Of a stretch of 64,000 nucleotides of DNA, positions 1 to 64,000 are shown piece by piece (position 1 is the stretch's first letter; each line of letters starts with the position of its first letter). Source of the stretch: Clostridia bacterium (GTDB lineage Bacteria; Bacillota; Clostridia; Oscillospirales; CAG-382); contig JAFRPL010000032.1 in NCBI GenBank assembly GCA_017429165.1, forward strand, positions 62,001 to 126,000, read 5' to 3'. The position numbers were made by a program, and so were the translations under genes. The notes below the pieces were generated by a model. That model was given only the letters and a program-made list of their open reading frames with translations. It was not told where the DNA came from and searched no databases.

Positions 1-502
1 CCGTATATGCGGAAAGCGCGTTCAGAAGTTCCTGCATATGCGTCATGGTATCTCTGCCGATGGTGATGTCGGAATCGCGCACGCCGAAAGTTTTGGATGT
101 ACGCGATTTATACACGTTGACCACGGAAGCGGCGGTGGGATTGACGTCGAAATCGTAACGGTATGCCGGATTCACTATAATCAGCGGACCCTTGTGCATA
201 TCCTCGGCTTCGAGCAGTATGATGCGGTACGGATCCTCGGCGCCCTGCGAATAGTCGCCCGAAATCTCGGTATAGCCGGAATTCTCGGAAACGTCGGATT
301 CGACGCCGCTTTCTTCCGTTCCCGATTCATCCGAAACCACAGACACGTCTGACGGCTCTTCGGAAGAAAGCTCGGACGATTTGTCGATGACGAATTTGGC
401 CAGGAGCACCGAAAGAATCACCACGATGACGGCAAAACTCGCCACTATCGCGATAAGGTTGATAAAGCCGTAGCTTTCTTTTCTGTTGGGTTTACCGCTC
501 AT
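1..502 (-). CDS. VanY-like D-Ala-D-Ala carboxypeptidase family protein, 5' part only
   Basis: The gene starts with ATG at 502 and runs off the left edge of the window, so only about 167 residues are visible. The N-terminus is basic and is followed by one membrane segment (about residues 12-36), then a Ser/Glu-rich linker (about 40-90). The next part has a segment like MHKGPLIIVNPAY and then VVNVYKSRTSKTFGVRD, which resembles the start of clostridial VanY/M15 carboxypeptidases, where the phrase GxLILVN precedes the catalytic domain. The His and Asp metal ligands of M15 would lie beyond the window, so activity cannot be judged. If the assignment holds, it is a membrane-anchored enzyme trimming peptidoglycan stem peptides outside the cell. 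It lies downstream of nifJ on the same strand but is separated from it by a strong hairpin, so it is probably transcribed separately. Confidence 0.6.
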   Translation of the reverse strand, partial: MSGKPNRKESYGFINLIAIVASFAVIVVILSVLLAKFVIDKSSELSSEEPSDVSVVSDESGTEESGVESDVSENSGYTEISGDYSQGAEDPYRIILLEAEDMHKGPLIIVNPAYRYDFDVNPTAASVVNVYKSRTSKTFGVRDSDITIGRDTMTHMQELLNALSAYT

Positions 503-536
503 CTGTACCATCCTTTCGTTGCGGCGATTGGGATTT

Positions 537-569
537 GCACAGGCGCGGGCGCAGCGCCCGCGCCTGTGC
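537..569. terminator. Perfect GC-rich inverted repeat after nifJ
   Basis: Arms 537-552 and 554-569 are perfectly complementary (16 bp, GC-rich). The hairpin sits between the nifJ stop and the start of the VanY-like gene. No T-tract follows on either strand, so it is either a weak or factor-assisted terminator or an mRNA 3'-end stabiliser. Confidence 0.5.
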
Positions 570-598
570 GTGTCTTCAGGGGGACTTTAACGCGGGAC

Positions 599-3500
599 TT
601 ACTGATCTGCGAGCTTTTTGAGCTTGAGATACTTCTCTTTCGCTTCCTGCTCGGCTCTGTCGAACAGCACCTTGGCTCTTTCCGGGAAGAACAGGTTGAG
701 CGAGGAATAACGGGATTCGGTGTTGATGAATTCCTTATAATCGTTCGTGGGCTCCTTGGAATCGAGCGTGAAGGGGTTCTTGCCCTCTGCGGCGAGCAGC
801 GGGTTGAAGCGGAAGGTATGCCAGTAGCCCGCGGCTACCGCGGCTTTGGTTTCGAGCATCGAGGTGCCCAGACCTTTCTTTATGCCGTGGTTGATGCACG
901 GCGCGTAGCCGATGACGAGCGAAGGTCCGTGATAATTTTCGGCTTCGCTTATGGCTTTGACGCACTGGTTATAATCGGCGCCCATGGCTACCTGCGCAAC
1001 GTAAACGTAGCCGTAGCTCATGGCGATACCGGCGAGATCTTTCTTCTTGGTGGCTTTGCCCGCGGCAGCGAACTGCGCCACGGAGCCGGTCGGAGTGGAC
1101 TTGGAGGCCTGTCCGCCGGTGTTGGAGTAAACTTCGGTATCGAACACGAAGATGTTCACGTCTTCGCCGGAAGCGAGCACATGGTCGAGTCCGCCGAAGC
1201 CGATATCGTATGCCCAGCCGTCGCCGCCGAAGATCCACATCGATTTCTTGATGAAGAGGTCTTCCATGGCGAGCGCCTGCTTGCAGAGCGAGGCGAATTC
1301 GCGGTCCTTGTTCCCTTTTACAGCGGCTTTGATCGCAGCGATGAGTTTTTCGCTGGCGGGAACGGACGCCTTGCCGTCGTCTTTCGCGTCGAGCCATTCC
1401 TTGGCGGGAGCGGCGAGCGATTCGTTTTCGGCAAGTTTGCCGACGATATCGACGAGTTTGGCGCGGCGCTGATTGACCGCAGTCGCCATGCCGAGACCGT
1501 ATTCGGCGTTATCTTCGAACAGGGAGTTCGCCCAGGCGGGGCCTTTTCCTTCTTTGTTCACGGTATACGGAGTGGAAGGCGCGGAGCCGCCCCAGATGGA
1601 CGAGCAGCCGGTGGCGTTGGCAATGAACATTCTGTCGCCGAACAACTGGGTTATGAGTTTTGCGTAAGGAGTTTCGCCGCAGCCGGCGCAGGCGCCCGAG
1701 AACTCGAGCAGCGGCTGTTTGAACTGCGAGCCCTTGACGGTTTCGGGTTTGAACTTGGCGAGCACTTCGGGATTGTCGGCGTATTTATAGCTGATATCAA
1801 AGTATTTCTGTTCGTTCTGCTGGGTGGCGGCGGGCACCATGGAGAGCGCCTTTTCGCCTTTTTTGCCCGGGCAGACCTGAACGCAGCTGCCGCAGCCGAG
1901 GCAGTCGAGCACCGAAACGGTGACGCCGAACTTATAGCCGGCAAGGCCGGTCATGGGCAGGAGTTTCATGCCCTTGACTTTTTCTTCGTCGGATTCGGGC
2001 AGCGCCACGGGACGTATGGTGGCGTGCGGGCAGACCAGCGAGCAGAAGTTGCACTGGATGCAGTTTTCGGGATTCCAGCAAGGGACGTCGACCGCCACGC
2101 CGCGTTTTTCGTAAGCGGCGGTGCCTTGCGGCGAAGTGCCGTCGGCTCTGTCGAGGAAGGTGGAGACGGGAAGCAGGTCGCCTTTCTGCGCGACGACGGG
2201 TTCGAGGATGTCTTTAACGAAGTCGACGACTTCCTTGCGGCCCTTTAGCGCTTTGGCTTTGGTCTTCTTGTCTTCGGCTTTCTTCCATGCCGCGGGGATC
2301 TTGACCTTGACGACGGCGTCCGCGCCGGCGTCGATGGCGGCATAGTTCATATCGACGACCGCCTGTCCTTTTTTGATGAAGGACTTATAAGCGGCTTTCT
2401 TCATATATTCGGAAGCTTCGTCAGCGGGGATGATGTTGGCGAGCTTGAAGAACGCGGACTGGAGCACGGTGTTGGTCCTGCCGCCCAGACCGAGCGACTT
2501 GGCAATGGAGATGGCGTCGACTATATAGAAGTTGACTTTCTTGGTCGCAAGATCGCGCTTTGCCTTTGCGGGAAGGATCTTATCGAGTTCTTCGGGTTTC
2601 CACTGGCAGTTGAGGAGGAATGTGCCGTTTTCTTTGATGTCGCCGGTGATGTCGTACATATGCATATACGAAGGATTGTGGCAGGCGACGAAATCTGCCT
2701 TGGAAACGTAATAGGTGGAATGGATGGGCTTGTCGCCGAAACGCAGGTGCGAAACGGTGAGACCGCCGGATTTTTTGGAGTCGTAAGCGAAATACGCCTG
2801 GATATATTTATCGGTATGGTCGCCTATGATCTTGATGGAGTTCTTGTTGGCGCCGACGGTGCCGTCCGAGCCGAGCCCCCAGAATTTGCACGATACCGTG
2901 CCCGCGGGAGCGGTATCGGGATTTTCGGTGACGGGCAGCGAGAGGTGCGTGACGTCGTCTTCGATGGAAAGCGTGAAGCCGTTGACGGGAGCTTCGGCGT
3001 CGAGGTTGCGGTAGGTCGCAATGATGTCGCCCGGGGTCGTGTCTTTGGAACCGAGGCCGTATCTGCCGCCGACGATGAGCGCTTTTTCGAACTTAGTGCC
3101 GCGGACGGCGGAAACGACGTCGAGATAAAGAGGTTCGGCTATGGCGCCGGGTTCCTTGGTGCGGTCGAGGACGGCTATCTTCTTGACCGTCCTGGGTATG
3201 GCGTTTATGAAATGGCTGACCGAGAACGGTCTGTAGAGGCGGACTTTGAGCAAACCGACTTTTTCGCCTTTGGACATAAGATAGTCGACGGTCTCGTCGG
3301 CGGTGTCGCAGACGGAGCCCATGGCGATGATGATCTTTTCGGCTTTGGGATCGCCGTAATAATTGAAGAGTTTATAGTCGGTGCCGATCTTGGCGTTGAC
3401 TTTTTGCATATATTCTTCGACGACGGCGGGGATGGCATTATAATAAATATTGGAAGCTTCCCTTGCCTGGAAGAAGATGTCGGGGTTCTGGGCGGTACCG

Positions 3501-4150
3501 CGGAGCACGGGGTGCTCGGGGTTGAGCGATCTTTCGCGGAACGCTTTGACCGCGTCCATGTCAAGCATATCGCGCAGGTCTTCGTAGTCCCAGGTCTCGA
3601 CTTTCTGTATTTCGTGAGAAGTACGGAAACCGTCGAAGAAATGCATGAACGGGACTCTGCCCTTTATGGCGGCGAGGTGGGCGACCGCGCCGAGGTCCAT
3701 AACTTCCTGTACGTTGGAAGAGCACAGCATGGCGAAACCGGTCTGACGGCACGCCATAACGTCGCTGTGGTCGCCGAAAATGGAAAGCGCATGGGACGCG
3801 AGAGCGCGCGCCGAAACGTGGATGACGCCCGGGAGCAGCTCGCCCGCTATCTTATACATATTGGGGATCATAAGAAGGAGCCCCTGGGAAGCGGTGTATG
3901 TTGTGGTGAGAGCGCCGGCGGCAAGCGAGCCGTGCACGGTGCCGGAAGCGCCGCCTTCGGACTGCATTTCGACTACCTTGACTGTCTGGCCGAACAGGTT
4001 CAAACGACCTTCCGCCGACCACTTGTCAACGTATTCCGCCATGGGGGAAGACGGGGTGATGGGGTAAATGCCCGCGACTTCCGTAAAAGCGTAGGACACA
4101 TGAGCGGCCGCGTTATTGCCGTCCATGGATATCTTTTTTCTGATTGCCAT
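599..4150 (-). CDS. nifJ: Pyruvate:ferredoxin (flavodoxin) oxidoreductase
   Basis: This cytoplasmic enzyme oxidises pyruvate with CoA to acetyl-CoA and CO2 and passes the electrons to ferredoxin. The protein is 1183 residues, the usual size of the single-chain form. The N-terminal pyrimidine-binding domain shows YPITPSSPMAEYVD. Two 4Fe-4S ferredoxin motifs (CIQCNFCSLVCP and CLGCGSCVQVCP) lie near residues 693-760. The C-terminal TPP-binding domain has GACAGCGETPY, GGDGWAYDIG and FDTEVYSNTGGQASKS. ATG at 4150 is chosen because a GGAGG sits just upstream and the protein then begins as family members do; the frame stays open upstream to 4264 but that part has no homologous look. A TTTACA/TAAAAT promoter lies upstream. 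It is a stand-alone gene divergent from comM. Confidence 0.97.
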   Translation of the reverse strand: MAIRKKISMDGNNAAAHVSYAFTEVAGIYPITPSSPMAEYVDKWSAEGRLNLFGQTVKVVEMQSEGGASGTVHGSLAAGALTTTYTASQGLLLMIPNMYKIAGELLPGVIHVSARALASHALSIFGDHSDVMACRQTGFAMLCSSNVQEVMDLGAVAHLAAIKGRVPFMHFFDGFRTSHEIQKVETWDYEDLRDMLDMDAVKAFRERSLNPEHPVLRGTAQNPDIFFQAREASNIYYNAIPAVVEEYMQKVNAKIGTDYKLFNYYGDPKAEKIIIAMGSVCDTADETVDYLMSKGEKVGLLKVRLYRPFSVSHFINAIPRTVKKIAVLDRTKEPGAIAEPLYLDVVSAVRGTKFEKALIVGGRYGLGSKDTTPGDIIATYRNLDAEAPVNGFTLSIEDDVTHLSLPVTENPDTAPAGTVSCKFWGLGSDGTVGANKNSIKIIGDHTDKYIQAYFAYDSKKSGGLTVSHLRFGDKPIHSTYYVSKADFVACHNPSYMHMYDITGDIKENGTFLLNCQWKPEELDKILPAKAKRDLATKKVNFYIVDAISIAKSLGLGGRTNTVLQSAFFKLANIIPADEASEYMKKAAYKSFIKKGQAVVDMNYAAIDAGADAVVKVKIPAAWKKAEDKKTKAKALKGRKEVVDFVKDILEPVVAQKGDLLPVSTFLDRADGTSPQGTAAYEKRGVAVDVPCWNPENCIQCNFCSLVCPHATIRPVALPESDEEKVKGMKLLPMTGLAGYKFGVTVSVLDCLGCGSCVQVCPGKKGEKALSMVPAATQQNEQKYFDISYKYADNPEVLAKFKPETVKGSQFKQPLLEFSGACAGCGETPYAKLITQLFGDRMFIANATGCSSIWGGSAPSTPYTVNKEGKGPAWANSLFEDNAEYGLGMATAVNQRRAKLVDIVGKLAENESLAAPAKEWLDAKDDGKASVPASEKLIAAIKAAVKGNKDREFASLCKQALAMEDLFIKKSMWIFGGDGWAYDIGFGGLDHVLASGEDVNIFVFDTEVYSNTGGQASKSTPTGSVAQFAAAGKATKKKDLAGIAMSYGYVYVAQVAMGADYNQCVKAISEAENYHGPSLVIGYAPCINHGIKKGLGTSMLETKAAVAAGYWHTFRFNPLLAAEGKNPFTLDSKEPTNDYKEFINTESRYSSLNLFFPERAKVLFDRAEQEAKEKYLKLKKLADQ

Positions 4151-4181
4151 AAACAAACCTCCGAATTTATTTATTCGATAT

Positions 4182-4210
4182 ATTTTAGCACATCTTTTTG
4201 CTGTTGTAAA
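4182..4210 (-). promoter_or_regulatory. nifJ promoter
   Basis: On the minus strand, TTTACA (4210-4205) is followed after 17 bp by TAAAAT (4187-4182), about 32 bp upstream of the nifJ start codon. Confidence 0.6.
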
Positions 4211-4314
4211 TATCTTTTTGCATTTTTTTGTTATTTTATTTACGCGCGGCGCGCGCCCGGACAACGCGCGGCGTCAGCGGCGCGGGCGCCGCGTTTATTT
4301 AAGAAAATTCGCTA

Positions 4315-4343
4315 TTGAAAACGGAGAAGAACCGTGATATAAT
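4315..4343 (+). promoter_or_regulatory. comM promoter
   Basis: TTGAAA at 4315-4320 and TATAAT at 4338-4343 are separated by 17 bp and lie about 34 bp before the comM start. The stretch 4240-4295 between the two divergent promoters is very GC-rich and self-complementary. Confidence 0.7.
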
Positions 4344-4376
4344 AACTGTGTATAATTCTGCGGAGGTATGGCTTTT

Positions 4377-5906
4377 ATGGTAAAAGTAATACACACTTTT
4401 GCGCTTAACGGTATAACCGGCATACCCGTGGTGGTCGAGACCGACAGGTTTTCTTCCGCCGAACCGCTGGTTTCGCTGATAGGCCTGCCCGATACCGCCG
4501 TAAAAGAAGCGCTCGACCGCGTCCGCGCCGCCGCGCGCAGTTCTCAGCTCACTCTCAAGACCGGCAAGGTCACCATAAATCTGGCTCCCGCGGACGTGCG
4601 AAAAGAGGGCTCTTCGTTCGACCTGCCCATACTCATATCGATGGCGGATGAGGAAAAATCGGGATTTCTCGATACCGACGGAAAGGCGTTCGCCGGCGAG
4701 CTTTCGCTCACGGGCGAGCTTCGCCCCATAAACGGCGCGCTTTCGATGGCACTCGCCGCGCGCAAAGCCGGTTTCAAAGCAATATATCTCCCCGAACAGA
4801 ACGCTCCCGAAGCGAGCGCCGCCGAAGGGATAGACGTTTTCCCCGTGAAAAACGTTTCGCAGCTGATGAAAGCGCTGAGACACGAAGAAGCAATTGAAAA
4901 GACGGTGTTCTCGTTCGACGCGTTCGAACGGCGCGCCTCGGTCTGCGCGCTGGATTACTGCGACGTAAAGGGTCAGGAGACCGCGAAGAAGGCGCTCGAA
5001 ATCGCCGCCGCGGGTTCGCACAACGTTCTGATGATAGGGCCTCCCGGCTCGGGCAAGAGCATGCTCGCTTCGCGCATACCTTCCATTTTGCCGCCCATTT
5101 CCCTGCCCGAATCCATAGAGACCACGCAGATCCATTCCGTGGCGGGGATACTGAGTTCGGACTGCTCGCTCGTTTCGGCGCGGCCGTTCCGTTCGCCGCA
5201 CCACAATATGTCGGCCGCCGGTATGGCGGGCGGCGGAAAATCGCCCAAGCCGGGCGAGATATCGCTGGCGCACAACGGCGTGCTGTTTTTGGACGAGTTC
5301 CCCGAGTTCGACAAATCGGTGACCGAAGTCCTGCGCCAGCCGCTTGAGGAGCGGCGCATACATATCACGCGCGTGAGCGGGACGGTCGACTACCCCGCCT
5401 CGTTCATACTCGTCTGCGCGATGAACCCCTGCAAGTGCGGATGGTACGGGCATCCCACGCATCCCTGCACCTGCACGGACAGCGCGCGCAGGAATTACGT
5501 TTCGAAAATATCGGGCCCGCTGCTCGACAGGATAGACATTCAGGTGGAGGTGCCTTCGCTGGATTATTCCGGCGTTTCGGCGACGACTCCTTCCGAACCC
5601 AGCGCCGCGATGCGCGAGCGCGTCTGCGCCGCGCGGGAATTCGCTTCGCAGCGTTTCGGCGACCCGGCGATGGCGAACGCCTTGATGACCCCCGCGCAGA
5701 TACGCAAGTACTGCGTGCTCGACGACGGAGGCAGTTCCCTGCTCAAGCGCGCGTTCGAAACGCTTTCGCTTTCGGCGCGCAGCTACGACCGCATACTCAA
5801 GGTCGCGCGCACGGTCGCCGACTTCGACAAAAGCGAGCTTATAAAGAAGAACCATATCGCGCTGGCGCTGCAGCTGCGCACACTGGACAAGAAATATTTT
5901 GGTTAA
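4377..5906 (+). CDS. comM: YifB/ComM family Mg-chelatase-like AAA ATPase
   Basis: The 509-residue protein has the ComM layout. The N-terminal domain begins VKVIHTFALNGITGIPV and carries GLPDTAVKEALDRVRAA. A Walker A motif GPPGSGKSM is near residue 221, a Walker B motif VLFLDEFPEF near 301, and a Cys/His cluster NPCKCGWYGHPTHPCTC near 350. In transformable bacteria ComM is a hexameric helicase promoting branch migration during uptake of homologous DNA; in Clostridia the gene is widespread and its role is less clear. ATG 4377 is preferred over ATG 4368 because the GGAGG at 4362-4366 is one base from the earlier codon and ten from the later one. It has its own promoter and is followed by the DnaA-box patch. 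Confidence 0.93.
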   Translation: MVKVIHTFALNGITGIPVVVETDRFSSAEPLVSLIGLPDTAVKEALDRVRAAARSSQLTLKTGKVTINLAPADVRKEGSSFDLPILISMADEEKSGFLDTDGKAFAGELSLTGELRPINGALSMALAARKAGFKAIYLPEQNAPEASAAEGIDVFPVKNVSQLMKALRHEEAIEKTVFSFDAFERRASVCALDYCDVKGQETAKKALEIAAAGSHNVLMIGPPGSGKSMLASRIPSILPPISLPESIETTQIHSVAGILSSDCSLVSARPFRSPHHNMSAAGMAGGGKSPKPGEISLAHNGVLFLDEFPEFDKSVTEVLRQPLEERRIHITRVSGTVDYPASFILVCAMNPCKCGWYGHPTHPCTCTDSARRNYVSKISGPLLDRIDIQVEVPSLDYSGVSATTPSEPSAAMRERVCAAREFASQRFGDPAMANALMTPAQIRKYCVLDDGGSSLLKRAFETLSLSARSYDRILKVARTVADFDKSELIKKNHIALALQLRTLDKKYFG

Positions 5907-5949
5907 GCAACGGCTTAATTGACATAATCAGCTGTATTTCTATCCATTT

Positions 5950-6010
5950 TTGCCGCATAACTGTGGAAAACTATGTGGATAATGTGGATAAGTGCGGCAA
6001 ATTCCCCACA
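5950..6010. promoter_or_regulatory. Cluster of DnaA-type boxes within a short inverted repeat
   Basis: Two adjacent copies of TGTGGATAA (5974-5982 and 5983-5991) match the DnaA box consensus in the same orientation with no gap. A related TGTGGAAAA is at 5962-5970, and a reversed, looser TTCCCCACA is at 6002-6010. The group is flanked by TTTGCCGCA (5949-5957) and TGCGGCAAA (5993-6001), a 9-bp inverted repeat. The surrounding intergenic DNA (5907-6123) is AT-rich and also has an inverted repeat CATTAT/ATAATG at 6045-6062. No dnaA or dnaN is nearby. Confidence 0.5.
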
Positions 6011-6123
6011 TAATTGCTTGTTTTCGGGATTTGCATAACGCATTCATTATGCAAAAATAATGTCACAGGACCGTAAACATTATGTCAAGCGGCACTCCGC
6101 GGGACAAAAAAAGAGGAAAACTT

Positions 6124-6987
6124 ATGGAAGACGAACTGCTTTCGGGCGAAAACGACGATATCGCCGCAGACCGCAAGCGCGGCGCAAAATTCTATATCAA
6201 AAAGACGCTTAAATATATCTTCTACGCGCTGATCGCAGTGGTGTGGATCTCGGTCCTGCTCGTAATCATACTGCGGCGCGACAATCCGCTCGTAAATACC
6301 CCGGTGCTTTCGGGATCCGCGCGCGCGGCGTTTGAAGCGGACCCCGAAGGTTTTGAGTTCTACCGCGTTTACCCCAAGGAATTCATGAGCGAAGAGGGCG
6401 CGTTCCAGCTTAAAGAATGCGTGTACGCGCCGGTACCCGGCGAATACGAGATAGGGTTGCGCATTGCGTGGACTCAGTTGAGATACTGCAAGGAATGCGG
6501 ACGGCTCTACACCCCCGACCAGCTGGAGCAGCAAAAGAAGTACGACGAGGAAGACGACAAGCGTTCGTGCGTGGCGCTCGGACACGAGCTGGTAAGAGCT
6601 TCCGGGACCGACAGGGCCGTTAAATTCCGCGTGTTCGACAGCAAAGGCAACGAATACGAAAACGTCAACTGCGTGACGCGCACGAAGGACGTGAATTTCG
6701 GCATAATTGCGATAAAATACGAATATCTGCGCATTTCGTACGGCGGGTTATATTTTGAGCTCGGCGACAATATAATCAACCGAGAGTCGTCGGTATCCCG
6801 CGCGGGATCGGACGAAACGGTTACGCAGGGCGGCGCATCGGAAACGGAAAGCAGCGGGACCCGCTATTTTCTGGAAATATACGACGCCGAAACCGACGAC
6901 CGTCTCTTTGTGACCTGCATATACGACAACGATACGGCGATCGACGATGAGGAATACGAGATCCCCGACAAAGACTATCTTTCGTGA
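6124..6987 (+). CDS. Membrane-anchored protein with CxxC motif, unknown function
   Basis: The 287-residue protein is not recognised. It has an acidic N-terminal tail, one strong membrane segment at about residues 33-52, and a long extracytoplasmic part. That part contains YCKECGRLY, resembling one half of a zinc knuckle, followed by a charged stretch and two later isolated cysteines, so metal binding or disulfide formation is possible. The C-terminal third is rich in Ser, Glu and Asp. ATG 6124 is chosen over the in-frame ATG at 6082 because AGAGG lies at a good distance before 6124. It is first in a same-strand series with short spacings that continues to 12201, so co-expression with an envelope-associated cluster is likely. 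Confidence 0.75.
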   Translation: MEDELLSGENDDIAADRKRGAKFYIKKTLKYIFYALIAVVWISVLLVIILRRDNPLVNTPVLSGSARAAFEADPEGFEFYRVYPKEFMSEEGAFQLKECVYAPVPGEYEIGLRIAWTQLRYCKECGRLYTPDQLEQQKKYDEEDDKRSCVALGHELVRASGTDRAVKFRVFDSKGNEYENVNCVTRTKDVNFGIIAIKYEYLRISYGGLYFELGDNIINRESSVSRAGSDETVTQGGASETESSGTRYFLEIYDAETDDRLFVTCIYDNDTAIDDEEYEIPDKDYLS

Positions 6988-7011
6988 CGAAAGGAACGGT
7001 GAGCGTAAATA

Positions 7012-7902
7012 ATGAACATATTCCAAAAAATGATGTACGTCATTCTTTCGATAGCTGTCGCCTGCGCCATAGGCGTGGCAAACTATATATATCTGCCCGC
7101 GGGCGAACGTATACCGGAAGACAAGCACACCTCCGATTATCTTGAGACCTATTACAGCACCAACGACACGGTGCTCAAACAGCTTTTCCCGTACGAAGAA
7201 GTCAACTACGCGCTGACGGTGCCTTCCAACATGTCATACACCACCGCGGATTTCCAGCGCTTTGAAGGCACCTATCTGACCGAGCGCGAACCCGTGGACA
7301 GCAGCTATCTGCAGCATATCTGCTTCTGCGGCGACTCGATCACCTACCATATGACGCTTAAAAACCGCTGTCTCGCCGACTGCGACGTGCTCGCGTGGGG
7401 CGGCCTTATGGTGAGCGATTTTGCAAAATACGTGGAAAACCCGGTATACAACCATTCGAGCGAAAAGAAGACTTCGATCTACTGGATAGAATATCTCAAA
7501 CCCGAGATAATCTATATCATGCTCGGCACCAACGGCATAACGCTCATCAACAACGAACGCCACATAGAACAGTACCGCACCCTGCTCGACAAGATCGCCG
7601 CGGCGTCGCCGACTTCGATAATAGTGCTGTGTTCGGCTCCGCCCTGGGCGCTCGAAGCCTACGGCAACTACACAAACAGCGACATAGGCACCCTGAATCA
7701 GAAGATAAACCATTTCAATATGTATCTGCTCGAGCTCGCAAAAGAGCGCGGATACTACTATCTGAACGTCGCCGAGACGCTCCAGGACGAGCTCGGCAAC
7801 CTTAAAAGCTCGTACACCAACGGCGACGGCATCCACTGGTCCAACGCCGCGCGCGACGCTTACGAAGCGTACGTGCTGAGCCACCCCATACCCGGTTTCT
7901 GA
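7012..7902 (+). CDS. SGNH/GDSL-family hydrolase, membrane anchored
   Basis: The 296-residue protein starts with an uncleaved signal or membrane anchor (about residues 5-27). The SGNH blocks are present: GDS at 107-109 with Ser109 as the likely nucleophile, a block II glycine in LAWGGLMVSDF, GTN at 172-174, and DGIHW with Asp272 and His275 completing the catalytic set. The family removes acyl groups from glycans or lipids. An outward-facing position and the neighbours, a PAP2 phosphatase and a glycosidase, suggest a cell-wall or polysaccharide esterase, but the substrate cannot be told from sequence. It follows the previous gene by 24 bp and has a usable ribosome site (AACGGTGAG). Confidence 0.85.
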   Translation: MNIFQKMMYVILSIAVACAIGVANYIYLPAGERIPEDKHTSDYLETYYSTNDTVLKQLFPYEEVNYALTVPSNMSYTTADFQRFEGTYLTEREPVDSSYLQHICFCGDSITYHMTLKNRCLADCDVLAWGGLMVSDFAKYVENPVYNHSSEKKTSIYWIEYLKPEIIYIMLGTNGITLINNERHIEQYRTLLDKIAAASPTSIIVLCSAPPWALEAYGNYTNSDIGTLNQKINHFNMYLLELAKERGYYYLNVAETLQDELGNLKSSYTNGDGIHWSNAARDAYEAYVLSHPIPGF

Positions 7903-7934
7903 TAAAAACGCGGTAACAAAAAGGATGTGAAAGA

Positions 7935-8726
7935 ATGGACTCGACAAACGAAGAATTCGTAAGGATAAAGAAAAGCAACACGCTTACGCCGTGGTTCGCG
8001 CTTGTGGCTTTTGCGCTTGCCGCGGCTTCGGTATACTGCCTGCTTGTACCGCTGGTGATATACAGAGTGGACAACCGCGTACTGTATTATCTGTTCCTCG
8101 TCGTAGGCGCCGTGGGAACGCTGTATTTCACGGGCCTGTTCGCGTATATGATAGCCCAGCTGTTTTCGCCCAAGAACGCCATGCTGGTTTCGAACGAAGG
8201 ATTCCTCGACCTGCTCAACGGCACAGACGGCGCCGGATTCATCCCCTGGAGCAACGTCGCAAAGCTTGAAATGACGGGCGGAGAAAAACCGCTCATAGTA
8301 ATAGGACTGCTCGACGCGGACGCCGTGCCGAACATAAAAGACGCAAAGCTGAGCAAACAGCTCAACGAGGGCTCGCCGGTAATGCCGGAACTCTTTGTAA
8401 AGCCGTACGAGATAGCGATACCGCTGAAAAAGGCGTTTTCGGTACTGCGCGAAGCGCGCGACTCTTATTACCGCGAAGGCGTGGCTTCGGGCGAGACCGC
8501 GATACTTTCGGACACCGTGACGCGCACCATACGCCAGCCGGCGATACCAAAAGCGGCGCCTAAAAAAGAAGATCAGCCCAAGCCAGACGACGAAAAATCG
8601 GTGGACGAGCTTTTGAAGGAGCTTTCGAGCGAAATCGAAAAGCGCCGCCAGAAGCTTGCGAACGACAGCAAAAAAAGTTCCGAAGAGATAGAAGACATAA
8701 TAAAATATGTCAAAGGAAAAGAATGA
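7935..8726 (+). CDS. Two-helix membrane protein, STM3941/YcxB-like
   Basis: The 263-residue protein has two membrane segments (about residues 18-38 and 51-75). A soluble part follows with NEGFLDLLNGTDGAGFIPWSNV, the pattern of STM3941-like proteins, in which a membrane hairpin is followed by a PH-like fold. The C-terminal 90 residues are charged and look like a coiled coil (LLKELSSEIEKRRQK). Function is unknown in this family. The stop codon at 8724-8726 is almost joined to the next start at 8728, which points to tight coupling with the lipoprotein gene. Confidence 0.65.
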   Translation: MDSTNEEFVRIKKSNTLTPWFALVAFALAAASVYCLLVPLVIYRVDNRVLYYLFLVVGAVGTLYFTGLFAYMIAQLFSPKNAMLVSNEGFLDLLNGTDGAGFIPWSNVAKLEMTGGEKPLIVIGLLDADAVPNIKDAKLSKQLNEGSPVMPELFVKPYEIAIPLKKAFSVLREARDSYYREGVASGETAILSDTVTRTIRQPAIPKAAPKKEDQPKPDDEKSVDELLKELSSEIEKRRQKLANDSKKSSEEIEDIIKYVKGKE

Positions 8727-8727
8727 T

Positions 8728-9609
8728 ATGAAAAAATACGCAATTTTCGCGATCGCCGTCGTTTTGACTGCGGCGATGCTCACTTCATGCCTGACCAAAC
8801 TACCGCTCAACGAATCGTCCGCGCCCGAGTCAGAGACTTCGGCGAAGCCGGCAGAAAGCTCTGCGCCGGAAAGCGAGGCGGAAGAATCTTCGGCCCCCGT
8901 TCCGGAATCCGCGCCGCAAAGCGAAGAAGAAAGCGCGGACGAGAGTTCCGCCGAGGAAGATCCGAGCGAAGAACCGGGCGAAAGCTCGGAAGAAGTATCG
9001 GACGAAGAAAGCGTTGATATTTCGGAAGAGCCGAGCGAAGCGAGCGTTGAGGAAAGCTCGGAGGAATCCTCCGAACCCGCCGAAAAGACGGGCGAGCTCA
9101 CCGCGCCGTATCTGAATACGATCAATTCCGGCAAATACCGCATACGCATTTCCGAAACGCGCACCGTGGGCGGCGAAGCGCTTCCCTACACGGTCACGGC
9201 GTATCACAAAAACAAGGCGATCTACTACGAAATAGAAGAAAGCTACGGTTCCAAAGTGACTTACCTGCGCAAAGGCGGCAAGCTTATCACGCTCGACGAG
9301 TTCTTGAAGACCGCGCTGGTTTCGGACGACGACGGCGAAGTGTTCGAAAAGAAGCTCTGGACCGGCGACATACGGCTTACGGGTTCCGGCACCGAACAGC
9401 TTTTCGACACCGATTATTCGTATGAAAAATACGTCGATTCCAAGGGGTTCGAGTTCACTCTGTTCTTCAACCAGAACGGCGAGCTCGAAAGATACCGCAG
9501 CTACGACAGTTCGGTTAAGGACACCATAGTCATTTCCGTTTCGATATCTTCAGATATTTCGGACGGCGTGTTCGACATCCCTTCCGGCTACACGGTGATA
9601 GAAGAATAA
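8728..9609 (+). CDS. Lipoprotein with Ser/Glu-rich linker
   Basis: The 293-residue protein begins with a lipoprotein signal peptide ending LTSC, with Cys21 the likely lipidated residue. Residues about 28-120 are almost entirely Ser, Glu, Pro, Ala and Asp and form a low-complexity spacer. The last 170 residues are a folded domain with alternating strands (GKYRIRISETR, YTVTAYHKNKAIYYEI) ending in DIPSGYTVIEE. This recalls outer-surface LolA/DUF-type lipoproteins of Clostridia, but I do not recognise the family. ATG 8728 is preferred over 8707 because it places the hydrophobic core at the right distance and has AAAGGA upstream. Its role is probably binding at the cell surface. Confidence 0.7.
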   Translation: MKKYAIFAIAVVLTAAMLTSCLTKLPLNESSAPESETSAKPAESSAPESEAEESSAPVPESAPQSEEESADESSAEEDPSEEPGESSEEVSDEESVDISEEPSEASVEESSEESSEPAEKTGELTAPYLNTINSGKYRIRISETRTVGGEALPYTVTAYHKNKAIYYEIEESYGSKVTYLRKGGKLITLDEFLKTALVSDDDGEVFEKKLWTGDIRLTGSGTEQLFDTDYSYEKYVDSKGFEFTLFFNQNGELERYRSYDSSVKDTIVISVSISSDISDGVFDIPSGYTVIEE

Positions 9610-9639
9610 CTGAACGGCAGGACGTCAAGGATCTTCATA

Positions 9640-10350
9640 ATGAAAGCTCTTATAAAAAAACTCATCGATTTTCTCAAAGCGCGGCCGTACTGCCTGATAC
9701 TGGCGATATGGCCGGCGCAGATAATCTGGTACGGGGTACTGAATCATCTGATCGTTCAGGATCCGTCTAAGAGCCATCTGATACATATACCGCTCGACGA
9801 CAAGATCCCGTATATAAGGCAGTTCAGCGCGTTTTACATACTGTGGTTCGTGTTTATAGCGGCGTGCCTTATATACGTCCTCATATATTCCAAAAAGGAC
9901 TTTCTGCGCTGCGCGGTCGGGTGTATGTTCACGCTGTACGTATGTATGACGTTCTGCACCGTATTCCCGACTTATCACGATCTGCGCGTCGCAGATACCG
10001 GCGGCGGTCTGACCGGGCTTATAGTAAAAATGATCTACGCCGCGGACGAGCCGACGGCGATATACCCGAGCATGCACGTTATGGTTTCGTACGTGCTGGC
10101 GATTCGGATGACTTTTGCCGAAAGCATGAAAGGCAAGATCTGGTGGAAAGCTTTCATCTGGTTCTTCGCCACGATGATAACCCTTTCGACCATGTTCATA
10201 AAACAGCATTCCTCTGCGGACGTTTTCCTTGCGCTGGCGCTGGTGATACCGTTCGACCTCATAGTGAGGTTCCTCATCCTGCCCGACAGGCGTTTTAAAG
10301 GAAAAGACGCTCCGGCCGGGGCGGCGGAAAACGACACTGTATCGACATAA
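9640..10350 (+). CDS. PAP2-superfamily membrane phosphatase
   Basis: The 236-residue protein has about six membrane segments. Two of the PAP2 signature motifs are clear: PSMH at 143-146 and KQHSSAD at 188-194, supplying the catalytic histidines and aspartate. The first basic motif (KxxxxxxRP) is not obvious, as in the inositol-phosphorylceramide-synthase-like branch of the superfamily. Members hydrolyse or transfer phosphoryl groups of lipid phosphates such as phosphatidic acid or undecaprenyl diphosphate. The substrate is open; the window also has a BacA-type uppP, so this need not be the main undecaprenyl diphosphatase. AAGGA precedes the start at a normal distance. Confidence 0.8.
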   Translation: MKALIKKLIDFLKARPYCLILAIWPAQIIWYGVLNHLIVQDPSKSHLIHIPLDDKIPYIRQFSAFYILWFVFIAACLIYVLIYSKKDFLRCAVGCMFTLYVCMTFCTVFPTYHDLRVADTGGGLTGLIVKMIYAADEPTAIYPSMHVMVSYVLAIRMTFAESMKGKIWWKAFIWFFATMITLSTMFIKQHSSADVFLALALVIPFDLIVRFLILPDRRFKGKDAPAGAAENDTVST

Positions 10351-10377
10351 CTGTTTTACAAGAAAGAAGGACGAGAT

Positions 10378-12201
10378 ATGTATTCAAATTTCAGGTATGC
10401 CGAAATAAAACCGACCGGCTGGATAGCGCGCCAACTACGCATCCAGGCGGAAGGACTGGCGGGAAACTTGGACAATATGTGGCCCGACGTGAAGGACAGC
10501 GCGTGGATCGGCGGCGACAAAGAAGGCTGGGAACGCGTTCCCTACTGGCTTGACGGATTCGTGCCGCTTGCGTACTTACTTCGCGACAAAGGCATGATAG
10601 CGCGCGCTCAGAAATATCTTTGCGCAATAATGGACCGTCAGCAGCCCGACGGCTGGATCTGCCCGTGCAAGGATGAAGAACGCGGAAACTACGATATATG
10701 GGCGCTGTTCCTTATTTGCAAGGTGCTCGCCGAATACGGCGTGTATGCCGGCGACGACCGCGCCGTGGCTTGCGTTTACAAGGCGATGAAGAATCTGCAC
10801 GGACGTATGAAGAACGGCACGACGGTCTTGCGCCACTGGGGCAAGTTCCGCCATTTCGAAGCCATGATATCGCTGACCGTAATCAAAGAACGTTACGGCG
10901 AAGAATGGATAGACGAGCTCGCGCTCCTGATAAAAGCGCAGGGCGCCGATTACGCCGACTATACGGAAGAATGGAAAGTGCCGATCTTCCGGTGGCAAAT
11001 CGAAAGACACATTGTCAACATGGGTATGATGCTCAAGTCCGAAGCCGTGTATCTTCCCTTCACCAAAGCGGAATACACGGACGAGGCGCAGCGGCTTTAC
11101 GATATCCTTTACAAATACAACGGCACCGCCGTCGGGATAATCACCGGCGACGAATGCCTTTCCGGCGTGAGCCCCGTCGCGGGGACCGAGCTCTGCGCGG
11201 TTGTGGAGACCATGTATTCCTGCGAAAAGCTGTTTGAATCCACGGGCGACGTCAAATGGCTGAACATGCTCGAACGTGTGGCGTTCAACGCGCTGCCCGC
11301 CACGACTTCGGAGGATATGTGGACGCATCAGTACGATCAGCAGGCAAACCAGATCGGCTGCGCGCATCTGCCCGGCAAATCGCCGTGGCTGACAAACGGT
11401 TCGGAAGCGAATATGTTCGGCCTTGAGCCCGAATACGGCTGCTGCACCGCCAACATGGGGCAAGGATGGCCCAAACTGGCGCACGGTATATTCTTAAAAA
11501 GCGAAAAAGGCGTGCTGGCGGCGATCCCGATGGCTTCGCGGCTCGACACCGTCATAAACGGAGTCAAGGTGCGCATAGAAGCAAAAGGCGATTATCCGTT
11601 CGCCGACAAGACAGTTTATACGGTAACCGCCGAAAAGCCCGTCAGGTTCGAGTTTTCCATCCGCATCCCCGCTGACGGTAAAGCCGAAATAAACGGCAAA
11701 CCGCGTAAAAGCCGCATAGTCAGGATCAACAGGACCTGGCGCGGGACACAGAAGATAACGCTGGCACTCAGTTTCAAAGCCCGCCTTTCGCCAAGGCCCA
11801 AACAGATGTATTTCGCGGAGCGCGGCACGCTGGTGTTTGCGCTTCCGATAGAAGCGGAATGGAAGATGTGCGAATTCGAGCGCGGCGGAGTGGAGCGCAA
11901 GTTCCCGTACTGCGATTACGAGCTTTACCCCAAAAGCGACTGGGCTTACGGGTTCGATTCGGACAAACTGAAGTTCGGGTTCGATAAAACGGGTGATATT
12001 CCTTTCAGCGAAAAGAACGCGCCCGCGCATATCACGGCAAAGCTGGCTCCCGTTGAATGGGGTTACTTGCGAGGTTACACGACTGTCGCCGACCGCTGGC
12101 CAAAGCACCGCAAAGCGCTTGGCGAAGCAAAAGAGTTCACGCTGATCCCCTACGGCTGCACCAAGCTCAGGATGACCGAGCTGCCCAAAATAAAGAAATA
12201 A
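10378..12201 (+). CDS. GH127/DUF1680-type glycoside hydrolase
   Basis: The 607-residue protein has the (alpha/alpha)6-barrel layout of DUF1680 proteins, of which GH127 beta-L-arabinofuranosidases are best known. The zinc/nucleophile set of GH127 is conserved: Glu271 and Cys273 in TELCAVVE, and the pair Cys355-Cys356 in YGCCTANMGQGWPK. There is no signal peptide, so it should act in the cytoplasm on imported oligosaccharides. C-terminal beta-sandwich domains follow (from about residue 385). Whether it is specific for beta-L-arabinofuranosides is uncertain, since related families (GH146 and others) share these residues. It is the last gene of the 6.1-12.2 kb run and ends at a clear terminator. 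Confidence 0.85.
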   Translation: MYSNFRYAEIKPTGWIARQLRIQAEGLAGNLDNMWPDVKDSAWIGGDKEGWERVPYWLDGFVPLAYLLRDKGMIARAQKYLCAIMDRQQPDGWICPCKDEERGNYDIWALFLICKVLAEYGVYAGDDRAVACVYKAMKNLHGRMKNGTTVLRHWGKFRHFEAMISLTVIKERYGEEWIDELALLIKAQGADYADYTEEWKVPIFRWQIERHIVNMGMMLKSEAVYLPFTKAEYTDEAQRLYDILYKYNGTAVGIITGDECLSGVSPVAGTELCAVVETMYSCEKLFESTGDVKWLNMLERVAFNALPATTSEDMWTHQYDQQANQIGCAHLPGKSPWLTNGSEANMFGLEPEYGCCTANMGQGWPKLAHGIFLKSEKGVLAAIPMASRLDTVINGVKVRIEAKGDYPFADKTVYTVTAEKPVRFEFSIRIPADGKAEINGKPRKSRIVRINRTWRGTQKITLALSFKARLSPRPKQMYFAERGTLVFALPIEAEWKMCEFERGGVERKFPYCDYELYPKSDWAYGFDSDKLKFGFDKTGDIPFSEKNAPAHITAKLAPVEWGYLRGYTTVADRWPKHRKALGEAKEFTLIPYGCTKLRMTELPKIKK

Positions 12202-12207
12202 ACAAGG

Positions 12208-12244
12208 CCGGCGGGCCCCGTAAAGGGTCCGCCGGTAAGTTTTT
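12208..12244 (+). terminator. Rho-independent terminator after the GH127 gene
   Basis: Arms 12208-12218 and 12225-12235 pair over 11 bp with one G-U, and a T-rich tail follows to 12244. It lies between two convergent genes. Confidence 0.8.
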
Positions 12245-12251
12245 GCCGCAT

Positions 12252-13460
12252 TCATTCGGTGGTGAGCATTTTGATTATTATATCCGATATCTTTTCCATG
12301 CGTTCGACCGAGACGAATTCGAATTTGCCGTGGAAGTTTTCGCCGCCGGTGCAGATGTTGGGGCAAAGCAGCCCCATATACGAAAGCCGCGCGCCGTCGG
12401 TGCCGCCGCGGATGGGGATGATTACCGGCTCCACGCCGCACGCTTTCATGGCGTTATACGCGCGGTCGACGATATGGGGAGAAGTCTCGACAAGTTCGCG
12501 CATATTGTAATAGGTGTCGATAATGGTGCAGGTGATAAGTTCCCTGCCGTATTTTTGGTTTACATAATCCACTATACGCTGCATACGGACTTTCTTTTCT
12601 TCGAACTTTGCCCTGTCGTGGTCGCGGATGATGTATTTCATCCGTGCTTCTTCCACGCCGCCGCTCATATTATTGAGATGGAAGAAGCCTTCGTATTTTT
12701 CGGTGTGTTCGGGACGTTCCCACGCGGGAACGAGCGTATCGATCTCGCGCGCGACGGTGAGCGCGTTTATCATTTTGTTCTTGGCGCTGCCCGGATGGAT
12801 GGAAACGCCTTTGATATTGAGCACAGCAGACGCCGCGTTGAAGTTTTCGTATTCTATTTCGCCCAAAGCTCCGCCGTCTACGGTATAGGCGAAATCGGCG
12901 CCGAAACCGGCGACGTCGAACAGGTCGGCGCCGCGTCCGATCTCCTCGTCCGGAGTGAATCCGACCATTATATCGCCGTGCTCCACGCCGCTTTCTTTAA
13001 TGCGGATAACGGCGTCCATTATCTCGGCGACGCCGGCTTTATCGTCCGCGCCGAGCAGCGTTGTGCCGTCGGTGACGACAAGGTGTTCGTTTACATAATT
13101 TTTTAAGTTCGGAAAATCCGCCACGGTCATTTTTATGCCCAGCTCTTCGTTGAGCGTGATGTCGCCGCCCTTGTATTCCACGACTTGCGGCTTTATGTTT
13201 TCGTCGCTCATATCGGGCGAAGTGTCGACGTGCGCGATGAAGCCGATCTTGGGGAATCTGCGAGTGGAATTTGCGGGCAGTTTTGCGTACACATAGCCGC
13301 GACCGTCGGAACGGACGTCCGAAAGCCCGGCTTCTTTAAGCTGTTTTTCGAGCAGTTCGCAGAGAACGAGCTGCTTGGAAGTGGACGGTGCCGATTCGGA
13401 ATATTCGTTTGAATTGGTGGAAATGCGGGCGTATTCGACGAATCTGTCGAGGATATTCAT
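12252..13460 (-). CDS. pepT: Peptidase T (tripeptide aminopeptidase)
   Basis: The 402-residue cytoplasmic protein is a full-length M20 zinc peptidase that removes N-terminal residues from tripeptides. Conserved metal and catalytic motifs are AHVDTSPD (near residue 79), LGADDKAG (near 138) and FTPDEEIG (near 171, with the catalytic Glu pair). The C-terminal IPIRGGTDGARLS is also typical. GAAAGGA lies 10 bases upstream of ATG 13460. It is a single gene, convergent with the GH127 gene and divergent from the DUF4434 gene. Confidence 0.95.
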   Translation of the reverse strand: MNILDRFVEYARISTNSNEYSESAPSTSKQLVLCELLEKQLKEAGLSDVRSDGRGYVYAKLPANSTRRFPKIGFIAHVDTSPDMSDENIKPQVVEYKGGDITLNEELGIKMTVADFPNLKNYVNEHLVVTDGTTLLGADDKAGVAEIMDAVIRIKESGVEHGDIMVGFTPDEEIGRGADLFDVAGFGADFAYTVDGGALGEIEYENFNAASAVLNIKGVSIHPGSAKNKMINALTVAREIDTLVPAWERPEHTEKYEGFFHLNNMSGGVEEARMKYIIRDHDRAKFEEKKVRMQRIVDYVNQKYGRELITCTIIDTYYNMRELVETSPHIVDRAYNAMKACGVEPVIIPIRGGTDGARLSYMGLLCPNICTGGENFHGKFEFVSVERMEKISDIIIKMLTTE

Positions 13461-13543
13461 ATGGATGCACTTTCCTTTCGTTTGTCTGTGCCTCTATTAT
13501 ACAATAAACCGCGCCGCTTTGCAAATGTTTTTTGCAATTTTAC

Positions 13544-13571
13544 TTGCATTTTTGCGTTATGTGATTATAAT
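13544..13571 (+). promoter_or_regulatory. Promoter of the DUF4434-rpiR-yhiN run
   Basis: TTGCAT at 13544-13549 and TATAAT at 13566-13571 are separated by 16 bp and lie 29 bp before the start codon at 13601. Confidence 0.65.
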
Positions 13572-13600
13572 GTAGTTAGAAACAACGGAGGTAAAAGGCT

Positions 13601-14566
13601 ATGATCAAAAAAATCACCGGCACCTGGTTCGAATTCTGGCATCACAACAGACCCGAGGGCAAATACTGGAACCCCATAATCACTTCATTTTCGGAAGAAC
13701 AGTGGGAGGCGAAGGTCGACGAGATCGCCTCGCTGGGAATGAAGTATATAGTCCTTCTCACCTCGGCGCAGGTATACAATGACGAAGCGTGGGCGTATTT
13801 CAAAACCGATATCTATCCATTTGCGAATATGGCCGCCGAAGACCCCATGGGCGCCGTGCTCCGCGCCGCCGACCGCAACGGAATAAAGGTGTTTATGTCC
13901 TGCGGTTTCTACGGCAACTGGAATCAGACCGAAAACAATATGACTTCCCCCGAGGTGCAGGCCCGCGCGTTCCGCGCGATGGAACAGCTCTACGCGCTGT
14001 ACGGCAAGCACGAATCGTTCTACGGCTGGTATCTGCCGGACGAGCTGGGAATATGGCCCTATTACCCTGATTCCTTTATCAAATATGTCAACGACTATAC
14101 CGCGTTCGGCAAGGGGCTCGACAGCCGCCACAAGGTACTTATAGCGCCGTACGGCACAAACCACGCCAAGACCGACGATAATTTCGTGCGGCAGCTCGAG
14201 GCCATGAACTGCGACATAGTGGCATATCAGGACGAGGTGGGCGTTCGCAAATCCACTCCCGACCAGACGGGCGCTTATTTCAAAGCGCTGCGCAAGGCGC
14301 ATGACAAAGCCGCGAAGAGCGCCATGTGGGCTGATATGGAAGTGTTCGAGTTCGAAGGCGACGTTTATAAATCGGCGCTCATCCCCGCGAACGTCGAGCG
14401 CGTGGAACGCCAGCTGGAAGCGATTTCGGAATACTGCGACGAAGTGCTTTGCTACCAGTATATGGGCATGATGAACAAGCCCGGCACCATAGCGTTCTGC
14501 GGTCACCCCGGATCCATAGAATACTACCGCGCATACAAAAAAATGATAGATGAAAAGGTGAAATAA
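13601..14566 (+). CDS. DUF4434-type TIM-barrel protein, putative glycosidase
   Basis: The 321-residue protein begins ITGTWFEFWHHNRPE and continues with a barrel pattern (EIASLGMKYIVLLTS, GIKVFMSCGFYGNW, FYGWYLPDELG). This is the look of DUF4434 proteins, which are related to glycoside hydrolases. The acidic pair in LPDEL is in a position where barrel glycosidases keep a catalytic acid, but the activity has not been established. No signal peptide is present. A strong ribosome site ACGGAGG precedes the ATG. It sits one base before an RpiR-type sugar regulator, so it probably acts on a carbohydrate or amino-sugar substrate sensed by that regulator. Confidence 0.7.
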   Translation: MIKKITGTWFEFWHHNRPEGKYWNPIITSFSEEQWEAKVDEIASLGMKYIVLLTSAQVYNDEAWAYFKTDIYPFANMAAEDPMGAVLRAADRNGIKVFMSCGFYGNWNQTENNMTSPEVQARAFRAMEQLYALYGKHESFYGWYLPDELGIWPYYPDSFIKYVNDYTAFGKGLDSRHKVLIAPYGTNHAKTDDNFVRQLEAMNCDIVAYQDEVGVRKSTPDQTGAYFKALRKAHDKAAKSAMWADMEVFEFEGDVYKSALIPANVERVERQLEAISEYCDEVLCYQYMGMMNKPGTIAFCGHPGSIEYYRAYKKMIDEKVK

Positions 14567-14567
14567 A

Positions 14568-15452
14568 ATGCAGGAAACGCCTCAAAACTCATCTAACATA
14601 CCGCTCCTTGAACGTGTGCGCGCCTATTCGCAGAAAAGCTCCAAGGGGCACAGAAAAATAGCTGAATTCATACTCGACAACTACGTTTCGGCGTCGTATA
14701 TGACCGCTTCAAAGCTGGCGCAGGAAGTCGGCGTTTCGGAATCCACCGTGGTCCGCTTTGCGATGAATCTGGGCTTTGAAGGATACCCCGAGCTGCAGAG
14801 CTCGCTGCGCAGCGTGCTCAAGAACAAGCTGACTTCGCTCGAACGTATAGAGATCGCCAACGAGCGCATGGGCGGCAACGTGCTTTTCGCCACCCTTTCC
14901 GCCGAGATCGACAACCTGCGCACCACTCTCGCCAACACCGATAAGGACAATTTCGATTCCATCGTGAATATGATCCTTTACGCCAAGAACATATACATCG
15001 TGGGCAACCGTTCTTCGACTTCGCTCGCTAACTTTATGTATTTCTATATGTCGCTCATCACCGACAAGGCGCGGCTGGTGCAGTCTCAGAGCGGCAGCGA
15101 TATGTTCGAGCAGCTGTTCCGCATAGGCGAAGGCGACGTGATGATAGGCATAACGTTCCCGCGCTATTCCAAACGCACGGTCAACGCCATGACGTTCGCC
15201 CGCAGCAGCGGCGCGTTCACGGTGGCTATAACCGATTCGCTCGATTCGCCGGTGGCTTCGATCGCCGACAAGGTGCTCTGCGCGCGCAACGAGGTCTCGT
15301 CGTTCGTCGATTCGCTGGTAGCGCCCATGGCGCTCATCAACGCGCTGATCTCTGCGCTGTGCCAGGCAAAGAAAAAAGAAGTTATAAAGAATTTTGAAAA
15401 GCTGGAAAACATCTGGGATGAATACGGCATCTACGACAACAAGCAGAAATAA
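14568..15452 (+). CDS. MurR/RpiR-family transcription regulator
   Basis: The 294-residue protein has an N-terminal HTH_6 domain (about residues 10-85, with KLAQEVGVSESTVVRFAMNLGF) and a C-terminal SIS sugar-phosphate-binding domain (about 120-260, with IYIVGNRSSTSLANF). Regulators of this type respond to phosphosugars such as N-acetylmuramate-6-phosphate or ribose phosphate. The start is separated by one base from the stop of the DUF4434 gene and the ribosome site AAGGTG lies within that gene's end, so the two are co-translated. Its last 35 bases overlap the next gene. Confidence 0.9.
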   Translation: MQETPQNSSNIPLLERVRAYSQKSSKGHRKIAEFILDNYVSASYMTASKLAQEVGVSESTVVRFAMNLGFEGYPELQSSLRSVLKNKLTSLERIEIANERMGGNVLFATLSAEIDNLRTTLANTDKDNFDSIVNMILYAKNIYIVGNRSSTSLANFMYFYMSLITDKARLVQSQSGSDMFEQLFRIGEGDVMIGITFPRYSKRTVNAMTFARSSGAFTVAITDSLDSPVASIADKVLCARNEVSSFVDSLVAPMALINALISALCQAKKKEVIKNFEKLENIWDEYGIYDNKQK

Positions 15453-16692
15453 CAGAATAGTCGTTATAGGCGGCGGTGCGGCAGGAATGCTCGCCGCCGT
15501 TTCCGCACGCGCGGCAGGAGCCGAAGTGACGCTTTTGGAAAAAAATCCTTATCTCGGCAAAAAGCTGAATATCACCGGCAAAGGGCGGTGCAACGTCACA
15601 AACAACTGCACCGTGCCGGAATATCTTGAAAACGTTATAAGAAACCCCAAGTTCCTGATGAAGGCGGCGTACCGTTTTACTCCCGCGGACGTGATGGGAT
15701 TCTTTGAATCGGCAGGCGTCCCGCTCAAGACCGAGCGCGGCAGAAGGGTCTTTCCGCAAAGCGACAGGGCGCGCGACGTGACCGACTGCCTTGCGAAAAT
15801 GATTTACGAACGCGGGATCCGCGTTCAGCGCGGCTGCGTTACGGAAATACTCGTAACCGACGGCGAGGTGTGCGGCGTGAAGTATTCTTCGGACGGAGAG
15901 AGACGGCGTTTGGAAGCCGCAAGCGTGATAATCTGCACCGGCGGGATGAGTTACCCCGCAACGGGTTCCGACGGAAGCGGATACGCGCTGGCGCGTAAGC
16001 TGGGGCACACGATCGTGACGCCGCGCGGTTCGCTGGTGCCGCTTGTAACGAAAGAAAAATGGCCGGGAGAGCTCACCGGGCTTTCGCTGAAAAACGTGAA
16101 CCTTACGCTTGAAAACGGCGGAAAAACGTTGTTTTCGGAACAGGGCGAGATGCTGTTCACCCATTTCGGCATTTCGGGTCCGCTCGTGCTTTCCGGCTCA
16201 GCGCTCATAGATTCGTTTCCCTGCGAAGCGTTCATAGATATGAAGCCCGCGCTTACCGAAGAAACGCTCGACGAGCGCATAAGGTCGGATTTTGAAAGAT
16301 TTATAAACAAACATTTCATAAATTCGCTGGACGATCTTCTGCCCAAGGCGATGATACCGCACGTGGCGCGGCTTTCGGGCATAGCTCCGCAAAAGCCCGT
16401 GAATTCGGTCACACGCGCCGAACGGCGCGCTCTGGCGGCGCTGCTCAAAGCAATACCGCTCACCGTTACGGGGACTCGCCCCGTGGAAGAGGCGATCGTC
16501 ACCGCGGGCGGCGTGAACGTCAAAGAGATAGACCCTTCCACCATGCGGTCAAAGCTCGTCCGCGGGCTGTTTTTCGCCGGTGAGATCATAGACGTCGACT
16601 GCCGCACCGGCGGTTACAATCTGCAGACGGCGTTCTGCACGGGACGTCTGGCGGGCGAAAGCGCGGCGGACGCGATACAGAAAAAGTTGTGA
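15418..16692 (+). CDS. YhiN/HI0933-family NAD(P)/FAD-dependent oxidoreductase
   Basis: The 424-residue protein is a flavoprotein of the BaiN/HI0933 family. The FAD-binding dinucleotide fold is at the N-terminus (VVIGGGAAGMLAA, residues 15-27), followed by the family signature GKGRCNVTN. The C-terminus has the second FAD segment (GLFFAGEIIDVDCRTGGYNLQ). Physiological substrates are poorly known; one relative (BaiN) reduces bile-acid intermediates, but that does not extend to all members. ATG 15418 is the only ATG near the start of the fold; a TTG at 15394 would lengthen it by eight residues. It overlaps the rpiR-like gene, so translation is probably coupled. Confidence 0.9.
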   Translation: MNTASTTTSRNNRIVVIGGGAAGMLAAVSARAAGAEVTLLEKNPYLGKKLNITGKGRCNVTNNCTVPEYLENVIRNPKFLMKAAYRFTPADVMGFFESAGVPLKTERGRRVFPQSDRARDVTDCLAKMIYERGIRVQRGCVTEILVTDGEVCGVKYSSDGERRRLEAASVIICTGGMSYPATGSDGSGYALARKLGHTIVTPRGSLVPLVTKEKWPGELTGLSLKNVNLTLENGGKTLFSEQGEMLFTHFGISGPLVLSGSALIDSFPCEAFIDMKPALTEETLDERIRSDFERFINKHFINSLDDLLPKAMIPHVARLSGIAPQKPVNSVTRAERRALAALLKAIPLTVTGTRPVEEAIVTAGGVNVKEIDPSTMRSKLVRGLFFAGEIIDVDCRTGGYNLQTAFCTGRLAGESAADAIQKKL

Positions 16693-18129
<1,437 letters not shown>

Positions 18130-18156
18130 TAAGCAGCTTTTTCAAGACAAAAAACG

Positions 18157-18188
18157 GCACGGAGACCTGAAAAGGCTCCGTGCTTTTT
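18157..18188 (+). terminator. gdhA terminator
   Basis: GCACGGAG and CTCCGTGC, extended by CC/GG across a one-base bulge, form a hairpin (18157-18183) followed by five T residues. It ends immediately before the convergent HEYGH gene. Confidence 0.85.
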
Positions 18189-18189
18189 G

Positions 18190-18570
18190 TTATTTGCGCT
18201 TCTTTCTTTTAAAAAACAGAGGGATAAGCCCCGAAAAGGTATCGTACCGCGCGTCGGGCTGCACTTGCACTCCGCGCCTGACGCCGCCGAAAACGTCGGC
18301 TTCGTGTTCCCACTTGGAGCTGTAATAATCGAACGGCAGTTTGTGCAGCCGGGCGAGCAGATTCGCCGTGAGCGAAGGGAACGCCACGCGCCGCAGATAG
18401 CGAAATAAGCCCAGGATCTCGAGCTGGCGCGTGTGGCCGTATTCGTGGCGGATGTTGGTTTCGTTATCGGCTTTTTTGCCGACGAACACGGCGTAGAACG
18501 AAAACGCGTTGGCGCCTATGGGCAGCGTGAAAACGCGTTTGCCGTTGTAATAGCGCTTTTGCTTTTTCAA
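18190..18570 (-). CDS. Small HEYGH protein, putative metallopeptidase-like
   Basis: The 126-residue protein contains RHEYGHTRQ near residue 42, which matches the HExxH zinc motif, and a later WEHEADVFGG near residue 88 that could supply the third ligand. Short clostridial proteins with HEYGHxxQ, a hydrophobic stretch and a downstream acidic residue exist, but I know of no established function. There is no signal peptide. No ATG is available: translation would begin at TTG 18570, four bases after the nfnB stop codon and without a clear ribosome site, so it depends on coupling from nfnB or is weakly expressed. Its C-terminus is a basic tail. Confidence 0.6.
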   Translation of the reverse strand: MKKQKRYYNGKRVFTLPIGANAFSFYAVFVGKKADNETNIRHEYGHTRQLEILGLFRYLRRVAFPSLTANLLARLHKLPFDYYSSKWEHEADVFGGVRRGVQVQPDARYDTFSGLIPLFFKRKKRK

Positions 18571-18571
18571 T

Positions 18572-19951
18572 TTATACGTTTAATTTGGCGTCTATGGCTT
18601 CCGCCGCCTTTTTGCCGGCGCCCATAGCCAGTATGACAGTCGCCGCGCCGGTGACGGCGTCGCCGCCGGCGTAGACGTTTTCTATGCTGGTGAGCCCGTT
18701 TTCATCAGCTACGATACCGCCCCATCTCTGAGTTTCGAGACCGGCGGTGGTGGATTTGATCAGCGGGTTGGGAGTGGTGCCGAGCGCCATTATGACGCAG
18801 TCGCATTCGATATCGTGCTCGCTGCCGGCGATTTCGACAGGTCTGCGCCTGCCGGACTGGTCCGGCTCGCCGAGTTCCATATCCACGACCTTTATACCGC
18901 GGACGAAGCGCTTTTCATCGCCGAGTATTTCGACGGGATTGGTGAGCAGGCGGAAGATGATGCCTTCTTCCTTTGCATGTTCGACTTCTTCCCTTCTGGC
19001 CGGGAGTTCCTCCTCGCCGCGGCGGTAGATTATGTAAACCTGTTCCGCGCCCATCCTGAGCGCGCAGCGCGCCGCGTCCATGGCGACGTTGCCGCCGCCC
19101 ACGACCGCGACCTTTGCGGGGTGAAGCACGGGAGTGGAGGAATTCTTATACGCTTTCATAAGATTGACGCGGGTGAGATATTCGTTAGCCGAATACACGC
19201 CGTTGAGATTTTCGCCGGGGATGCCCATGAATTTGGGAAGCCCCGCGCCGGTGCCGATATAAACGGCTTCGTATCCTTGAGCGAAAAGTTCGTCAACGGT
19301 GAGCGTTTTGCCGATTATGACGTCGGTCTCGATATCCACGCCCATTTGTTTGAGCGTGTCGATCTCTTTTTGCACTATCGTCTTGGGCAGACGGAATTCG
19401 GGTATGCCGTACACCAGCACGCCGCCCGCGACGTGGAGCGCTTCGAACACCGTGACTTCCCATCCCTTTGCGGCGAGGGAGCCCGCGCACGAAAGGCCGG
19501 AAGGCCCGGAGCCGATGACCGCCGCCTTGTGCCCGTTTTTGACGGGAGGCGCCGCGGGCGCGGGATCCGAAGCGTTATGGTGATCTGCGGCAAAACGTTC
19601 GAGCCTGCCGATGCCGACGGGTTCGCCGTTCCTGCCGCGGACACATTTGGATTCGCACTGCGTTTCCTGCGGGCAGACTCTGCCGCACACCGCGGGGAGC
19701 GCGTTGCTTTCTTTTAAAACGGCGTAGGCGCCTTCGTAATCGCCTGCGCAGATATGCCTGATAAAGTCGGGTATCTTGACGTTGACGGGGCAGCCTTCGA
19801 CGCACGCGGGGACTTTACAGCCGAGGCAGCGTGCCGCTTCGCTTTTTGCGAGCGCTTCGGTATAGCCGAAAGCCACTTCGTTGAAATTCTTTGCCCTTAT
19901 TTCGGGCTTTTCGGTGGGCATAGGGTATTTGGTCTTTATGAGATCAGCCAT
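18572..19951 (-). CDS. nfnB: NfnB, large subunit of the electron-bifurcating ferredoxin:NADP transhydrogenase
   Basis: The 459-residue flavoprotein resembles the small subunit of glutamate synthase. The N-terminal cysteine motifs for two 4Fe-4S clusters are CLGCKVPACVEGCP (about residue 42) and VCGRVCPQETQCESKC (about 88). They are followed by an FAD fold (GSGPSGLSCA, about 147) and an NADPH fold (VVGGGNVAMDAAR, about 288). Alone it would often be called GltA/GltD, but no glutamate synthase large subunit is nearby and the gene is joined to an NfnA-type gene by a TAATG overlap, which is diagnostic of NfnAB. The complex oxidises NADH and reduced ferredoxin together to reduce two NADP+, feeding biosynthesis in an anaerobe that makes ferredoxin with NifJ. 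Confidence 0.92.
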   Translation of the reverse strand: MADLIKTKYPMPTEKPEIRAKNFNEVAFGYTEALAKSEAARCLGCKVPACVEGCPVNVKIPDFIRHICAGDYEGAYAVLKESNALPAVCGRVCPQETQCESKCVRGRNGEPVGIGRLERFAADHHNASDPAPAAPPVKNGHKAAVIGSGPSGLSCAGSLAAKGWEVTVFEALHVAGGVLVYGIPEFRLPKTIVQKEIDTLKQMGVDIETDVIIGKTLTVDELFAQGYEAVYIGTGAGLPKFMGIPGENLNGVYSANEYLTRVNLMKAYKNSSTPVLHPAKVAVVGGGNVAMDAARCALRMGAEQVYIIYRRGEEELPARREEVEHAKEEGIIFRLLTNPVEILGDEKRFVRGIKVVDMELGEPDQSGRRRPVEIAGSEHDIECDCVIMALGTTPNPLIKSTTAGLETQRWGGIVADENGLTSIENVYAGGDAVTGAATVILAMGAGKKAAEAIDAKLNV

Positions 19952-20796
19952 TACTCTTCTACCGCCTTTCCGTACAGATTGCAGTATTCCTCGTGCGCTT
20001 TGCGTTCGAACGGCTTATACACCGAACCGCGCGCCATGGCTTCGTCGAAATCGACTTCGTGGCCGTCGAAATCAGGGCCGTCGACGCAGGCGAACTTTGT
20101 CTTTCCGCCCACGGTGAGGCGGCAGCCGCCGCACATCCCCGTGCCGTCGATCATTATGGGGTTCATTGAAACTATCGTTTTTATTCCGTACTGCTTGGTG
20201 AGCAGACAGACGAATTTCATCATGATGAGCGGTCCGATGGCTATCACGCAATCGAACTTTTCGCCCGCTTCTATGAGCTTTTTGAGCGCGTCGGTGACGA
20301 GCCCTTTTTCGCCCGCCGTGCCGTCGTCGGACATGAGTACGTAGTTTGAAGAAACGGCTTTGAATTCATCTTCGAGTATGACGAGATCCCTGTTGCGGAA
20401 GCCGACGACCGACGTGACCTCGCAGCCCTGTTCGTGCAGCTTTTTCGCCACCGGGAACGCGATGGCGCAGCCCACGCCTCCGCCTATGACGGCGACTTTT
20501 TTATACCCTTCCGTTTCGGTAGGTCTGCCCAGGGGGCCTGCGAAATCGGCGATAAATTCGCCCTGTTTGAGTTTGGCGAGCCGTTCGGTGGTCTCGCCCA
20601 CGATCTGGAATATGATGCTCACGGTGCCGTTTTCGCGGTCATAATCCGCCACGGTGAGCGGTATGCGCTCGCTTTCGGCATCCGGGCGGAGGATGACGAA
20701 CTGCCCCGGCTGCGCCTTGGCGGCGACGAGTGGTGCGGACACGCGCATAAGCACTACGGTGGGATTCAGGAACTTTTTGAATACAATTTCATTCAT
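19951..20796 (-). CDS. nfnA: NfnA, small subunit of the electron-bifurcating ferredoxin:NADP transhydrogenase
   Basis: The 281-residue protein belongs to the dihydroorotate dehydrogenase electron transfer (PyrK-like) group. It has an N-terminal FAD-binding barrel (AQPGQFVILRP, then RIPLTVADYD), a nucleotide-binding domain (VAVIGGGVGCAIAFPVAK) and a C-terminal 2Fe-2S site (GTGMCGGCRLTVGGKTKFACVDGP). The last cysteine cluster and the partner gene identify it as NfnA. It binds NADH and the a-FAD, with the 2Fe-2S cluster between subunits. ATG 20796 has CGGAG upstream, and a TTTACA/TATAAT promoter is present. Confidence 0.92.
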   Translation of the reverse strand: MNEIVFKKFLNPTVVLMRVSAPLVAAKAQPGQFVILRPDAESERIPLTVADYDRENGTVSIIFQIVGETTERLAKLKQGEFIADFAGPLGRPTETEGYKKVAVIGGGVGCAIAFPVAKKLHEQGCEVTSVVGFRNRDLVILEDEFKAVSSNYVLMSDDGTAGEKGLVTDALKKLIEAGEKFDCVIAIGPLIMMKFVCLLTKQYGIKTIVSMNPIMIDGTGMCGGCRLTVGGKTKFACVDGPDFDGHEVDFDEAMARGSVYKPFERKAHEEYCNLYGKAVEE

Positions 20797-20837
20797 AAGC
20801 TTGCTCCGTTACTTTTTTTGCATAAATATTACCTGAT

Positions 20838-20866
20838 ATTATATCACCCTTTTTGCGTTTTGTAAA
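20838..20866 (-). promoter_or_regulatory. nfnAB promoter
   Basis: On the minus strand TTTACA (20866-20861) and TATAAT (20843-20838) are separated by 17 bp, about 42 bp before the nfnA start. Confidence 0.75.
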
Positions 20867-20940
20867 TAGCGCAAATGAATTTATAGGCAGAATTTTAGCG
20901 CAAAACGCCGAGCGTTTTTGTGCAAGTCAGTTATTTTTTC

Positions 20941-20969
20941 TTGACAAACCGCGTTCTTTGTGCTACAAT
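20941..20969 (+). promoter_or_regulatory. tRNA-Gly promoter
   Basis: A consensus TTGACA at 20941-20946 and TACAAT at 20964-20969 are separated by 17 bp and lie 17 bp before the tRNA 5' end. Upstream (20901-20920) is a small hairpin CAAAACGC/GCGTTTTTG that could be a leftover terminator. Confidence 0.85.
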
Positions 20970-20986
20970 ACACCTCGCACATGAAC

Positions 20987-21060
20987 GCAGGCGTAGTTCA
21001 GTGGCAGAACATCAGCTTCCCAAGCTGAATATGCGGGTTCGATTCCCGTCGCCTGCTCCA
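20987..21060 (+). tRNA. tRNA-Gly (anticodon CCC)
   Basis: A 74-nt cloverleaf is readable. The acceptor stem is GCAGGCG/CGCCTGC with U73 and an encoded CCA end, and the T arm contains GGTTCGATTCC. The anticodon stem TCAGC/GCTGA encloses the loop TTCCCAA, giving anticodon CCC, which reads glycine GGG codons. It has its own promoter and terminator and is a single-gene unit. Confidence 0.95.
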
Positions 21061-21090
21061 GAAAAAACCTCGCGATAGCGAGGTTTTTTC
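21061..21090 (+). terminator. tRNA-Gly terminator
   Basis: GAAAAAACCTCGC (21061-21073) and GCGAGGTTTTTTC (21078-21090) form a perfect 13-bp hairpin with a GATA loop. The T-run is part of the right arm, and the A-run on the left would serve the other strand too. Confidence 0.92.
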
Positions 21091-21092
21091 AA

Positions 21093-21259
21093 TGATGTTT
21101 GCCCCTTACGGGGCAAATGATGTGTGCTCTGCACATGATGTTGCCTTCGGCAATGATGTGTGCCTTCGGCACATGAAGGGCAAACATCGCATCATTGTGA
21201 GCGATAGCGAACAACATCATTTCTGCGCCAGCAGATTCATCATTAGCCGCTACAGCGGC
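21093..21259. repeat. Array of seven short hairpins separated by TGATG or CATCA pentamers
   Basis: From the left: TGATG (21093), hairpin TTTGCCCC/GGGGCAAA (21098-21117), TGATG (21118), TGTGC/GCACA (21123-21135), TGATG (21136), TTGCC/GGCAA (21141-21153), TGATG (21154), TGTGCC/GGCACA (21159-21173). After this the spacer turns into its reverse complement: CATCA (21190), hairpin TTGTNNGC/GCNNACAA (21195-21214), CATCA (21215), TCTGC/GCAGA (21222-21235), CATCA (21238), GCCGCT/AGCGGC (21246-21259). An outer inverted repeat ATGTTTGCCC (21095-21104)/GGGCAAACAT (21178-21187) encloses the left hairpins. No convincing coding sequence is present. The rest of 21091-21353 holds nothing else that I can identify. 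Confidence 0.8.
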
Positions 21260-21353
21260 GGCGGGTGCGTTTTGTACCTTTACTTTTTGTAAAAATGCAT
21301 TATAATATATACGTAAGGCGGCACAAGACGGAAGAAAAGGGGGATGGGCGGCT

Positions 21354-21806
21354 GTGGAAGTCGGCAAAACGATAACCGAGCTTAGAACTGCGCGCGGGAT
21401 GTCGCAGCAGGCGCTGGCGGATTCCCTCTTTGTTTCGAGAGAGCTCGTTTCCAAATGGGAAAACGGCACGCGGTGCCCGGATCTTACCACCGTGGAAAAG
21501 ATCGCCGCGGCGCTGGGCGTTACGGCGGACGACATAGTGGATCCGAACGACCTGGTTTTTAAAGAACTTTTTGAATGCGTGCCGGACGGCTTTTCGCTTA
21601 CCGAAGAGCAGATGACGGCAAAGCTCAACGTTTTCCTGCGCCGCACGGGCGGGCAGAACGCGGGGATATTTTTGAAGCGCTATTATCTGCTGCGGCCCAC
21701 CGCCGAAATAGCGGCGGAATACAGAAAGAGCGAAAGCCACGTAAGAAGCATACTTTCGAAAACGCGCAAAAAGTTCAAACGCTTTTTAGAGGAGGATAAG
21801 ACGTGA
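21354..21806 (+). CDS. XRE-type HTH protein with sigma-70 region 4-like C-terminus
   Basis: The 150-residue protein has an N-terminal Cro/C1-type HTH (about residues 5-62: ITELRTARGMSQQALADS and SRELVSKWENGTRCPDLTT). Its C-terminal third (about 100-148) reads GIFLKRYYLLRPTAEIAAEY and RKSESHVRSILSKTRKKFKRF, which resembles region 4 of ECF-type sigma factors. Region 2 is missing, so it is not a normal sigma factor. The start is GTG 21354 with AGGGGG nine bases upstream; the nearer ATG is out of frame. Its stop overlaps the next start by four bases (GTGA). It may bind DNA with both ends or act with RNA polymerase. Confidence 0.8.
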   Translation: MEVGKTITELRTARGMSQQALADSLFVSRELVSKWENGTRCPDLTTVEKIAAALGVTADDIVDPNDLVFKELFECVPDGFSLTEEQMTAKLNVFLRRTGGQNAGIFLKRYYLLRPTAEIAAEYRKSESHVRSILSKTRKKFKRFLEEDKT

Positions 21807-22420
21807 ACGGGATGGACGTATACAATTCCATAACAAGGCTCGACGAAAACCTTGCGGACGGATATCTCAACGGCGGCAAGCGGTCTTTCAGAAAACGCCT
21901 TATAGTCAAGATAATCGCAAGCGTGCTGTTCGTAGCTGTGCTGATAACGGTAATAACGGTCATCTACAATAAATACGCTTCGCGGTTCGCTTTGTACGCG
22001 TACGACGAAAACGGCGAAAGCGTGCGGCTCATTCTGGAAACGACCGTCAACACCGTTCCTGCCGACAGGGACGCGGACGCTTTCGGCGGCAAGCACCCCT
22101 GTTTCAGTATCACCGTTTGCCCGGTGAGCGGGAACGGAAAGGAAATGAAGGAAAAATACGACGTCAGTGTGCAGTACAGGAGCCGGGAGGTAAAATCAGG
22201 CAGTACGAAAGACAGCAATATTATGATAACCTTTTCCGCCGAACGGAAAACGGGTTACGTGATAACCGGCTGGACGGACGAGATCCCGATGGATATAACG
22301 ATAGTCATTACGGACAAGGAAACGGGCAAACACGCGGATCATTTTTACCTGAATATCAAGTATTCCGAATCCAAAGGAGCGTACGAGATAAGCGTCAGGC
22401 GCCGGAGTTATCTGCGCTGA
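21803..22420 (+). CDS. Single-pass membrane protein, partner of the XRE/sigma-4-like regulator
   Basis: The 205-residue protein has a cytoplasmic N-terminus of about 30 residues (DVYNSITRLDENLADGYL), one membrane segment (about 36-58) and an extracytoplasmic domain of about 145 residues with alternating strands. No family is recognised. The arrangement (short cytoplasmic part, one helix, outer sensor domain, translationally coupled to a regulator with a region 4-like domain) is that of an anti-sigma-like sensor, which is inference only. GTG 21803 is preferred since AGAGGAGG lies nine bases before it; ATG 21812 is the alternative. A terminator follows. Confidence 0.65.
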   Translation: MNGMDVYNSITRLDENLADGYLNGGKRSFRKRLIVKIIASVLFVAVLITVITVIYNKYASRFALYAYDENGESVRLILETTVNTVPADRDADAFGGKHPCFSITVCPVSGNGKEMKEKYDVSVQYRSREVKSGSTKDSNIMITFSAERKTGYVITGWTDEIPMDITIVITDKETGKHADHFYLNIKYSESKGAYEISVRRRSYLR

Positions 22421-22441
22421 ACGCCATAGATGCAAACAATA

Positions 22442-22479
22442 CGGACCGGAAGGTATTTCGCCTTCCGGTCCGCGGTTTT
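22442..22479 (+). terminator. Terminator between the XRE pair and rubrerythrin
   Basis: CGGACCGGAAGG (22442-22453) pairs perfectly with CCTTCCGGTCCG (22461-22472), followed by CGG and four T residues. Confidence 0.8.
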
Positions 22480-22494
22480 GTATGAGGAAAAAAA

Positions 22495-23037
22495 TCAATA
22501 ATTATCGGCGCTGACTTCGAAATAGCTCTGCGGATGAGCGCAGACGGGGCAGACTTCGGGGGCTTTGGTGCCGACGACTATATGCCCGCAGTTGCGGCAT
22601 TCCCACACCTTGACTTCGCTCTTTTCAAAGACTTTTGCGGTCTCGATATTCTTGAGCAGGGCGCGGTAGCGTTCCTCGTGGCGTTTTTCTATCATCGCCA
22701 CGCCGCGGAATTTGGCGGCGAGTTCCGGGAAGCCCTCTTTTTCGGCGGTCTTTGCAAAATCTTCGTACATATCGGTCCATTCGAAGTTTTCGCCGTCGGC
22801 GGCGGCTTCTAAGTTTTCGGCGGTATTGCCTATGCCTTTGAGTTCCTTGAACCACAGTTTGGCGTGTTCCTTTTCGTTTTCGGCGGTCTTTAAGAAGAGT
22901 TCGGCTATCTGTTCATACCCTTCCTTTTTGGCGGCGGAAGCGAAATAGGTGTATTTGTTCCTTGCCTGCGATTCGCCGGCGAAAGCGGCGAGCAGGTTCT
23001 GTTCGGTCTGAGTGCCGGAATACGGATTCTTTTTCAT
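22495..23037 (-). CDS. rbr: Rubrerythrin
   Basis: The 180-residue cytoplasmic protein detoxifies hydrogen peroxide in anaerobes using a di-iron site reduced through a rubredoxin-like iron. The four-helix ferritin-like part carries the Glu/His ligands ([31 protein letters not shown]). The C-terminal rubredoxin domain has CRNCGH and [15 protein letters not shown] is placed correctly before ATG 23037, and a TTGACT/TATAAT promoter lies upstream. It is monocistronic. No PerR-type operator was recognised. Confidence 0.97.
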
Positions 23038-23073
23038 TTTACGTTTTCTCCTTTGTTTTTATTCTTTAATCCC

Positions 23074-23101
23074 ATTATATACCATATCGGCAAAAAGTCA
23101 A
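23074..23101 (-). promoter_or_regulatory. Rubrerythrin promoter
   Basis: On the minus strand TTGACT (23101-23096) and TATAAT (23079-23074) are separated by 16 bp, 37 bp before the rbr start. Confidence 0.75.
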
Positions 23102-23135
23102 TGCCGAAAGGAACAAAAGGTGTAAACATTTTGAC

Positions 23136-23174
23136 AAAAAACGTCCCCGCCGGTCGGAAACCTTGCGGCGGGGA
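23136..23174 (-). terminator. cotJ operon terminator
   Basis: Arms 23166-23174 and 23144-23152 (CGGCGGGGA type) form a 9-bp GC-rich stem, and on the minus strand six T residues follow at 23141-23136. It ends the cotJABC transcript before the rbr promoter. Confidence 0.75.
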
Positions 23175-23199
23175 GTAACGGAACGGGCAGCGTTTGCGC

Positions 23200-23802
23200 T
23201 TATTTTTTGCCCGGGAATTCGGGGTTGTAAGCGTAAAAATTCTTGCTGCTCAAGTTATCGCGTATCACGCGCAAGCCGTCGCCGAAGCGCTGGAAATGCG
23301 TCACCTCGCGCTGGCGCAGGAAACGTATGGGATCCAGCACGTCGGGGTCGTCGGTGAAACGGATGATGTTGTCGTAGGTCGTGCGCGCCTTCTGTTCGGC
23401 GGCGAGGTCTTCCATGATATCGGTTATGGCGTCGCCCTTGGACTGGAACGAAGCCGCGGTGAACGGCACTCCGGACGCCGCCACGGGGTAGATACCGGTG
23501 GTATGGTCCACGAAATAGGCGTCGAATCCCGCTTCCTTTATCTGTTCCGGGGTGAGGTTCCGCGTGAGCTGATACACGATCGCCGAAACGATCTCCTGGT
23601 GCGCGAGTTCCTCGGTGCCGACGTCGGTGAGTATGCCTATAACTTCTTTATAAGGCATTGAATATCTTTGCGAAAGATAGCGCATCGCCGCGCCCGCTTC
23701 GCCGTCGGGGCCGCCGTAGGCGGTGATTATGAGTTTGGCGAGCGCGGGATTGGGGTTTTTGATCTTTACCGGGTACTGAAGTTTCTTTTCATATTGCCAC
23801 AT
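23200..23802 (-). CDS. cotJC: Spore coat protein CotJC (manganese-catalase family)
   Basis: The 200-residue protein is of normal length for CotJC, a ferritin-like protein of the manganese catalase family deposited in the spore coat. Recognisable segments are MWQYEKKLQYPVKI at the N-terminus and LTDVGTEELAHQEIV with di-metal ligands, followed by QEVTHFQRFGDAL-like residues (QREVTHFQRFGD) near the C-terminus. It is the last gene of cotJABC, seven bases after cotJB. In sporulating bacteria the operon is under the mother-cell sigma factor SigE, which is known from Bacillus rather than seen here. Confidence 0.96.
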   Translation of the reverse strand: MWQYEKKLQYPVKIKNPNPALAKLIITAYGGPDGEAGAAMRYLSQRYSMPYKEVIGILTDVGTEELAHQEIVSAIVYQLTRNLTPEQIKEAGFDAYFVDHTTGIYPVAASGVPFTAASFQSKGDAITDIMEDLAAEQKARTTYDNIIRFTDDPDVLDPIRFLRQREVTHFQRFGDGLRVIRDNLSSKNFYAYNPEFPGKK

Positions 23803-23808
23803 ATCGCG

Positions 23809-24075
23809 TTACCTCCCGTTCTGCCAGGGCCACGGATCGTCTATCCAGGTCCATGAATCCTGTTTTACGCAGTTTGCGGTCACGGGGCCGTACTGCGACG
23901 CGTACTGCGCGTGAAGTTCATTGCGTTCGGCAACGGCGCGTTTGTAAAATTCCATGGCTTTTTTGTTGTTGGGATGTCCGTCGAGATAAAGCACGGTCTC
24001 ATGTATGACGAAATCCGCGTCCATCAACTTTTTAATCAGCGCTTCTTTTGTCATCGTCTGCATACTGCCGTTCAT
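23809..24075 (-). CDS. cotJB: Spore coat protein CotJB
   Basis: The 88-residue protein matches CotJB: LIKKLMDADFVIHETVLYLDGHPNNKKA, shown here as two halves of one helix-rich segment, and the C-terminal WTWIDDPWPWQ. CotJB is needed with CotJA and CotJC for coat assembly. ATG 24075 is chosen because GGAGGG lies seven bases upstream and it overlaps the cotJA stop by four bases; Met5 and Met8 are alternatives. Confidence 0.94.
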   Translation of the reverse strand: MNGSMQTMTKEALIKKLMDADFVIHETVLYLDGHPNNKKAMEFYKRAVAERNELHAQYASQYGPVTANCVKQDSWTWIDDPWPWQNGR

Positions 24076-24305
24076 CTTTCGCCCTCCTGGCCGTAAAACG
24101 GCTTGACGAGAGTTTTGAACAGCGAGCCGTGAGCGAGAGCTTCGGAATAGTCCGTGTAATACCCCGAAAACGTCTGATACGGCACGTACGCCATGGTGAG
24201 CACCTGGATCTCTTCGGGCGCTTTTTCGTCTTCCCCGCCGTTCTGCGGCGCAGTCATCATACCGAGCATATCGTCAAAGCCGGCGTTCTTACCGAATATA
24301 TCCAT
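24072..24305 (-). CDS. cotJA: Spore coat associated protein CotJA
   Basis: The 77-residue protein has the CotJA core VPYQTFSGYYTDYSEALAHG and SLFKTLVKPFYG at its C-terminus. ATG 24305 has CGGAG about 12 bases upstream; an in-frame Met at 24371 would add 22 residues unlike the family. It is the first gene of the operon and overlaps cotJB by ATGA. Presence of the operon is good evidence that the organism, or its recent ancestors, formed endospores. Confidence 0.9.
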   Translation of the reverse strand: MDIFGKNAGFDDMLGMMTAPQNGGEDEKAPEEIQVLTMAYVPYQTFSGYYTDYSEALAHGSLFKTLVKPFYGQEGER

Positions 24306-24356
24306 ATAGATAAAACTCCGTATCGTTAATATTTGCAGCGGTATCCCGCTGTTCGT

Positions 24357-24364
24357 ATTATATG
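24357..24364 (-). promoter_or_regulatory. Possible cotJ -10 element
   Basis: CATATAAT on the minus strand lies about 52 bases before the cotJA start and fits the CATAnnnT part of a SigE-type -10. No convincing -35 partner was found, so the assignment to SigE is tentative. Confidence 0.35.
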
Positions 24365-24401
24365 CCCGCAAACGCGAAACGTGTCTTATTGCGCGATCGT
24401 A

Positions 24402-25184
24402 TCATCCGAGCGCCACGTCAAGCGCCATCATGGACGAAAAGCCGAGCGCGAACATCAAAACGCCCGCGTTGGAATGTTCGCCCGCGGACATTTCGGGGAT
24501 GAGCTCTTCCACGACGACGTAGATCATAGCGCCCGCCGCGAACGAAAGCAGGTACGGCATCGCCGGTACGAACAGCCCGGCGAAAAGCAGAGTCAGAAGC
24601 GCGCCCGCGGGTTCGACCGCGCCGGAAAGCACGCCGTAGAGAAATGCTTTGCCTTTAGTCACGCCTTCCGCCTTGAGCGGCATCGATATGATGGCGCCTT
24701 CCGGGAAGTTCTGTACGGCTATTCCGAGCGCGAGGGCGAAAGCGCCGCCCGCCGTGATCTCGGCGGAGCCGGAAAGCAGCCCGGCGTACACCACGCCGAC
24801 CGCCATACCTTCCGGGATATTGTGCAGCGTGACCGCGAGCACCATCATAGTGGTCTTTTTGGCTTTGCTTTTTATTCCTTCGGCTCTGCCGGCGTTGAGA
24901 TGCATATGCGGGATGATCTTATCCAGCAAAAGCAGAAATCCCATGCCGAGCCAGAAACCGGTAAAAGCGGGCAGGAACGCCCATCCGCCGATGTCTGCGC
25001 ATTGTTCCATGGCGGGGATGAGAAGGCTCCATACGGACGCCGCGACCATCACGCCCGCAGCGAATCCGGTGAGCGCGCGCTGAACGGTCTGGTTCAGTTC
25101 TTTTTTCATAAAGAATACGCACGCCGCGCCGAGCGACGTCCCGACGAACGGGACGGCGATCCCCGCAATAACGTTTAAAAGCAT
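24402..25184 (-). CDS. ZIP-family metal transporter
   Basis: The 260-residue inner membrane protein has about eight membrane segments. The two metal-site helices are clear: LHNIPEGMAVG and NFPEGAIISMP, with the His/Asn/Glu ligands of the ZIP binuclear site. Members of the ZupT/GufA branch import Zn2+ and often Fe2+ or Mn2+. A His-containing loop before the first of these helices (IIPHMHLN) is short. CGGAGG precedes the ATG. It lies just downstream of the iron-uptake operon on the same strand, separated by a hairpin, so iron or manganese import is plausible but not shown. Confidence 0.88.
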   Translation of the reverse strand: MLLNVIAGIAVPFVGTSLGAACVFFMKKELNQTVQRALTGFAAGVMVAASVWSLLIPAMEQCADIGGWAFLPAFTGFWLGMGFLLLLDKIIPHMHLNAGRAEGIKSKAKKTTMMVLAVTLHNIPEGMAVGVVYAGLLSGSAEITAGGAFALALGIAVQNFPEGAIISMPLKAEGVTKGKAFLYGVLSGAVEPAGALLTLLFAGLFVPAMPYLLSFAAGAMIYVVVEELIPEMSAGEHSNAGVLMFALGFSSMMALDVALG

Positions 25185-25210
25185 CGTATTTCCTCCGATA
25201 TTCAGTATAA

Positions 25211-25247
25211 ACCCGGGAGCAAACGTTTTTTACGTCTGTTCCCGGGT
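25211..25247 (-). terminator. Hairpin after the feo operon
   Basis: ACCCGGGA (25211-25218) and TCCCGGGT (25240-25247) pair perfectly, and the interior pairs further across one mismatch around a T/A-rich loop. Only three T residues follow on the minus strand, so termination may be partial, leaving some read-through into the ZIP gene. Confidence 0.5.
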
Positions 25248-25259
25248 CGGAAAACTGTT

Positions 25260-25439
25260 TTATTTCTTCTTTTTGCCGCAGCAGGAGCAGCCCATTCCAC
25301 ACGTCGCACAGTTACCCGTGCAACCGCCTTTACTGTTCTTTTTATCTTTTATGACGGAATATAAGGCAAATCCGAGCATGAGCAGCACCGCCGCTACGGT
25401 CGCTATGGTGAGCGCGTTATCCGCGATCCAGGCAAGCAC
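25260..25439 (-). CDS. FeoB-associated Cys-rich membrane peptide
   Basis: The 59-residue peptide has one N-terminal membrane helix (about residues 9-29), a lysine-rich turn (KDKKNSK) and a cysteine-rich tail with CTGNCATCGMGCSCC and terminal lysines. This is the pattern of FeoB-associated Cys-rich membrane proteins, found after feoB in Clostridia and thought to help Fe2+ transfer through or after the channel. Translation starts at GTG 25439 with AAGGAG nine bases upstream; the frame closes at a TGA further upstream, so no ATG start exists. It is the last gene of the feo operon, 27 bp after feoB. Confidence 0.88.
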   Translation of the reverse strand: MLAWIADNALTIATVAAVLLMLGFALYSVIKDKKNSKGGCTGNCATCGMGCSCCGKKKK

Positions 25440-25466
25440 GGTGATCGACTCCTTTCGAGTCCGCTT

Positions 25467-27986
25467 TCAGACTTTGACTTCTTTGGTGAGTCTGGAAGCT
25501 TCTTTATATTTTTTGAAGAACAGCATATAGATCATAAGTCCGAGCAGCGCGAACGCGAAAATGAGAGATATCACATTCACTACCGTGCCCGCCCCGGAAG
25601 CGAGGTTGCCGGTGAACAGGTTGCCGAACTGGTTGATCATAAGAGCTATGGCGTACGCGAAGCCGCATTCATAGCCGATGGCGAACCAGGTCCAGCCCGC
25701 GTTGTTCATTTCGCGCCTGATAGCGCCGATCGCCGCGAAGCAGGGAGCGCAGAGCAGATTGAACACGAGGAACGAGAAGCCCGCGATCTGCGGCACCGCG
25801 AAGGACGCTTTAATACCCGCCCAGTCGCCGTAGAGTATGCCCATAGTACCGACTATGTTTTCCTTGGCGACAAGCCCGGTGACCGACGCTACCGCCGCTT
25901 TCCAGTTGCCCCAACCGAGAGGCGCGAAGATCCAGGCGATACCTTTACCGATATATGAAAGGATGGAATATTCCATCTCCTCTTCCGTAAGCATCCTGAA
26001 CGAGCCTTCGATCCAGCCGAAATAAGACGTGAACCAGACCACAACGGTAGAAAGCAGTATGATGGTGCCGGCTTTTTTGATGAACGACCAGCCGCGCTCC
26101 CACATAGAACGGAGGACGTTCTTGAGCGTGGGCAGGTGATACGCGGGGAGTTCCATGACGAACGGGGCGGGATCGCCGGCGAAACGCGACGTCTTTTTGA
26201 GCATTATGCCGGATACGATTATCGCCGCCATACCGATGAAGTACGCCGAAACGGCGATCCAGGGGGATTTGCCAAACAGCGCGCCGGCTATCATAGCGAT
26301 GAACGGCAGCTTGGCGCCGCACGGGATAAAGGTGGTGGTCATTATCGTCATACGGCGGTCGCGTTCGTTTTCTATAGTACGCGAAGCCATTATGCCCGGG
26401 ATACCGCATCCTGTGCCGACGAGCATAGGTATGAACGATTTGCCCGAAAGCCCGAATTTCCGGAAGACACGGTCGAGCACGAACGCGATGCGCGCCATAT
26501 AGCCGCACCCTTCGAGAAATGCGAGCAGGAAGAACAGGACGAGCATCTGCGGCACGAATCCGAGCACCGCGCCAACGCCGGCTACGATACCATCCTGTAT
26601 GAGGCCGTAAAGCCACTGAGGAACTCGTGCGTTCCCTTCGCTGTCGAGCAGCGCTTTATCTATCAAAGCGGGAACGCCGGGCACCCAAACGCCGTCATCC
26701 GCCGGATCGGGTTCATCAAACCCCTTATCTTCAAAATATGCGACAGCCTGTTTAAATGTCAATGCGTTGACGTCTTCGTCGGCGTCGTCCGGAACGGTAT
26801 CGAAATACACGGTGACGGTATTCACCTCGAGCGTCTCGTCGTCCGTGACTTCCGTTTCGGCGGAGGATTTGTCCGAAGTGTAGTTTTTGAGAGTTTCTAA
26901 AAGCGTATCCGCGTCGAAATCTCCGTCTTCGGTATCGAATTCTATTCCGTACGCCGCAAGCGCGGTGACCGCAGCGTCGTAGTTTTCGGTTTTCTCTTCA
27001 TAAGCGGCGCTTCCTATTCCGAACAGGTGGTAGCCGTCGCCGAACAGGCCGTCGTTCGCCCAGTCGGTGGCGAACGAACCGACCGTGACCATCGCTATGT
27101 AATAGACGAGGAACATAACGACCGCGAATATGGGGAGCCCCAGCCATCTGTTGGTGACGATCTTGTCGATCTTATCGCTCTTAGTGAGCTTTTTTTCGGT
27201 CTTCTTTTTGTAGCACGCCTTGATGACTTCGGCAATATAGATATATCTTTCGTTGGTGATGATGCTTTCGGCGTCGTCGTCGAGCTCTGTTTCCGCCGCT
27301 TTGATATCGGCTTCGATATGCGCGAGCGTTTCGGGGGAGATTTTCAGCTGCTCGAGCACTTTTTCATCGCGTTCGAATATCTTGACCGCGTACCAGCGCT
27401 GCTGCTCTTCGGGCATGTCGTGGACGACGGCTTCTTCGATGTGCGCGAGCGCGTGCTCGACCGGCCCCGAAAAAGTGTGCTGAGGGATGGTCTTTCCGTT
27501 TTTGGCGGCGTTAATGGCGGCTTCCGCCGCTTCGGCGATGCCCGTCTCCTTGAGCGCGGAGATCTCGACTACGGGGCAGCCGATCTGCCTTGAAAGCTCG
27601 GCAACGTTGATCTTGTCGCCTTCTTTTTTGACGACGTCCATCATATTGACGGCGACGACTACCGGGATGCCGAGTTCGGTCAGCTGAGTGGTGAGATACA
27701 GGTTCCTTTCGAGGTTGGTACCGTCGACGATATTCAGTATGGCGTCGGGATGTTCGCTGATAAGATAGTTTCTGGCGACTACTTCTTCCAGCGTGTAAGG
27801 CGAAAGAGAATAGATACCGGGAAGGTCGGTGATGATCACGCCTTCGTGCTTTTTGAGCTTGCCTTCCTTTTTTTCGACCGTGACGCCCGGCCAGTTGCCT
27901 ACGAACTGGTTCGATCCCGTCAGCGCGTTGAACAGCGTTGTCTTTCCGCTGTTGGGGTTGCCCGCGAGGGCGATCCGTATTTCCAT
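25467..27986 (-). CDS. feoB: Ferrous iron transporter FeoB
   Basis: The 839-residue protein imports Fe2+. The N-terminal G domain shows G1 (GNPNSGKTTLFNALTG, residues 9-24), G3 (DLPGIYSL) and G4 (NMMD), followed by the helical GDI-like region. The membrane part has the two Gate segments (LEGCGYMARIAFVLDR, then GTGCGIPGIMASR, and later PCGAKLPFIAM). A loop of about 100 residues between the first and second membrane helices (about 330-430) is strongly acidic and longer than in the usual FeoB. GAAAGGA precedes ATG 27986. Between feoB and the upstream feoA is an 80-bp gap with a perfect 16-nt palindrome (28028-28043), perhaps an mRNA processing or stability site. Confidence 0.97.
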   Translation of the reverse strand: MEIRIALAGNPNSGKTTLFNALTGSNQFVGNWPGVTVEKKEGKLKKHEGVIITDLPGIYSLSPYTLEEVVARNYLISEHPDAILNIVDGTNLERNLYLTTQLTELGIPVVVAVNMMDVVKKEGDKINVAELSRQIGCPVVEISALKETGIAEAAEAAINAAKNGKTIPQHTFSGPVEHALAHIEEAVVHDMPEEQQRWYAVKIFERDEKVLEQLKISPETLAHIEADIKAAETELDDDAESIITNERYIYIAEVIKACYKKKTEKKLTKSDKIDKIVTNRWLGLPIFAVVMFLVYYIAMVTVGSFATDWANDGLFGDGYHLFGIGSAAYEEKTENYDAAVTALAAYGIEFDTEDGDFDADTLLETLKNYTSDKSSAETEVTDDETLEVNTVTVYFDTVPDDADEDVNALTFKQAVAYFEDKGFDEPDPADDGVWVPGVPALIDKALLDSEGNARVPQWLYGLIQDGIVAGVGAVLGFVPQMLVLFFLLAFLEGCGYMARIAFVLDRVFRKFGLSGKSFIPMLVGTGCGIPGIMASRTIENERDRRMTIMTTTFIPCGAKLPFIAMIAGALFGKSPWIAVSAYFIGMAAIIVSGIMLKKTSRFAGDPAPFVMELPAYHLPTLKNVLRSMWERGWSFIKKAGTIILLSTVVVWFTSYFGWIEGSFRMLTEEEMEYSILSYIGKGIAWIFAPLGWGNWKAAVASVTGLVAKENIVGTMGILYGDWAGIKASFAVPQIAGFSFLVFNLLCAPCFAAIGAIRREMNNAGWTWFAIGYECGFAYAIALMINQFGNLFTGNLASGAGTVVNVISLIFAFALLGLMIYMLFFKKYKEASRLTKEVKV

Positions 27987-28065
27987 AATTAATGTTTCCT
28001 TTCTGCTCGACGTTAGAGCTTTGAACGGCCGGCGTACGCCGGCTGACGCCTGAAAAATGCTGTTT

Positions 28066-28287
28066 TCACTCTACTTCTATCATTTCCGCGTCGGATTTGC
28101 GGATAGACAGTTCGTAATTCCTTACGGTGATCTCAATAGGATCGCCGAGCGGCGCTACCTTACGGACAAAGACCGGAGTCCTTTTGGTGATACCCATATC
28201 CATAATGCGCCTCTTGACCGCGCCTTCGCCGTGAAGCTTCACGACCGTGGCGGTCTCGCCTATCTTTACGTCTCTGAGCGTTTTCAC
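28066..28287 (-). CDS. feoA: FeoA-domain protein, copy next to feoB
   Basis: The 73-residue protein has the SH3-like FeoA fold: TLRDVKIGETATVVKLHGEG, RRIMDMGITKRTPVFVRK, APLGDPIEI and a final VRNYELSIRKSDAEMIEV. FeoA is a small cytoplasmic partner needed for full FeoB activity. The start codon is GTG 28287 with AAGGGGG upstream. It is the second gene of the operon, 23 bp after the other FeoA gene; the two differ clearly in sequence, so this is an old duplication and they may bind separately. Confidence 0.93.
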   Translation of the reverse strand: MKTLRDVKIGETATVVKLHGEGAVKRRIMDMGITKRTPVFVRKVAPLGDPIEITVRNYELSIRKSDAEMIEVE

Positions 28288-28310
28288 TGTTTGTTTCCCC
28301 CTTATATCGT

Positions 28311-28523
28311 TTATACCATTATCCGTCTGGCCAGCTCGTCGCTGATTGCCACACGCGATTCTTTGACTTTGACGATGACGTTTTCGCCGAGCGTGTTGAC
28401 GATCAGCACTTCCCCGCCGACGTTGAAGCCGAGATTTTCGAGATGCTGCCTGATCTCCGGCGATCCGCCGATCTTTTTTATGATCTGCGGTTCTTCTTTT
28501 TCTGCTAAGCTGAGCGGTATCAT
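28311..28523 (-). CDS. feoA: FeoA-domain protein, first gene of the operon
   Basis: The 70-residue protein is also of the FeoA type: IIKKIGGSPEIRQHLENLGFNVGGE, read here as two elements, then VLIVNTLGENVIVKVKESRVAISDELARRIMV. It starts at ATG 28523 with GGGAGGAAG upstream. It is led directly by the operator-rich feo promoter, so it is the first product of the iron-regulated transcript. Feo operons with two feoA genes are known in Firmicutes, although how the two proteins share the work is not. Confidence 0.93.
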   Translation of the reverse strand: MIPLSLAEKEEPQIIKKIGGSPEIRQHLENLGFNVGGEVLIVNTLGENVIVKVKESRVAISDELARRIMV

Positions 28524-28545
28524 ATTACTTCCTCCCGGCGTGCGA

Positions 28546-28661
28546 TTAGCGCATGCTAACCGTATGCCTTAAATAATAGGTTAGCTTTGGCTAACCGCAT
28601 TTCCGTAAAATATGGTTAGCAGCCTCTAACCTATATATATTATAGTTAGCGCATGCTAACT
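28546..28661. promoter_or_regulatory. Four DtxR-type operator palindromes
   Basis: Four inverted repeats of the form (G)GTTAGC-N4-GCTAAC(C) are present: TTAGC/GCTAA at 28546-28559; GGTTAGC/GCTAACC at 28579-28596; GGTTAG/CTAACC at 28614-28631; AGTTAGC/GCTAACT at 28644-28661. Their centres are 35, 35 and 30 bp apart. They resemble the DtxR/IdeR consensus TTAGGTTAGCCTAACCTAA and sit between the feo operon and a DtxR-type gene. The fourth lies exactly in the spacer of the feo promoter. Confidence 0.88.
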
Positions 28662-28667
28662 TGTCAA
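28639..28667 (-). promoter_or_regulatory. feo operon promoter
   Basis: A perfect TTGACA (28667-28662) and TATAAT (28644-28639) on the minus strand are separated by 17 bp. The spacer coincides with the fourth operator, so bound regulator would block RNA polymerase. The transcript would carry a leader of about 110 nt containing the other three palindromes. Confidence 0.9.
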
Positions 28668-28716
28668 GTGTTTTTTCAAAAAAATCGCGGGAAAACAAAA
28701 AATTTTTATTATCTTA

Positions 28717-28745
28717 TTGAAAAAAAGCCTTTTATGCTGTATAAT
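28717..28745 (+). promoter_or_regulatory. Promoter of the DtxR-type regulator gene
   Basis: TTGAAA at 28717-28722 and TATAAT at 28740-28745 are separated by 17 bp, 37 bp before the start codon. It does not overlap the operators, the nearest of which ends about 55 bp upstream. Confidence 0.75.
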
Positions 28746-28782
28746 AATATAAAGAAACGAATGCGCTGAAGGAGGACTCACA

Positions 28783-29160
28783 ATGACCATACGCGAATCC
28801 GGTGAAATGTATCTGGAAACGATATACGTTTTGTCGCAGACGTCTTCGACGGTACGTGCTGTTGACGTGGGCGCGCAGATGGGCTTTTCCAAACCCTCGG
28901 TCAGCCGCGCCATAGGTCTGCTCAAAAAAGACGGGCTCGTCACGACCGACGGTCAGGGATATATAAAGCTCACCGAACCGGGCGAAAAGAAGGCGAAAGT
29001 CATTTACGAGCGCCATACCCTGCTTAGCAGGCTGCTTATGGATCTCGGCGTCGACGAAGCCACCGCGTCCGAAGACGCCTGCCGCATTGAGCATTATATA
29101 AGCGAAAAGACCTTTGACGCGATAAAAAGGCACGTCAGACAATACGGAAAAAAACAATAA
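28783..29160 (+). CDS. DtxR/MntR-family metal-dependent repressor
   Basis: The 125-residue protein has the N-terminal winged helix (about residues 1-62: SGEMYLETIYVLSQ, VDVGAQMGFSKPSVSRAIGLL, GYIKLTEPGEKKA) and a dimerisation domain (about 63-120) with His, Glu and Cys residues in positions that bind metal (ERHTLLSRLL, ASEDACRIEHYIS). The SH3-like third domain of DtxR is absent, as in MntR and short IdeR homologues. The position opposite feoAAB and the operators between them point to Fe2+ (or Mn2+) as co-repressor. AAGGAGG is placed well before the ATG. Confidence 0.93.
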   Translation: MTIRESGEMYLETIYVLSQTSSTVRAVDVGAQMGFSKPSVSRAIGLLKKDGLVTTDGQGYIKLTEPGEKKAKVIYERHTLLSRLLMDLGVDEATASEDACRIEHYISEKTFDAIKRHVRQYGKKQ

Positions 29161-29180
29161 CTGTTTCATACATGCCGCGC

Positions 29181-29203
29181 GGCGCGTGAAAACGCGCCTT
29201 TTT
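29181..29203 (+). terminator. Terminator of the DtxR-type gene
   Basis: GGCGCG (29181-29186) and CGCGCC (29193-29198) form a stem with a TGAAAA loop, followed by five T residues. Confidence 0.8.
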
Positions 29204-29211
29204 GTTTTATT

Positions 29212-29242
29212 AAAAAAGCAAGACCGGTCCGAAGACCGGTCT
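29212..29242 (-). terminator. hppA terminator
   Basis: AGACCGGTC (29221-29229) and GACCGGTCT (29234-29242) form a perfect 9-bp stem. On the minus strand six T residues follow at 29217-29212. Confidence 0.85.
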
Positions 29243-29269
29243 GTTCTTTTGAAACACAGCGTCTGTTCC

Positions 29270-31429
29270 CTATTTTATAAGCAGGAACGCCGCGAACAGC
29301 GGGGCGAGCGTATTCGCCACGGTGGACATCATCTTAATAAAAATGTCGAGCGCGACGCCGACGACGTCTTTGCGGGTGTCGCCGATTGTATCGCCGGTGA
29401 CAGCGGCTTTATGCGCCGCGGATCCTTTGCCGTGTCCGGCGAGCATTCCGCTTTCGATATACTTTTTGGCGTTATCGAACGCGCCGCCCGAGTTGCCCAT
29501 AAAGATGGCGCGCGGGATAGCGACGATCGTCGCGCCGACGAGTATGCCGCCGACGAATTCCCAGCCGAGCACGAAGCCGCCCACCGCGGGGATAAGGATG
29601 GCGAGGATCGACGGGAAGAGCATCTTGCGCAGGGCGCCTTTGGTCGCCATACGCACGCATTTGTTGTAATCCGGATGTTTGGTGCCTTCCAGCACGCCGG
29701 GTTCGGAAAGCTGGCGGTCGCCTTCGTCCGCCATTTCACGCGCGGAATCGATGGTGTTGTCGGTGAGGATGGCCGAGAAGAATTCGATGAGCGCGCCGCC
29801 GACTATGCCGCCCGCGACGACGAAGAATTTGGCGAAATTGAGCACCGGTTCGTACACCTCGCCGGGGACGTGGACGTGCGCTGCGTTGACGAACGCGACG
29901 ATGAGCGAGACCGTGGCGAACGCGGCGGAGCCGATGGCAAACCCTTTGCCGATGGCGGCGGTGGTGTTGCCGACGGAATCGAGTTTATCGGTGATCTTGC
30001 GGACGTCGTGTTCCAGATGGCAGGATTCGGCAAGGCCGCCGGCGTTATCGGCTATGGGACCGAACGCGTCGATGGAAACGGTGGTGCCGACGAACGAAAG
30101 CATTCCGAGCGCGGCGATTGCGATGCCGTACGAGCCGCAGAGCAGGCCGGAGATTATGAGCGAAGCCGCGATGATGAGCACCGGGAACAGGACCGAACGG
30201 GAACCGACGGCATCGCCTTTGGTAACGACGAACGCTTCGCCTTCGGTCGCCATTTCGGCGATCTTGCGGGTGGGTTTGTAATCGGCGGAGGTGTAGTATT
30301 CGGTTATCATACCTATGGCGACGCCGGACGCGATACCGAGCGCCATAGAGACCAGCGGAGAGCCCCAGCCGATCTTCCATTCATCCAGCAGTGCAAAATT
30401 GCCTCTGCCGAACATCAGGTACGACGCGCCTGTGCCAAGCGCCAGCGTGAGGCCGGACGAGATATAGGTTGCGAGGTTGAGTTCTTTGGAAGGATTGCTG
30501 CCCATCTTCTTGACCGCGGCGAAAAGCAGCCCGAGCAAGCAGCTGATCAATCCGCCGCCGGCGACGATGATGGGAAAGATTATCATACTCTTGAAATAAT
30601 CGCTGCCGATATCGGCGCCGCGGTTGGAGAACAGAGAGACGGCAATCATTATGGAAGCGGCAATAGTCGCGACGAAGCTTTCGAGCAGGTCGGAGCAGTT
30701 GCCGGCGATATCGTTGACGTTGTCGCCTATAAAGTCCGCGACGACATTGGGAACGCGGGAGTCGTCCTCGGGCATATCGTGGCGGATCTTAGCCAGTATG
30801 TCAGAAGAGATATCCGCCGCTTTGGTATAGTTGCCGCCGGCGACGCGGTTGAACATTGCGACCAGCGAGCAGCCGAGAGCGTAAGTGGTGATATTCATAA
30901 TTACCGGATTGGCTTTCATCGCCTCGATGGGGATAAGGCCGCCGCCGGTGACGCTGACGCTTTCGGGATCTATGGGCCAGATCATAAGGATTATGATGAG
31001 TCCGAGCATACCGAACGCCTGAACGGAAAGTCCGGATATGCTGCCGCCGCAGAGCGCGACCTTGACGGTCTGCCCTATGGAACGAGTCTCGCGCGCTTTA
31101 TTGGCGGTGCGCACGTTGGCGTAAGTGGCGCTGCGCATGCCGAGTATGCAGACGCAGCTGGACATCGTGGCGCCGAGCAGGAACGTGACGCCGGTCCATT
31201 TGCCGATGAAGAGCGTCAAAACCACCGCGAGCAGTGCGACGACCACGCCGATGGTCTTGTATTCGGTCTTGATGAACGTGGAAGCGCCCGACCGGATTAT
31301 GCCGGCCATCTCGACCATTTCGGGAGTCCCTTCGTTCATTTTGCGGATTCTGATGTAGTTGAAAATGACGTAACAGATCGCAAGGACGATCAAGCCGCCT
31401 ATGATCAGCCACCAGTTCATAGGTTCCAT
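29270..31429 (-). CDS. hppA: Membrane-bound ion-pumping pyrophosphatase, divergent type
   Basis: The 719-residue protein with about 16 membrane segments couples pyrophosphate hydrolysis to export of H+ and/or Na+. The substrate-site acidic residues are kept but the usual signature is altered: DVGADLVGKVE reads DISSDILAKIR, and GDNVGDVAGMGADL reads GDNVNDIAGNCSDL (about residues 200-245). The later segments DAFGPIADNAGG, GNTTAAIGKGFAIGSAA and GDTIGDTRKDVVG are standard. The Ala in GNTTAA is the mark of K+-dependent enzymes, where K+-independent ones have Lys. ATG 31429 follows AGGAGG at nine bases and is preferred over an upstream extension of 35 residues. It is monocistronic with its own terminator. 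Confidence 0.93.
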   Translation of the reverse strand: MEPMNWWLIIGGLIVLAICYVIFNYIRIRKMNEGTPEMVEMAGIIRSGASTFIKTEYKTIGVVVALLAVVLTLFIGKWTGVTFLLGATMSSCVCILGMRSATYANVRTANKARETRSIGQTVKVALCGGSISGLSVQAFGMLGLIIILMIWPIDPESVSVTGGGLIPIEAMKANPVIMNITTYALGCSLVAMFNRVAGGNYTKAADISSDILAKIRHDMPEDDSRVPNVVADFIGDNVNDIAGNCSDLLESFVATIAASIMIAVSLFSNRGADIGSDYFKSMIIFPIIVAGGGLISCLLGLLFAAVKKMGSNPSKELNLATYISSGLTLALGTGASYLMFGRGNFALLDEWKIGWGSPLVSMALGIASGVAIGMITEYYTSADYKPTRKIAEMATEGEAFVVTKGDAVGSRSVLFPVLIIAASLIISGLLCGSYGIAIAALGMLSFVGTTVSIDAFGPIADNAGGLAESCHLEHDVRKITDKLDSVGNTTAAIGKGFAIGSAAFATVSLIVAFVNAAHVHVPGEVYEPVLNFAKFFVVAGGIVGGALIEFFSAILTDNTIDSAREMADEGDRQLSEPGVLEGTKHPDYNKCVRMATKGALRKMLFPSILAILIPAVGGFVLGWEFVGGILVGATIVAIPRAIFMGNSGGAFDNAKKYIESGMLAGHGKGSAAHKAAVTGDTIGDTRKDVVGVALDIFIKMMSTVANTLAPLFAAFLLIK

Positions 31430-31774
31430 AAAAGGATACCTCCTGTATAGGATTGTTGTTTCTATGCGAAACGGGCTTTCGCAAAAAAAGCCCCAATTCA
31501 ACATACGCATATATCTTATCATAATTATCACCATATGGCAACCATTATTTTATGTGATTCTGTACAACCATTGACGCTTTTCTTTGTGGATATTGCCGAG
31601 CATGAAAGCGTCGCCGCCCGGAAACGCATGCTGCGCGGGCAAAAAACGAAAAAAGAGGATTTTTTACTTGAAAAATTTGTTCAAAAAAAAGGATTTTTGA
31701 AAACTTGCGCGTATATTATATTGTATATTCGCGAAAATGGATAATTATTGCTAAACGGAGGCGGAAAGAAAAGA
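31430..31774. other. 345-bp divergent intergenic region between hppA and dgt
   Basis: No gene is supported here. On the minus strand TTGCCA (31541-31536) and TAAGAT (31518-31513) at 17 bp form a candidate hppA promoter. Next to the hppA start a small inverted repeat GCGAAA/TTTCGC (31466-31482) could be a leader hairpin. On the plus strand the AT-rich stretch 31640-31740 contains TTGAAA at 31697 and several TATATT motifs that may form the dgt promoter, but no spacing is ideal. A frame at 31535-31744 has no ribosome site and looks spurious. Confidence 0.5.
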
Positions 31775-32755
31775 ATGAAAGAGCAGGTCTACAAGATGGA
31801 GCGCGAGTTCTTCTGCAAGAACGCGTTCCTTTCGGAAAACACCGCGGGCAGACTGCGTCCCGTTGAAGAATGCCCTCTGCGCACGCCTTTTCAGCGTGAC
31901 CGCGACAGGATAATCCACTGCAAATCGTTCCGGCGGCTGATGCACAAGATGCAGGTCTTCCTGGCGCCCGAAGGCGACCATTACCGCACCCGACTCACCC
32001 ACACACTGGAGGTCACTCAGATCGCGCGCACCATAGCGCGCGGCATGATGCTCAACGAGGATCTGACCGAAGCGATCGCTTTGGGGCACGATCTGGGGCA
32101 CACCCCGTTCGGCCATTCGGGCGAGCACGCGCTCAACGCGATATGCCCTTTGGGATTCAAGCACAACGAGCAGAGTTTACGCGTCTGCGACAAGCTCGAA
32201 AACTTAAACCTCACTTACGAAGTGCGCGACGGCATCGTCAAGCACACCAGCGAGATCGCAAAGACCAAGGAAGGTCAGATAGTCCGCTGGGCGGACCACA
32301 TCGCGTATATAAACCACGACATAGACGACGCCATACGCGCGGGCATACTCTCGCCCGACGATATTCCAAAGGACGCCTGCGAACTGTTCGGCTACACGCA
32401 CGGCGAGCGGATTTCCACGATGGTTGACGCGGTCATAGCGCACGGTTCCGACGGCGATATCGGGATGGACGAGCCCTACGACAGCGTGATCAAAGCGCTG
32501 CATTCGTTTATGTTCCAGGCGGTGTACTATAATCCCGTGGCGAAAAGCGAAGACCACAAGGTCGAAGGCATGATCTTTACGATGTATGACTATTACAACA
32601 AAGATCCGAAGAAACTGCCGCAGGAATATCTTAAAAACGCAGACGAAGACGGCATAGAGCGCGTCGTGTGCGACTATATCGCGGGAATGACCGACAGATA
32701 CGCGATATCCGAATACGAAAAGCTTTTCATACCCAAGGTATGGCAATACAAATAA
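31775..32755 (+). CDS. dgt: Deoxyguanosinetriphosphate triphosphohydrolase-like protein
   Basis: The 326-residue cytoplasmic HD-domain protein hydrolyses dNTPs, typically dGTP, to nucleoside and triphosphate. The HD metal residues are visible in RTRLTHTLEV, LGHDLGHTPFGHSGE and further on RWADHIAYINHDIDDA. ATG 31775 is preferred to TTG 31748, since the GGAGG at 31757-31761 and the following CGGAAAG lie between them. It is first in the dgt-dnaG-rpoD cluster typical of Clostridia, 10 bp from dnaG. Confidence 0.93.
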   Translation: MKEQVYKMEREFFCKNAFLSENTAGRLRPVEECPLRTPFQRDRDRIIHCKSFRRLMHKMQVFLAPEGDHYRTRLTHTLEVTQIARTIARGMMLNEDLTEAIALGHDLGHTPFGHSGEHALNAICPLGFKHNEQSLRVCDKLENLNLTYEVRDGIVKHTSEIAKTKEGQIVRWADHIAYINHDIDDAIRAGILSPDDIPKDACELFGYTHGERISTMVDAVIAHGSDGDIGMDEPYDSVIKALHSFMFQAVYYNPVAKSEDHKVEGMIFTMYDYYNKDPKKLPQEYLKNADEDGIERVVCDYIAGMTDRYAISEYEKLFIPKVWQYK

Positions 32756-32765
32756 AAGGTGACAA

Positions 32766-34529
32766 ATGGCTTTTTCAAACGCTTTTTTAGAAGAAGTTAA
32801 AGAGAAAAACGACATAATCGAAGTGGTCGGACGGCAGGTGCCGCTCAAGCGCGCCGGCAGCAACTACGTGGGGCTGTGCCCGTTCCATTCCGAAAAGACG
32901 CCGTCGTTCACGGTGTTTCCCGCCACGCAGAGCTATTACTGTTTCGGCTGCGGCGCCGGCGGCGACGCGGTGACGTTCGTGATGCAGACCGAGGGACTCG
33001 ACTACCCCGCCGCGATCGAGGCGCTCGCCAACCGCGCGGGGATCCCAGTGGAAGAAGACGGCGCGCGCACCGGCGAACGCTCGGTCAAAAAGCAGCGCGT
33101 CATAGGTGCCACTCGCGAGGCGGGCAGATTCTTTTACGCCAAGCTGATGTCGGCGGAAGGCGCGGCCGCGCGCGAATACTTGAAAAGGCGCGAGATCAGC
33201 GATCTTACGATCAAACGGTTCGGCATAGGTTACGCGCCAGACACAGGTTTTGAGCTGACGCGTTATTTAAGGGACAAGGGCTTTACGGAAGAAGAGCTTA
33301 AAGCTTCTTTCCTGAGCGGTGTGTCGAAAAAAGGCAACCTTTACGATATCTTCCGCAACCGCATAATGTTCCCGGTGTTCGACCTTGCGGGCAGTCCCGT
33401 GGCGTTTTCGGCGCGGCGGCTCAACGAAGCGGACGAGCGCAAATACGTGAACACCTCCGACACCCCGGCTTTCAAGAAATCCCGTATACTCTTCGGGCTG
33501 AACATAGCAAAATCCACTTCCGACGGCACGCTGATACTGTGCGAAGGCGCCGTTGACGCGATAGCTTTGCATCAGGCGGGATTCGACAATGCGTGCGCCA
33601 CGCTGGGGACCGCCATCACGCCCGAACACGCGCGCATCATAGCGCGTTTTGCAAAGACCGCGTACCTCGCCTACGACATAGACAAAGCAGGCAGGGCGGC
33701 GACCGACAAAGCCATGCATTACCTGAACGAGGTGGGCGTGGCGACAAAGATAATCAATCTGGGCACCGAAGCAAAGGATCCCGACGAATATATCAAAAAA
33801 TACGGTGCCGATTCGTTCCGCCGCCGCCTTAAGGGCTCGGAAGGTCAGAACGAATACACGCTCAACACCATAATCGGCAAGTACAATATGGATATCCCAG
33901 ACGAAAAGGCTTTCGCCGCGCGCGAGGTGACTTCGTTCCTCGCTTCGCTTTCGAGCGGCGCGGAACGCGATATCTACACCAGTTACGCCGCCGGAAAGCT
34001 GGGGATAAACCCCGCGATGCTCGCCGACGACGTGCGTCGCGCGGCTGCATATCTGCGCAAGAAAAACAAAAACGACTACGACGAGAATATGAAGCGCGAC
34101 GCCGAAGGGTTCGGGGACAAGGTCAACCGCGACAGGGTGCGTTTTTCTTCGGCGGCGACGCTGGAAGAGCGCATTCTGGGAATAATGATAACGCATCCCG
34201 ATCTGGCGCCGGACGCCGCCGGGAAGCTTACCGAAAACAGCTTTGTGACCGAGTTCGGCAGGCGCGTGTTCGCGGCTTTTGAAGAGTCGTTCCGCAAAGG
34301 CAGCGCGCCGCAGATATCGACGCACGGGTTCACTCCGGCCGAGACGGCGCGTATATCGCGCATGATGGCTCAGCGCGAGACGGCGCACGAAAACAGCGCT
34401 TCGGTGCTCGACGAGCTGATAACCAAGCTCGGGAGGCAGAAAGAGATGACCGAAGCCGACGAGAAGATAAAAGAAGACCCCGCTTCGTCGCTTGCGGATT
34501 ATATAGAAAAACTGAGAGATAAAAAATAA
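32766..34529 (+). CDS. dnaG: DNA primase
   Basis: The 587-residue protein makes RNA primers at the replication fork. The CHC2 zinc site is Cys38, His41, Cys59 and Cys62 (LCPFHSEKTPSF, then YYCFGCGAGG). The RNA polymerase and Toprim domains follow (ADERKYVNTSDTPAFKKS, then LILCEGAVDAIALHQAG near residue 256, and AYDIDKAGRAA). The C-terminal helicase-binding domain starts near residue 440. Length is normal. It lies between dgt and rpoD in the same orientation, as in other Clostridia. Confidence 0.97.
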   Translation: MAFSNAFLEEVKEKNDIIEVVGRQVPLKRAGSNYVGLCPFHSEKTPSFTVFPATQSYYCFGCGAGGDAVTFVMQTEGLDYPAAIEALANRAGIPVEEDGARTGERSVKKQRVIGATREAGRFFYAKLMSAEGAAAREYLKRREISDLTIKRFGIGYAPDTGFELTRYLRDKGFTEEELKASFLSGVSKKGNLYDIFRNRIMFPVFDLAGSPVAFSARRLNEADERKYVNTSDTPAFKKSRILFGLNIAKSTSDGTLILCEGAVDAIALHQAGFDNACATLGTAITPEHARIIARFAKTAYLAYDIDKAGRAATDKAMHYLNEVGVATKIINLGTEAKDPDEYIKKYGADSFRRRLKGSEGQNEYTLNTIIGKYNMDIPDEKAFAAREVTSFLASLSSGAERDIYTSYAAGKLGINPAMLADDVRRAAAYLRKKNKNDYDENMKRDAEGFGDKVNRDRVRFSSAATLEERILGIMITHPDLAPDAAGKLTENSFVTEFGRRVFAAFEESFRKGSAPQISTHGFTPAETARISRMMAQRETAHENSASVLDELITKLGRQKEMTEADEKIKEDPASSLADYIEKLRDKK

Positions 34530-34559
34530 CACACGCTACATATAGAAAGGAAAACCAAA

Positions 34560-35663
34560 ATGGACGAAAAAACCAACATTCTCAACGAACTCGTCGAACG
34601 CGGCAAGACCAAGGGCGCCATTTCCTCCGCCGAAGTGCTCGAAGCGCTCGACGACACCGACTGTTCGATCGATCTGCTGCTCAAAGCGTACGAGCTGCTC
34701 GAATCCAGCGGCGTGGAGATCACCAACGACTTTACGGATTCCGAAACGTTCGATATCCCCGAAGACGAGCTCACCGAAGAGGATATAGACGAGGATCCCG
34801 AACAGGTGGAAAATTATCTTGCGCAGGAGGGCGTTTCGATAGACGACCCGGTAAGGATGTATCTGCGCGAGATAGGCAACGTTCCCCTGCTCACCGCCGA
34901 CCAGGAAATGGAGCTTGCGCGCCGCATGACCGCCGGCGACACCGCCGCCAAAAAGCAGCTGGTGGAAGCCAACCTGCGCCTTGTCGTAAGCATTGCGAAA
35001 CGCTACGTCAACAGAGGTATGTTCTTCCTCGACCTGATCCAGGAAGGCAATTTAGGTCTGCTGAAAGCGGTCGAAAAATTCGATTCGTCCAAGGGGTTCA
35101 AGTTTTCGACTTACGCCACCTGGTGGATCCGCCAGGCGATAACCCGCGCCATAGCCGACCAGGCGCGCACCATAAGGATACCCGTCCATATGGTCGAGAC
35201 AATAAACAAGGTCTGCCGCATTTCGCGCCAGCTCGTCCAGGAGCTGGGGAGAGATCCCACCGAGGAAGAGATAGCCGAAGAAATGGGGATGCAGGTCGAA
35301 AAGGTACGCGATATCCTTAAGATAGCGCAGGAGCCCGTTTCGCTCGAGATGCCCATAGGCGAAGAAGAAGATTCGCATCTGGGCGACTTTATCGCCGACG
35401 AAAACGTCCCCGCGCCGCAGGACGCCGCTTCGTATTCGATGCTCAAGGAGCAGCTGTTCGAAGTGCTGCACACGCTAACCCCGCGCGAAGAAAACGTGCT
35501 CAAGCTGCGTTTCGGTCTTGAGGACGGCAGGCCCAGGACTCTTGAGGAAGTGGGCAAGGTGTTCAGCATCACGCGTGAACGCATACGTCAGATCGAAGCC
35601 AAAGCGCTGCGCAAGCTGCGCCATCCCAGCCGTTCCAAACGGCTCAAGGACTATCTTGAATAA
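34560..35663 (+). CDS. rpoD: Primary sigma factor RpoD/SigA
   Basis: The 367-residue protein is the housekeeping sigma factor. A short acidic region 1.1 occupies the first 80 residues, region 1.2 begins [16 protein letters not shown], region 2 is [21 protein letters not shown] with the -10-contacting [17 protein letters not shown], and region 4 ends with [25 protein letters not shown]. This agrees with the TTGACA/TATAAT promoters seen through the window. AGAAAGGA is well placed before the start. It is 20 bp before pheS. Confidence 0.98.
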
Positions 35664-35683
35664 TTCTGCAGAGGTACGATACG

Positions 35684-36703
35684 ATGCTTAATAAACTTAA
35701 AGAAATCGAAGATTCCGGAATAAACGAGATCAACGGATCGTCTTCAACCGCCGCGCTCGAGGAGCTGCGGATAAAATATCTGGGCAAAAAAGGCGCGCTC
35801 ACTTCCATACTGCGCCAGCTCGGCACGCTTTCTTCCGAAGAGCGCCCCAAGGTCGGCGCCGCCGCCAACGTGGTGAGACAAAAGATAGAAGCCAGGATCG
35901 AACAGAAGCTCGCGGAGCTCGAATCGCTCCAGCTCGACTTCAAGCTCAAGGCCGAAAAAGTCGACGTAACGCTGCCGGGCAGAAAAAAAGAAATAGGCCA
36001 TCTTCATCCGCTGCGTTCCACCGAAAACCGCATGATAGAGATATTCGTGAGCATGGGTTTCGATCTGGTCGAAGGGCCCGAGGTCGAATCGGTCTACAAC
36101 AATTTCGACGCGCTCAACGCGCCGGCCGACCATCCTTCACGCGATGAGACCGACACATTCTATATTTCTGATTCCGTAGTGCTGCGCACGCAGACTTCGC
36201 CGGTGCAGATACGCGCCATGCAGACGCGCAAGCCGCCGATCCGCATCATTTCGCCGGGCAAGGTCTACCGCTGCGATTCGCCCGACGCCACCCATTCGCC
36301 CGTGTTCCACCAGCTCGAAGGTCTTGTGATAGACAAACACATAACGCTGGGCGATCTTAAAGGCACGCTCGACCTGTTCGCGCAGAGCATGTTCGGCGAA
36401 GGCACAAGGACGAGACTGCGCCCGCACAACTTCCCCTTCACCGAACCTTCGGTGGAAGTTGACTTTTCGTGTTTCGCCTGCGGCGGCAAGGGCTGCAAGC
36501 TGTGCAAGGGCGAAGGCTGGATAGAAATGCTGGGCGCCGGCATGGTGCATCCCAACGTGCTTGCCGGCTGCGGCATAGACCCCGATGAATACACCGGATT
36601 CGCATTCGGCGTGGGCATAGAACGCACCGCCATGCGCAAATACAACATCAACGACCTGCGCCTTTTCTACGAAAACGACGTGCGCTTTATCGGTCAGTTT
36701 TAA
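35684..36703 (+). CDS. pheS: Phenylalanine--tRNA ligase alpha subunit
   Basis: The 339-residue subunit carries the class II catalytic core: N-terminal coiled coil (about 1-90), motif 2 (RTQTSPVQIRAM, then PGKVYRCDSPDATHSPVFHQ) and motif 3 (FGVGIERTAMRKY). A four-cysteine insert CFACGGKGCKLC is common in bacterial PheS. It charges tRNA-Phe with PheT as a heterotetramer. GCAGAGG precedes the ATG. It follows rpoD by 20 bp with no T-box leader, so it may be read from the upstream operon rather than regulated by uncharged tRNA. Confidence 0.97.
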   Translation: MLNKLKEIEDSGINEINGSSSTAALEELRIKYLGKKGALTSILRQLGTLSSEERPKVGAAANVVRQKIEARIEQKLAELESLQLDFKLKAEKVDVTLPGRKKEIGHLHPLRSTENRMIEIFVSMGFDLVEGPEVESVYNNFDALNAPADHPSRDETDTFYISDSVVLRTQTSPVQIRAMQTRKPPIRIISPGKVYRCDSPDATHSPVFHQLEGLVIDKHITLGDLKGTLDLFAQSMFGEGTRTRLRPHNFPFTEPSVEVDFSCFACGGKGCKLCKGEGWIEMLGAGMVHPNVLAGCGIDPDEYTGFAFGVGIERTAMRKYNINDLRLFYENDVRFIGQF

Positions 36704-36723
36704 GTGAGGAGGAATAGGTCATT

Positions 36724-39099
36724 ATGAAAGTTTCGCTCAACTGGTTAAAAGATTACGCTTCTTTCCCCGCCGACATCCACGACTACACCGAAGGGATGAC
36801 GATGTCCGGCACCAAGGTGGAAGGCTGGGAAGCTTTAGGCGAAGATATTGAAAACGTTGTGGTGGGCAAAGTGCTCTCCATGGAACGCCACCCCGATTCG
36901 GACCATCTTTGGGTCTGCAGCGTGGACGCCGGCGGCGAAAGGCCTTTGCAGATAGTGACCGGCGCTCAGAACGTGCGCGTCGGCGATCTCGTCCCCGCCT
37001 GTCTCGACGGAGCAAAGCTCCCCGGCGGAAAGACGATAAAGACCGGCAAACTGCGCGGAGTCCTTTCGGAAGGCATGCTCTGTTCGATTTCGGAACTGGG
37101 GCTGACTCTGCACGATTTTCCGTACGCCGTCGAAGATGGTATATTCATCCTTAAAGAAGACTGCAAGCCCGGCGACGATATACGCGACGTGCTGATGCTG
37201 CGCGACATTCTGGTGGATTTTGAACTGACGTTCAACCGCCCGGACTGTCTTGCGCTGCTGGGTATCGCGCGCGAGACCGCCGCGACTTTCCGCACCGCGC
37301 TCAAATACGAAGAGCCGGTCGTTGCGCCCAAAAACGACGGCGACGACGTGACCGGATACGTAAGCGTTAAGGTGGAAAACCCCGCGCTCTGCCCGCGTTA
37401 CACCGCGCGCGCCGTCAAAAACGTAAAAATAGGCCCGTCGCCGCTCTGGATGCGCGCCAGACTCCGCGCCTGCGGCGTGAGACCCATAAATAACATTGTC
37501 GATATAACCAACTACGTCATGCTCGAATACGGTCAGCCGATGCATGCGTTCGACCACGAGTTCATAAAGAGCAAATCCATAGTCGTGCGCAACGCGCGCG
37601 AAGGCGAAAGCATCATAACGCTCGACAGCGCCGAACGCAAGCTCGACCCTTCGATGCTCATTATCGCCGACGGCGAACGCGCAATAGCGCTCGCGGGCGT
37701 GATGGGCGGCGAGAATTCCGAAATAAACGACAACACCGCGACCGTCATTTTCGAATCCGCCAACTTCAACCGCGAAAATATACGTTTCACCTCGCGTGCG
37801 GTGGGACTGCGCACCGATTCTTCCAAACGTTTTGAAAAAGGGCTTCCGCCCTACAACGCGCTCCCCGCGATCAACCGTGCGTGCCGGCTCGTGGAAGAGC
37901 TGGGCTGCGGCGAAGTCGTGGACGGCGTGATCGACGTCTGCTCGACCGACATAGCTCCTTATAAAGTGGATTTCAAGCCGCAGCGCATAAATCAGATACT
38001 CGGCACTTCCCTTTGCGACGCCGAGATCGCGGACATACTTTCGCTCATAGGATTCAAAGCCGAAGGCGACAAGGTCACCGTTCCCGCGTACCGCACCGAT
38101 ATCGTCAACACCGCCGACCTCGCCGAAGAAGTGGGCAGGCTTTACGGCGTTGACAAAATAGAAGGCACGCGCTTTGAAGGCAGGGCCGCCGAAGGACATA
38201 TCACCCCGGGCAAGCAGCTGTGCAATCTGCTGGACGAATACTGCACCGGGCTCGGATATTCCGAAATATACACCTATTCGTTCATATCGCCGCTGTGGTT
38301 CGATAAGATCCGCCTTTCCGCGGACGACGCGCGCCGCGACGCCATAAAGATACGAAACCCGTTGGGCGACGAGACTTCTATAATGCGCACCACCGCGCTG
38401 CCTTCGATGCTTTCATGCATATCGCTCAATTACAGCCGCCACAACCTGAGCGCAAAGCTCTTTGAAACCGCCACGGTGTTCAGAAAGAGCGGCGAGATGT
38501 CAGACGAGCGGAAGATATTGTGCCTTGGCAGTTACGGAAACGGCGATTTCTTCGATATCAAAGGCGATATCGAAGCCATACTCGACGCCCTGGGAATAAA
38601 AGGTCGTGCGTTCGTAAAATGTCCGGACGAACATTCCTACCATCCGGGCAGATGCGCAAAGATCTATTGCGGCGATACCTGCATAGGCGTGTTCGGTCAG
38701 GTACATCCGCTCGCCGCGCGCGAATTCGGCATTGAATGCGAATGCTTCGCAGCCGAGCTGGAGCTCGACGCGCTTGGCGCCTGCCGCGCCGAACCGCAGT
38801 ATGTGCCGATACCGGTGTTCCCCGCTTCGGAGCGCGACCTTGCGCTGGTGATGGACGAAGACGCCGAAGCCGGAGCGGTCTGCGACATCATAAAGAAATA
38901 CGGCGGCAAAGCGCTGGTAAACGTGAACGTCTTTGACGTTTACCGCGGCAAAGGCGTGGAGGAAGGCAAAAAGAGCGTGGCGTTCCGGCTCACGTTCCGT
39001 CTGCCCGACAAGACGCTGAGCGACGAAGACGTCGACAAAGCCATAAGCAAGATACTCAAAAAGCTCGGCGAAGAAGCCGGTATCGCTTTGAGATCTTAG
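36724..39099 (+). CDS. pheT: Phenylalanine--tRNA ligase beta subunit
   Basis: The 791-residue subunit is complete. It has the N-terminal EMAP-like tRNA-binding domain (VVVGKVLSMERHPDSDHLWVC, about 42-150, given here in part), the B3/B4 editing domain (ARAVKNVKIGPSPLW, RPINNIVDITNYVMLEYGQP, given in part), the B5 domain and a C-terminal anticodon-binding FDX-ACB domain (YVPIPVFPASERDLALVM). The start follows AGGAGG at a good distance and lies 20 bp after pheS. A hairpin without T-tract follows. Confidence 0.97.
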   Translation: MKVSLNWLKDYASFPADIHDYTEGMTMSGTKVEGWEALGEDIENVVVGKVLSMERHPDSDHLWVCSVDAGGERPLQIVTGAQNVRVGDLVPACLDGAKLPGGKTIKTGKLRGVLSEGMLCSISELGLTLHDFPYAVEDGIFILKEDCKPGDDIRDVLMLRDILVDFELTFNRPDCLALLGIARETAATFRTALKYEEPVVAPKNDGDDVTGYVSVKVENPALCPRYTARAVKNVKIGPSPLWMRARLRACGVRPINNIVDITNYVMLEYGQPMHAFDHEFIKSKSIVVRNAREGESIITLDSAERKLDPSMLIIADGERAIALAGVMGGENSEINDNTATVIFESANFNRENIRFTSRAVGLRTDSSKRFEKGLPPYNALPAINRACRLVEELGCGEVVDGVIDVCSTDIAPYKVDFKPQRINQILGTSLCDAEIADILSLIGFKAEGDKVTVPAYRTDIVNTADLAEEVGRLYGVDKIEGTRFEGRAAEGHITPGKQLCNLLDEYCTGLGYSEIYTYSFISPLWFDKIRLSADDARRDAIKIRNPLGDETSIMRTTALPSMLSCISLNYSRHNLSAKLFETATVFRKSGEMSDERKILCLGSYGNGDFFDIKGDIEAILDALGIKGRAFVKCPDEHSYHPGRCAKIYCGDTCIGVFGQVHPLAAREFGIECECFAAELELDALGACRAEPQYVPIPVFPASERDLALVMDEDAEAGAVCDIIKKYGGKALVNVNVFDVYRGKGVEEGKKSVAFRLTFRLPDKTLSDEDVDKAISKILKKLGEEAGIALRS

Positions 39100-39109
39100 T
39101 GTTACCGCA

Positions 39110-39127
39110 GGGCGGCGGACGCCGCCC
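39110..39127 (+). terminator. Hairpin after pheT
   Basis: GGGCGGC (39110-39116) pairs with GCCGCCC (39121-39127). There is no T-tract, so it is a weak terminator at best or a stabilising 3' hairpin. Confidence 0.4.
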
Positions 39128-39138
39128 CCAAAACCCTA

Positions 39139-39167
39139 TTGCATTCGACACAAAAACGTGCTATAAT
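39139..39167 (+). promoter_or_regulatory. ireB promoter
   Basis: TTGCAT at 39139-39144 and TATAAT at 39162-39167 are separated by 17 bp, 32 bp before the ireB start. Confidence 0.75.
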
Positions 39168-39199
39168 AATATCAAATATATAAACGGGAGGCAAAAGCA

Positions 39200-39451
39200 A
39201 TGGAAGAGAACAACAAGACAAGACCGTTCAGCATTAAAGAGCAGGAAGAGATCCAGATGCGCAACGTGCTCCAGTGTGTGTACGATTCGCTCAAGGAAAA
39301 AGGCTATAACCCCATCAACCAGCTCGTGGGCTATATCCTTTCGGAAGACCCCACCTATATCACCAACCACAACAACGCGCGCTCGCTCATACGCAAGATC
39401 GACCGCGACAAGCTTTTGCGTTCTCTGGTACAGAACTATCTTAAGCTTTGA
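39200..39451 (+). CDS. ireB: IreB/ReoM-family regulatory phosphoprotein
   Basis: The 83-residue protein belongs to UPF0297: [20 protein letters not shown], then [20 protein letters not shown] and [14 protein letters not shown]. In Enterococcus and Listeria the homologue is phosphorylated on N-terminal Thr by the PASTA kinase and controls MurA turnover and cephalosporin resistance. The Thr in the N-terminal KTRPFS is in a position comparable with that phosphosite. CGGGAGG is well placed. It has its own promoter and is followed closely by an unknown small gene. Confidence 0.95.
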
Positions 39452-39467
39452 GAAAGGAACTTTGATA

Positions 39468-39770
39468 ATGGGCGAAGAAATAAAAACTTTGATGTATAAA
39501 GGCAAGCCGCTGGTAAGGCAGGGGCAGTTCCTTTATTACGGTTTCCCCGATGACAAGGCGATTCTGTTTATGAACATACTCGAGACCAAAAAGTCGGGAG
39601 ACCTGGATATAGCCACGCGCGTGCTCGTGCAGATACAATCTACCGACGACGAGCTGAGTTTTGCCGACAAGGTGCTGAAACAGTGCGAAAAAGGCAGTTT
39701 TTACGAAGCGTTCGAGATAGGCACCATCTGGCTTTGGCGCGAGCTGAACAAAAACGAACAAGGCAAATAA
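39468..39770 (+). CDS. Conserved-looking small protein of unknown function
   Basis: The 100-residue soluble protein is not assigned. It begins MGEEIKTLMYKGKPLVRQG, has LYYGFPDDKAILFMNIL and a central SGDLDIATRVLVQIQ, and ends with an amphipathic helix rich in Trp, Arg and Glu. No cysteine pair, membrane segment or nucleotide motif is present apart from one Cys. The ATG at 39468 has AAAGGA upstream; the frame stays open to 39099 but that part runs through the ireB promoter and coding region. It is 16 bp after ireB and 13 bp before the MBL gene, so it belongs to that transcript. Confidence 0.8.
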   Translation: MGEEIKTLMYKGKPLVRQGQFLYYGFPDDKAILFMNILETKKSGDLDIATRVLVQIQSTDDELSFADKVLKQCEKGSFYEAFEIGTIWLWRELNKNEQGK

Positions 39771-39783
39771 TGGGGTAAAAGTT

Positions 39784-40611
39784 ATGAAACTGACTTATCT
39801 CGGCACCGCCGCCGCCGAAGGGTGGCCCGCGGTATACTGCAACTGCGACCACTGCAAGCGCGCAAAGGCGGCGGGCGGAAGGAATATCCGCACGCGCAGC
39901 CAGGCGCTTATCAACGACGATCTGCTTATCGACTACCCCGCCGATACATACGCCCACGCGCTGTTCAACAAGCTCGATCTTTCGGCGGTGCGGTATCTTA
40001 TTTTCACCCACGCGCACATGGATCACTGCGAGCCGCTGGATCTTGCGTTCCGTGCCGAAAGCTGCTACGCCCACGATATGACCTGCGCAGACCTCGATAT
40101 CTACGGCAACGAAGCGTGCAAAAAGCGGCTGGAAAACGCACTTGCGGTATATCAAGACGAAAGGGCGAAATACAGCTACACCGTCGTAAAGCCGTTCGAG
40201 CCGGTGGAGTTCGGCAATTACAAGGTGACTCCGCTCAAGGCGCACCATTCGAGCCCCAACGATTTGGTTTACATAATCCAGTCAGATGGCAAGACGGTGC
40301 TCTACCTGCACGACACCGGGACAAAGATCGAAGATTCCATTGAATACCTTGTATCCAACAAGATAAAGGCCGACCTTGTGAGCTACGACTGCACCTTTGT
40401 GGCGCTCCCCAGCGGAGGCGGACACATGGGGCTCGACACCAACGTCGTGATGCGCGATCTGTTCCTTGAAAAAGGGATAATCGATACGAACACGGTAAAC
40501 GTCATCAACCACTTTTCGCATAACGGCAAGCTCATCTACGACGAGCTCGTCCCCGTCGCGCGCGAACTGGGGTTTGAAACTTCCTACGACGGGATGGTAA
40601 TTGAGGTTTGA
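39784..40611 (+). CDS. MBL-fold metal-dependent hydrolase, PhnP-like
   Basis: The 275-residue cytoplasmic protein has the metallo-beta-lactamase fold. The metal motif HAHMDH is at residues 76-81, and further ligands fall in KAHHSSP, LYLHDTGT and a late NHFSH. A cysteine group at the N-terminus (CNCDHCKRAK) resembles the zinc-binding start of PhnP/RNase BN-like phosphodiesterases, which favours a cyclic-phosphodiester or similar substrate. No phn genes are nearby. It lies 13 bp after the unknown small gene. Confidence 0.88.
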   Translation: MKLTYLGTAAAEGWPAVYCNCDHCKRAKAAGGRNIRTRSQALINDDLLIDYPADTYAHALFNKLDLSAVRYLIFTHAHMDHCEPLDLAFRAESCYAHDMTCADLDIYGNEACKKRLENALAVYQDERAKYSYTVVKPFEPVEFGNYKVTPLKAHHSSPNDLVYIIQSDGKTVLYLHDTGTKIEDSIEYLVSNKIKADLVSYDCTFVALPSGGGHMGLDTNVVMRDLFLEKGIIDTNTVNVINHFSHNGKLIYDELVPVARELGFETSYDGMVIEV

Positions 40612-40650
40612 TCCCGTACAATGAACAATCAGCCAAGGAGGAATAATACT

Positions 40651-41706
40651 ATGAAAACAAAAATTATTATCTATTTGCTGCTTCTTGTATTTGTTTTGGT
40701 ATCATGCAATAACAATAACGTCAATGTATCTGAAGAAATAAGCCGCGACGACAGTATACCGGCTGTTTCCGACACGGAAAGCAGTGGGGCTGAAAGCAGC
40801 GAGACTGAAAGCAACGAGACTGAAAGCAGCGAGACTGAAAGCAGCGAGCCCGAGGCCGGGTTTATGAATAAATACGAGTTCGATCCCATCCCTTCGGCGG
40901 AAACGTTCGCCCCGGGGAAGCTCAACGTATATAAGGATCCCTACCCTTACGGCGAGGAAGGCCCGGAATTCGAAGTGACCGAAGCGATGATGAAGAAATG
41001 CGAAAACGACCTTCACGCGTTCACGCTGACGCTGGACGAAATTTACCGTTCCGGTCTGCAGCTGAAAGACGAAGAAGAAGGCACGTACGGGATAGAGCAG
41101 AATAACACGTATATCATTGCCGGACCCGGCAGCGAGATGCTGATCTATTATACGCAGCCGCGCAATGAACTGAACGCGACCGAAGACGACCTGCTCGAAC
41201 AGGACATAGAATTCCTTGACGAGTTGTTGGATTTTTACGGGTTCGACCGCACGAAGCTCACCGTAGTTTCCGAGAAACTGATCACTGCGGAAAGTACGAC
41301 CGTTACGTTTGTGATAAGCGAAACCGTCAGAGCTCCCGCGGATCTTGCGGCGGCGGCAATTTCGCGCTGCGTTAAGATAAGTGCGACAAACGGCATGATC
41401 ACGGGCATAAAAGCCATATCGTACGAGCTCGAGGCCGAGAAAAGCGCGGACGCGCTGACATACGCCGAAGCGAAAGCGAAACTGCTTGCGAACGAATACT
41501 GCAAAGACAATTACGATCTGAGCGTGATACCGCAGCTCACCGAAAACGATATCGCCGGCTGCACGCTCGTTTATAAAGGCGTATACGACGACGAGCGAAA
41601 CTGGTTCGCTCCCGGTTCGGACAAATACGTTCCTTATTACTGCTTTTACGTTACGGCAGATGCAAACGGCAATATGACGAAGGCGTACGTTTGCGCGTTG
41701 AAGTAA
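40651..41706 (+). CDS. Lipoprotein with tandem Ser/Glu/Thr repeats
   Basis: The 351-residue protein has a lipoprotein signal ending LVSC (Cys19) followed by an asparagine run, then a linker of short repeats (ETESS). From about residue 75 the protein has two similar alpha/beta halves (LHAFTLTLDEIYRSGLQL and so on), which recall PepSY-like or substrate-binding modules but are not assigned. ATG 40651 has CAAGGAGG upstream; an in-frame ATG at 40621 would place ten charged residues before the signal. It is exported and anchored to the membrane. Neighbouring 41744 is a second small lipoprotein, possibly its partner. Confidence 0.75.
   Translation: MKTKIIIYLLLLVFVLVSCNNNNVNVSEEISRDDSIPAVSDTESSGAESSETESNETESSETESSEPEAGFMNKYEFDPIPSAETFAPGKLNVYKDPYPYGEEGPEFEVTEAMMKKCENDLHAFTLTLDEIYRSGLQLKDEEEGTYGIEQNNTYIIAGPGSEMLIYYTQPRNELNATEDDLLEQDIEFLDELLDFYGFDRTKLTVVSEKLITAESTTVTFVISETVRAPADLAAAAISRCVKISATNGMITGIKAISYELEAEKSADALTYAEAKAKLLANEYCKDNYDLSVIPQLTENDIAGCTLVYKGVYDDERNWFAPGSDKYVPYYCFYVTADANGNMTKAYVCALK
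40788..40847 (+). repeat. 15-bp in-frame tandem repeat
   Basis: Four copies of a 15-bp unit close to GACTGAAAGCAGCGA (starts 40788, 40803, 40818, 40833) encode the repeating peptide ETESS/N in the lipoprotein linker. A partial fifth unit precedes them. The copies are nearly identical, so copy number is likely to vary between strains. Confidence 0.85.
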
Positions 41707-41743
41707 AAGGATTTCATTACAGAGGGGGGGAAAAAACATCTGT

Positions 41744-42256
41744 ATGAAAAAGACGGTAATATTTGTTTTGATCATCGTTACGGCATTTTGTTTCTGTTCC
41801 TGCGCAAGCGACTCGAAGCCAGCCGGATACGTGGATTTTGACAAGCTCCCCGCCGGATACCTCACGGAAAACGCCATAGAAGACGGCTGCGTGGTGTTCG
41901 TGGGCAATAAGATTATCGCCGGCAAAGAGGTCTGGGACGCGTTTATCGCGGACGTCGGCAAAAACGCCGCGTGCATAGTGCGTGTCGCGACCAAACAGAA
42001 CGAAAAAGATTCGTTCCGGTTTATTGATCTTTCGTACGCGGATTCGGCTTTCAGCGTCAAAACGAACGACGGCATCGACAAGAGCTACAAGTTCCTGAAC
42101 CACTACGCGCCCGCCGACGGAGACGACCCCGCGATCGAGCGCTATGCGCTCACCAACGAAGAAAACATCACCTACGCCGAGATCGAAAGACGGCTTGCAA
42201 GCAGTCTCGCAAATGACTCGATAGACGTTTTCTTTGTCTATTTGGACATAGAATAA
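41744..42256 (+). CDS. Small lipoprotein of unknown function
   Basis: The 170-residue protein starts with a lipoprotein signal (hydrophobic core 4-15) and a cluster of three cysteines ending CSC; Cys20 is the likely lipidated one. The mature part of about 150 residues contains FDKLPAGYLTENAIEDG, SFRFIDLSYADSAF and an acidic C-terminus ending FFVYLDIE. No family is recognised. It follows the previous lipoprotein by 37 bp with GAGGGGGG upstream and ends at a strong terminator, so the two form the end of one transcript. Confidence 0.75.
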   Translation: MKKTVIFVLIIVTAFCFCSCASDSKPAGYVDFDKLPAGYLTENAIEDGCVVFVGNKIIAGKEVWDAFIADVGKNAACIVRVATKQNEKDSFRFIDLSYADSAFSVKTNDGIDKSYKFLNHYAPADGDDPAIERYALTNEENITYAEIERRLASSLANDSIDVFFVYLDIE

Positions 42257-42277
42257 GCTTGCTTTAAAAGGCGAAGG

Positions 42278-42311
42278 AAAAGCGCTTCCGCGTGATTGCG
42301 GAAGCGCTTTT
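42278..42311. terminator. Bidirectional terminator between the lipoproteins and maf
   Basis: AAAAGCGCTTCCGC (42278-42291) and GCGGAAGCGCTTTT (42298-42311) form a perfect 14-bp stem with a 6-nt loop. T runs are available on both strands, matching the two convergent genes. Confidence 0.9.
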
Positions 42312-42327
42312 TATAAGCATAACAGGT

Positions 42328-42882
42328 TTACATAATTTCTTTGAGCTTAGAATATATCTCGCAGAGCGGAAGCCCCACGACGTTGAAATAATCGCCGTTT
42401 ATGCGTTTTACGAACACCGACGCCCTGCCCTGGATCCCGTAAGCGCCCGCCTTATCCATGGGCTCGCCGGAGGCGATATAGCTTTTGATCTCTTCGCTTG
42501 AAAGCTCGCGGAATTCGACCTCGGTCACCGAGCAGCCGGTGTATTCGGCGCCGCCCTTTATTACGGCGTATCCCGTGCAGACGTAATGCGTTCTGCCCGA
42601 AAGCGCCGTAAGCATACGCCTTGCGTCTTCCGCGCCGCGCGGCTTGCCGAATATTTCGCCCTGCAGGTACACCACCGTGTCGGCGCCGAGCACGATATCG
42701 TTTTTGCCGCAGACCGACGCGACTTCGCGCGCCTTATAGAGCGCGCTCGCCACTGCGTATTCCGCGGGCGGCAGCGTTTGGGGCGGGTTTATTTCGTCTT
42801 TTGCGGGGCGTACGGCGAAGCGAAGTCCCGTGAGTTTCAATAGTTCTCTGCGGCGCGGCGATGCCGAAGCAAGAACGAGCAT
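42328..42882 (-). CDS. maf: Maf-family nucleoside triphosphate pyrophosphatase
   Basis: The 184-residue cytoplasmic protein has the Maf signature LASASPRRRELL at the N-terminus, then GADTVV, FGKPRGAEDARRML and AYGIQGRASVFVKRINGDYFNVVGLP at the C-terminus (in part). Maf enzymes hydrolyse dTTP, UTP and modified nucleotides and take part in division arrest. ATG 42882 has AGGAG nine bases upstream. A longer open frame runs up to 43401 but it crosses an intergenic region and the antisense of the next gene and has no family resemblance. Confidence 0.95.
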   Translation of the reverse strand: MLVLASASPRRRELLKLTGLRFAVRPAKDEINPPQTLPPAEYAVASALYKAREVASVCGKNDIVLGADTVVYLQGEIFGKPRGAEDARRMLTALSGRTHYVCTGYAVIKGGAEYTGCSVTEVEFRELSSEEIKSYIASGEPMDKAGAYGIQGRASVFVKRINGDYFNVVGLPLCEIYSKLKEIM

Positions 42883-42988
42883 ATGCGTCAACTCCTTTAT
42901 ACCTGCGATTTTACCACAAAGGAAAGAAAAAGTAAAGCGTTTTGGCATATTTACAATGCGCAAATAATAGTTATTAACGGTGTTACAT

Positions 42989-43735
42989 ATGCGTATATCA
43001 GTTACGGGAATAAGAAAAAGCAAAAGTTTTGCCATCGTCACGCTCGTCTTTCTGGCCGCTATGGGCGCGGTCGCCCTGGTCGCTGCGATAACGCGCCGAA
43101 ACGAAGAGATACGGTACGCGGGGACTTCGGAGGCGCTTGCGTCAGACAGAAAAGACATATACGCGGTGATCTGCCGCGGTACCGGAACGCGGGAGACCCG
43201 GGATCTGGCGTTTGAGATATTTGAAGAACGCGATGTGAAGGCTGTGTTCTTTATAAACGATTCGACCGATGTAAACGCCGCGAAAGCCGTACTTTCGCAC
43301 GGGCACGCGCTGGGCGTGGATTGTTCCGGCACTCGCGGGATGAACAAAAGCGAGTTCCTGCGTTGGCTCGCGGCGCAGAACGACTTTCTTTTCGCATCCA
43401 CCGGCAGGCGCCCGCGCTTCTGCTGCGCGGACGGGGACGCGTGCCTTTATGCGCGCGAGGTGTGTAAAACGTACGGCCAGTTCTGCGTGAATGCGGCAGA
43501 AATCATAAACGCCGGCTACGCGGAGATAGAGCGCGGCGGCGTGGTGCTGTGTTCCTTAAAAAATGCGGATACCCTTTACGCATTTGCGCAGGCCGCCGAG
43601 CGGGCGGCGGCGCGCGGGATATACCCCGCGGGGCTGTATGAGCTGTTTGAGGAATACGGCGGCGTTTTTATTGCACGGTACGGGCGAATTTATTGGGAAA
43701 ACTATTTACAAAACGCGCAAGGTGTGTTAAAATAG
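42989..43735 (+). CDS. Polysaccharide-deacetylase-like protein lacking catalytic residues
   Basis: The 248-residue protein has an N-terminal membrane helix (about residues 13-33) and a domain shaped like the NodB/CE4 fold. The core VKAVFFINDST and LSHGHALGVD matches the stretch KATFFV...HEIG of deacetylases. Every catalytic motif is lost, however: TFDDG reads ICRGT, the metal-binding HxxxH region reads VDCSGTRG, and RPPYG reads FCCADGD. It is also cysteine-rich in that last part. It may be a binding or regulatory relative. The start is uncertain (GTG 42980 or ATG 42989), with only a weak ribosome site. Confidence 0.7.
   Translation: MRISVTGIRKSKSFAIVTLVFLAAMGAVALVAAITRRNEEIRYAGTSEALASDRKDIYAVICRGTGTRETRDLAFEIFEERDVKAVFFINDSTDVNAAKAVLSHGHALGVDCSGTRGMNKSEFLRWLAAQNDFLFASTGRRPRFCCADGDACLYAREVCKTYGQFCVNAAEIINAGYAEIERGGVVLCSLKNADTLYAFAQAAERAAARGIYPAGLYELFEEYGGVFIARYGRIYWENYLQNAQGVLK
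43705..43733 (+). promoter_or_regulatory. Promoter of the isomerase/nucleotidyltransferase pair
   Basis: TTTACA at 43705-43710 and TAAAAT at 43728-43733 are separated by 17 bp and overlap the 3' end of the preceding gene, 30 bp before the start at 43763. Confidence 0.65.
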
Positions 43736-43762
43736 TGTATCAATAAACGGAGGTGTTTATAA

Positions 43763-44581
43763 ATGTTCCCTGTAGGAGTTCAGGTCTATTCGGTGCGCGA
43801 CGTCGCCGAAAAGGACTTTTACGGCACTTTAAAGCAAATCAAAGAAATGGGTTACGACGGCGTTGAGTTCGCCGGTCTTTACGGCCACGCGCCGGCGCAG
43901 GTCAAGGAATGGCTCGGCGAGTTGGGACTTGCGGCGGTATCGGCGCACGTTTCGATCGACGATATGCTTTCGGATCCGGACAAGCTGTTTTCTGACTACG
44001 CGCTTATAGGGTGCAAATACATAGCGGTACCCTACCTTGTGGAAAGCCGCCGTCCCGGGCACGAAGGCTTTGAGCAGACGGTCAAAGAAATAGCCATGCT
44101 CACCGAAAAAGCCGCTTCCCACGGCATACAGATGATGTACCACAACCACGATTTCGAATTCGTCAAGCTGGGCGACAAGTACGGCTTTGACATTTTATAC
44201 GAATCCGTTCCCGGTCTGGCCACCGAGCAGGACACCTGCTGGGTGAACGTCGGCGGCGAAGACCCGTGCAAATATCTCGTCAAATACGCCGGGCGCGCGC
44301 CCGTGGTGCATCTTAAGGATTTCGTTATGAAAGACCGCGACGTGAAATCCGGCCTGTACGAGCTGATCGGGATCAAACCCACCGAGCGTCAGGCCGACGA
44401 AGGCGACTTTGCGTTCCGCCCCGTGGGTCACGGAGTCCAGGATATCCCCGCCATACTCGACGCGGCGAAAAAAGCCGGTTCCGAATGGATCATTGTGGAG
44501 CAAGACCGCGAATGCCTCGGCTGGAGCTCGATGGAATGCATAAGAAAGTCCATAGACTACTTAAAACAGGTCAATAAATAA
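43763..44581 (+). CDS. Sugar phosphate isomerase/epimerase-like TIM-barrel protein
   Basis: The 272-residue cytoplasmic protein belongs to the xylose isomerase-like/AP endonuclease 2 superfamily. Barrel strands with metal-ligand positions are visible: YDGVEFAGLYG, HGIQMMYHNHDFEF, VVHLKDF and EWIIVEQDRE. Relatives include inosose dehydratases, hydroxypyruvate isomerases and ketose epimerases, so the exact reaction is open. ACGGAGG precedes the ATG. It is 24 bp before a sugar nucleotidyltransferase gene. Confidence 0.85.
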   Translation: MFPVGVQVYSVRDVAEKDFYGTLKQIKEMGYDGVEFAGLYGHAPAQVKEWLGELGLAAVSAHVSIDDMLSDPDKLFSDYALIGCKYIAVPYLVESRRPGHEGFEQTVKEIAMLTEKAASHGIQMMYHNHDFEFVKLGDKYGFDILYESVPGLATEQDTCWVNVGGEDPCKYLVKYAGRAPVVHLKDFVMKDRDVKSGLYELIGIKPTERQADEGDFAFRPVGHGVQDIPAILDAAKKAGSEWIIVEQDRECLGWSSMECIRKSIDYLKQVNK

Positions 44582-44605
44582 ATCCTTTAAAAGGAGCAAC
44601 TTGAA

Positions 44606-45502
44606 ATGACATTAGTCGTTCTTGCCGCCGGGCTGGGCAGCCGATACGGCGGCGAAAGCAAAAAGCAAATAGATATCATAGGCGAAAACGGCGAGATTCT
44701 GATGGATTATTCCATTTTTGACGCCATCCGCGCGGGGTTCGACCACATAGTGCTGCTCATCAAACGCAAGCACGCCGATATTTTCCGCGAAAAAGTCTGC
44801 GCCAAGTTCGAAGGCAAGGTCAAGGTCGACCTGGCGTTTCAGGACGACGACGCATACTGCGGCGAGTTCAGGATGCCCGAAGAGCGCAAAAAGCCCTGGG
44901 GCACCGGGCACGCGCTGCTCTGCTGCCGCGACGTCGTGGCAGACGACAACTTCGCCGTAGTCAACGCCGACGATTTTTACGGCTACAACGCGTACCGACT
45001 CGGGTTCGAGCATCTTTCGCGCGCGAAAAAGGGCGAATACGCCATGATCGGATATCTGGTGCGCAATACCGTCACCGACGAAGGCGGCGTTTCGCGCGGA
45101 GTGTGCTCGGTGAGCCCCGACGGATACTTAAAGCACATAACCGAAACGCACGAGATCACCAAGGGTCCGGATTGCATCTACTACCCTACTCCGGCGGGCA
45201 ATATCAAGCTGGAGCCCGACACTGTGGTCTCGATGAACTTCTTCTGTTTCACGCCCGATTTCTTCGACGTGCTGGAACGCGGTTTCCACGAGTTTTTAGA
45301 AGAAAACTCGCCTAACCTGAACAAGTGTGAATTCTACATTCCGCTCGCGGTGCAGATGTTCGTCGACGAAGGCGGCATACTGCGCGTGTATTCCACGCCC
45401 GACAAATGGTTCGGCGTGACGTATATCACCGACAAGCCCGTGGTCATCGAAGGCATAGCGGGTCTGACCGACGCCGGCCTGTATCCCCGCAAGCTGTGGT
45501 AA
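44606..45502 (+). CDS. Sugar-phosphate nucleotidyltransferase-like protein
   Basis: The 298-residue protein has a GT-A nucleotidyltransferase fold with the N-terminal nucleotide loop LAAGLGSRYGGESKKQ, then PWGTGHALLCC, and the metal-binding VVNADDFYG. The family includes glucose-1-phosphate thymidylyl- and uridylyltransferases; the C-terminal half here lacks a recognisable subtype. It may activate a sugar for glycan synthesis. AAAGGAG lies upstream of the ATG. It is the second gene of a pair ended by a terminator. Confidence 0.85.
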   Translation: MTLVVLAAGLGSRYGGESKKQIDIIGENGEILMDYSIFDAIRAGFDHIVLLIKRKHADIFREKVCAKFEGKVKVDLAFQDDDAYCGEFRMPEERKKPWGTGHALLCCRDVVADDNFAVVNADDFYGYNAYRLGFEHLSRAKKGEYAMIGYLVRNTVTDEGGVSRGVCSVSPDGYLKHITETHEITKGPDCIYYPTPAGNIKLEPDTVVSMNFFCFTPDFFDVLERGFHEFLEENSPNLNKCEFYIPLAVQMFVDEGGILRVYSTPDKWFGVTYITDKPVVIEGIAGLTDAGLYPRKLW

Positions 45503-45518
45503 AAACGTAAAACAAAAG

Positions 45519-45553
45519 CGCCCTCTTTGCGCAAACAAAGAGGGCGTGTTTTT
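45519..45553 (+). terminator. Terminator after the nucleotidyltransferase gene
   Basis: CGCCCTCTTT (45519-45528) and AAAGAGGGCG (45537-45546) form a 10-bp stem with an 8-nt loop, followed by TG and five T residues. It also serves the convergent dppA end. Confidence 0.85.
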
Positions 45554-45562
45554 ATGTGTATC

Positions 45563-46360
45563 TCACGTGCAGAAAAGCATAAATACCAGCGCGTCGTACC
45601 AGTCGGTGCATTCAAAGCGGACGGTGTAGGGGTCGGCGAGCTTTGCACCCGGGAAGTATGCGTAATTGTGGGCGCTTTCCTGCTTTTTGTACTGGACGTC
45701 CACTGTAAAGCGTTCCGGGAGCCGCGGCAGGCAGGAACACGGATCCTTGCGCAGCGCTTCTTCAGCCGCATCGTAGATGAGGCCGCACGCGATCTCCGGC
45801 AGCGGAGCGCGCGTGGCTCCGCCGGTCCCGAAACATACCGGAACGGCAGTGATGGCGGGTATGAGCCGTTTTGCGAGCGAGCAGAGGTGTTCGTCGCCGG
45901 TGACGAGCACGGTCGGCACGCCGTTATACGCGCAGGAATACGCGTTGATCATAAATTCGCTGGCGAATTCGCCGTTGATCTTTATGAATTGCAGCGACGT
46001 GGACATAGTGTGCGCGAGCGGGCTGCCGGAAGAGAATGCGGGCGAATGGTAGCCGGTGAACGCCGCGGCGGTGAACGTTTTGTCGATGCCGCTCACCATA
46101 ACATACGGATCTCCGGTCCAGCTGCGGATGATCTCGACCCCTTCGCTCTGGGTAAGCTTATCGGGATACAGATTTACGGCGTAGTCGTGCGCGTCTTTTA
46201 TCAAGACGTTATCGAAGCCGCTTTCCTTTGCGGCGCGGCAGACGGAATCGACTTCTTTGGTCATCTGCGTGCGGAAATATGAGTCTTCGAGATCAGTCTC
46301 TTTCCAGCGGGCGATGCCGCAGGTGCCTTCGATATCGGCGGAAATGAACAGTTTTTTCAT
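45563..46360 (-). CDS. dppA: D-aminopeptidase, M55 (DppA) family
   Basis: The 265-residue protein matches the M55 zinc peptidase fold. Ligand motifs are SADIEGTCG (Asp9, Glu11), KDAHDYAVN, TGYHSPA and a Glu in NGEFASEF. DppA of Bacillus cleaves D-Ala-containing peptides and forms a ring-shaped decamer in the cytoplasm. Its start overlaps the amidase stop by four bases (ATGA), so an enzyme releasing stem peptides and one degrading D-amino acid peptides are made together. It is the last gene of the operon. Confidence 0.93.
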   Translation of the reverse strand: MKKLFISADIEGTCGIARWKETDLEDSYFRTQMTKEVDSVCRAAKESGFDNVLIKDAHDYAVNLYPDKLTQSEGVEIIRSWTGDPYVMVSGIDKTFTAAAFTGYHSPAFSSGSPLAHTMSTSLQFIKINGEFASEFMINAYSCAYNGVPTVLVTGDEHLCSLAKRLIPAITAVPVCFGTGGATRAPLPEIACGLIYDAAEEALRKDPCSCLPRLPERFTVDVQYKKQESAHNYAYFPGAKLADPYTVRFECTDWYDALVFMLFCT

Positions 46361-46980
46361 TTTATGTATCCTTTGACGTTATAGTATTCTTCGACTTTTT
46401 GCAAAAAGAGGTTGTAAAGCGTGCCGTTTTCACGGCTGAAAGTCTTTGTTTCGAAATCGTATCTCATCTGCTGCGGGCAGTTTTTCTTTTCCGGGGCGAA
46501 ATCGTAATGCTGTTTCACCGCGGAAAGGTCCAGGTCGTAAAGCTTCAGCAGCGCCGCCGTGAGCACCGCGGCGTTTTCCAGCGCCGCGAGAAAACGAGGT
46601 TCCCACGCCGCGTACGCTTCGCCTTCGTATACTCCGGGAAATCCGTTTACGCAGATCTCTATGCCTATGCCGTAATAATTCCCCTGCCCGAAGCTGGTGT
46701 CGCCGGCATGCCACGCCGATTCGTGGACCGGGATATGTTCGCAGATAAGTTTGTCGTCCACCGTGAAATGCCAGGACGCCTCGCGCGGGGTCGGCGACGC
46801 CGCCTGGCCGTGGATATAGCCGTTGTGCCACGCCGCGTCGCAGCGTTCGTCGTAGTTGCCGGTGTTATGTATGACGACGTACTTCTTGGTTTCGGGCACG
46901 TGACCGGGACGGATATGCGAATCCGCCGGGATGTGATCTATGACGAAGGGGACGTGTTTTGCGAGCTTTAGCTGACGCAT
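46357..46980 (-). CDS. N-acetylmuramoyl-L-alanine amidase (Amidase_2/PGRP type)
   Basis: The 207-residue protein carries a T7-lysozyme-like amidase fold. The zinc ligands are expected at the His in VVIHNTG, at the His of VKQHYDF and at the Cys in KKNCPQ. ASWHFTVDD and GIGIEICVNG are typical supporting segments. The enzyme cuts the bond between muramic acid and the stem peptide. No signal peptide is seen, so it may act inside the cell on recycled muropeptides or be released by other means. Its first 13 bases overlap the preceding membrane-protein gene and its ribosome site is weak, so it depends on coupling. Confidence 0.9.
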   Translation of the reverse strand: MRQLKLAKHVPFVIDHIPADSHIRPGHVPETKKYVVIHNTGNYDERCDAAWHNGYIHGQAASPTPREASWHFTVDDKLICEHIPVHESAWHAGDTSFGQGNYYGIGIEICVNGFPGVYEGEAYAAWEPRFLAALENAAVLTAALLKLYDLDLSAVKQHYDFAPEKKNCPQQMRYDFETKTFSRENGTLYNLFLQKVEEYYNVKGYIK

Positions 46981-47264
46981 AAATTATACACCACCACAAA
47001 TATATTCGCCGCGGCGAGAAAGCCGGCAAGCACTATGTAGCGCACGCGTTTGCCCTGCAGTATGGCGCCGGTCCCGCAGGCGAGGGCGACGACGACGAAA
47101 GCGAGACAGGCGTAAAGCACGGTGCCGGTCTGCTGCGGTTCGCTCCCGTCGAACGTTATGCTGGTGCGGATGGTCGGCGGAAGCAGGAACACGGATACGA
47201 TATTCAGTATGAGCGTGAACGCCGCAATAGCGGCGAAGATAATAAGATACGTTCTATTCTTCAT
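46968..47264 (-). CDS. Small three-helix membrane protein
   Basis: The 98-residue protein has three membrane segments (about residues 7-29, 48-69 and 75-96) and one outer loop of about 18 residues with GSEPQQTG. No family is recognised. Its start lies within the last 11 bases of the dockerin-protein gene and its end overlaps the amidase gene by 13 bases. Position between a surface protein and an amidase suggests a channel-, holin- or anchor-like role, but holin identity is not supported by sequence. Confidence 0.7.
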   Translation of the reverse strand: MKNRTYLIIFAAIAAFTLILNIVSVFLLPPTIRTSITFDGSEPQQTGTVLYACLAFVVVALACGTGAILQGKRVRYIVLAGFLAAANIFVVVYNLCVS

Positions 47265-49248
47265 CGTTTACGAGCAGAGTCCATGAACACGAGTTTTCCC
47301 AGTGCGTGCCCGACGCGACCTTGGTGTATTTGCTTGAATCGAATTTGGTGAAATACAGTTTGTTTTCGTTGGTGTTCATATCCCAGTACATAAGCTTGTT
47401 AGCGTTCTTGAACCCGTCGACCGAGTCGTTTTTGGTGTAGACCTGGATGAGGAACGAATACTCAGTATCTTTGTAGCCGTAGATATGCGCGGCGGAGGCG
47501 GGAAGGTTGCCGTAGAACGGGCCGGAATAATCGGCCGCGCCGACTTTGAGCGACGCCGCTTTTGCGGTCGTGCCGTCGTCTTTGAGGAAATCTATGTACA
47601 GGCCGTGCGTTTTGGGCACGGGGAACATGCACGAATACGAAAGCTGATACCAGCAATCCTTGACGAAATCGTAAGTGACGTCGAGGAAAATATCCCTGCC
47701 CACGACGGTGTAGGTGCGCACCACGTTGGCGTAATAGTTGCTTACGTCGCCCCAGTTGAGCGTCGTCTGTTCCTGCATAACGAAGCGTTCAAAGGTGTGC
47801 GAAGCGCCCACCGCCGAAAGATCGACTTCCTCGCCGGAGGTGCCTTCGAAGAATTTCAAGCTGACGAGCGATTCGTTGCCGTGGTTGCCGCCCGACCACA
47901 CCACGCTTGCGGAAGACGAAGGAGAAGCGCGGTAGACGTATTCCCAGTCGGTGCCGCCGCCGGCGAGTCTGACGCCGCCGATGCTCCAGGTGCCTATGTT
48001 CCAGGTGCCCCAGTCCTTTTTGTCAAAAGTGAGCGTTATGTTCTTTCCGCTCGCGTCGGCGGTGGTGAGCGTGTAGAGGATACTGCTAGTATGTTTTACC
48101 GTCGCCTGCGCAGTCTGAGGAACGGAATCTTCCACGAGAGCGTAGTTTTCGGGGAACAGCACGTGTCTGAGCAGATGTATGGCGTCATTGGAATCGATTT
48201 TGCCGTTGCCGTTAAAATCCGCCGTGCCTTCGATGGAATACGATTCGGGGAACAGTACGTGTCTGAGCAAAAGTATGGCGTCGTCGGAACTGACGATACC
48301 GTCGGAATTGTAGTCGCCGGTGATGAGGATGTCGTAACTTACGGCTACGCTTTTATCGGAATACTGGACCAGCTTATATCCGTTTGCGAGCGCGCCGGTG
48401 GTGACTTCCCTGCCGCTTTTGTCCAGCACCTGCACGCCGGCCATATTCACGAGCTCGCGGCAGAGAGACGCGGGGGTGTCGCCGGCGACGACGCCGAGCA
48501 CCTTGCCGTCTTCGAGAGTGAAGCGGCTGCCGGAGCGGAACTCGAGCGGCCATTCTTCGACGCTCAGTACGCCGGTCTCGATTATACCGGTCTGTTCAGT
48601 TTCGGAGCTTTCTTCTTCATAAGACTCTTCTTCGCTCAATTCTGATTCCTCCACTTGGACCGTTTTTGAATTGTATACTTCGATCTCGCTGCAGAACATA
48701 AACACGCCCGAAAGCGGGCTGCCCACGAGCATCTTGACGTAACGCGCGCTGACAGGTTCGCTGAGCTTGCAGACGAAATCGCAGATATTGCCTCCCTTGG
48801 CGCGGGCCGAAACGGGTTCGGAATATGTGACGCCGTCTGCGGAAACACAGAACTTGAGGTACAACGGGGCGTCGATGCCGCTTGTCGCGTAATTGATCAT
48901 TTCGGCGCGGAATTCGATGAGGCCTTCTGTGACCGAACCGAGATCGATGACGACCTGCCCTTCGCCGTTCGTTTCGGTATACTTACGGTAATCGAAAGCG
49001 TGCCAACAGGTGCCGTAGAGGTCGCCGGTGTTCTTGACGCCGTCGGTGAGTTCATGACCGTCGATATCCTGATACCCCATCTGCGGAGGGGTTGCGGTGA
49101 ACGGTTCGGAAGCGACGTAGGTCTTACCGAGCGCCACGTTCCGGTCCGCGACGTAGACCGTGACGAGATCGGCGGCGACGACCGAACAAAACAGCGGGAC
49201 GAGCAGCGCCGCCGCTATGACGTAAACCAATAGTTTGAAGCGTTTCAT
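47254..49248 (-). CDS. Secreted multidomain protein with discoidin-like and type I dockerin domains
   Basis: The 664-residue protein has a signal peptide (about residues 1-27). Next is a discoidin/F5-8-like carbohydrate-binding region (about 30-190: TCWHAFDYRKY, GQVVIDLGSV, ARYVKMLV), then a Ser/Glu linker with an SLH-unlike spacer. A type I dockerin (about 306-368) has two calcium loops, GDYNSDGIVSSDDAILLLRHV and ADFNGNGKIDSNDAIHLLRHV in part. The C-terminal 280 residues are a beta-rich domain of unknown type. The internal dockerin is unusual, since it is commonly terminal. ATG 49248 is chosen over GTG 49257 because AAGGAG abuts the latter. It is first of a four-gene overlapping operon. Confidence 0.85.
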   Translation of the reverse strand: MKRFKLLVYVIAAALLVPLFCSVVAADLVTVYVADRNVALGKTYVASEPFTATPPQMGYQDIDGHELTDGVKNTGDLYGTCWHAFDYRKYTETNGEGQVVIDLGSVTEGLIEFRAEMINYATSGIDAPLYLKFCVSADGVTYSEPVSARAKGGNICDFVCKLSEPVSARYVKMLVGSPLSGVFMFCSEIEVYNSKTVQVEESELSEEESYEEESSETEQTGIIETGVLSVEEWPLEFRSGSRFTLEDGKVLGVVAGDTPASLCRELVNMAGVQVLDKSGREVTTGALANGYKLVQYSDKSVAVSYDILITGDYNSDGIVSSDDAILLLRHVLFPESYSIEGTADFNGNGKIDSNDAIHLLRHVLFPENYALVEDSVPQTAQATVKHTSSILYTLTTADASGKNITLTFDKKDWGTWNIGTWSIGGVRLAGGGTDWEYVYRASPSSSASVVWSGGNHGNESLVSLKFFEGTSGEEVDLSAVGASHTFERFVMQEQTTLNWGDVSNYYANVVRTYTVVGRDIFLDVTYDFVKDCWYQLSYSCMFPVPKTHGLYIDFLKDDGTTAKAASLKVGAADYSGPFYGNLPASAAHIYGYKDTEYSFLIQVYTKNDSVDGFKNANKLMYWDMNTNENKLYFTKFDSSKYTKVASGTHWENSCSWTLLVNDEE

Positions 49249-49263
49249 GATCTTCACTCCTTT

Positions 49264-49443
49264 TTATGTATGCAGCAGGCGCACGCCTGCTTTTGCGGCC
49301 ATTGCTAAACCGTGCCGGAAAGATCCCCGCCCGAAAAGCGGCCGCTGCTTTCGGGGCAAGGAAACGTATCCCCGGAACAATCGGGGGGGCGCGGCGACGC
49401 GCTTTCGGCGCGCGAGCGCGTAAGCGAAAACCCTTTTTTGCAT
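49264..49443 (-). CDS. Possible 59-codon leader ORF before the dockerin gene
   Basis: An ATG at 49443 has AAGGAG six bases upstream and opens a 59-residue reading frame rich in Arg and Lys, ending 15 bp before the dockerin start. The predicted transcript start near 49480 would place it first on the mRNA. The peptide has no recognisable domain, and its composition follows the GC-rich hairpins beneath it, so it may be a chance frame. Translation through it could remodel the hairpins (for example CCCGAAAGC/GCTTTTCGGG near 49330-49365). Confidence 0.3.
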   Translation of the reverse strand: MQKRVFAYALARRKRVAAPPRLFRGYVSLPRKQRPLFGRGSFRHGLAMAAKAGVRLLHT

Positions 49444-49487
49444 AAATTACTCCTTATTTTGCGGAATATCTATGCTTCATCGTGTTC

Positions 49488-49516
49488 ATTATAACACATT
49501 TTATACGTCTTTACAA
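49488..49516 (-). promoter_or_regulatory. Promoter of the dockerin operon
   Basis: TTGTAA (49516-49511) and TATAAT (49493-49488) on the minus strand are separated by 17 bp. The transcript would carry an unusually long leader of about 230 nt. Confidence 0.65.
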
Positions 49517-49535
49517 GATTATTTGCGTTTTTATC

Positions 49536-49563
49536 TTGACTTTTTGCACCGATATGATAAAAT
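49536..49563 (+). promoter_or_regulatory. Promoter of the GH27 gene
   Basis: TTGACT at 49536-49541 and TAAAAT at 49558-49563 are separated by 16 bp, 40 bp before the GH27 start. Together with the opposite promoter it accounts for the AT-rich part (49440-49603) of this 355-bp gap; the remaining part is the GC-rich leader described separately. Confidence 0.65.
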
Positions 49564-49603
49564 ATTGCCGTAAACTAAAAAACAGATTTGCGGAGGATAT
49601 ATC

Positions 49604-50731
49604 ATGATAGTCAGAACGCCCCCGATGGGATGGAATTCCTGGAACACTTTCGGACCGAATATCAACGAAGAACTCATCAAGACCACCGCCGACGCGATGG
49701 TCGAAAACGGCCTGCTGGAAGCCGGATACAATTATCTGGTCATAGACGACTGCTGGGCCGAACTCAAGCGCGACGAAAATCACCGTCTCGTTCCCAGCAA
49801 AGAGAAATTCCCCAACGGAATGAAAGCCGTCGCCGATTACGTCCATTCGAAAGGACTGAAATTCGGCATGTATTCCTGCTCGGGCACCATGACCTGCGCG
49901 GGGTATCCTTCGTCTTTTCAGTATGAATTCATTGACGCCGCCACGTTCGCCGAATGGGGCGTGGACTTTTTGAAATACGACTACTGTTTCAAGCCCGCAA
50001 GCGTGAACGGCGACCTGCTTTACAAGCGCATGGGTATGGCGCTCGCCAACTGCGGCAGAGACATACTGTTTTCCGCCTGCTCCTGGGGCGCCGACGGGAC
50101 TCATGAATGGATCAAGACCACCGGCGCGCATATGTGGCGCTCGACCGGCGACATCAACGACAGCTGGCAGAGCATTAAAGACCTTTACGAAAAGCAGATA
50201 AAACTTCAGCCGTACAACGGCAAGGGCTGTTTCAACGATATGGATATGCTCGTCGTCGGTATGAACGGCAAGGGCAACGTGGGACTCAAGGGCTGCACCA
50301 CCGAAGAATACCGCACGCATTTTTCGATATGGGCGTTCTTCAATTCGCCGCTGATGATCGGCTGCGACGTCAGGAACATGACTCCCGAAACAAAAGCGAT
50401 ACTTACCAACAAAGAGATAATCGCCCTCAACCAGGACGGCGCGCAGCGCCAGCCGTTCAAGATCTGCGACTACTGGGGCAACACCGCCTGGTGCAAACAG
50501 CTCGAAGGCGGCGACCTTGCCGTGGCGATACTGAATCTGCAGGAGCATGACATCACCCCGTTCTTTATATTTGCGGATATGGGGCTTGACCGTTCGTGTG
50601 CAGTTCGGCTGGAAATGACCGATCTGTGGACCGGCGAAACTCTGGGCGTTTTCAGAGATCAGTTCAAAGCAAAACAACCGCTGAAAGCGCACGACTGTCT
50701 GATGCTCAGGTGCAGGATCGTCAATGAATGA
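49604..50731 (+). CDS. GH27 alpha-galactosidase
   Basis: The 375-residue protein removes terminal alpha-galactose from galacto-oligosaccharides or galactomannans. The GH27 barrel begins PPMGWNSWNTFG and YLVIDDCW. Asp126 in FLKYDYC is the expected nucleophile and Asp183 in WRSTGDIND the acid/base. A C-terminal beta-sandwich completes the usual architecture at the short bacterial length. No signal peptide is present, so it is cytoplasmic. GCGGAGG precedes ATG 49604. Its last bases overlap a small zinc-knuckle gene. The canonical WNDPDML reads FNDMDML, a mild change. Confidence 0.94.
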   Translation: MIVRTPPMGWNSWNTFGPNINEELIKTTADAMVENGLLEAGYNYLVIDDCWAELKRDENHRLVPSKEKFPNGMKAVADYVHSKGLKFGMYSCSGTMTCAGYPSSFQYEFIDAATFAEWGVDFLKYDYCFKPASVNGDLLYKRMGMALANCGRDILFSACSWGADGTHEWIKTTGAHMWRSTGDINDSWQSIKDLYEKQIKLQPYNGKGCFNDMDMLVVGMNGKGNVGLKGCTTEEYRTHFSIWAFFNSPLMIGCDVRNMTPETKAILTNKEIIALNQDGAQRQPFKICDYWGNTAWCKQLEGGDLAVAILNLQEHDITPFFIFADMGLDRSCAVRLEMTDLWTGETLGVFRDQFKAKQPLKAHDCLMLRCRIVNE

Positions 50732-50918
50732 GACCTGTATAAAATGCGGTGCCGTTCTGGACAAAGACGATATCGGCGCGCATAAAAAGCTGGTTGACCG
50801 CGGCGCGCAGAGCTATATGTGCGTAAAATGTCTGGCGCGCCATTTTGACGTTACGGAACAAAAGATACGCGAAAAAATAGCGGAATTCCGCGCTCAAGGG
50901 TGCCTGCTTTTCAAGTGA
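50724..50918 (+). CDS. Small protein with two CxxC motifs
   Basis: The 64-residue protein has CIKCGA at the N-terminus and CVKCLARHF 28 residues later, a spacing that fits one zinc ribbon. The C-terminal half is helical (VTEQKIREKIAEF). No function is assigned; proteins of this kind occur beside GH27 and other sugar genes in Clostridia but the connection is not established. It starts eight bases inside the GH27 gene with GGATCG as a weak ribosome site, so it is translationally coupled. Confidence 0.75.
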   Translation: MNETCIKCGAVLDKDDIGAHKKLVDRGAQSYMCVKCLARHFDVTEQKIREKIAEFRAQGCLLFK

Positions 50919-50973
50919 AGGCGTATAATGATATAAACCGGTATATTTTCCCCTTTTTCGGAGTTGACATCAG

Positions 50974-51828
50974 ATGAACAACAAACACGATTTTGACACT
51001 TTCGTCGCCGAGACCGCGCGCAAGTTGGCGCTTCGCAGCGAAAAGCAGGCGGAGACCATAAACCGTTCGGGGCTGAAATCGCAGGTGGAAACGCTGATAC
51101 TGCTTTTGCGCAGTGCGATGTACCCGCGCGTTTTCGGCAGCTGCACGCGCGAGGATAATTATATAAGCGACGATATACGCATAGCGCTGCACCGCGGCGC
51201 GCTGCTTTTGTACGACATTCTGTACGACCTCGATCCCGCAAAAGACGCCGTGAAAGCCAACGCGACGGTGTGCGATTTCATTTCAGGGCTCGACGAGATA
51301 TGCGCGCTGACCGAGACCGACGTCCGCGCCGCCTACGAGGGTGACCCCGCGGCGAGGAGCGAGACCGAGATCATGCTCGCCTACCCCGCGTTCGAGGCCA
51401 TAAGCATCTACCGCATAGCCCACCGGCTTTACGTGCTGGGCGCCGAGCTCATCGCCCGTATGATGACCGAATACGCCCACCGTCTCACCGGCATCGACAT
51501 CCACCCCGGCGCCGAGATAGGCGAATACTTCTTTATAGATCACGGCACGGGAGTCGTTATCGGCGAGACCTGCACCATCAAAGACCACGTCAAGCTTTAT
51601 CAGGGCGTGACGCTGGGAGCTTTGAGCTTTAAGCTCGACGACAACGGCAATCCCATTAAAGGCATAAAGCGCCATCCCGATATCGGCAGCCACGTCGTCA
51701 TATACGCCGGCGCCACGATACTCGGCGGCGACACCGTGATCGGCGACAACACGGTCATAGGCAGTAACGCGTGGATCACCCATTCCGTTCCCGCCGGAAG
51801 CAAAGTATTCTATACAAAACAGGATTGA
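50974..51828 (+). CDS. cysE: Serine O-acetyltransferase (EpsC-type)
   Basis: The 284-residue enzyme acetylates L-serine for cysteine synthesis. The C-terminal left-handed beta-helix has hexapeptide repeats with the catalytic segments IDIHPGAEIGEYFFIDHGTG and VVIGETCTI, then LYQGVTLGA and KRHPDIGSHV. The long N-terminal helical part (about 130 residues) fits the EpsC/SrpH-type longer form. ATG 50974 is preceded by GGAGTTG at a normal distance. No cysteine synthase gene is next to it. It ends at a strong hairpin. Confidence 0.92.
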   Translation: MNNKHDFDTFVAETARKLALRSEKQAETINRSGLKSQVETLILLLRSAMYPRVFGSCTREDNYISDDIRIALHRGALLLYDILYDLDPAKDAVKANATVCDFISGLDEICALTETDVRAAYEGDPAARSETEIMLAYPAFEAISIYRIAHRLYVLGAELIARMMTEYAHRLTGIDIHPGAEIGEYFFIDHGTGVVIGETCTIKDHVKLYQGVTLGALSFKLDDNGNPIKGIKRHPDIGSHVVIYAGATILGGDTVIGDNTVIGSNAWITHSVPAGSKVFYTKQD

Positions 51829-51841
51829 CTTAAAAAGAAAG

Positions 51842-51880
51842 ACGGCTTTTGCAAATGATTTGCAAAAGCCGTTCTGTTTT
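51842..51880. terminator. Terminator after cysE
   Basis: ACGGCTTTTGCAAA (51842-51855) and TTTGCAAAAGCCGT (51859-51872) form a perfect 14-bp hairpin, with TTCTGTTTT following. It overlaps the end of the convergent zinc-ribbon gene. Confidence 0.85.
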
Positions 51881-52274
51881 ATATTTTAACTCTGAATTCG
51901 GCGCCGCATTTTGGGCATTTGACGCCGTGTTCACCCTTTATGCGCTGCAGCCGCAGCTGCGCCTTGCAGGTCGGGCATTTCATATAGACGTGAGTTTTTC
52001 TGTCTTTGAAACGGTTCTTTATGCGCACAAAGAACAGTTTTATCTTTTCCCAAACCGAAAGGAACGCTTTGTTTTCGCGCAGACGCGTCTGGATCCTGCG
52101 CGAAAACATCCGGTAGACCGCAAAAGCCATTATGACGAGCTGGATTATATAAATGACGAGCGAACGGGCGAATATATTGACGAACGAAAGCGCGACCGCG
52201 GCGACGACAAGCGCCGTGTTGAGCTGATCGGAGCCGTAACGCCCGTACATAAACTTACGCAAACGGTCAAACAT
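51879..52274 (-). CDS. Two-helix membrane protein with C-terminal zinc ribbon
   Basis: The 131-residue protein has a short basic start, two membrane segments (about 20-40 and 41-57), a basic stretch and a C-terminal zinc ribbon with CPTCKAQL and CPKCGAEF. It looks like a cytoplasm-facing ribbon anchored in the membrane; no function is known. Its start overlaps the end of psd by eight bases, so it is co-translated with a phospholipid-synthesis enzyme. A link with membrane lipid metabolism is inference from position only. Confidence 0.75.
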   Translation of the reverse strand: MFDRLRKFMYGRYGSDQLNTALVVAAVALSFVNIFARSLVIYIIQLVIMAFAVYRMFSRRIQTRLRENKAFLSVWEKIKLFFVRIKNRFKDRKTHVYMKCPTCKAQLRLQRIKGEHGVKCPKCGAEFRVKI

Positions 52275-53154
52275 CGTCGGCCTCCGCGCGCACGGCCGAG
52301 CCGATCCGCTCGCCGATATGTACTGCGGTCTCTACGCCTTCCGCGGAATTGCGGACGATATCTTCGTCCAGAACGGCGACGCCCTTGCGGAGCATCACCA
52401 CCACGGTGGAACCGCCGAATTCGAACATTCCCTTTTCCTCGCCGCGCACGAAAGCGCACGCCCCGGAAAGGTTGCTTATCTTCCCCACGAGCATGGCGCC
52501 GATTTCCGCCTGTATGGCTTTGCCGAAGTTTTCGGTCTGCATAACGGTGTATTCACGGCAGTTTTGTCTATAATAGTCATACCGCTCCAGCGACACGGGC
52601 TTGACCGTGTGGAGCACGCCTTTTATATGGATGTTTTCGCCCTTGGTGCCGGAATCGAAATAGCAGTAGCGGTGATAATTGTCGACCGTGAGGCGGAAAA
52701 CGAGCATATATCCGCCGTTGAATTCAGAAGCCAGCGCGGGATCCTTGAGGAATTCCGCCGCGCTGTACGGCGCGTTTTTGATATAGAAGACGCTGTCTTC
52801 GCTGATAGTATAAGCGGTGAGTTTGGAATCGCAGGGGGCAACGAGCGCGTCCTTATCGGAGCATACGCGCAGGTTTTCGGGCTTGAGACGGCGGGTGAAA
52901 AAGTCGTTGTAGCTTTTATACTCGCGCTCCTCGTACAGGGACATATCTATGCCGTTTTCTTCGACAAACTTTTCTATGCGCCTTTTAGAAAAGCGTGAAT
53001 TCATGTAGCGCCCCACGACTTTTGCGGTAAACGGCTTGTTGGCAGCTTTGAGCAGTACGCGCCCGAAAGCGTTGCCGTAAAGGAATTCCAGCGTTTTTTC
53101 GTCCGACTTAGAAACGTATTCCTCGCCGGATCTGCTCCTGACTGAAGGACCCAT
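52267..53154 (-). CDS. psd: Phosphatidylserine decarboxylase
   Basis: The 295-residue enzyme makes phosphatidylethanolamine and belongs to the membrane-associated pyruvoyl group. The self-cleavage site is FGGSTV with Ser249 as the future pyruvoyl residue, in place of the LGST of many members. Further family segments are YKSYNDFFTRRL, APCDSKLTAY, LTVDNYHRYC and AMLVGKIS. It cleaves into alpha and beta subunits after translation. GGAAG is six bases before ATG 53154, and the gene starts one base after the stop of the flippase-like gene. Confidence 0.95.
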   Translation of the reverse strand: MGPSVRSRSGEEYVSKSDEKTLEFLYGNAFGRVLLKAANKPFTAKVVGRYMNSRFSKRRIEKFVEENGIDMSLYEEREYKSYNDFFTRRLKPENLRVCSDKDALVAPCDSKLTAYTISEDSVFYIKNAPYSAAEFLKDPALASEFNGGYMLVFRLTVDNYHRYCYFDSGTKGENIHIKGVLHTVKPVSLERYDYYRQNCREYTVMQTENFGKAIQAEIGAMLVGKISNLSGACAFVRGEEKGMFEFGGSTVVVMLRKGVAVLDEDIVRNSAEGVETAVHIGERIGSAVRAEADDV

Positions 53155-53155
53155 T

Positions 53156-54205
53156 TTATACTTCCTTTTTATTGATGATGGAATGGCGTATATGGTTTAT
53201 CATAACCACTATCGCAGAAATGATCAACCCGAAATAGTAGTTTGCAAAGCGTATGAGTATCATAGCGCCCGTGGCTTTTTCGGGTCCGAATGTGTTCTGA
53301 TACATCATAATGATCGCCGCCTCGTTTGCGCCCATCCCGCCGGGGAGCGGAAGCGAATCGACCGCGAGCGCTATAAACGCCTGGACCGAAACGAAATACA
53401 GATACGAAAAATCGTTCCGCCCGAACGAGCGGTACACGAAGAACGCCACCGAGAAAAAGGCGAGACGCATAAAGAATATTATAAAGAACAGTTCGGCAAG
53501 AAACAGCTTGTGGCCTTTGATGTCTTCCGCCGCCTGACGGTATTCTGTAGTGAATTTGTAATACGATTCCTGAGCTTTGTCGAGATCCTTTATGATACGG
53601 AGCTTAGAGCCGATGCGGATGATGAACCTGCCTATGGCAAATGTGAGTTTCTGATAGAACATCGTGACGATGGCGAGCGCGATCATACCCAGGCATACGA
53701 TAAGCCCGAAGAACCACAGCACGATAAACAGCGTTCCAGCGGCGAACCACACATCGTGGTACATAATGAGCGCCGCAAGGTTGAGGAAAAGCAGCACTAC
53801 TTTGAAAAGCACGGTCAAAAGCACCGTGGAAAGCGTCGCGGCGGACGCCGGGACGTCGTCCTTGGTCATGTAATAAACGACCATCGGCTGTCCGCCCGTG
53901 GCGGAAGGAGTTATAGCCGAAAAATAGAAATCGGTACAGCCGTAGACCACCCCCTTGACGAGGTTGGTCTTTACCCCCTTGAAACGCAGCGTTTCGCGGC
54001 AGAAGAATCCGTAAAGGATAAAATAGATAAAGATCATCGAAAACGCCGCGAGCACGAAACGCCAGTCGGCAGAGGTGATGATGTCGAACACTCTGCCGAA
54101 ATCGATGTCTTCTTTGCCGAATATTATAAAATATGTCAACACAAAAAGCAGGACCATGAATAGGATACTGAGTATCAAGTTCCGCTTTCTTTTAGATTTA
54201 TCCAT
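53156..54205 (-). CDS. LPG-synthase-TM/UPF0104-type membrane protein
   Basis: The 349-residue protein has about eight membrane segments and belongs to the lysylphosphatidylglycerol synthase TM-region family, which covers the flippase half of MprF and proteins like YbhN and AglD. Family-typical segments are ITPSATGGQPMVVYYMTK and LPLPGGMGANEA. There is no aminoacyl-transferase domain, so lipid translocation or a glycosyltransferase-like role is more likely than lipid lysylation. ATG 54205 has ACGGAG seven bases before; TTG 54220 would add five residues. It is first of the operon with psd, under a near-perfect promoter. Confidence 0.85.
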   Translation of the reverse strand: MDKSKRKRNLILSILFMVLLFVLTYFIIFGKEDIDFGRVFDIITSADWRFVLAAFSMIFIYFILYGFFCRETLRFKGVKTNLVKGVVYGCTDFYFSAITPSATGGQPMVVYYMTKDDVPASAATLSTVLLTVLFKVVLLFLNLAALIMYHDVWFAAGTLFIVLWFFGLIVCLGMIALAIVTMFYQKLTFAIGRFIIRIGSKLRIIKDLDKAQESYYKFTTEYRQAAEDIKGHKLFLAELFFIIFFMRLAFFSVAFFVYRSFGRNDFSYLYFVSVQAFIALAVDSLPLPGGMGANEAAIIMMYQNTFGPEKATGAMILIRFANYYFGLIISAIVVMINHIRHSIINKKEV

Positions 54206-54234
54206 TTGTGGCTCCGTCAATATAATATCACTTT

Positions 54235-54263
54235 ATTATATACAGATTCAATGCGGTTGTCAA
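54235..54263 (-). promoter_or_regulatory. Promoter of the flippase-psd operon
   Basis: TTGACA (54263-54258) and TATAAT (54240-54235) on the minus strand are separated by 17 bp, 30 bp before the start codon. Confidence 0.88.
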
Positions 54264-54296
54264 TACGTATTTTTTTGTGAATTTTTTGCTCTTCAC

Positions 54297-54324
54297 TTGA
54301 CATATCTGAAAAAATATATATTAT
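54297..54324 (+). promoter_or_regulatory. Promoter of the yqeG-ligA run
   Basis: TTGACA at 54297-54302 and TATTAT at 54319-54324 are separated by 16 bp, 47 bp before the yqeG start. Confidence 0.7.
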
Positions 54325-54370
54325 TATATGTGTAGTAATATATACTTATGCTATTAAGGAGAAGTGTACC

Positions 54371-54925
54371 TTGCGACTGAAGAAAATGCTCGTCCCCGAG
54401 GCAATGTACAACGACATATACGAAATAAGCGCAGACGAGATCGTCGCCAGAAACAAAAAGGGCGTCATTTTCGATATCGACAACACCGTCGCGCCGTACG
54501 AGATCGCCACGCCCACCGACGAGATGAAGGCGTATTTTTCGAGTCTGGTAGGCGCCGGGCTGCGGATTGCTTTCGTTTCGAACAACAAGCACGACAGGGC
54601 GCGCATTTTTACCGCCGAGCTTGGCTTTTTCTTCGTTTCGGACGCTTCCAAACCTTCACCCAAAGGCATACTCCGGTGCATAGACCATTTAGAATGCACC
54701 AAAGAAGAAGCGCTGCTGGTGGGCGACCAGATATTCACCGACTGTCTGGCGGCTCACCGCGCGGGCATAGAATGCTTTCTGGTCAAGCCGATAAAAGACA
54801 AACCCACCGCATTTTTCCGCCTGAAACGGCGGCTTGAAAAGCCGTTCATAAACATCTATAAGGCGCGCAAAGCGAAAAAGATGGAAAAAGAAAAAGAAAA
54901 GGAAAGCAAAAATGAAAAGGACTGA
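54371..54925 (+). CDS. yqeG: YqeG-family HAD-type phosphatase
   Basis: The 184-residue cytoplasmic protein is of the HAD IIIA subgroup. Motif I is FDIDNTV with Asp35 and Asp37, motif II SNN (VSNNK), and motif IV LVGDQIFTDCLA. YqeG proteins are widespread in Firmicutes; the substrate is unknown. Start is TTG 54371 with AAGGAG nine bases upstream. The C-terminus is a long Lys/Glu-rich tail (from about 158) that overlaps the next gene by 14 bases. In other Firmicutes the gene is often with aroE-yqeH, a context not seen here. Confidence 0.92.
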   Translation: MRLKKMLVPEAMYNDIYEISADEIVARNKKGVIFDIDNTVAPYEIATPTDEMKAYFSSLVGAGLRIAFVSNNKHDRARIFTAELGFFFVSDASKPSPKGILRCIDHLECTKEEALLVGDQIFTDCLAAHRAGIECFLVKPIKDKPTAFFRLKRRLEKPFINIYKARKAKKMEKEKEKESKNEKD

Positions 54926-55784
54926 ATTCGGACCAGCCGGCAATTCCCTTTCGTTTTACGCGGACGGCAAGAAGAGCACGCTGCAGGCGTTTGAATGGCT
55001 GAAGCAAAAAGGGCTGGACGCATACGAATATCAGGGCGGCAAAGGCATTTACGCAAGCGACGTGACGCTTGGCGCCCTTGGCGAGGAAGCCGCGAAAAAC
55101 AGCATAACCGTTTCGCTCCACGCGCCGTATTACATATCGCTTTCTTCCGTTGAGGAAGAAAAACGGCAGAACAGCGTGAACTACATAACGCGCTCGGCTT
55201 CCGCCGCAGATCTTTTGAAAGCGCGCGTGTTTGTGGTACATTCGGGTTCGGCGAGCGGGACCGACCGCGAAGACGCGATGCGCCGCGCCGAAAGCACGCT
55301 TTTTGCGGCGGCGCAGGCGCTGGAAGACGGCGGGTATTCCGCACGCGCCGGGCTCGAGACGATGGGCAAGTTAAACCAGCTGGGCACGCTCGACGAAGTC
55401 ATACGGCTGTGCAGAGTAAGCGAAAAGCATTTCTGCCCCGTGGTGGACTTCGGGCATCTGAACGCGCGCACGCTGGGCGGCATAAGTTCGGAAGACGACT
55501 ACAAGCGCATATTCGATACGATATCGCGCGAGCTCGGCGCGATTTACGCCGAAGAGCTGCACTGCCATTTTTCTAAAATAGAATACACCAAAATGGGCGA
55601 AAAGAAACACCTTACGTTTGAAGACGAGGTCTACGGACCTTCGTACGAGCAGTTTATGAACGCCGTGGTTTCGCTGGGAGTACATCCCACCGTGATATGC
55701 GAATCCGACGGAACGATGGCGGAAGACGCCCTGACGATGAAAAGATACTATGAAAATGAATGCGGAAAGCAAAAGAACGGTTAA
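54912..55784 (+). CDS. Endonuclease IV-like TIM-barrel protein
   Basis: The 290-residue protein is a sugar-isomerase/AP endonuclease 2 barrel closest in appearance to deoxyribonuclease IV. Metal-site segments include SLHAPYYISL, VFVVHSGSASG, GLETMGK, VVDFGHLNAR and ELHCHFSKIEY with CESDGTM. In Nfo these residues hold three zinc ions and cleave DNA at abasic sites; whether this relative does so is not proved, since the DNA-binding loops differ. It overlaps yqeG by 14 bases and the SanA-like gene by 35 bases. Confidence 0.8.
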   Translation: MKRTEFGPAGNSLSFYADGKKSTLQAFEWLKQKGLDAYEYQGGKGIYASDVTLGALGEEAAKNSITVSLHAPYYISLSSVEEEKRQNSVNYITRSASAADLLKARVFVVHSGSASGTDREDAMRRAESTLFAAAQALEDGGYSARAGLETMGKLNQLGTLDEVIRLCRVSEKHFCPVVDFGHLNARTLGGISSEDDYKRIFDTISRELGAIYAEELHCHFSKIEYTKMGEKKHLTFEDEVYGPSYEQFMNAVVSLGVHPTVICESDGTMAEDALTMKRYYENECGKQKNG

Positions 55785-56451
55785 GAAAATACTCATATGG
55801 TGCGGCGTTACGGTTTTGCTGTGCCTGCTGCTCGTAATCGCTGCGAACCTTACAGTCATTTTTTCGGCAAAGCCGCGCGTGATAGCGCAATCCGACGCCG
55901 AAAGTCTGAACGCCGACTGCATACTGGTACTCGGCGCCAAAATAGAAGGCGACTACCCTTCCGACGTGCTGAAAGACCGCCTGGACGTGGCGATAGAATT
56001 ATATCAAGCGGGCGCGGCACCGAAGCTTTTGATGTCCGGCGACCACGGCACGGACGGCTATGACGAGCCTTCGGTGATGAAACGGTACGCCATAGAACAC
56101 GGCGTGCCTTCATACGATATTTTCTGCGACCACGCCGGTTTTAATACCTACGATTCGCTCGCGCGTGCGAAAAAGGTGTTCGGCTGTCAGAAGATCATCG
56201 CCGTTACTCAGGGCTTTCATATATCGCGCGCGGTGTTTTTGGGCAAGGCGCTTGATATCGATATCTACGGCGTGACGAGCGACCGCAGCCCGTACAAATT
56301 TTCGAACCACGTGCGCGAATCGCTTGCGCGCGTCAAAGCGGTGTTCACGGCTGTGTTCAAGCCCGAACCGCGTTACCTTGGCGAAAGTGTTCCCATAACC
56401 GGCGACGGGAGAGTCACCGACGATATATCGTTTGATACCGGAGAAGAATGA
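55750..56451 (+). CDS. SanA/YdcF-like DUF218 membrane protein
   Basis: The 233-residue protein has one N-terminal membrane helix (about 13-35) and an outer DUF218 domain: DCILVLGAKIEGDYPSDVL, KLLMSGDHG, EPSVMKRYAIEHGVP and GFHISRAVFLGKALDID in part. SanA of Escherichia coli affects vancomycin permeability at high temperature; related ElyC and YdcF act in envelope metabolism. Cell-wall precursor handling is thus plausible. The start is inside the endonuclease-like gene and its end runs close to prmA, a fully compact operon. Confidence 0.85.
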   Translation: MKMNAESKRTVKKILIWCGVTVLLCLLLVIAANLTVIFSAKPRVIAQSDAESLNADCILVLGAKIEGDYPSDVLKDRLDVAIELYQAGAAPKLLMSGDHGTDGYDEPSVMKRYAIEHGVPSYDIFCDHAGFNTYDSLARAKKVFGCQKIIAVTQGFHISRAVFLGKALDIDIYGVTSDRSPYKFSNHVRESLARVKAVFTAVFKPEPRYLGESVPITGDGRVTDDISFDTGEE

Positions 56452-56452
56452 A

Positions 56453-59400
<2,948 letters not shown>

Positions 59401-59414
59401 AAGGAGATATAAAG

Positions 59415-60641
59415 ATGAACAAATCCATGCTCAGAAAATACGCGGCGCTGATAGTGAGATGCGGCGCCAACGTGCAGAAAAAGCAGGAAGCGGTGATCTA
59501 CAGCGCTGTCGATCAGCACGATTTTGCGCTGATGCTCGCGGAAGAATGCTACCGCGCGGGCGCTTCGGAAGTCACGATGGAATGGACGTATCAGCCCATC
59601 ACCAAGCTGAATTACAAAAAGATGACGCTCAAAAAGCTTTCGGAATACCCCGCATGGCGCGAAGAAAAGCTGAAGCACACGTCTAAAGTGCTGCCCGCCG
59701 CGATACACATACTTTCGGAAGATCCCGACGGGCTGAACGGAATAGATTTTGAAAAAGTGGCAAAGGCGCGCCAGGCGATATTCCCCAGAATCAAGCCCTA
59801 CCGCACCGCGATGGAAAACCGTTACCAGTGGACGATAGCCGCCGTGCCTTCGCCCGCCTGGGCAAAAAAAGTGTTCCCGGGAGAGCGCGCGTCGGTCGCA
59901 ATGAAAAAGCTGTGGGACGCGATATTCGCCACCTGTTACGTGGAAAAAGACAACGATCCGCTCGCCGACTGGGCGAAACGCAACGCAGATTTCAAAAAGC
60001 GCAGTTCCCTGTTAAACGAAAAGCATTTTGATTATCTGCACTACAAATCCGAAAACGGCACCGATTTCAAAGTGTGGCTCATGCCCGAATCGCGCTGGGG
60101 CGGCGGCAGCGACACGACGCTGAGCGGCGTGACGTTCAACCCCAATCTTCCCACGGAGGAAGTTTTCACTGCCCCGTGCAGAGGCCGCGCAGAAGGACGG
60201 CTCGTTTCGACCAAGCCGCTTTCGTATAACGGCGCGCTTATAGAAAACTTTGAATTCACGTTCAAGGACGGCAAAGTAGTATCGCACAAAGCCGAAAAGA
60301 ACGACGATCTGCTTGAAAAGATGATAACGATGGACGAAGGCGCAGCATATTTGGGTGAAGTGGCGCTGGTCCCCAAAGGTTCGGGCGTGGACAAGTGCGG
60401 CGTGCTGTTCTACGAAACGCTGTTCGACGAAAACGCCTCCTGTCACATAGCGCTGGGTTCGGGGTACGCCGACTGCCTGGAAGGGTTCGAGAATATGACG
60501 CCCGACGAACGCAAAGAAAAAGGGCTCAACGATTCCATGATCCACGTCGATTTCATGGTCGGCGCGGAAGATCTTTCGATTGTAGGATACAAGGACGGCA
60601 AACCCTTTGAAATATTCAAAAACGGCACCTGGGCGTTTTGA
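59415..60641 (+). CDS. M29-family aminopeptidase (AmpS/PepS type)
   Basis: The 408-residue cytoplasmic metallopeptidase releases N-terminal amino acids. Family segments are KYAALIVRCGANVQKKQEAVI in part, the metal-site NLPTEEVFTAPCRGRAEG, DEGAAYLGEVALVP and NASCHIALGSGY, then HVDFMVG near the C-terminus with Glu and His ligands. AAAGGAG is well placed before ATG 59415; the frame extends upstream into the ligA region, which is out of family. It lies 14 bp after ligA and is the last gene before the uppP promoter. Confidence 0.94.
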   Translation: MNKSMLRKYAALIVRCGANVQKKQEAVIYSAVDQHDFALMLAEECYRAGASEVTMEWTYQPITKLNYKKMTLKKLSEYPAWREEKLKHTSKVLPAAIHILSEDPDGLNGIDFEKVAKARQAIFPRIKPYRTAMENRYQWTIAAVPSPAWAKKVFPGERASVAMKKLWDAIFATCYVEKDNDPLADWAKRNADFKKRSSLLNEKHFDYLHYKSENGTDFKVWLMPESRWGGGSDTTLSGVTFNPNLPTEEVFTAPCRGRAEGRLVSTKPLSYNGALIENFEFTFKDGKVVSHKAEKNDDLLEKMITMDEGAAYLGEVALVPKGSGVDKCGVLFYETLFDENASCHIALGSGYADCLEGFENMTPDERKEKGLNDSMIHVDFMVGAEDLSIVGYKDGKPFEIFKNGTWAF

Positions 60642-60671
60642 GATTTGGTTTACATAATTTTGTAAAATCGC

Positions 60672-60700
60672 TTGACATATCGGGCAGGAACGGTTATAAT
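60672..60700 (+). promoter_or_regulatory. uppP promoter
   Basis: TTGACA at 60672-60677 and TATAAT at 60695-60700 are separated by 17 bp, 54 bp before the uppP start. The rest of the 113-bp gap shows nothing else. Confidence 0.88.
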
Positions 60701-60754
60701 ACTCTTGCTTGAAACATATTTTCTTGTGAAATATGCAGTTTCGGAGGCAAATGA

Positions 60755-61588
60755 ATGTCTGTTCTCGAAGGTTTACTTTACGGGCTGCTGCAGGGACTTA
60801 CCGAGTTTTTGCCCGTGTCGTCGTCCGGCCATCTGGCGCTTGCGCAGAACATTTTCGGCGCAAAGGATATGGAAACGAATTATCTGACGTTTACCGTCCT
60901 TTTGCACCTCGGCACGCTGGCGGCGGTGGTTTTCGTATACCGCAAAGACGTGTGGCTTATGATAAAGGGCTTTTTCACACTTATGAAAAAGCTGTTCACT
61001 TCCCGCCTGCGCGAGGGGCTAGATTACGGCGAAAAGCTGTTTTTGCTTGTGTTCATAGCGACTCTGCCGCTTGTGGCGGCGGTGTTCCTTGAAGACAAGA
61101 TCGAAAGCGTTTCCGGCGTGGTGTGGGCGATAGGTCTGCTGCTCATAGTAAACGGACTGATGCTTTACGTGGCCGACAAACTCGCAAAAGGAGATCTTTC
61201 CGTGCAGGACGCCAAACCCCGCCACGCGATATTTGTCGGAATAATGCAGATCCTGGGGATATTCCCCGGAATATCGCGTTCCGGCGCCACCGTGACGGGC
61301 GGACTTTTTTCGGGGTTCGGCAAAGAAGACGCGGTGAAAATTTCGTTTCTGATGTCGATACCCGCTATAGCCGGCGCGAACATACTCAAGATATTCGAAC
61401 TAAAAAACAATCCGCTGCCCGAAGGTTCGCTTCCGGCGGTGCTCTGCGGCATTGCCGCGGCGGTGATTTCGGGTTTTGCGGCAATAAAGCTTTTGCAGTT
61501 CATTGCAAAGAGCAAAAAGCTTTCGGTCTTTTCGCTGTATTGCGTGATCATCGGCGCGGCGGCGATAATCTACGATATTATTAACTAA
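60755..61588 (+). CDS. uppP: Undecaprenyl-diphosphatase (BacA type)
   Basis: The 277-residue integral membrane enzyme recycles the lipid carrier of peptidoglycan synthesis by removing one phosphate from undecaprenyl diphosphate; overproduction gives bacitracin resistance. The two motifs are QGLTEFLPVSSSGHL at the N-terminus and PGISRSGATVTGGL in the second half, which together form the active site. About eight membrane segments are visible. CGGAGG is seven bases before ATG 60755. It is 16 bp before ftsK. Confidence 0.97.
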   Translation: MSVLEGLLYGLLQGLTEFLPVSSSGHLALAQNIFGAKDMETNYLTFTVLLHLGTLAAVVFVYRKDVWLMIKGFFTLMKKLFTSRLREGLDYGEKLFLLVFIATLPLVAAVFLEDKIESVSGVVWAIGLLLIVNGLMLYVADKLAKGDLSVQDAKPRHAIFVGIMQILGIFPGISRSGATVTGGLFSGFGKEDAVKISFLMSIPAIAGANILKIFELKNNPLPEGSLPAVLCGIAAAVISGFAAIKLLQFIAKSKKLSVFSLYCVIIGAAAIIYDIIN

Positions 61589-61604
61589 CAAAGGTTCGGT
61601 GAAA

Positions 61605-64000
61605 ATGGCGAACAAGAACAAAAAGAAGAAAAACAATAACAAAAAGAACGAATCCGCCGTAAAACAGCTCAATCCCAAGACTCAGAAGGCAATAAAGAAC
61701 GGCAGCGTGAAAAATGCCGCCGAAAGCGAGACCCGGGTCAGAAAGCCGCTCGGATTTATGCCTTATTTGCTCGGCACGATAGCCGTGCTGTTGTTCCTGC
61801 TCCTGATAATGCAGGATAACGCCGGGTATCTCGGCTCGGTGCTCGCGCCGTTTTTCAAGGGGCTGTTCGGTTACGGCGCCTTTGCCATACCCGTGTATCT
61901 TCTTGCCGTGGCTCTGCTTTGGAAACGCGACCGCAAAAACGGCACGTCGGGCGCGAGATATCTGCTTTGCATCGCCAATTTCATATTCGTGCTGGTGCTG
62001 ATACATATGCACACCGCCACTCCCGAACAAAGGTCGTTCGACCAGGGCGAAATATCGTTCTTTAAGGCGTTTTATGAAAACGGGACGCAGGGCATCGGCG
62101 GCGGAGCCATAGGCGGCACGCTGGGCAGCGGGATAGAATTCCTGCTCAAGCCCGTGCTCACTTATATTATAGGATATTTCGTGGCGATCATAACGTTCCT
62201 GTTCCTTATCGGCACCTCGCCTTCGGCGATAGCGCGCGCCATAAAGAAATCCGCGTCGCAGGCCGCCGAAGCGCGCCGCGAGCGCGAAGCCGAGCTTGAA
62301 GAACAGGCCCGCCTTGCCGAGGAAGAAGCGCGCAAACGCAAGCCGGCGGAAGCCGCTCCCGCGCGTAATACCGAAAAGAAACGCAAGTTTGAACTGCCCG
62401 AGATACCGGATATCGACGAAAACGAACAAACGCCTCCCGAAGAGATGATACCGGCGACCCCGATCGTCGTTCCGACGGAAGAAACGGTCGTCGAACCCGC
62501 GGTCGATCCGCTTGACCAGGGCAACTACGAATCATTCTTCAAAGAAGCCGACGGCGACGCTCCGCTCATAGACAACCCGTCCGAATTCGTCGACCCCGCC
62601 GTTAGCTCGGCGGAATTCAATTCCGACGCCGTGACGGTAAAAGAGACCACGCCTGTAAGCGAGGACGGCGAAGCGCTCGTACCCGAAGAATATCCCGAGG
62701 ACGCCACGCTCGAAGAGGACGCGCCTCCTCCCGTTCCGCCATACGTTTTCCCGCCCATATCGCTCCTTTCGGAAGGCAGCAGCGATTATCTGCGCCAGGA
62801 TCCCAACCGCACGCAGCTTATCGGTCAGAAGCTGGTTTCCATCTTGCGCACTTACGGCGTTAAAGTCACGCTCGTTTCCACGAGCTGCGGCCCCGCGGTG
62901 ACGCGTTACGAAGTCCTTCCCGACGAAGGCGTGCGCGTCAGCCGGATAGAAAGCCTCGCCGACGATATACGTCTGCGCCTCGCCGCCTCGAGCGTGAGGA
63001 TAGAATCCAACATCCCGGGCAAAGCCGCCATAGGCATAGAGATCCCCAACGACACGTCATCGGTGGTCAAGCTGCGCGACCTTATAGACAACGACATTTT
63101 CCGCAGCAACAAATCCAAGCTGTTCGTCTGCCTCGGCGTGGACGTGGGCGGCAACCCCATATATTTCGATATCCCCGATATGCCGCATCTTATCATCGCC
63201 GGCGCCACCGGCATGGGCAAATCGGTATGCATAAACTCCATTATCATTTCGCTCCTCTACCGCGCCAAGCCGGACGAGCTGAAATTCATAATGATAGACC
63301 CCAAGAAGATAGAGCTTTCGTGCTACAACGGCATCCCGCACCTTATGGTGCCCGTCGTCAATGATCCGCGCACCGCGGCGGGTTCGCTCAACTGGGCGGT
63401 CAACGAGATGGAGCGCCGCTATTCGCTTATGGAGTCTTTAGGCACGGCGCGCAATCTTGACGAATACAATTCCATTGTCGAAGGCGACCCCGAGCGTGAA
63501 AAACTGCCGTACGTGGTGATAATCATCGACGAGCTTGCCGACCTTATGATGACTGCGAAAGACGCGGTTGAAACTTCGATCTGCCGCCTGGCGCAGAAAG
63601 CGCGCGCCGCGGGTATATACCTCATACTCGGTACGCAGCGGCCTGACGCGACGGTCATCACCGGCCTTATAAAAGCCAACGTGCCTTCCAAGATAGCGTT
63701 CACCGTTTCTTCGGCGATCGATTCGCGCATCATACTCGACGAAAGCGGCGCCGAAGCGCTGCTGGGTAAAGGCGATATGCTCTTTGCGCCGGTAAAATCG
63801 ATGAAAAAGATACGCGTACAGGGCGCGTTCGTAGACGGTAAGACCGAAGTCAACGCGGTCTGCAATTTCGTACGCAACACTGCGCAGGCGACTTACAGCG
63901 ACGACGTTATGAAGATGATCGAACAGGAAGCTTCGCAGTGCGGCAAGCAGGCCAAGCACACCGCGGCTCCCGTTTCCGGCGGCGACGAGCAGGAAGATCC
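61605..64000 (+). CDS. ftsK: DNA translocase FtsK/SpoIIIE, 3' end cut off by the window
   Basis: About 798 residues are visible. A lysine/asparagine-rich start is followed by four membrane segments (about 48-205), a charged coiled-coil and acidic linker (about 220-395), and the motor domain. The Walker A motif is GATGMGKSV with Lys539, where most members have GATGSGKSV; VIIIDELADLMM is the Walker B. The gamma DNA-reading domain would lie beyond the window. In a spore former it moves DNA through the division or sporulation septum. AAGGTTCGGTG is an ordinary ribosome site. FtsK and SpoIIIE cannot be told apart from this part. Confidence 0.95.
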   Translation, partial: MANKNKKKKNNNKKNESAVKQLNPKTQKAIKNGSVKNAAESETRVRKPLGFMPYLLGTIAVLLFLLLIMQDNAGYLGSVLAPFFKGLFGYGAFAIPVYLLAVALLWKRDRKNGTSGARYLLCIANFIFVLVLIHMHTATPEQRSFDQGEISFFKAFYENGTQGIGGGAIGGTLGSGIEFLLKPVLTYIIGYFVAIITFLFLIGTSPSAIARAIKKSASQAAEARREREAELEEQARLAEEEARKRKPAEAAPARNTEKKRKFELPEIPDIDENEQTPPEEMIPATPIVVPTEETVVEPAVDPLDQGNYESFFKEADGDAPLIDNPSEFVDPAVSSAEFNSDAVTVKETTPVSEDGEALVPEEYPEDATLEEDAPPPVPPYVFPPISLLSEGSSDYLRQDPNRTQLIGQKLVSILRTYGVKVTLVSTSCGPAVTRYEVLPDEGVRVSRIESLADDIRLRLAASSVRIESNIPGKAAIGIEIPNDTSSVVKLRDLIDNDIFRSNKSKLFVCLGVDVGGNPIYFDIPDMPHLIIAGATGMGKSVCINSIIISLLYRAKPDELKFIMIDPKKIELSCYNGIPHLMVPVVNDPRTAAGSLNWAVNEMERRYSLMESLGTARNLDEYNSIVEGDPEREKLPYVVIIIDELADLMMTAKDAVETSICRLAQKARAAGIYLILGTQRPDATVITGLIKANVPSKIAFTVSSAIDSRIILDESGAEALLGKGDMLFAPVKSMKKIRVQGAFVDGKTEVNAVCNFVRNTAQATYSDDVMKMIEQEASQCGKQAKHTAAPVSGGDEQED

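Follow-up and report, generated by a model that had tools for sequence, protein, structure and literature searches.

Behind the terminator of a tRNA-Gly gene in the 64,000-nucleotide stretch of Clostridia bacterium DNA that we analyzed (the window) lies an array of seven hairpins, and this array is very probably a copy of a mobile hairpin-array element associated with proteins of the family PF05635. Our explanation as a whole, which we regard as likely while holding its single inferred steps less firmly, is that the element is selfish and consists of a compound hairpin array together with, in its fuller copies, a PF05635 gene, and that the window copy is a solo array. Four points were absent from the first-pass annotation of this DNA, namely the PF05635 partner, the match of the left half to the Rfam family Gut-1, the matched spacer classes, and the preference for tRNA terminators.

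The first-pass annotation described four TGATG spacers on the left and three CATCA spacers on the right, separating seven hairpins directly 3′ of a tRNA terminator, and all of these coordinates proved exact (Table 1). The terminator belongs to a tRNA-Gly(CCC) gene, and the element starts at the 3′ foot of its palindrome, which we call H0. The outer inverted repeat described around the left half is real but is 11 bp rather than 10 bp long (GATGTTTGCCC and GGGCAAACATC), and it is a conserved part that is able to pair with the left end of the element. The array folds with a z-score of −7.9 against shuffles. In a scan for hairpins strung between copies of one short spacer and then between copies of its reverse complement, the window array scored 7 versus a maximum of 5 in dinucleotide shuffles (0 of 3000 as high), and it alone reached a score of at least 6 within the 64-kb window. 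A CRISPR was considered and rejected, as the Rfam CRISPR-DR match falls below cut-off and it is the short joints of the array that repeat while the hairpins differ.

Table 1. Features of the window copy and its left flank, in window coordinates
Feature	Coordinates	Strand	Remarks
tRNA-Gly (CCC) gene, 5′ of element	20987..21060	+	ARAGORN; Rfam tRNA 72 bits
H0, perfect palindrome, intrinsic terminator of the tRNA gene; arms 21061-21073 / 21078-21090	21061..21090	+	same position in orthologue L055
Whole array, solo copy without PF05635 gene, final spacer lost	21091..21261	+	
a, left end (spacer 1 and 5′ arm of H1), complementary to a′	21094..21104	+	
Left spacer s1, TGATG	21093..21097	+	
Left spacer s2, TGATG	21118..21122	+	
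Left spacer s3, TGATG	21136..21140	+	
Left spacer s4, TGATG	21154..21158	+	
Hairpin H1	21098..21117	+	
Hairpin H2	21123..21135	+	
Hairpin H3	21141..21153	+	
Hairpin H4	21159..21173	+	
a′, complement of left end	21178..21188	+	conserved at offset 82-93 in 72 elements (among matches listed)
Right spacer r1, CATCA	21190..21194	+	
Right spacer r2, CATCA	21215..21219	+	
Right spacer r3, CATCA (r4 missing in window copy)	21238..21242	+	
Hairpin H5	21195..21214	+	
Hairpin H6	21220..21237	+	
Hairpin H7	21243..21261	+	
Match to Rfam Gut-1 (RF01706), model 1-77 (whole), 35 bits, E 3e-5	21090..21183	+	gathering score 50

The copy L019, from the same genome and among the nearest relatives of the window array there, retains the last spacer and about 30 codons of a PF05635 gene at its right end, and it carries the full right end CATCATTG that is absent from the window copy. 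The window copy has no PF05635 gene, and by comparison with L019 it is best read as a protein-less derivative that is slightly truncated and has lost its last spacer. The gene that follows it encodes an XRE-type regulator, which is probably incidental, given that other copies have different neighbors. This regulator (21354-21806) has a C-terminal stretch resembling sigma-70 region 4 (TIGR02937, below cut-off) and has 18 matching places in the genome.

A common plan emerged when we read about 30 copies, some from the genus and others from distant families: H0, AA, s1 H1 s2 H2 s3 H3 s4 H4, a′, r1 H5 r2 H6 r3 H7 r4. In this plan H0 is usually a tRNA terminator, the left spacers are of the GYGAWRT kind (also GCTAAAT), each right spacer is the reverse complement of the left kind, and a′ is complementary to s1 together with the 5′ arm of H1. 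Terminal inverted repeats, as a DDE-type MITE would have, are present, and the intact copy L019 runs from CAATGATG to CATCATTG. Elements were delimited by hand and later by spacer position. The spacer that had been described as constant is constant within an element but varies between elements, with at least six variants. In 24 hand-set elements we found six classes, with left and right agreeing except in the degenerate L021 and a few mixed copies. Spacer classes thus number at least six, are largely constant within one element, and match from left to right.

A scan of public genomes yielded at least 72 distinct elements with an a′, picked blind to the right half, and most of the matches listed are from gut Clostridia. 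In these 72 elements, among the matches listed, a′ stands 82–93 nt from the left end, and 234 right spacers match the class of the left half versus 25 that do not. The segments between spacers form hairpins well above shuffled segments, with mostly TTC-like loops in the left half and mostly GAA- or GTAA-like loops in the right half, and H4 is the weakest because its segment takes in the bases before a′. The stems are diverse and share too little sequence for trustworthy automatic alignment. The earlier claim that spacers and the capacity to fold are conserved, in contrast to stem sequence, holds, as does the statement that look-alike arrays occur in gut Clostridia, where they are in fact common (dozens of gut Clostridia). 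Several pattern matches outside the Clostridia (Bacteroidota, archaea, and cyanobacteria) have neither the right half nor a′ and look like chance. The pattern also matches viral contigs, many of which may be chance, and plasmid records gave no match to the array.

The family Gut-1 was described, from human-gut sequence alone, as a non-coding RNA (Weinberg et al. 2010, PMC2864571). The window copy aligns full-length to the Gut-1 model with one extra hairpin and has the three hairpins with the UGAAA-type linker, and it scores 35 bits against a gathering cut-off of 50, whereas similar elements of the genome score 51–76 bits. Its genome holds 29 Gut-1 matches at E ≤ 1, of which 5 are over the cut-off, while among 14 control genomes 4 have a match at E ≤ 1 and none has one over the cut-off. 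Matches often occur as neighboring plus and minus pairs that face each other, which are the two halves of one palindromic element; both halves of the array match the model, on opposite strands, and in many copies the left half, and on the other strand the right half, matches the whole of it, several over the cut-off. Unlike the family as described, what we see here is one half of a palindromic element that occurs in many gut Clostridia and is linked to tRNA terminators and to a protein. Judged by these alignments, the Gut-1 “RNA” of Rfam is one half of the element. One Gut-1 match, in L025, looks spurious by eye. Titles and passages from the literature, including papers that name PF05635 or S23p, gave no specific description of hairpin arrays of this kind.

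If the published view of Gut-1 were right, the array would be a structured non-coding RNA with a cellular job, spread by recombination and not by selfish transposition, and the match of the left half to the model, the fixed architecture with conserved hairpin positions, and the location of the array in the 5′ leader of promoter-driven copies all fit such an RNA. We nevertheless think it unlikely, since the Gut-1 match of the right half lies on the opposite strand, with reverse-complemented loops (TTC on the left, GAA on the right), for which an RNA made from one strand has no need. Also against it, the tRNA form has only about 2 nt between terminator and array and so has no promoter of its own, copy number and position vary between close relatives, and the occurrence of Gut-1 is patchy (5 of 398 genomes of the phylum at E ≤ 1e-4).

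When ORFs near arrays were clustered, one same-strand family was found directly to the right of arrays, and this was PF05635 (88 bits; TIGR02436), the 23S rRNA intervening-sequence protein, which is an Avd-like four-helix bundle. Among the matches listed that have enough downstream sequence, 12 of 121 arrays have a PF05635 gene 18–79 nt downstream and one more has it at 322 nt; about 90% of the scanned arrays among the matches listed have no adjoining PF05635 gene. Starting from the protein, 5 of the 9 strong PF05635 genes of the genus follow an array, and when PF05635 genes were chosen across the class regardless of arrays, an array was found upstream of 25 of 59, compared with 2 of 171 tiles and 5 of 1180 shuffles used as controls. 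More than half of these class-wide genes are without an array by this strict test, and 23 of the 59 have a same-strand tRNA gene within 500 nt. Some genes without an array (L305, L309, L311, L304, L343, L411, and L412) are flanked by other short repeats, and some have complementary repeats on their far side (of the CTCTTCAC, AATTGCA, and GGAAAGTG types).

Spacer class follows the protein closely, in that 7 classes require 6 changes on the protein tree, which is the minimum, versus a mean of 17.9 when shuffled (0 of 200 as low), and this agreement can be explained by co-inheritance without binding. In its predicted fold (pLDDT 95) the linked protein resembles the S23 structures 2RLD and 2GSC, with weaker matches to Avd (4DWL, TM 0.75–0.78 with the best chains) and to the ribonucleoprotein of a diversity-generating retroelement (8UB7); a relation between PF05635 and Avd is noted in PMC10053308. 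On balance, we lean slightly toward the PF05635 protein recognizing the array.

In the GCTAAAT and GCGATAT forms, a promoter-like site seen by eye precedes H0, and the array would then be the 5′ leader of the PF05635 gene, while in tRNA-linked copies a promoter-like site, also seen by eye, follows the array and lies next to the gene. Because some copies appear to lie in the 5′ leader of the protein gene, a protein-binding DNA array and a structured RNA, which were offered earlier as separate possibilities, are not mutually exclusive. The array might on this evidence be a mere expression-control leader of the PF05635 gene, with solo copies as dead remnants, and in the two forms just named it does lie between a promoter-like site and the gene, directly 5′ of the latter, and it could switch between two folds that exclude each other, a:a′ on the one hand and H1 with a left-right spacer zipper on the other. 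We consider this improbable given that the promoter-like site of the tRNA form comes after the array and that many solo copies keep matched spacers, which would be expected to be lost in dead remnants.

Among the matches listed, 49 of the 72 elements lie 24–45 nt 3′ of a tRNA gene, and these genes represent 14 isotypes. Because the scan pattern demanded TTTTC before the array, the link to terminators is partly built in, but the link to tRNA genes is not. This strong bias, together with the near-identical array at the orthologous position in the close relative G001, is what would be expected of a DNA-binding, supercoil, or boundary element that the host has domesticated behind highly transcribed tRNA genes. 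Such a role is very unlikely, however, as several tRNA sites of the same genome (L104, L105, and L107) have no array and many copies lie away from tRNA genes, and it would leave the linkage to PF05635 unexplained.

The window copy adjoins one palindrome, H0, on its left and not an enclosing stem. The array of L388 comes after an rlmD-like coding end, and 17 nt of this coding sequence recur in inverted orientation as the right arm of H0. The homologue L406 lacks the inverted copy, and L380 shows a similar pattern of H0 at another gene end. These two cases suggest that inverted copying of the host flank may sometimes give rise to H0. Downstream, L388 (1-1515) has a second array of another spacer class, before which stands a short fragment similar to the end of an rlmD-like gene. 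In L021 and L043, H0 and the array closely follow a duplicated tRNA-Pro 3′ end, and in L312 an array with a PF05635 gene directly follows the stop codon of a protein gene with no terminator hairpin.

Mobility of the element is supported by comparison of sequences within and between genomes. A search for further copies, read in the stretches surrounding matches, found an array 96% identical to that of the window behind another tRNA terminator of the same genome. In G001, but not in G000, an entire additional array, of a different class, stands between a tRNA-Val terminator and an older array (L049 versus L015). G001 also carries 326 bp of inserted sequence with an array in the loop of one terminator, which is uninterrupted in G000 (L097 versus L102). 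A longer unit of about 340 bp, which combines an H0 of its own and an array with two additional hairpins, occurs at L014, L023, L024, L028, L029, L030, and L099, with some copies apparently inside terminator loops, two of these judged by inference across joined contig ends. Several assembly contigs end in this unit. Whole hairpins differ between the orthologues L017 and L096, two of them matching hairpins of another copy, L037, and L016 looks like a chimera of two spacer classes, and for these reasons hairpins seem to be exchanged by recombination. A phage-labeled record from human feces (MT835815, L413) has an array and a PF05635 gene behind a tRNA-like 3′ end. The suggestion of a mobile, mostly non-autonomous element agrees with what we find. 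The array is multi-copy, is present or absent between close relatives, and in most copies has no gene. Comparison of copies for ends and target duplications gave the right end from L019 but no clear target-site duplication at L049/L015 or L097/L102, clean empty sites being few.

No mobilizing enzyme was found for the elements. Two loci in G000 and one in G001 have a reverse transcriptase (RVT_1) gene, in each case on a contig that bears none of the arrays that were read; G002 and G003 have no such gene, although arrays are present in G003 (87% complete). The elements resemble REP/BIME sequences in having short hairpins with a conserved foot, inverted pairing, an intergenic position, and many copies, and one might accordingly picture a palindromic element moved by a RAYT or IS200-type Y1 transposase. 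This is highly improbable, because Y1_Tnp (PF01797) is absent from all 4 genomes of the genus while control genomes are positive, and because a fixed order of seven hairpins is not a REP plan; the arrays further differ from REP/BIME in having no RAYT, in their 4+3 architecture and spacer classes, and in their link to PF05635. Insertion 3′ of terminator hairpins is also the preference of group IIC introns, but the elements have no intron-encoded reverse transcriptase, and no intron structure was noticed in them.

The mobile element that we favor would act through a folded single strand, either an RNA leader or exposed DNA. In computed ensembles of 55 elements among the matches listed, pairing between left and right spacers is dominant in 34 when folded as RNA and 43 when folded as DNA, while a:a′ pairing is dominant in 7–9, and the spacer zipper is to this extent a fold obtained by computation. 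In such a strand the left spacers would zip with the right and form as many as three four-way junctions, stacked and bearing hairpins as arms, and the a:a′ fold would compete with both H1 and the zipper. The PF05635 protein, similar to the pentameric Avd cofactor of diversity-generating retroelements, would recognize its own spacer class in the folded strand and would help the element to persist or to be copied to other hairpin sites. Sites behind the terminators of stable RNAs may be favored because insertion does little harm there and perhaps because these units are highly transcribed. Solo copies, including that of the window, would be remnants or would have moved in trans.

In Coxiella burnetii, the intervening sequence (IVS) is described in PMC4990558 as a selfish element in a 23S helix, with origin and function undetermined in that source. 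The 23S IVS with S23p (PMC4990558) and the present element have in common the PF05635 family, a stable-RNA unit with insertion at a hairpin, and possibly complementary borders. Unlike the IVS, the element lies behind tRNA or protein genes and not within a 23S rRNA helix (the window copy is behind tRNA-Gly and in no rRNA gene), and it has a seven-hairpin array with matched spacers and, in most copies, no gene. The linked protein also resembles in its predicted fold Avd of diversity-generating retroelements (4DWL, 8UB7), but in contrast to those retroelements no reverse transcriptase, template repeat, or variable repeat was found with the arrays. A reading that joins all of this, which we offer only tentatively and think more apt to be wrong than right as a whole, is that PF05635 and the arrays form an unrecognized class of mobile element spreading via a folded single strand. 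Its protein would recognize a class-specific zipper of stacked four-way junctions, insertion would be at hairpins, H0 would sometimes be an inverted host copy, the 23S IVSs would be relatives caught in rRNA, and Gut-1 would be the most visible half.

The role of PF05635 (S23p/IVP) is described in PMC4990558 as still undefined decades after the discovery of the IVS in 23S rRNA, and Gut-1 has been an RNA family without a function since 2010. Our results tie the two together, and the orphan protein thereby gains a conserved, class-matched candidate nucleic-acid partner adjoining its own gene. Because the partner sequence is class-matched, binding can be tested directly with the spacer classes as natural swap controls. 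The element offers a possible route to how intervening sequences spread, and it is a warning that some families of structured RNA may be halves of palindromic mobile DNA.
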